A DNA stretch of 19,007 bases from Blastocatellia bacterium. GTDB lineage: Bacteria > Acidobacteriota > Blastocatellia > Pyrinomonadales > Pyrinomonadaceae. The number at the start of each line of letters is the position of its first letter. The stretch's first letter is position 1. The stretch is from the NCBI GenBank assembly GCA_003175865.1, contig PSRF01000130.1:1-19007 (forward strand), in the 5' to 3' direction. The notes under the pieces were generated by a model. It was not told the DNA's origin. It saw only the letters and a list, made by a program, of their open reading frames with translations, and made no database searches. Below are positions 1-19,007 of the stretch, one piece after another. Made by a program: the position numbers and the translations under genes.

Positions 1-1
1 A

Positions 2-391
2 GGCGGTGCTCTCAAAAAAATGTTGCCTCCGTTTCAAATGGGTGTTGGGGGCAAAGTAGGGAGTGGCAGACAATGGATGAGTTGGATATCACTTGACGAT
101 GTCATTAACGGTTTGAAAATCGTGATCCAAAATCCAAACATCTCGGGACCGGTTAACTTCGTAAGTCCAAACCCGGTTCGGAATGCTGAATTTACGAAGG
201 CACTCGGTCATGTTTTATCACGTCCAACATTTTTTCCGGTGCCGAGCTTTGTCGCACGAACAGCATTTGGCGAAATGGCTGATGCGCTACTACTCACAAG
301 TCAGCGGGTAGAACCCAAAGTACTAACCGATGCGGGTTATAAGTTTCAATATCCGAAGATCGACGAAGCACTCTCACACATCCTCAAATAG
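2..391 (+). CDS. TIGR01777-family SDR/epimerase, C-terminal part (5' end outside window)
   Basis: The reading frame is open from the left edge, so the first Met at 20 is not the start. The visible 129 or so residues begin with GGALKKMLPPF and continue through GVGGKVGSGRQWMSWI, the conserved block of TIGR01777 (YfcH-like) NAD(P)-binding proteins. The remaining part matches the family's C-terminal DUF1731 region, including NFVSPNPV and the closing segment around VLTDAGYKFQYP. Family members are short-chain dehydrogenase/reductase-fold proteins usually annotated as epimerases; their substrate is mostly unknown. The Rossmann-fold N-terminus with the cofactor site lies before the window, so activity cannot be judged. 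The stop is TAG at 389-391. The next intact gene is about 600 bases downstream, so this is probably the end of its transcription unit. Family assignment is confident, function is not. Confidence 0.85.
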   Translation, partial: GGALKKMLPPFQMGVGGKVGSGRQWMSWISLDDVINGLKIVIQNPNISGPVNFVSPNPVRNAEFTKALGHVLSRPTFFPVPSFVARTAFGEMADALLLTSQRVEPKVLTDAGYKFQYPKIDEALSHILK

Positions 392-758
392 TCAACGGGA
401 GCGCAGTCAGTCGCTCACTTTCGTTCAACTACCCGCCAAAAAAGTTTTTAGAAACGTTTCTCAGTCAATTCACACAATTCAGTGAAAGCAGCTCTACACG
501 TTGAGGTCCAGCCCAGCTTTCCAGACTTCAACTGATCGTCGCACATGAACTGAGTCGCGGGCCAAAGTGTCCGGTCTCGACTCACAAAACAGCCAGCCAA
601 GTTAGCGTGGTCGGAGACTGTTTAGTTACTGAACGATCTCTGGAGTTGAGTAGAACTCTGTCTAGTCATGATTAGGAGAACAAAAAATTGAAGCTGACGG
701 CCCAAGCAATCCCCTTCGAACGCAGTTCACACGAAACTGGGATTGCACGGAATGTGGA
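392..758. other. Intergenic stretch without a recognised gene
   Basis: No ORF with recognisable protein features was seen here on either strand. Near its right end, an AGGAG at 675-679 precedes a TTG at 688-690, which resembles a ribosome binding site and start codon. The frame opened there does not lead into the PEP-CTERM motif further on. This may be the remaining 5' end of the decayed gene described at 759-890. Confidence 0.5.
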
Positions 759-890
759 GTGGGGGACATCGCATTCCATGCAGCCTTCTCATTCCCAGCA
801 GAAGTGCCTGAACCGAACACATTGCCCCTGCTCGGTTCAGGACTGGCGGTGCTAACTCGGGCGTTCAGACGTCGCCATCAGTCTTGCAAC
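759..890 (+). pseudogene. Remnant of a PEP-CTERM protein gene (C-terminal sorting signal only)
   Basis: In one frame the sequence encodes VPEPNTLPLLGSGLAVL followed by TRAFRRRHQ. This is a clear PEP-CTERM tail: Pro-Glu-Pro motif, hydrophobic stretch, then an Arg cluster. Such tails are recognised by exosortase-type enzymes at the inner membrane. Only about 15 residues precede the motif from a GTG at 759, there is no signal peptide, and the frame runs past the usual end of such proteins to a stop at 969-971. An in-frame stop lies upstream at 669-671. I read this as what is left of a PEP-CTERM gene that lost its body, beside the intact gene at 998. A very short expressed protein is the alternative but seems unlikely. 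Right boundary approximate. Confidence 0.55.
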
Positions 891-997
891 AACCATCACC
901 GTCACAAGGGAACGTGGAAATTCTCCGTTCGCGCTGTTTCGGATGTGCGCGTGTGGAGAGCTCTCATCTGACATACCTAAAGAAAAGGAGAAACAAA

Positions 998-1660
998 ATG
1001 CCTCGGAAGATTCTTGCCTCGTGCTGTCTGTTTCGCGTGAATTCAAAAACGACTTTTCGATTGGCGCTCTTTGCCTTTGTCGTTCCCGTTCTTTTTGGAA
1101 TGGTAAGCACCACACGTGCAGACACCCTAACGTTCAGCACTCTCGAGCAAGGCGGTAGTAACCTTGTCCATATCTCGGATCCTTATTTTGAGTCAGGCTA
1201 TCGGGTTCAGGATGGTGGCGAACTCTATTACGCGCAGCAGAGCAACAATTTATACGCTGGGTCTGCGGGCCTCCACGAACGAATAAGCAACGGTCTTCTG
1301 ACGCTCAGCCGTGCGGACGGTGGAACTTTTGCGCTGACGAGTATCGATCTGTCAGTCCTACATCCGCAGGGTGTGTCACCAGCAGTCACATTCGTGGGCA
1401 CGCTGTCGGGAGGGGGAACTGTTACGCAAACGTTCACTCCGACCGTTTTCGGATTTCACACTTTCGTATTCAATAGCTCATTTCAGAACCTGATAAATGT
1501 GTCATGGCATCAGGGTACTGATGAGCTCGATGCACATCAATTCGACAACATCGTCGTGAGCAATGTGCCGGAACCGGCAACGATGTTCCTTCTAGGCACT
1601 GGATTGAGCGCCATAGCAGCGCATGCTAGACGACGCAGAAGAAAACGCGTTGACAGTTAG
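998..1660 (+). CDS. PEP-CTERM sorting domain-containing protein
   Basis: A 220-residue exported protein. The ATG at 998 is chosen because AAGGAG lies 7 bases upstream (985-990) and it gives a sensible signal peptide: a basic N-region, a hydrophobic core LALFAFVVPVLFGMV and probable cleavage after STTRA. An upstream in-frame start at 884 would add 38 residues unlike a signal peptide. The mature part is rich in Ser, Thr, Gly and beta-type sequence without a domain I recognise. Residues 190-220 form the sorting tail: VPEPATMFLLGTGLSAIAA, then a run of five Arg. PEP-CTERM proteins are cleaved by exosortase and commonly end up at the outer surface or in extracellular matrix. No exosortase gene lies in the window. 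Sorting class is confident; biological role is unknown. Confidence 0.88.
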   Translation: MPRKILASCCLFRVNSKTTFRLALFAFVVPVLFGMVSTTRADTLTFSTLEQGGSNLVHISDPYFESGYRVQDGGELYYAQQSNNLYAGSAGLHERISNGLLTLSRADGGTFALTSIDLSVLHPQGVSPAVTFVGTLSGGGTVTQTFTPTVFGFHTFVFNSSFQNLINVSWHQGTDELDAHQFDNIVVSNVPEPATMFLLGTGLSAIAAHARRRRRKRVDS

Positions 1661-1788
1661 CCACCCTATACTTCGGATTTCCTCTGCAAGGTATGTAATG
1701 CCGAGATTTGTGCTTTTGAAACAAAGTAACAGAGCATCTCTCAATAAAAGCACTCGTGAGTCAGCGCCACCAATGTCCTTTTTCTGTC

Positions 1789-1816
1789 TTGACTAACAAC
1801 AACCCGCCAATTTAAT
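1789..1816 (+). promoter_or_regulatory. Candidate sigma-70 promoter of the PadR gene
   Basis: TTGACT at 1789-1794 and TTTAAT at 1811-1816 are separated by 16 bases, close to the -35/-10 consensus. Transcription would start near 1823, giving a leader of about 25 bases before the PadR start codon, with room for an autoregulatory operator. Based on pattern only. Confidence 0.45.
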
Positions 1817-1847
1817 CTCCCCTAGATAATCGAGAGGAATCGTTCTG

Positions 1848-2180
1848 ATGGGAACAAACCGCACTGACCTGATGCAGGGAACTCTGGAGCTGTTGATCCT
1901 TAAGACCCTGTCTCGTGAAGCGATGCATGGTTACGGAATCGCACAACGAATTCACCAGGCTGTAGACGACCTTCTAAAAGTTGAGGATGGATCTCTTTAT
2001 CCGGCTCTTTATCGAATGGAAGCGCGTGGATGGATTAGTTCGGAATGGGGTACATCTGACAACAATCGACGTGCGAAGTTCTATAAACTTACCAGGACTG
2101 GTCGCCGTCAACTTGCCGCTGAATCAACAAACTGGGAGCGCATCGCGCGCGCCGTCACGCGGGTATTGGAAGCCAATTAG
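1848..2180 (+). CDS. PadR family transcriptional regulator
   Basis: A 110-residue protein, the usual length for the short PadR type. The N-terminal region reads GTLELLILKTLS, then HGYGIAQRI and DGSLYPALYRMEARGWI, the conserved winged helix-turn-helix of PadR proteins at about residues 8-80. The end is a short helix (WERIARAVTRVL) used for dimerisation in this family. GAGAGGAAT at 1832-1840 is the ribosome binding site for the ATG at 1848. PadR proteins are DNA-binding repressors that often control a neighbouring membrane protein or transporter and respond to small ligands. Here the next gene starts only 2 bases after the stop, so the two are surely co-transcribed. The ligand is unknown. Confidence 0.92.
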   Translation: MGTNRTDLMQGTLELLILKTLSREAMHGYGIAQRIHQAVDDLLKVEDGSLYPALYRMEARGWISSEWGTSDNNRRAKFYKLTRTGRRQLAAESTNWERIARAVTRVLEAN

Positions 2181-2182
2181 AG

Positions 2183-2674
2183 GTGTCAGTCGTGCAGAAA
2201 CTTCAAGAGTTATTCAAGCGTAAGCAAACGATCGAAAAGGAAGTGAACGAGGAACTGCGTTTCCACATCGATATGCAAACCAACGAATACGCGCAGATGG
2301 GCATATCGACAGAGACGTCGCGCGAAATGGCAGAGCAGCGATTTGGCGATTTGGATCGGATCAAGAAAGAGTGCGTTCGCATCGGGTCAGGAGCAAGTGT
2401 GTTGATTCAGCTTCTCCTTAGCGTCTTTCTACTTAACTTGCTGGTAGGTTTGGTACTGAGATTGTTGGTTCCAGAATCCCACGTTAACCGGGTTGGCGAT
2501 GTGATGATGATGATTGGTGGACTGGGCGTGTTATTGCTGTATATCAAGCAGGCCGGTGCGAGTCGTTTCAGGTCTGATGGTGGATTGAAACTGGATCTGA
2601 ATCCTGGTTCGCCGCCGGTTGGGTTCGACGAAAGCGGTAGAAGCCCTTTCGATCGTGTCAGAAGTGACGATTAG
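2183..2674 (+). CDS. Orphan permease-prefix-domain membrane protein
   Basis: 163 residues from a GTG start 2 bases after the PadR stop. Residues 10-66 (EKEVNEELRFHIDMQTNEYA, then MAEQRFGDLDRIKKECVRIG) match the short 'permease prefix' region found at the N-terminus of large MacB/FtsX-like permeases that follow PadR genes in Acidobacteria. Those proteins normally run to about 800 residues. Here the prefix is followed by only two hydrophobic segments (about 72-96 and 104-121), then a 40-residue polar tail. The typical MacB periplasmic and FtsX domains are absent and I see no remains of them downstream. It may be a decayed permease or a stand-alone small membrane partner of the regulator. Prefix recognition is fairly confident; function is unknown. 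Confidence 0.75.
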   Translation: MSVVQKLQELFKRKQTIEKEVNEELRFHIDMQTNEYAQMGISTETSREMAEQRFGDLDRIKKECVRIGSGASVLIQLLLSVFLLNLLVGLVLRLLVPESHVNRVGDVMMMIGGLGVLLLYIKQAGASRFRSDGGLKLDLNPGSPPVGFDESGRSPFDRVRSDD

Positions 2675-2793
2675 AGTAATAAGTTGGTGCAGAATCCAGA
2701 GCAAGTAAGAGACGCGTCAAAATCATCGAACGAGCGAATTACTCAAGTAGGAACTCGGTGCGGTAGCGACAGGTAGGCAGTCTGTTTGATATT

Positions 2794-4701
2794 TCAATTA
2801 ATTGAGATTCCCTCTACTGAGCTCAGCTCGTTCGCAGCTCCAAAGTCATCGAGCGCCCCAAACACCTCCAACGCATACTTGACGTTTCCAAATGGTGCTG
2901 ACACTTGAACGCCTTGAATGACATCACGGACTTCCAGTAAAGATTCCCGGGCAATCTTCAACCCTTCTTCTCGACCTGCCTCTTTGCTGATGTTTGACGC
3001 ATCTCGCATGCGTTCCATGATCGAAGGTGTCACACGCACACCCGGAACTTCATTGTGCAGGAACTCGGCGTTGCGATAGGACACCAGTGGCCAAATACCG
3101 GCAACGACCGGGATCCGAACGTGCTCAATTCGTTTTAAAAAATCACGTAATTGGTCCGTGTCAAACACTGGTTGCGTGATGGCGTACTGCGCGCCTGCCT
3201 CCACCTTCCATTCGAAACGCTTGATCTCTTCGTCGAGATTGATTGCGCCGGGATTAACACCGACGCCAATACAGAACGCTGTAGGCTGACCGATTGGGTT
3301 ATTGCCGAGGTCCAGTCCATGGTTTAGTTTGTTCACCATGTTAGTCAGACCGATGGAGTCGATATCAAAAACCGCAGTAGCGTCAGGATAAGGTCCCATC
3401 TTTGGAGGATCACCGGTGATAACGAGAATGTTTCGCAAGCCGAGTGCAGCCGCTCCCAACAGATCCGACATCATGCCAAGCAGATTTCGATCACGACAGC
3501 AGTAATGCAAGACTGATTCAATTCCGATTTGCTGTTCGACCAGGACTGCTGTGGCCAGCGCACTCATGCGTGACTGCGCACGAGCTCCATCTGGAATGTT
3601 TACGCCGTCCACTCCGGCATCTTTCAGAAGTCGAATCGAGTCGAGCGTCTTCTGTGTTTCGACGCCGCGAGGCGGTAACACTTCAACGGAAGTTACAAAC
3701 TCGCCAAGCGCAATCTTGCGACCCCATTTTGATCGCTCTTCAGCTGGCACAACCTGAATGTCCGGTGCTTTGATTTCATCTACTTGAGCAGACGAACTTG
3801 ATGAGAAGGCTACGCGTTGCGCGCGAGGCGACGCCGCGCGAACAGCATCTGAAATCAACTTGATATGTGCGGGGGTCGTTCCGCAGCAACCACCAATGAA
3901 CTTCGCACCCGATTGAATGAACCGCTTTGCGAACTTCGACATGTACTCCGGTGAGCACATGTAGAACTGTCGCCCCTGGACATCCCGCGGCAATCCTGCA
4001 TTTGGTTGAGCGGAAAGCTTCTTCTTTGTGACTTCTCGCATCTTCTCGAGCGCGTTTAGAATTATGGCCGGGCCTACACCACAGTTCAGTCCAATTACGT
4101 CAGCGCCCCATTGGTCGAGTCGTTCCGTAAATAGTTCAGGCGTGGTTCCGAACAGGGTGTTACCGTCCGTCATAATCGTCATCTGTGCGATGATCGGAAG
4201 GTCGCACAGTTCGCGAACCGCGCGGATGGCCTGTCGAATCTCTGAAACGTCCGAAAACGTTTCGAGCACAAACAGATCCACACCACCTTCGAGCAGCCCG
4301 ACCGCCTGTGCCTTGAACAACTCTTTTGCTTCGTCAAATGAAGTCGGGCCGTAAGGCTCTATACGCAAGCCGAGCGGTCCAATTGCTCCAGCTACGTACG
4401 AACGATCGCCGGCCGCCTCGCGAGCAATCTTTGCGGCGATAGCGTTGATCTCGTGAAGGTTTGCTTCGAGTCCATATTGCTGAAGCTTGTGGGCCGTGGC
4501 ACCAAACGTGTTGGTCTCGATGATGTCAGCACCAGCGCGAATGTATTCAGTGTGGATTTCACGAACCAGATCTGGATTGCTGAGGTTGAGCTCGTCGTAG
4601 CAACGATTGATGTAGACGCCCTTAGCGTAGAGCATCGTGCCCATTGCGCCATCCACAACGTGAATGCCATCGGATTCGAGAAGATTCTTAAACGGTTCCA
4701 T
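2794..4701 (-). CDS. Bifunctional homocysteine S-methyltransferase / methylenetetrahydrofolate reductase
   Basis: A 635-residue fusion. Residues 1-290 are a zinc-dependent homocysteine methyltransferase of the MetH/BHMT barrel type: VDGAMGTML near the start, Cys207 in GLNCGVGP and the pair Cys272-Cys273 in GGCCGTTPAHI, the expected zinc ligands. Residues 322 to about 610 are an MTHFR (MetF) barrel: EFVTSVEVLPPRG, then VITGDPPK and the segment QYAITQPVFD. The reductase makes 5-methyl-THF; the methyltransferase domain makes methionine from homocysteine, its methyl donor not being settled by sequence. The start at 4701 (MEPFKNLLES) is chosen because the barrel begins there. An upstream Met at 4827 would add 42 residues translated from an AT-rich repeat. 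No good Shine-Dalgarno is visible at 4701. A SAM-II-like element and a terminator lie in its leader, fitting feedback control by SAM. Confidence 0.93.
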   Translation of the reverse strand: MEPFKNLLESDGIHVVDGAMGTMLYAKGVYINRCYDELNLSNPDLVREIHTEYIRAGADIIETNTFGATAHKLQQYGLEANLHEINAIAAKIAREAAGDRSYVAGAIGPLGLRIEPYGPTSFDEAKELFKAQAVGLLEGGVDLFVLETFSDVSEIRQAIRAVRELCDLPIIAQMTIMTDGNTLFGTTPELFTERLDQWGADVIGLNCGVGPAIILNALEKMREVTKKKLSAQPNAGLPRDVQGRQFYMCSPEYMSKFAKRFIQSGAKFIGGCCGTTPAHIKLISDAVRAASPRAQRVAFSSSSSAQVDEIKAPDIQVVPAEERSKWGRKIALGEFVTSVEVLPPRGVETQKTLDSIRLLKDAGVDGVNIPDGARAQSRMSALATAVLVEQQIGIESVLHYCCRDRNLLGMMSDLLGAAALGLRNILVITGDPPKMGPYPDATAVFDIDSIGLTNMVNKLNHGLDLGNNPIGQPTAFCIGVGVNPGAINLDEEIKRFEWKVEAGAQYAITQPVFDTDQLRDFLKRIEHVRIPVVAGIWPLVSYRNAEFLHNEVPGVRVTPSIMERMRDASNISKEAGREEGLKIARESLLEVRDVIQGVQVSAPFGNVKYALEVFGALDDFGAANELSSVEGISIN

Positions 4702-4719
4702 ATAGTGATTGTTGGCGGA

Positions 4720-4832
4720 GATTTTAGATTTTTGATTGTGGGTGAACGAAAGCAGTTCGTTTATTGCTAGATGGTTATGCAGAACGATTGAACATAGTCG
4801 AACCGCCTCAGCGAAATCAAAAATCAAAAATC
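4720..4832. repeat. AT-rich palindromic element in the leader of the methyltransferase gene
   Basis: The arms at 4720-4737 (GATTTTAGATTTTTGATT) and 4815-4832 are complementary at 17 of 18 positions and enclose about 77 bases. The right arm contains tandem AATCAAA units. The element sits between the leader terminator and the start codon, and explains the unnatural upstream extension of the ORF. Confidence 0.6.
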
Positions 4833-4867
4833 AAAATGAAAATGTCCCGCGCTAAACAACGCGGGAC
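4833..4867 (-). terminator. Intrinsic terminator in the methyltransferase leader
   Basis: Read on the minus strand, GTCCCGCG (4867-4860) pairs perfectly with CGCGGGAC (4851-4844) around an 8-base loop and is followed by ATTTTCATTTTGATTTTTG, a T-rich stretch. It lies between the SAM-II-like element and the gene, the position expected for a transcription attenuator. Its loop and 3' arm (GTTTAGCG on the minus strand) are complementary to the 3' end of the candidate aptamer. Confidence 0.55.
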
Positions 4868-4912
4868 TTCAAATCGGTTGAAGTTTTTCGGGTCTTTCTC
4901 AAGTCGCCCGAG

Positions 4913-4963
4913 CTGTTTAGCGGGTTGTTTTACGTGGCCGCAAGTCGCCTTAACTCACCACGT
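4913..4963 (-). ncRNA. Candidate SAM-II riboswitch
   Basis: On the minus strand, ACGTGG and CCACGT form a perfect 6-base-pair P1 stem (4963-4958 with 4937-4932). The stem loop begins TGAGTTAA and ends with CTTGCGG. After P1 come AAAACAACC and CGCTAAACAG. From memory, SAM-II aptamers have the same order: GTGG, TGATTTR, CTTGC, GCCACGTTAAACAA, CGCTAAA. The pseudoknot pairing is only partly supported (TTG with CAA, or GCGG with CCGC), and TGATTT is TGAGTT here. It lies about 210 bases upstream of the homocysteine methyltransferase/MTHFR start and before a terminator, so the genetic context is right for SAM-dependent repression. A covariance-model search with Rfam RF00521 would decide. Confidence 0.6.
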
Positions 4964-5016
4964 TTGTCAATTTGCTTATACGCTTCTTGAAATCTGACTG
5001 TCAAGAACCACAAAGG

Positions 5017-5093
5017 TCCGATAAGCTCCTGCTTGTCGCATGACTCGGTGCTGAGAACTCTTGCAGGTTGACGACAAGCTGAAGCTTAAGGAA
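5017..5093. repeat. Palindromic repeat, family A (TCCGATAAGCT...CGACAAGC arms)
   Basis: Left arm 5017-5038 (TCCGATAAGCTCCTGCTTGT, then CG) and right arm 5072-5093 (CGACAAGCTGAAGCTTAAGG, then AA) are inverted copies with a few mismatches, separated by 33 bases. The 18-mer ACGACAAGCTGAAGCTTA at 5071-5088 recurs exactly at 10599-10616, so this is a dispersed element and not a local hairpin. It lies between the divergently transcribed methyltransferase and transglycosylase genes. Confidence 0.65.
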
Positions 5094-5219
5094 CAAAAAA
5101 GCGCGCATGCTTCAACATTAGCCATATTCTTCTAAATAATTAGTGTTCGCTTTTTTCCTTCACCCTGACCGTTCAACTGCAAATCGACTGAATTTGTGAC
5201 CTCTTTAAGTACAATTACT

Positions 5220-5404
5220 CCAACAACTTAGCGGAAATAATTCGGTATGCAAAAAGCAACCTCAGGCTTCGTCTCTCCATCACAGTCCGTGTCTGGTGTT
5301 GCAGGGTTAACTCGCCTGGAAGCGCGATGACGGACGTTCTGCAGCTAATAATTAACCGCTGATGCCCCCTGCGGTCATCGCTTTTCATAAGGAGAATCCG
5401 CCGA
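5220..5404 (+). promoter_or_regulatory. Possible structured leader of the lytic transglycosylase gene
   Basis: Several inverted pairs overlap here: GCAGGG 5301-5306 with CCCTGC 5367-5372, GGTTAA 5305-5310 with TTAACC 5352-5357, and GCGATGAC 5324-5331 with GTCATCGC 5374-5381. The last pair crosses the first, so the folds are alternatives or a pseudoknot, and its 3' arm ends just before the AAGGAG at 5389-5394. I could not match it to a known riboswitch class. Confidence 0.3.
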
Positions 5405-6046
5405 ATGAAGTTTCCCCTGCGCTTGCCCCGTGTGCATTGGCTCAAGCTAATTCCATCCACACTCTTAGCACTTTTTATTTTCACTAATTTAACCGGGATT
5501 TTCTTCATCCCAGCATTTGCACCCTCCGTCGCCCTTAGCGCACAACCGGATGCTATTCCGGCTGACATTCCGACCTCCGGCGACGAACACCTGGATCGAA
5601 TCATTTTCGAAGTTGGCAAACAGCTTGGCGTCGATCCACGTTTCATCCATGCGGTGATTTGGCAGGAATCGAAATACGATCCACACGCAAGATCACACGC
5701 TGGCGCCGAAGGATTAATGCAGCTAATGCCGGATACTGCTAAGCGTTTTGGCTGCAGTGATCGGGAGGACGAACAGGCTAACGTTCTTGCAGGTACAAAA
5801 TACTTGGGTTGGTTGCTAAAGCGCTTTGATGGAAATGTTCAACTTGCGTTAGCTGGCTACAACGCCGGAGAGGGTGCCGTGGACAAGTACAACGGCATTC
5901 CACCATTTGATGAAACACAGAACTATGTGCGGGTGATCTCAACCCGTTATGGAAAGTCTTATCATCCGGTGTTGCCACCCGAAGATGCTGTGCGGGAATT
6001 CCACTTGGAACCAGAGCAGACTGAGACTGCCGCAGCAGTTCAGTGA
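5405..6046 (+). CDS. Lytic transglycosylase, SLT domain
   Basis: 213 residues. The ATG at 5405 follows AAGGAG at 5389-5394. The N-terminus is basic, then hydrophobic at about 18-40 (LLALFIFTNLTGIFFIPAFA), a signal peptide or membrane anchor. The catalytic domain spans about 62-185: IHAVIWQESKYDPHARS with the catalytic Glu88, GLMQLMPDTAKRFG at 103-116 and YNAGEGAVDKYNGIPPF at 152-168, all hallmarks of the Slt/MltC-type goose-lysozyme fold. It should cleave peptidoglycan between MurNAc and GlcNAc in the periplasm with 1,6-anhydroMurNAc formation. The size suits a stand-alone SLT enzyme without additional binding domains. A terminator follows directly, so it is monocistronic. Domain and active site are confident; cellular role (remodelling or secretion-related) is open. 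Confidence 0.93.
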   Translation: MKFPLRLPRVHWLKLIPSTLLALFIFTNLTGIFFIPAFAPSVALSAQPDAIPADIPTSGDEHLDRIIFEVGKQLGVDPRFIHAVIWQESKYDPHARSHAGAEGLMQLMPDTAKRFGCSDREDEQANVLAGTKYLGWLLKRFDGNVQLALAGYNAGEGAVDKYNGIPPFDETQNYVRVISTRYGKSYHPVLPPEDAVREFHLEPEQTETAAAVQ

Positions 6047-6069
6047 AGTCTCGTCCGATTCCAAACGTC

Positions 6070-6098
6070 GAGCGCTTGATTGTTCAGGCGCTCTTTTT
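6070..6098 (+). terminator. Rho-independent terminator after the transglycosylase gene
   Basis: GAGCGCTTGA (6070-6079) and TCAGGCGCTC (6084-6093) form a 10-base-pair stem with one T-G pair and a TTGT loop, followed directly by TTTTT (6094-6098). It begins 24 bases after the stop codon. Confidence 0.85.
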
Positions 6099-6459
6099 GT
6101 GTGTCCGCCATCCTAAATCATACTTTGATCGCTGTGGTCCTTTTGTCGCTGCTGGAACAACATCGACGCTTCCTCTTGTTTTGTGGAACCACCGTAGAGG
6201 GAACCGTATGTGCTGTGGGAGGACCGCAGAGGTGACTCCGCCACTACCCGATCTGAATTTGAGGCCTCACATCCGGATGCAAAGCCAAAACGACCGGAAC
6301 CAATATCGCTCTGCTTGACAGTGCTGCACCTCTTTTGGCTGAATGCCAATCGATCTTCAGCTTTGCAAGCGTTTCTGTTGCGGTCACGTTCTCTCCTTCA
6401 TTCCAAGTCTCGACCAAGGCAGTGTGGAAAACTCTAAGCGACGAAAAGGAACTGCTTCG
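6099..6459. other. Intergenic stretch without a recognised gene
   Basis: ORFs here are short, lack recognisable domains and overlap each other on both strands. TTGACA occurs at 6315-6320, but I see no convincing -10 at a suitable distance. The region presumably holds the promoter of the transporter gene. The start of that gene is preceded by AAAAGGA at 6444-6450. Confidence 0.45.
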
Positions 6460-8223
6460 ATGAGTAAAACTCCAGATGCAAACCTTGACCCTACATCGTT
6501 CTTCGATAACTACGGGTTCTTTGGGCATCCTCGAGGATTATCAACTCTTTTCTACACTGAGATGTGGGAACGCTTCAGTTACTACGGCATGAGAGCGATT
6601 CTCACGCTGTATATGACAAAATCGTTTGTGGAGGGTGGTCTGGGCTTTGACGAGAAATACGCCAGTGTGATTTATGCGACATATGTTTCGTCAGTCTGGT
6701 ATTTGCCACTAATCGGCGGTTGGTTAGCAGACAAGGTTTTCGGGGCGCGCCGCGCGGTCCTGATCGGTGGGATCATCATTGCCTGTGGCCACTATTCAAT
6801 GGCCATAAACACACTTGGCAATTTTTACGCCGGATTGATTCTTATTGCTTGTGGCACCGGACTCTTGAAACCCAACATCAGCTCGATGGTTGGACAGTTG
6901 TATGGTGATGCTGATGAAAGGCGGGATGCTGGCTTTTCCATCTTTTACATGGGAATCAACCTCGGCGCCTTTTTGTCGCCAATAGTGGTTGGCTTTTTGG
7001 CACAGGCTCCTCCATTTCGAAACTTCATTTCATCCATGGGTTTTAGTCCAAACAGCGCCTGGCACTTCGGGTTCGGTGCAGCGGGAGTGGGGATGACTCT
7101 GGGTCTTATTCAATACCTCTTTCCGATCTCGATCAAAGTCAAACCGAGCATCAAACGTTATCTTGCATTCGTCATCCTTTATGCAGTTTTAGTTTCAATC
7201 GTTGGTTGGTTTTTCGGTTGGTCCGAACCACTCAGCGAGATTCCAGGACTTATCTTGGGGTTGATTACTGCGTTTCTTGTGAATCGATGGAAAGCTGAAT
7301 CCGACGAATCGAAATTCCCTCGGGGTAGATCGATCTGGGTAATCAAGGAACACGGACTGAGGAAGGTAGGCAAGCCACCATCGCAGCAGATTAGTGTAGA
7401 GACAAGTGAATCGAAGGAACGGTTGGATGTTGTCACTCTGGTCCTGGCGTTATTTGGCGGCATCGTTGGTACAGCACTGGGTTTCTATTTCGGTGACGCC
7501 GGTCTCCTCTCGGCATTGTTTCCCGCGGTGGTGGGCTTCTTTGCTGGTTACCTCATAGGTACAACCAGATTATTAAATGGCGAAGAACTTAAGCGCGTAT
7601 TAGTAATCTTCATTCTGTTCCTCTTCTCAATTTTCTTTTGGATGACTTATGAGCAAGCGGGCTCGAGTCTGACACTCTTCGCCGACAGATTAACGGCGAC
7701 GACGATTTTAGGTTGGCAATATCCTTCGAGTTGGTTCCAATCAGTACCGGCCATCTTTGTAATTATGCTTGCTCCCGTGATGGCGGCAATTTGGCAGGGA
7801 TTGGGCCATCGACAACCGTCAAGTCCCGGAAAGTTCACCGTAGGCCTGTTTTTTGCAGGAGTAGCTTTTGTAGTAATTGCCTTTGCCTCAACTCTCGCAG
7901 GTAAGGGACGCGTGAGCCCTATGTGGTTAGTTGTAGTCTATTTTCTGCAAACGATAGGCGAACTTTGCTTGAGTCCTGTCGGCCTAAGCACGGTAACGAA
8001 ACTGGCGCCGGCTCGGATGCTGGGTTTAATGATGGGAGTTTGGTTCCTTTCGATCTCGATCGGAAGTTATATAGCAGGTCTAACAACGAGACTTTTCGAA
8101 GGTAACGATACAGCGGTCCTTACCCGAGCTTTTGGGATCTTTGCGTTTGTAACTTTGGCCGCGGCGGTTGTTTTAGCAATATTGACGCCTTTAATAAAAC
8201 GTATGACTCCCAGGGCGACTTAG
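6460..8223 (+). CDS. POT-family proton-dependent oligopeptide transporter
   Basis: 587 residues from the ATG at 6460, which has AAAAGGA 9 bases upstream; the longer ORF start at 6343 adds 39 unconserved residues. The signature ExxERFxYYG is present as EMWERFSYYG (residues 34-43), which in this family couples proton and peptide binding. The second PTR2 signature is seen as FSIFYMGINLGAFLSP near 160-175. The protein is hydrophobic throughout with many transmembrane segments (12-14 expected). A charged loop around 280-330 (KESDESKF-like, then KPPSQQISVETSESKERLD) separates the two halves. It would import di- and tripeptides across the inner membrane. A peptidase gene follows after 47 bases, which supports peptides as substrates. 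Confidence 0.92.
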   Translation: MSKTPDANLDPTSFFDNYGFFGHPRGLSTLFYTEMWERFSYYGMRAILTLYMTKSFVEGGLGFDEKYASVIYATYVSSVWYLPLIGGWLADKVFGARRAVLIGGIIIACGHYSMAINTLGNFYAGLILIACGTGLLKPNISSMVGQLYGDADERRDAGFSIFYMGINLGAFLSPIVVGFLAQAPPFRNFISSMGFSPNSAWHFGFGAAGVGMTLGLIQYLFPISIKVKPSIKRYLAFVILYAVLVSIVGWFFGWSEPLSEIPGLILGLITAFLVNRWKAESDESKFPRGRSIWVIKEHGLRKVGKPPSQQISVETSESKERLDVVTLVLALFGGIVGTALGFYFGDAGLLSALFPAVVGFFAGYLIGTTRLLNGEELKRVLVIFILFLFSIFFWMTYEQAGSSLTLFADRLTATTILGWQYPSSWFQSVPAIFVIMLAPVMAAIWQGLGHRQPSSPGKFTVGLFFAGVAFVVIAFASTLAGKGRVSPMWLVVVYFLQTIGELCLSPVGLSTVTKLAPARMLGLMMGVWFLSISIGSYIAGLTTRLFEGNDTAVLTRAFGIFAFVTLAAAVVLAILTPLIKRMTPRAT

Positions 8224-8270
8224 AAGTGCGCAAGTTTTGGCCTGGTAACATCTTCCATTGGAGTGACTTT

Positions 8271-10481
8271 TTGAAAACTCACAGACTAATGTCGCCGGCA
8301 GCGTTGGTGGTTTTGATCGCTGCATTAGTTTCATCTGCTCAACAAAGACTCTTAACAGTCGAAGACATTTTCCACCCAACAAAACGAATTAACTTTAACG
8401 GCACAAATCCGTCGGTGCGTTGGCTTAAGGACGGGCAACATTACCTTCTGGCAAACGATCCGTCGCGCACCGATGTGCCGCGTCTTCAGAAGGTCGATGC
8501 CGCAACGGGAGAATCCGTACCGTTCTTTGACGCTGCAAAGATGCAGGCGGCGTTTGCAGCGCAATCGGGCATTCGCGCTGAAGACGCGAAACAAATCTCC
8601 AACCGAGGTTCCTATCATCTCAATCCAAGTGAAACAGGAGTTCTGATCAATTGGGCCAACGACCTTTTCTATTACGAACTCGGGAGAGACCGCGCAGTGC
8701 GTTTGACTAACACACCTAACGAAGAGGTGGGTGAGGAATTTAGTCCTGATGGTCGCATGGTGAGTTTTGTTCGTGGTAACAATCTCTACGTCCAGGACAT
8801 CAACAAACAACAACCTGCGCGTGAGCTCACTAAAGATGGCAGCCCGAAAATTCTCAACGGTCGTTTGGACTGGGTTTACCAGGAGGAAGTTTATGGACGT
8901 GGGAATTTTGGAGCCTACTGGTGGAGTCCTGATTCGACCAATATTGTTTTCTTGAGGATCGATGAGAATCCAGTACCGGAATTCACGGTTGTGGACCAAA
9001 TACCACTCGATCAAAAGGTCGAAGTTACTCCCTATCCAAAGGCAGGCGATCCAAATCCCATCGTGACGCTCGGAGTTGTTAGTCTGTCTGGCGGAGACAT
9101 CAAATGGATCGATAGCAAAAAATATAAGCCGGAAGACTTTCTAATAACGCGAGTCACATGGACCCCTGATAGCAGGAAGGTCGTGTTTCAGGCGCAGAAT
9201 CGCGAACAAACATTCCTTGACTTGAATTTTAGTGACGCCAGCACAGGTCAAACGTCTACCGCAATCCATGAAACTTCGAAGGCGTGGGTTGCAACGATTG
9301 ATAATCCGACGTGGTTGAAAGACGGATCATTTCTCTGGCTAAGCGAACGCTCTGGCTGGCAACACATCTATCATTACGACGCAAGTGGCAAGTTGCTGAA
9401 GCAAGTAACTGAGGGCCACTGGGAGGCGGACTCAATCGAAGGAGTCGACGAAAGCAAGGGATTAGTTTACTTCGCCGCAACTGAACATAGTCCGATCGCG
9501 ATGAACGGCTACAGTATCGGGCTCGATGGGGCTGATCTTAAACGAATCACACTCTCCGAGGGCGCGCATCGCGTGAATTTTAGTCCTGCAGCGAATTATT
9601 TCGTGGACACATGGAGCGACATCAATACACCGCCTCAAATGAAACTTTATGACGTGACTGGAAAGCTCATTCGAGTCGTAAGCGAGAACAATGTAACAGC
9701 GCTGAAGGAGTTCAAACTCGGGACGCCGCAGTTGTTGCAGGTTAAGACCCGTGATGGCTTCATGATGGAAGCCATGATGATCAAGCCGCCTGATTTTGAT
9801 CCGAGCAAGAAGTATCCAGTCATGGCATTCACATACAGTGGACCACATGCTCCGCAAGTGCGGAACTCATGGGGCCAGACGACGTACATGTGGCACCAGT
9901 TGCTTGCGCAGAAGGGATACGTCATTTGGGTTTGTGACAACCGAACTGCTAGCGGGAAGGGAATTGAGTCCACCTGGCCGGTTTATAAAAACTTTGGAGA
10001 ACTTGAGCTTCGCGACTTGGAAGACGGACTAGCCTGGTTGAAGAGTCAGCCTTACATCGATGGATCGCGTATCGGCATGTGGGGCTGGAGTTATGGCGGT
10101 TTCATGACGAGTTACGCACTGACTCACAGCCAGACATTCAAGATAGGGATTGCGGGAGGAACCGTCGCTGACTGGCGCGACTACGACAGTATTTACACAG
10201 AACGTTATATGCGAACTCCGCAAAATAATCCGGAAGGGTACAAACGAAGTTCACCAGTGAATTCCGCAAAAGATCTGCACGGCAAGCTGCTGTTAATCCA
10301 TGGTGCGATCGACGATAACGTACATGTGGCAAACACGATGCAGTTTGTTTATGAGTTGCAAAAGGCGGGCAAGCAGTTTCAGTTGATGTTGTATCCGAAG
10401 TCTCGACATGGTGTGACGGACCCATTGTTGGTCACACACATGCGGCAAATGATGACAGACTTCATCGTCGCGAACTTGTAA
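8271..10481 (+). CDS. Dipeptidyl peptidase IV-like S9 family serine peptidase
   Basis: 736 residues from the TTG at 8271, preferred because GGAG lies about 7 bases upstream and it yields a clean signal peptide (MKTHRLMSPAALVVLIAALV, then SSA). A GTG at 8226 and an ATG at 8289 are alternatives. Residues about 30-470 form the DPP IV beta-propeller, with the substrate N-terminus-binding Glu pair at 205-206 in DWVYQEEVYGRG. The C-terminal alpha/beta hydrolase carries Ser607 in GWSYGG, Asp681 in GAIDDNVH and His713 in KSRHG, a complete catalytic triad. It should remove N-terminal dipeptides, preferentially after Pro or Ala, in the periplasm or outside the cell. With the upstream POT transporter it likely forms a peptide utilisation unit. 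No truncation or frameshift. Confidence 0.94.
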   Translation: MKTHRLMSPAALVVLIAALVSSAQQRLLTVEDIFHPTKRINFNGTNPSVRWLKDGQHYLLANDPSRTDVPRLQKVDAATGESVPFFDAAKMQAAFAAQSGIRAEDAKQISNRGSYHLNPSETGVLINWANDLFYYELGRDRAVRLTNTPNEEVGEEFSPDGRMVSFVRGNNLYVQDINKQQPARELTKDGSPKILNGRLDWVYQEEVYGRGNFGAYWWSPDSTNIVFLRIDENPVPEFTVVDQIPLDQKVEVTPYPKAGDPNPIVTLGVVSLSGGDIKWIDSKKYKPEDFLITRVTWTPDSRKVVFQAQNREQTFLDLNFSDASTGQTSTAIHETSKAWVATIDNPTWLKDGSFLWLSERSGWQHIYHYDASGKLLKQVTEGHWEADSIEGVDESKGLVYFAATEHSPIAMNGYSIGLDGADLKRITLSEGAHRVNFSPAANYFVDTWSDINTPPQMKLYDVTGKLIRVVSENNVTALKEFKLGTPQLLQVKTRDGFMMEAMMIKPPDFDPSKKYPVMAFTYSGPHAPQVRNSWGQTTYMWHQLLAQKGYVIWVCDNRTASGKGIESTWPVYKNFGELELRDLEDGLAWLKSQPYIDGSRIGMWGWSYGGFMTSYALTHSQTFKIGIAGGTVADWRDYDSIYTERYMRTPQNNPEGYKRSSPVNSAKDLHGKLLLIHGAIDDNVHVANTMQFVYELQKAGKQFQLMLYPKSRHGVTDPLLVTHMRQMMTDFIVANL

Positions 10482-10483
10482 TG

Positions 10484-10621
10484 TTCGATAAGCTTTTTGG
10501 AGTGCGCTGACTCTGTCAGAGCTTTAATACGGCCTCAAGCGACGTTGGACTCAGTGAAAGGAAAGCGCTGACAGAGTCAGCGCACTCCAAAAATCTGAAC
10601 GACAAGCTGAAGCTTATCGGA
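10484..10621. repeat. Nested palindromic repeats between the peptidase and mutM genes
   Basis: The inner palindrome has arms at 10494-10525 and 10562-10593, 32 bases each, complementary at 31 positions, around a 36-base centre (GGAGTGCGCTGACTCTGTCA in the left arm). It recurs in a diverged form at 11462-11553. The outer arms TTCGATAAGCTT (10484-10495) and AAGCTTATCGGA (10610-10621) belong to family A, also found at 5017-5093. The arrangement looks like one element inserted in another. The two flanking genes converge here. Confidence 0.8.
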
Positions 10622-10633
10622 CACTTGCGAATA

Positions 10634-11458
10634 TTAGCGCTGACAACGTGGGCAGTAGTACGTTGACCTTCCGCTTTGGACCACGCGTTTGATCTGTGCG
10701 CGACATCTTACGCACGGCTCGCCTTCGTGTTCATAGACTCTCCAGAAGCGTTCACTCGATCCGAAGTAACTTCCATTTCCATCCGCCAAATCGATCTGCA
10801 AGGTCGAGCCTGAGTCGATCGCTTCCTGAAGCACGTCCCGAATTGCCTGGTACAGTTTGCGAGCACGCGGTTTTGACAAAGTAGACGCATCCTTCATCGG
10901 ACTCACGCCAGCGAGAAACAAAGCCTCCGATGCGTAGATGTTGCCAAGACCAAGTACGCGTGTTTGATCCAACAGTAATTGCTTCAACGAACGGTGGGAT
11001 TTGCGCACTGTCGACAAGAAATATTCCTCGCTGAATTCCGGTGCGAGTGGCTCAGGAGCTAACGCGAGCAATTCTTTTGGCAACTTGCTGGGATTCGGAA
11101 CGATGCGCATCCGACCAAACTGTCGCATGTCGCAGAATACAAGGCGTCGCTCATCGTCCAGATAAAAAATTACGTGCGCATATGGAGGTAGCGAGTCGTC
11201 AGGGGTTAACGCAACGAATTTACCTGTCATTCGTAGGTGAGTTGTGAGCATCTGACCAGATTCAAACTCGATCAGAATGTATTTACCCCTTCGCCCGACT
11301 GCGGTGATTAAAGCGTCCTTGAGAAGTCGATTGAAGGCGGGTCTTGAAATATCAGGAGCTGTTCGTTTGAGCTTAAGTTCAGCAGCCAAAATGCGACGCC
11401 CGACAATCGCGGGGCGCAACGCTCTAACAACATGTTCTACTTCAGGAAGCTCGGGCAT
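10634..11458 (-). CDS. mutM: Formamidopyrimidine-DNA glycosylase (Fpg/MutM)
   Basis: 274 residues, standard length. It starts MPELPEVE, giving the N-terminal Pro nucleophile and catalytic Glu3 after Met removal. Lys59 lies in GRRGKYILIE, HLRMTGK follows at 74-80, the helix-two-turn-helix includes GLGNIYASEALF, and the zinc finger has Cys249, Cys252, Cys269 and Cys272 with the lesion-binding Arg264 in QSGRSTYYCPRCQ. The enzyme excises 8-oxoguanine and ring-opened purines and nicks the abasic site. On the minus strand it follows the phosphohexomutase gene, separated by a palindromic repeat that ends a few bases before the start codon. No Shine-Dalgarno is visible, so translation may be weak or rely on the repeat hairpin context. 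Confidence 0.96.
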   Translation of the reverse strand: MPELPEVEHVVRALRPAIVGRRILAAELKLKRTAPDISRPAFNRLLKDALITAVGRRGKYILIEFESGQMLTTHLRMTGKFVALTPDDSLPPYAHVIFYLDDERRLVFCDMRQFGRMRIVPNPSKLPKELLALAPEPLAPEFSEEYFLSTVRKSHRSLKQLLLDQTRVLGLGNIYASEALFLAGVSPMKDASTLSKPRARKLYQAIRDVLQEAIDSGSTLQIDLADGNGSYFGSSERFWRVYEHEGEPCVRCRAQIKRVVQSGRSTYYCPRCQR

Positions 11459-11461
11459 TTG

Positions 11462-11553
11462 TGGAGTGCGCTGACTCCGTCAGCGCTTTGGTAGTCCTCG
11501 AGGAATCTTGTGTTCGGTGAAAGGAAAAGCGTTGACAGAGCCAGCGTAATCCA
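11462..11553. repeat. Second copy of the GGAGTGCGCTGACT palindrome
   Basis: Left arm 11462-11489 (TGGAGTGCGCTGACTCCGTC, then AGCGCTTT) and right arm 11526-11553 pair at 23 of 28 positions. It shares sequence, arm order and the central GTGAAAGGAAA motif with the copy at 10494-10593. It fills almost the whole gap between the mutM start and the mutase stop. Confidence 0.8.
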
Positions 11554-11556
11554 AAA

Positions 11557-12906
11557 TCAACTGTTGATAATCTTCTCAATGTCTCCGCGTATCTCATTAA
11601 CGAAGTGCGGTTCACGAGCCTCGATGTTGAGCCGTAGCAGTGGCTCCGTGTTTGAAGGTCGAATGTTGAAGCGCCAATGGTCGGTTTCGAGTGAATAGCC
11701 GTCAGTAAAATCCTCTTTACCCTCCGAACTGTACTTCGCTTTAACTTCAGCAATGACCTTCTGAATGTCTTTGACGTGATAATTCAACTCACCGGACATG
11801 TAATGACCAGCGATGTAAGGCGCAACAACTTCGGAAAACGGTTTGTTTGTCTTTGAAAGATGCTCGAGCACCAACAAAAACGGTATCACTCCGTTGTCAG
11901 CGTAGAAGTTCTCGCGAAAGTAATAGTGTGCACTCATTTCACCCGCGAACAATGCATCCTCTTTGCGCATTCGTTCTTTCATGAATGCATGACCGCCTTT
12001 GGAGATTATCGGTGTCGCCCCATGCTTCCTGCAGACCTCAAGGGTTGGCCAGATGACCCGAGGATCAAAAATGATGCGATTGTTGTTGCCGTATTTCTGC
12101 AGCAGGATGTCAGCCAGCAGTGCAGTAATGTAAGCGCCTGAGATGAAGTCGCCCTTTTCATCAAAGAACATGCACCGATCTGCGTCAGCATCCCAGGCTG
12201 TAGCGAAATCCGCCTTGTTTTGTTTTACGAGTTCGACCGTTTCAGTCCGATTCTCAGGCAACATCGGATCAGGCGGTCCCTTCGGAAATGAACCGTCGGG
12301 CTCAAAATTGAGTGGAATGAGATCGAGCCCTAGTTGATCAACGATTTTCGCGATCGGGCGACACACATACCCAAAATTTGCATTGCCAACAAACTTGAAT
12401 CTGCGAATAGCAGACTGATCGACTGACTTCAAAACATGTTTGATGTAATCGTCAACAACATACCGCTCGGTACATGTTCCTTTCTTGTCGGAAATAACTT
12501 GCGCGTCTTTGTTTTCTTTGAGTGCATCGCGAATATCAAATAGTCCAGTATCAGACGAAATAGCCGCCGCGCCTTCGCGAACCATCTTCATGCCGTTGTA
12601 TTGTTTCGGATTGTGAGAGGCAGATACAACAACGCCTCCAGAATAACCGTAAGCGCCGACGCCGAAATAGATCATGTCGGTAGTTATTCCGCCGATGTCG
12701 ATCACATCAACCCCGGAATCTAGAAAACCCTTGATCAGACTTGCCTTGAGGATTGGCGACGATAAACGCGCGTCCATACCAACGACCATTGTTTTGGGTT
12801 TGAAAAGATAAACATAGCCTTTTGCAATTCGATAGTATGCCTCTTCATTGATCTCATCCGGGTAGACACCGCGGATGTCGTAAGCTCTGAATACGTTCCA
12901 ATTCAT
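11557..12906 (-). CDS. Phosphomannomutase/phosphoglucomutase
   Basis: 449 residues, normal for bacterial PMM/PGM. The ATG at 12906 has a strong GGGAGGTGAG just upstream on the minus strand. Motifs in order: N-terminal FRAYDIRGVYPDEI, the phosphoserine loop SASHNPKQYNGMK with Ser97, the metal loop DADADRC at 239-245, the sugar-binding GEMSAHYYF and the phosphate-binding RPSNTEPLLRL in the last domain. The enzyme moves phosphate between C6 and C1 of mannose or glucose. The nucleotidyltransferase gene lies 23 bases upstream on the same strand, so the pair would convert hexose 6-phosphate to an NDP-sugar for polysaccharide or glycoprotein synthesis. Mannose versus glucose preference cannot be read from the sequence. 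The 3' end abuts a palindromic repeat. Confidence 0.95.
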   Translation of the reverse strand: MNWNVFRAYDIRGVYPDEINEEAYYRIAKGYVYLFKPKTMVVGMDARLSSPILKASLIKGFLDSGVDVIDIGGITTDMIYFGVGAYGYSGGVVVSASHNPKQYNGMKMVREGAAAISSDTGLFDIRDALKENKDAQVISDKKGTCTERYVVDDYIKHVLKSVDQSAIRRFKFVGNANFGYVCRPIAKIVDQLGLDLIPLNFEPDGSFPKGPPDPMLPENRTETVELVKQNKADFATAWDADADRCMFFDEKGDFISGAYITALLADILLQKYGNNNRIIFDPRVIWPTLEVCRKHGATPIISKGGHAFMKERMRKEDALFAGEMSAHYYFRENFYADNGVIPFLLVLEHLSKTNKPFSEVVAPYIAGHYMSGELNYHVKDIQKVIAEVKAKYSSEGKEDFTDGYSLETDHWRFNIRPSNTEPLLRLNIEAREPHFVNEIRGDIEKIINS

Positions 12907-12929
12907 GACTCACCTCCCGAGACTCAACA

Positions 12930-13964
12930 CTAAGTCAACGTGTAGTCCGTCAACGATGTCTTATCGCCAAGCACGGAGCCTGGTCCAACTGTGGCCGAAC
13001 GCCCAATGTGACAGCCACGCCCTGCAATTGCTCCTGTGACCTGAGCCGCGGTGCCAATGCGCGTGTGAGGCCATATGACTGAGTTCTCCACGCGTGCCCG
13101 TTCCTCAACGAAGCATCCTGGCCCAAGCACGGAGTTGATGATCTGAGCGCCTGGTTTTATCTGACAGTCGTCACCAATCATTGAAAGTTCATCTATCTCC
13201 GCGACGGTGGCGGCGTCAAATTGGCCGCGTCGATCTTTAATATGTATACGTCCAACGCGACCGCCCAACAGGTCTGCATGAACCTGCAAGTAACGTTGCG
13301 GCGTCCCGATGTCTATCCAGTAAGTACGCGGCGGGATGTGTGCATAGAATGGTTCACCGCGTTTTAGCAAATCCGGAAATAAACCATATTCAAACGAGTA
13401 GTTTTCGCCAGCCGGAAGAAAGTCCAAAACCTTTGGCTCGAGAATGTAGGTGCCTGCGTTTATCGTGTTACAAGTGATTTCGTCGGCTTTGGGTTTTTCA
13501 AGAAATCGACGAATGCGACCGTCATTCTCAGTTTCAACCAAGCCGTAATCTTGTGGATTCTCGACCGGCGTTAGAACAATCGTCGCGGTCGCTTTGCGTT
13601 CGTTGTGTTCTCTAATGACTGCTTTTAGATCGAGATCCGTGAGAATGTCACCATTGAACACGACTGTCTGTTCACGAATTAGATCTTCCGCGTACTTGTA
13701 CGCGCCAGCAGTGCCCATTGGTTGCGGCTCAACCGTGTATTTGAGTTTCACACCGTATTCCGAACCATCTCCAAGCAACTGTTCAATTTTGTTTGGCTGA
13801 TAAGAAAGCGACAATGTTATGTCAGTGATTCCTGCTCGTCGTAACGTGTCGATTTGATAAAGAAGGAAAGGTCGATTACAGATCGGGACAATCGGTTTCG
13901 GCGTATAAACTGTCAGTGGCCGGAGACGCGTACCCTTGCCGCCGGCAAGAATGAGTGCTTGCAT
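12930..13964 (-). CDS. Sugar nucleotidyltransferase (mannose-1-phosphate guanylyltransferase-like)
   Basis: 344 residues. The N-terminal GT-A-like domain (about 1-235) begins MQALILAGGKGTRLRPLT, the nucleotide-binding signature, followed by TPKPIVPICNRP with Lys23 and the metal-binding Asp in VVFNGDILTDLD. FLEKPK and YWIDIGTPQRYL are further family blocks. Residues about 240-344 contain hexapeptide-like repeats (IGDDCQIKPGAQIINSVLGP and similar) forming a left-handed beta-helix. This layout is typical of GDP-mannose pyrophosphorylase-like proteins, but glucose-1-phosphate thymidylyl- and uridylyltransferases of this group look alike. It is first in a minus-strand unit with the mutase. Shine-Dalgarno is weak (AAGAAG region). 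The gene is divergent from the thiolase gene across 154 bases, which must contain both promoters. Confidence 0.9.
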   Translation of the reverse strand: MQALILAGGKGTRLRPLTVYTPKPIVPICNRPFLLYQIDTLRRAGITDITLSLSYQPNKIEQLLGDGSEYGVKLKYTVEPQPMGTAGAYKYAEDLIREQTVVFNGDILTDLDLKAVIREHNERKATATIVLTPVENPQDYGLVETENDGRIRRFLEKPKADEITCNTINAGTYILEPKVLDFLPAGENYSFEYGLFPDLLKRGEPFYAHIPPRTYWIDIGTPQRYLQVHADLLGGRVGRIHIKDRRGQFDAATVAEIDELSMIGDDCQIKPGAQIINSVLGPGCFVEERARVENSVIWPHTRIGTAAQVTGAIAGRGCHIGRSATVGPGSVLGDKTSLTDYTLT

Positions 13965-14118
13965 GCTTCAATAGCTTCTTGATGTTCAGAAATAGAATAG
14001 CAACGCGAAAGTCTAACACTACTGAAATGCAAAAGGTAAACGGGGGATCTAAGCCGATTGATTTGCGAATGCGTGTCGAGAATTACTATCCTTGTGGTGT
14101 TAAATAAGGAGTACGGCA

Positions 14119-15306
14119 ATGTCTGAACGAAGAGAAGCGGTCATCATCAGTGCCGCTCGAACACCAGTTGGGAAGTTCTTAGGTTCACTCAAAGGTTTTT
14201 CGGCGACAGATCTTGGCGCAATTGTAGTTCGCGAGAGTGTTAAGCGCGCAGGGGTAAACCCCGAAGACGTCGACGAAGTGATCATGGGCTGCGTCATTCA
14301 AGCTGGGCTTGGACAAAACCCTGCAAGACAAGCAGCCCTTCGTGGGGGTCTCCCCAGTACCGTCTCCGCAGTGACAGTTAACAAGGTCTGCGGGTCTGGG
14401 TTGAAGGCCGTGATGATGGCAGCTCAAGGCGTAATGTTGGGCGACACTGAAATTGTTGTTGCTGGAGGAATGGAATCAATGAGTAACGCGCCTTATCTCC
14501 TGCCTAAGGCGCGCGAAGGATACCGGCTTGGAAACGGTATGCTGGTCGACTCGATGATTCAGGATGGATTGTGGTGCGCGTTCGAAGACTATCACATGGG
14601 CATGACTGGTGAGGTTGTCGCTGAGAAGTACTCGATTGGAAGGACTGCTCAGGATGAGTATACGGCAGAATCACATCGTAAAGCTGCTGCGGCAGCGAAG
14701 GCGGGGAAGTTCAAGGACGAGATCGTGGCGGTTGAGATCCCGCAGAAGAAAGGAGCTCCGGTACTATTTGACGCAGACGAGACAATACGTGACGACACGT
14801 CAGTCGAAGTGCTTGCGAAACTGAAGCCGGCTTTCAAACAAGACGGCACAGTGACGGCAGGTAATGCGCCGAGTGTTAACGATGGAGCTTCCGCAGTTGT
14901 TGTGACATCGCTGGAACGCGCACGCTCATTGGGCGTTGAACCTATGGCACGGATTGTCGGACAGGCTACGTCCGGTGTTGAGCCATCGATGGTGATGATG
15001 GCTCCGGTTGAAGCAGTTAGGAAACTGCTTAAGAAAACAGGTTGGTCGGGTAGCGAAGTCGACTTGATTGAAGTGAATGAGGCTTTCGCTGTGGCAGCGA
15101 TCGCGGTAACGCGTGAACTTGGTTTGGATTTATCGAAAGTCAACGTGAACGGTGGCGCGGTGGCGTTAGGTCATGCGATTGGTCAGTCAGGTTCACGATT
15201 GTTGACGACTGCACTCTACGAGTTGAAGCGAAGTGGAAAACACCGTGCGATAATCTCGCTGTGTTTGGGCGGTGGAAATGCGGTTGCGTTGGCCGTCGAG
15301 AGATGA
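14119..15306 (+). CDS. Acetyl-CoA C-acetyltransferase (thiolase)
   Basis: 395 residues with AAGGAG at 14106-14111 before the ATG. It catalyses the reversible condensation of two acetyl-CoA to acetoacetyl-CoA, or the thiolytic step of beta-oxidation. The acyl-accepting Cys91 is in [10 protein letters not shown], Asn320 in VNEAFAVAA, His352 in GHAIGQSG and the second catalytic Cys382 in CLGGGNAV, so all catalytic residues are present. The His motif is unusual: most thiolases have GHP followed by (I/L)G and a small residue, while here Pro is Ala and a Gln appears. It heads a four-gene run with a 3-hydroxyacyl-CoA dehydrogenase, which points to a short-chain acyl-CoA or polyhydroxybutyrate/butanoyl pathway. 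Chain-length preference cannot be read from sequence. Confidence 0.94.
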
Positions 15307-15339
15307 GAACAAGGTGATAGGATAACGAGGAAGTACAAA

Positions 15340-15813
15340 GTGACACCAGAACAACACAATAGATATCTGGCGTGGTCTCACATCGCCTATGGTGGGTTTT
15401 TCATGCTGATGATGCTGGCGTTCATGACCTTCTTTGGTATCGCCGCACTCTCTGGTGGACTAGGACCAGGTGGACCGCCAGCTGGCTTTCTGATTTTTAT
15501 GTGGTTGTTTTTTGGTGCTTTCTACGGGGCGATGACTGTGCCGTCGTTTATCGCTGGTTACGCTTTATTGAAGGAAAGACGATGGGCCAAGACAGCAGCA
15601 ATCGTCGCAGGCGTCTTGGCGGCGATGTCGTTTCCAATGGGGACAGCTGTTTGCGTGTACACGTTCTGGTTTCTGTTTAGCGAACCCGGAAAAATAATGT
15701 TCGAGCGCCAACGGTTATCACTACCTCAACGCAGAGAATCATGGCTAAACCAAACCGATAAAACACCAACTCCGGAGTACGTACCACCACCCACGCCGCC
15801 GGACTGGCGTTAA
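15340..15813 (+). CDS. Small multi-pass membrane protein of unknown function
   Basis: 157 residues from a GTG at 15340 with GAGG at 15327-15330. Hydrophobic segments lie at about 12-36, 48-76 (perhaps two spans around a Gly/Pro-rich GGLGPGGPPAG loop) and 84-113, so three or four membrane spans. The C-terminal 40 residues are polar, then Pro-rich (TPEYVPPPTPPDWR). I do not recognise a family or motif. It sits 33 bases after the thiolase and 18 bases before the hydroxybutyryl-CoA dehydrogenase, so it is co-transcribed with them. Reality of the gene is supported by its position, ribosome binding site and coherent membrane topology; its function is not known. Confidence 0.8.
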   Translation: MTPEQHNRYLAWSHIAYGGFFMLMMLAFMTFFGIAALSGGLGPGGPPAGFLIFMWLFFGAFYGAMTVPSFIAGYALLKERRWAKTAAIVAGVLAAMSFPMGTAVCVYTFWFLFSEPGKIMFERQRLSLPQRRESWLNQTDKTPTPEYVPPPTPPDWR

Positions 15814-15831
15814 AGAGGAGCAATCCGAAAA

Positions 15832-16677
15832 GTGAGTGAAACTATCGGCGTCGTGGGCGCTGGGACAATGGGAAACGGGATCGCACAGGTTGCCGCCCGT
15901 GCCGGCTGTGACGTTGTAATAAGAGACGTTCAGGATGATTTCCTGCAGCGTGGTCTCAAGACCATTGATAAGAGCCTTCAGCGAGATGTAGATAAAGAGC
16001 GACTCAGCACCGAGGAAAAGCACGGCATTCTAGGTAAGATCAAAGCGACTACAGAGCTTAGTGCATTGAGTGGATGTTCAGTTGTTATTGAAGCGGTCAC
16101 TGAAAATCTGGAAGTAAAGACAGACGTTTTTCGAGCACTCGATCAAATCACTCAGCCCACGACTATTCTGGCGTCGAACACTTCTTCGATCTCAATTACT
16201 AAACTTGGTGCGGCAACGCGTCGTCCCGATAAGGTCATCGGGATGCACTTCATGAATCCTGTTCCGGTGATGAAGTTAGTTGAAGTGATTCGAGGAATTG
16301 CAACGTCTGATGAAACCTACGAGCGTGTCAGATCTCTATCGGACAAGTTAGGTAAGACCGCGCTTGATTGTCAGGACTCTCCGGGTTTCGTTTCCAATCG
16401 CGTTTTGATGCCAATGATCAATGAAGCGATTTTTGCACTTTACGAAGGCGTCGCAACCCGCGAGAGTATCGACGGAATAATGAAACTTGGCATGAACCAT
16501 CCAATGGGACCTTTGACGCTCGCCGACTTCATTGGACTTGATGTTTGTCTTGCAATTATGAATGTGCTTCATGAAGGTCTAGGCGATCCGAAATATCGCG
16601 CATGTCCGTTACTTAAGCGTTATGTCGACGCTGGCTGGCTTGGAAGGAAAAGTGGACGCGGTTTTTATGAATACTGA
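15832..16677 (+). CDS. 3-hydroxybutyryl-CoA dehydrogenase
   Basis: 281 residues, the usual length for the single-domain-pair bacterial enzyme. A GTG start at 15832 follows AGAGGAG at 15815-15821. The Rossmann motif is GAGTMG (9-14) with Asp32 at the end of the second strand, suggesting NAD(H). The catalytic residues fit Ser118 in NTSS, His139 in [15 protein letters not shown] and Asn189 in GFVSNR. The C-terminal helical domain has [16 protein letters not shown] and ends in GRGFYEY, as expected. It oxidises (S)-3-hydroxybutyryl-CoA to acetoacetyl-CoA or the reverse, the step next to thiolase. Gene order with thiolase supports one pathway. No enoyl-CoA hydratase or acyl-CoA dehydrogenase is in the window. 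Confidence 0.95.
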
Positions 16678-16689
16678 GGGCTATTCGCA

Positions 16690-17895
16690 TTGAGTGACTC
16701 GTTGGCCATCCCCCATTACTGTCAAAAATGTCTCGCGGCAAATCCGTTGGGTCAGGATTTTTGTGACCGCTGCGGAACGCGGTTGATGATCGTCGTTGAG
16801 CCAAGTGCCCAACGGTACGAAGTTGGTACGGAGACTGTTTCGACGGATGAGCACCTACTTGAACGAATTTCAGCAGCTGAAAACCGCATAGCGCGACTCA
16901 GTGAACGCATGGAACGTTCGTTGGACCTGTTACTCAGAAATGCACAAAACTCATATTTCGATCGCTCGCTGGTCAAGGCCCTAATCAGTTTGTTATCCGA
17001 TGACGGCGTCGTCCAACCTGAGCGCTTGGAACAGCTCTGGAATACAACCTGCCAGAACGATATCGATGAACAACAGGAAAGCGTCAAGCGCGAAGAGTTG
17101 CGTCTGCGTATTCTAGCGAAAGCAAGTGGACCGGCTCAGCGAGAGTTTGAATCATTAATAAATGAAGGTTTTCTGCTTATTGACGATTATCAACTCGACC
17201 GGGGAATGAGTGTGCTGAGACGTGCTGCCACACTTAGTGAAAATTCAACCCTCAACTTGTTCATCGGTGAACACTATTTCCGCAATGGTAAAACCAGGCT
17301 TGCGCGCGAACACCTCGAGAAGGCATACAAATTGTCTCCGGAGAACGTGCGAATCTCGTTACTGCTCGGGCTAACCTGTGCTGAGGATGGCGACACTGAT
17401 TTTGCAAAGGAACTACTGAGGCGGGCAACTGAACACGGTAGCGGTTCGTTTGCAGCGCATTACGGCTTGGGTCGCCTCTTCGTTGCTGAACAAGATTGGA
17501 GCCGAGCGCTAAGTGAGTTCAAAAGGGCGCTCGTTACGCGACCCTCACCAGAGGCCCACTATGTCCTGGCTTGTTTGTACTACCAAATGGAGCGTGATGC
17601 GCTGGCGACGAGGCACCTTCGTAAAGCGATCAAGATGGACGAGAACTATAAGGAAGCGTTCCACCTTCTGGCACTCATCCACGAGCGCAATGGGAAGATC
17701 GAGCAAGCTAAAGAAGCGCGAAAGAAATCACGAATTCGGTTCGAGCCCGCAACTTCTTTTGGTACACCACCGTCCTTGGTTGCACCCTTGTTTGAATGTG
17801 GTACAGGTAAGTCGCGGCGGCTAATGACTGGCCGAGATAAACGACTCGCCAGAACTCTTCGTGAGGACGCCTTGCGCGACCATAAGCTCGCTTGA
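16690..17895 (+). CDS. Zinc-ribbon and tetratricopeptide-repeat protein
   Basis: 401 residues, starting at a TTG 12 bases after the dehydrogenase stop, with GAGGG overlapping that stop as a ribosome binding site. Residues 10-29 form a zinc ribbon with Cys11, Cys14, Cys25 and Cys28 (YCQKC, then FCDRCG). A charged helical segment at about 54-80 may be a coiled coil. From about 145 to 345 there are at least five TPR-like helical pairs, for example LAREHLEKAYKLSPENVRIS, ALSEFKRALVTRPSPEAHY and ATRHLRKAIKMDENYKEAFH. The tail is basic. There is no signal peptide, so it is cytoplasmic and presumably a scaffold for protein interactions. I cannot name a partner. The link to fatty acyl metabolism is by operon position only. 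Confidence 0.85.
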   Translation: MSDSLAIPHYCQKCLAANPLGQDFCDRCGTRLMIVVEPSAQRYEVGTETVSTDEHLLERISAAENRIARLSERMERSLDLLLRNAQNSYFDRSLVKALISLLSDDGVVQPERLEQLWNTTCQNDIDEQQESVKREELRLRILAKASGPAQREFESLINEGFLLIDDYQLDRGMSVLRRAATLSENSTLNLFIGEHYFRNGKTRLAREHLEKAYKLSPENVRISLLLGLTCAEDGDTDFAKELLRRATEHGSGSFAAHYGLGRLFVAEQDWSRALSEFKRALVTRPSPEAHYVLACLYYQMERDALATRHLRKAIKMDENYKEAFHLLALIHERNGKIEQAKEARKKSRIRFEPATSFGTPPSLVAPLFECGTGKSRRLMTGRDKRLARTLREDALRDHKLA

Positions 17896-17951
17896 GACGT
17901 TCTTGTGTATTCATAATTCCTCAAAAACATTAGATCGACCGTGTCCGAATC

Positions 17952-18052
17952 TGTAGCGGCGGCTCTCCGTGGCCGCCCCGTTCTTTAATGCCCAGATGAC
18001 TAGGTGATTGATTGAAAATGTGAAAGGGCGGCCACGGAGGGCGGCCCCTACA
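17952..18052. repeat. GC-rich palindromic repeat
   Basis: Arms at 17952-17978 (TGTAGCGGCGGCTCTCCGTG, then GCCGCCC) and 18026-18052 pair at 24 of 27 positions around a 47-base AT-richer centre. It lies between the TPR gene and the promoter of yceD. Its layout (two arms of about 30 bases and a short centre) resembles the repeats near mutM, but the sequence is different. Confidence 0.75.
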
Positions 18053-18079
18053 TGAGGGCATTAACACGTTTGTCCTGCG

Positions 18080-18107
18080 TTGACAGACCATTTCTCGTCG
18101 CTATAAT
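18080..18107 (+). promoter_or_regulatory. Strong sigma-70-like promoter of the yceD-rpmF-plsX cluster
   Basis: A perfect TTGACA at 18080-18085 and a perfect TATAAT at 18102-18107 are 16 bases apart. Transcription would begin near 18114, giving a leader of about 50 bases before yceD. It is the best promoter match noticed in the window and suits a ribosomal protein operon. Confidence 0.8.
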
Positions 18108-18162
18108 GCCCTTTTGCGCTGATAGCAGTGAAAGTAACTATTGTGCGCTGTGATGGGTTGTA

Positions 18163-18681
18163 ATGCTGATTGAGCTGTCAAAGTTAGACGCGGACAAGGG
18201 CAGTTTTACACACGTCTACGAGCAAAATGAGCTCGATTTGGCTGATGAGAGAATCCGACTTGCCGGCCCGGTGTCGGTAATTGGGCGCGTAAAGCGCTCG
18301 GGAGCTGAAGTTCTGATCGATGGAAAGGTCGACACTGTAATCGAAGTTGACTGCGACCGTTGTTTGAAGGTAATCGAGATGCCTGTAGATGCTCAGTTTT
18401 CTGTGGAATATCTGAGCAAACATGATTACGAAGCCGGTCAAGCCGCTGAAATTGGCGAAGACGAAATGGGTGTTTCAGTATTCGAAGGCGACTCGATTGA
18501 CGTCGATGAGATTGTGAGAGAGCAGATACTTCTGTTTGTACCTGCTCGAGCTATTTGCACTGAAAACTGTAAGGGTATTTGCTCAGCTTGCGGCACGGAT
18601 TTAAACGTTAACGACTGTGGGTGTGTAACAGAAGAAGTCGATCCTCGTTGGGCGGCCCTCAAAAATTTTAAAAAAAACTGA
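18163..18681 (+). CDS. yceD: YceD family protein (DUF177)
   Basis: 172 residues. DUF177 proteins are small cytoplasmic proteins nearly always encoded before rpmF; they have been linked to 23S rRNA accumulation and ribosome assembly, but their biochemistry is not settled. Here residues 35-83 carry the core (GRVKRSGAEVLIDGKVDTVI, then CDRCL and FSVEYL), followed by an acidic linker and the block DEIVREQILLFVPARAICTE. Cys64/Cys67 and Cys140/Cys143 (GICSACGTDLN) form two CxxC pairs that could bind zinc; Cys132, Cys136, Cys152 and Cys154 are further cysteines. The start at 18163 has no clear Shine-Dalgarno, so the exact N-terminus is slightly uncertain. The next gene is rpmF, 30 bases downstream. 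Confidence 0.9.
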   Translation: MLIELSKLDADKGSFTHVYEQNELDLADERIRLAGPVSVIGRVKRSGAEVLIDGKVDTVIEVDCDRCLKVIEMPVDAQFSVEYLSKHDYEAGQAAEIGEDEMGVSVFEGDSIDVDEIVREQILLFVPARAICTENCKGICSACGTDLNVNDCGCVTEEVDPRWAALKNFKKN

Positions 18682-18711
18682 ATAACGACATCTTTTCCAA
18701 ACGGAGCACTT

Positions 18712-18894
18712 ATGCCAAATCCAAAGCGACGTCACTCGAAAGCTCGTCGCGACAAACGTCGCGCACATGATGCCTTGCGAGTGCCGCAAACCACCCTCTG
18801 TCCGAATTGCCGGGAGCCCCGCTTACCCCACCGCGTTTGTCCAAAGTGCGGTTACTACAAAGGTCGCGAGGTGGTCCAGGTAGAGCAGTCATAA
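18712..18894 (+). CDS. rpmF: 50S ribosomal protein L32
   Basis: 60 residues, the usual size. It begins [20 protein letters not shown], the conserved basic L32 N-terminus. Cys30, Cys33, Cys43 and Cys46 (LCPNC, then [13 protein letters not shown]) make the zinc-binding, C+ form of L32. CGGAG at 18701-18705 is the ribosome binding site. L32 sits in the large subunit near the peptidyl transferase centre. Position between yceD and plsX is the standard bacterial arrangement. Confidence 0.97.
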
Positions 18895-18903
18895 TCACCC
18901 CAA

Positions 18904-19007
18904 GTGAGAAGTCAGTCGAAGAATGGAACTCGTCTAACGGGCAAAGTCGTTCTCGACGCAATGGGAAGCGACCATGCACCGCACGCGGAGATCGACGGCG
19001 CGCTCGC
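18904..19007 (+). CDS. plsX: Phosphate acyltransferase PlsX, N-terminal part (runs off the window)
   Basis: An open frame starts at a GTG 9 bases after the rpmF stop and reaches the right edge (34 complete codons). It encodes GKVVLDAMGSDHAPHAEIDG, the conserved PlsX opening (usually LDAMGGDHAP). PlsX makes acyl-phosphate from acyl-ACP for phospholipid synthesis, at the inner face of the membrane. The start is provisional: the GTG gives a 13-residue polar lead before GKVVLDAMG and has no obvious Shine-Dalgarno, but no other start codon lies between it and the conserved block. Gene order yceD-rpmF-plsX supports the call. Confidence 0.88.
   Translation, partial: MRSQSKNGTRLTGKVVLDAMGSDHAPHAEIDGAL

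Follow-up and report, generated by a model that had tools for sequence, protein, structure and literature searches.

Comparative sequence analysis of a SAM-II riboswitch and its putative antiterminator in Pyrinomonadaceae (Acidobacteriota)

In a preliminary description of the Blastocatellia DNA analysed in this work (hereafter the window, meaning the whole stretch of 19,007 nt), a SAM-II-like aptamer was placed at 4913..4963, in front of a homocysteine methyltransferase/MTHFR gene and outside the usual phylum of this riboswitch class, and a TGAGTT in the place of TGATTT was taken to leave room for a variant class. The locus raises the questions of which kind of element this is, how it would act on the gene behind it, and what the changed letter means for the ligand pocket.

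The aptamer, its gene and its relatives

When the window was compared with all Rfam families, the sole match at or above the gathering score was RF00521 (SAM_alpha/SAM-II), at 4896..4971 on the minus strand, covering model positions 1-79 in full length with 48.2 bits against a gathering score of 36 (E = 2.6e-8, calculated for the whole window). A permissive Rfam scan of 4750-5100, with E up to 10, added two weak unrelated matches and gave none to SAM-V, the other class suggested for an Infernal check. All segments quoted in the preliminary description are present on the minus strand: the letters and the structure line of the RF00521 match define P1 as ACGTGG (4963-4958) with CCACGT (4937-4932), forming six perfect pairs; TGAGTTAA sits on the loop side of P1 (4957-4950), CTTGCGG at 4944-4938 and CGCTAAA at 4922-4916. 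The interval first reported corresponds to the core only: the aptamer match continues as far as 4896, and the tail of the terminator reaches about 4833. The pocket and the 3' strand of the pseudoknot (G42-A47) lie in CCCGCUAAACAGC (4912..4924, minus strand), which on the grounds of complementarity, folds and co-variation is also the proposed antiterminator strand. As letters alone, the P2b strands of the window (UUGC and GCUAAA) are compatible with the triples U11-A45-U21, U12-A46-U20 and G8-G42-C23, and the third strand that follows the perfect P1 reads GAGUU against the GAUUU of SAM-II, a single change, at U10.

The locus shares with SAM-II (RF00521) the P1 stem, the pseudoknot, the pocket residues, an upstream promoter, a downstream terminator and a methionine gene, features reported by Corbino et al. 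in many members of the class (PMC1273637). From its sequence, the element is confirmed as a SAM-II riboswitch, ordinary in kind; it is a variant within a known class and no new class, and the earlier wording applies only loosely, to a U10 change specific to this lineage. SAM-V riboswitches, whose pocket and triplex are described as near-identical (PMC6061858), act on translation, unlike the window element with its terminator-like hairpin; a SAM-V identity, for which a Shine-Dalgarno sequence would be expected in P2a, was dropped, given the lack of a match in the permissive scan and a gene start 195 nt past the aptamer match. Translational control is not favoured in the window either, because the aptamer match stops those 195 nt before the start codon.

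The next gene 3' of the aptamer (2794..4701, minus strand) encodes 635 aa without stops and corresponds to a bifunctional homocysteine S-methyltransferase/methylenetetrahydrofolate reductase (NF006396, 749.5 bits; Pfam PF02574 and PF02219), as had been proposed; the ATG at 4701 is taken as its start, with many orthologues matching from residue 1. Among the best 80 of 567 orthologues, the closest named ones belong to Acidobacteria/Pyrinomonadaceae metagenome genomes (top identity 91%), which agrees with the acidobacterial origin presumed before. The riboswitch is preceded by a divergent lytic transglycosylase gene. A candidate promoter (TTGACA-N18-TATAAG, 11 of 12 consensus letters) was located at 4975..5004 on the minus strand, with its -10 element ending 12 nt before P1. 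A promoter score of 10-11 was reached in 66 of 131 leaders of relatives and in 2 of 131 shuffled leaders (two of the 133 leaders were too short), and the candidate was absent from a stricter general promoter scan of the window. From the predicted -10 ending at 4975, the start site was estimated near 4968. Upstream of the candidate promoter, the window also carries a 17-nt inverted repeat (5022-5038 / 5072-5088, 88%). Elsewhere in the window, 884-1660 encodes a protein whose C-terminus bears a PEP-CTERM sorting motif.

The genome of the window and its relatives yielded 139 RF00521 matches, of which 133 were fetched (omitted, at 27-29 bits: G008:C395, G001:C172, G079:C23, G076:C353, G087:C161 and G065:C190). 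They were sorted by their third strand into type A (GUGAGUU, as in the window; 96/133, all in its family, genomes G000-G059), type B (GUGAUUU, 16/133) and type C (GGCGAUUU, 21/133, all below the gathering score, at 28-34 bits). The letters GA[U/G]UU, UUGC and CUAAA are kept in 133/133, the matches having been chosen by a model that rewards them. Clustering of ORF picks assigned the downstream genes to a homocysteine methyltransferase/metH group (99), threonine synthase (16), O-acetylhomoserine sulfhydrylase (6), and other or none (12); like the NF006396 gene of the window, the genes behind SAM-II are mostly methionine-related. The first group comprises 51 orthologues, at least 59% identical to the protein of the window, and 48 metH-like genes (at most 36%), one of which was checked by profile and matched TIGR02082; 38 genomes carry both kinds of locus.

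The terminator-like hairpin and the pocket strand

Downstream of the aptamer, a terminator-like hairpin of 10 pairs occupies 4844..4867 on the minus strand and is followed by ATTTTCATTTT. The general scan that found it returned one hairpin against 0.9 expected from shuffles of 801 nt, a result that alone is not beyond chance. Across loci, 127 of the 133 aptamers have a terminator-like hairpin behind them at a threshold of -8 kcal/mol (60/399 shuffled stretches), and 123 at a threshold of -14 kcal/mol (6/399). The stems vary from locus to locus (CCCCG/CGGGG, TCTCG/CGAGA, CTCTGC/GCAGAG, CCTTG/CAAGG). The motif (C/T)TGTTT(A/G)GC recurs in 64/127 hairpins (59/90 of type A, 4/16 of type B, 1/21 of type C), and TGTTT in 80/127. 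A GATTTTTGATTT-type inverted repeat (4720-4737 / 4815-4832) lies in the window past the terminator and ahead of the start codon; A/T-rich repeats were seen by eye after the terminators of some relatives too.

In the window, nine letters of the terminator loop and 3' arm, TGTTTAGCG (4850..4858, minus strand), are the exact complement of CGCUAAACA in the pocket strand (4914-4922), within a 16-nt imperfect inverted repeat (I4, arms 4850-4865 / 4907-4922, 88%). When 14-nt windows were slid along the leaders of 127 loci, the hairpin loop and 3' arm had their best average fit at the pocket strand GCUAAANAGC, and compensatory change was seen at N. Mean binding was -13.5 and -12.2 kcal/mol at two pocket-strand windows, the former starting three nt before G42 (n = 127), and -5.3 to -9.9 kcal/mol at all others; the best single window lay at the pocket strand in 87/127 loci and elsewhere in 40/127. 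For type C loci, mean binding was slightly better 18 nt downstream (-11.7 vs -11.3), in a window that can extend as far as the terminator. Against shuffled hairpins, pairing was significant (p <= 0.05) in 76/90 type A, 7/16 type B and 9/21 type C loci. As an alternative partner of the terminator, the loop that separates P1 from the pocket strand (inverted repeat I5) was considered and set aside, its pairing being weaker (windows -15 to -9 averaging -6.3 to -7.2).

Co-variation was followed at residue 48. Loop letters taken by regular expression proved pattern-biased and were replaced by a count of duplex partners, which gave C-G in 105 loci, G-C in 9, A-U in 2, T-G in 1, G-U in 1 and no partner in 9 (n = 127). 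This count picks the best register and so leans to pairs; with shuffled arms, residue 48 was Watson-Crick paired in 1618/2540. Swapping terminators between loci is the better test and answers this register bias in part: X=G aptamers given X=C terminators had C as partner in 86/1232 (own, 9/11), and X=C aptamers given X=G terminators had G in 421/1232 (own, 105/112). Own pairs were also stronger than swapped ones, at -12.1 vs -10.6 for X=G and -13.9 vs -8.6 for X=C, and better than permuted ones (0/2000 overall, 0/5000 within type C), permutations and swaps both ignoring the relatedness of the loci.

Folding of the window with a pseudoknot-free model placed the antiterminator fold 1.3 kcal/mol ahead of the terminator fold from nine start sites, 4972 to 4963, and the terminator fold ahead from 4975 (-46.5 vs -44.3). 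The balance flips between 4975 and 4972; it therefore depends on exactly where transcription starts. Once the core was blocked, the terminator formed in the window and in 127/127 loci. The antiterminator appeared in the unconstrained fold of 14/127 loci (13/90 of type A, 1/16 of type B, 0/21 of type C) and in 4/635 unconstrained folds with a shuffled core.

These observations are consistent with a simple switch, which we propose, in which the strand of the ligand pocket doubles as antiterminator. Without SAM, the polymerase would read through, the pocket strand being paired with the loop and 3' arm of the terminator; with SAM bound, this strand would be locked in the pseudoknot triplex, the terminator would fold, and transcription would end early. 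Because the antiterminator is found in only 14/127 unconstrained folds, the decision at the other loci would have to be kinetic, the terminator loop emerging before the 3' arm, and this would be the weakest step of the proposed mechanism. Complementarity, co-variation and folds support a putative pocket-strand antiterminator, and the terminator together with its co-variation with the aptamer supports SAM repression of the window gene. Overall, we consider it probable that the SAM-II riboswitch shuts the homocysteine methyltransferase/MTHFR gene by premature transcription termination at high SAM.

The terminator might instead lie outside the control of the aptamer, as a constitutive attenuator, with regulation taking place elsewhere, as for Sinorhizobium meliloti metA, whose terminator is not predicted to respond to SAM binding in the account given by PMC9373788. 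The 113/127 loci whose unconstrained fold misses the antiterminator would fit this reading. Set against it, the stems vary widely, yet their loop and 3' arm stay complementary to the pocket strand; residue 48 shows a compensatory change that swapped pairs do not show; and nine of ten start sites tested in the window favour the antiterminator fold. For these reasons we hold constitutive attenuation to be improbable. The preferred reading, termination under SAM control, resembles what PMC9373788 describes for the SAM-II riboswitch of S. meliloti metZ, where SAM binding is predicted to form a Rho-independent terminator, although the target gene is another one.

Four rhizobial SAM-II leaders, with hand-picked terminator halves, behaved in reverse to those of Pyrinomonadaceae: the second half of the terminator had its best fit, at -15.7 to -21.1 kcal/mol, with the 5' strand of P2a, pocket-strand windows were weaker (-3.1 to -5.8 and -5.3 to -11.1), and the window 18 nt downstream came close to the best in three of four (-13.5 to -17.9). 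In our own reading, P2a of the window looks short (GGC/GCU) compared with GGCCGG in these comparators, one of which reads GGCCGGTCGG. This contrast is only suggestive, because the four leaders are few and related, and their P2a strand is nearly self-complementary; if general, it would mean that, in the acidobacterial lineage, the antiterminator role shifted from P2a to the strand that contacts the ligand.

Residue 10 of the ligand pocket

The TGAGTT of the window corresponds to a change at SAM-II residue U10, the G lying at 4954 on the minus strand, where described SAM-II riboswitches have U (assigned by the RF00521 alignment, with the residue's role as given in PMC3764141 and PMC6061858). G10 is present in 96/133 fetched matches, all in the family of the window, where it marks 96/105 fetched matches of types A and B. 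According to PMC3764141, residues U10-U12, U20, U21, G22, C23, G42, C43, U44 and A45-A47 are completely conserved in SAM-II; U11-A45-U21, U12-A46-U20 and G8-G42-C23 form triples, and U44 bonds the SAM adenine. In SAM-V, U8 is reported to form one hydrogen bond with the uridine holding the SAM adenine (PMC6061858), and from the matching triples we infer that this U8 is the equivalent of U10 in SAM-II.

For 58 orthologous proteins (57 of 80 loci and the window), the tree requires the G/U label to change twice: U is carried by three Acidobacteriota rows of the outgroup, and a family clade of 50 rows comprises 44 with G, three with U (among them Pyrinomonas methylaliphatogenes) and three without a call. 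As the tree was built by a quick method with a midpoint root, and several inner forks are weak, we only infer the direction of change, reading it as one gain of G10 and one reversal. G10 would thereby constitute a natural change, held by a lineage, at a pocket residue thought invariant, with the apparent Pyrinomonas reversal as its matched control.

We read G10 as a tolerated change that would keep SAM binding, because a G is likewise able to act as hydrogen-bond donor to U44: G10 would supply the bond formerly given by U10. SAM-II riboswitches bind SAM and reject SAH; SAM is still the likely ligand of the G10 aptamer, since the other pocket letters checked are kept.

A broader reading would make the Pyrinomonadaceae elements a SAM-II subclass, in which G10 alters affinity or specificity and the ligand-contacting strand serves as antiterminator, so that occupancy and the transcription decision would be one event; we find this quite unlikely. 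That the U10 to G change altered ligand preference or affinity, giving a subclass for a SAM relative or for another SAM range, has only a small probability. The complete conservation of U10 in the SAM-II set of PMC3764141, on account of which G10 could weaken SAM binding, speaks for such an alteration, as do the bond of SAM-V U8 to the adenine-holding uridine (PMC6061858) and the prevalence of G10 in the family (96/105, with a single apparent reversal on the gene tree). Against this, every fetched match retains the letters U11, U12, U20, U21, G22, U44 and A45-A47, and G10 and U10 versions precede the same genes: the orthologue leaders comprise 46 of type A, 3 of type B and 2 of type C, and the metH-like ones 42 of type A and 6 of type B.

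Occurrence in Acidobacteriota

The genome of the window, 62% complete, has one RF00521 match. With its relatives included, matches at E <= 0.001 occur in 77/97 genomes and matches above the gathering score in 63/97; in an even sample of the phylum (own genome included), the corresponding figures are 16/119 and 11/119, and 14 control genomes gave no RF00521 match. The SAM-II switch is normal in Pyrinomonadaceae and scattered elsewhere in Acidobacteriota, where it is found by Rfam's model unaided. With matches in 77/97 genomes, the window element is therefore an ordinary member of its family in a group of hosts that has been little described. Conservation in the leaders of orthologous genes, looked for as a further check, was found as well: the aptamer consensus pattern occurs in 49 of 72 leaders (8 of 80 orthologue loci, with leaders shorter than 300 nt, being set aside), compared with a single occurrence in 964,550 strand-bases outside them. 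A chance resemblance or a decayed aptamer, in favour of which nothing was found, is refuted by the window's E of 2.6e-8, the 77/97 genomes and the 49/72 leaders, and retains a vanishing probability.

As a description, "outside its usual phylum" holds, but SAM-II had already been reported beyond Alphaproteobacteria, in other proteobacteria and Bacteroidetes, including Bacteroides (PMC1273637, PMC2258182). Among the papers listed by our search of the openly accessible literature, none treats SAM-II in Acidobacteriota, and the passages of four articles holding both terms (PMC2864571, PMC3101246, PMC7297122, PMC7749635) do not link SAM-II to Acidobacteria. The present comparisons place SAM-II control of methionine synthesis in this phylum on comparative ground.

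Several further arrangements were observed among the fetched matches. Type C elements (e.g., in L193, L195, L197, L209 and genomes of the same class) stand before threonine synthase in 12 cases and before O-acetylhomoserine sulfhydrylase in 6, and at 28-34 bits they are invisible to annotation at the gathering score. Tandem SAM-II pairs, a known arrangement with 44 examples mentioned in PMC9481103, occur at L191:1539-1751 (+), L198:1577-1774 (+) and L183:1444-1659 (-), with starts 126-141 nt apart and each copy followed by its own terminator-like hairpin; five of the six copies score below the Rfam gathering threshold, and the gene behind the pair is threonine synthase at L191 and L198, as assigned by clustering, and resembles a short-chain dehydrogenase at L183, as judged by eye. 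At L215:1409-1581 (-), a SAM-II match is followed by a hairpin-like stretch and by a second aptamer-like stretch, below significance in Rfam (E 0.01 not reached), whose end carries AAAAGGAGG just before the ATG of a gene with a GPSGTGKT motif; the first 160 aa of its product have no NCBIfam match at E <= 1e-20, and it is not an obvious methionine gene. L212 (-) shows a similar order, namely a SAM-II match, a hairpin-like stretch and a second GATTT...TTGC...GCTAAA, followed by what appears by eye to be an S-adenosylmethionine synthetase gene.
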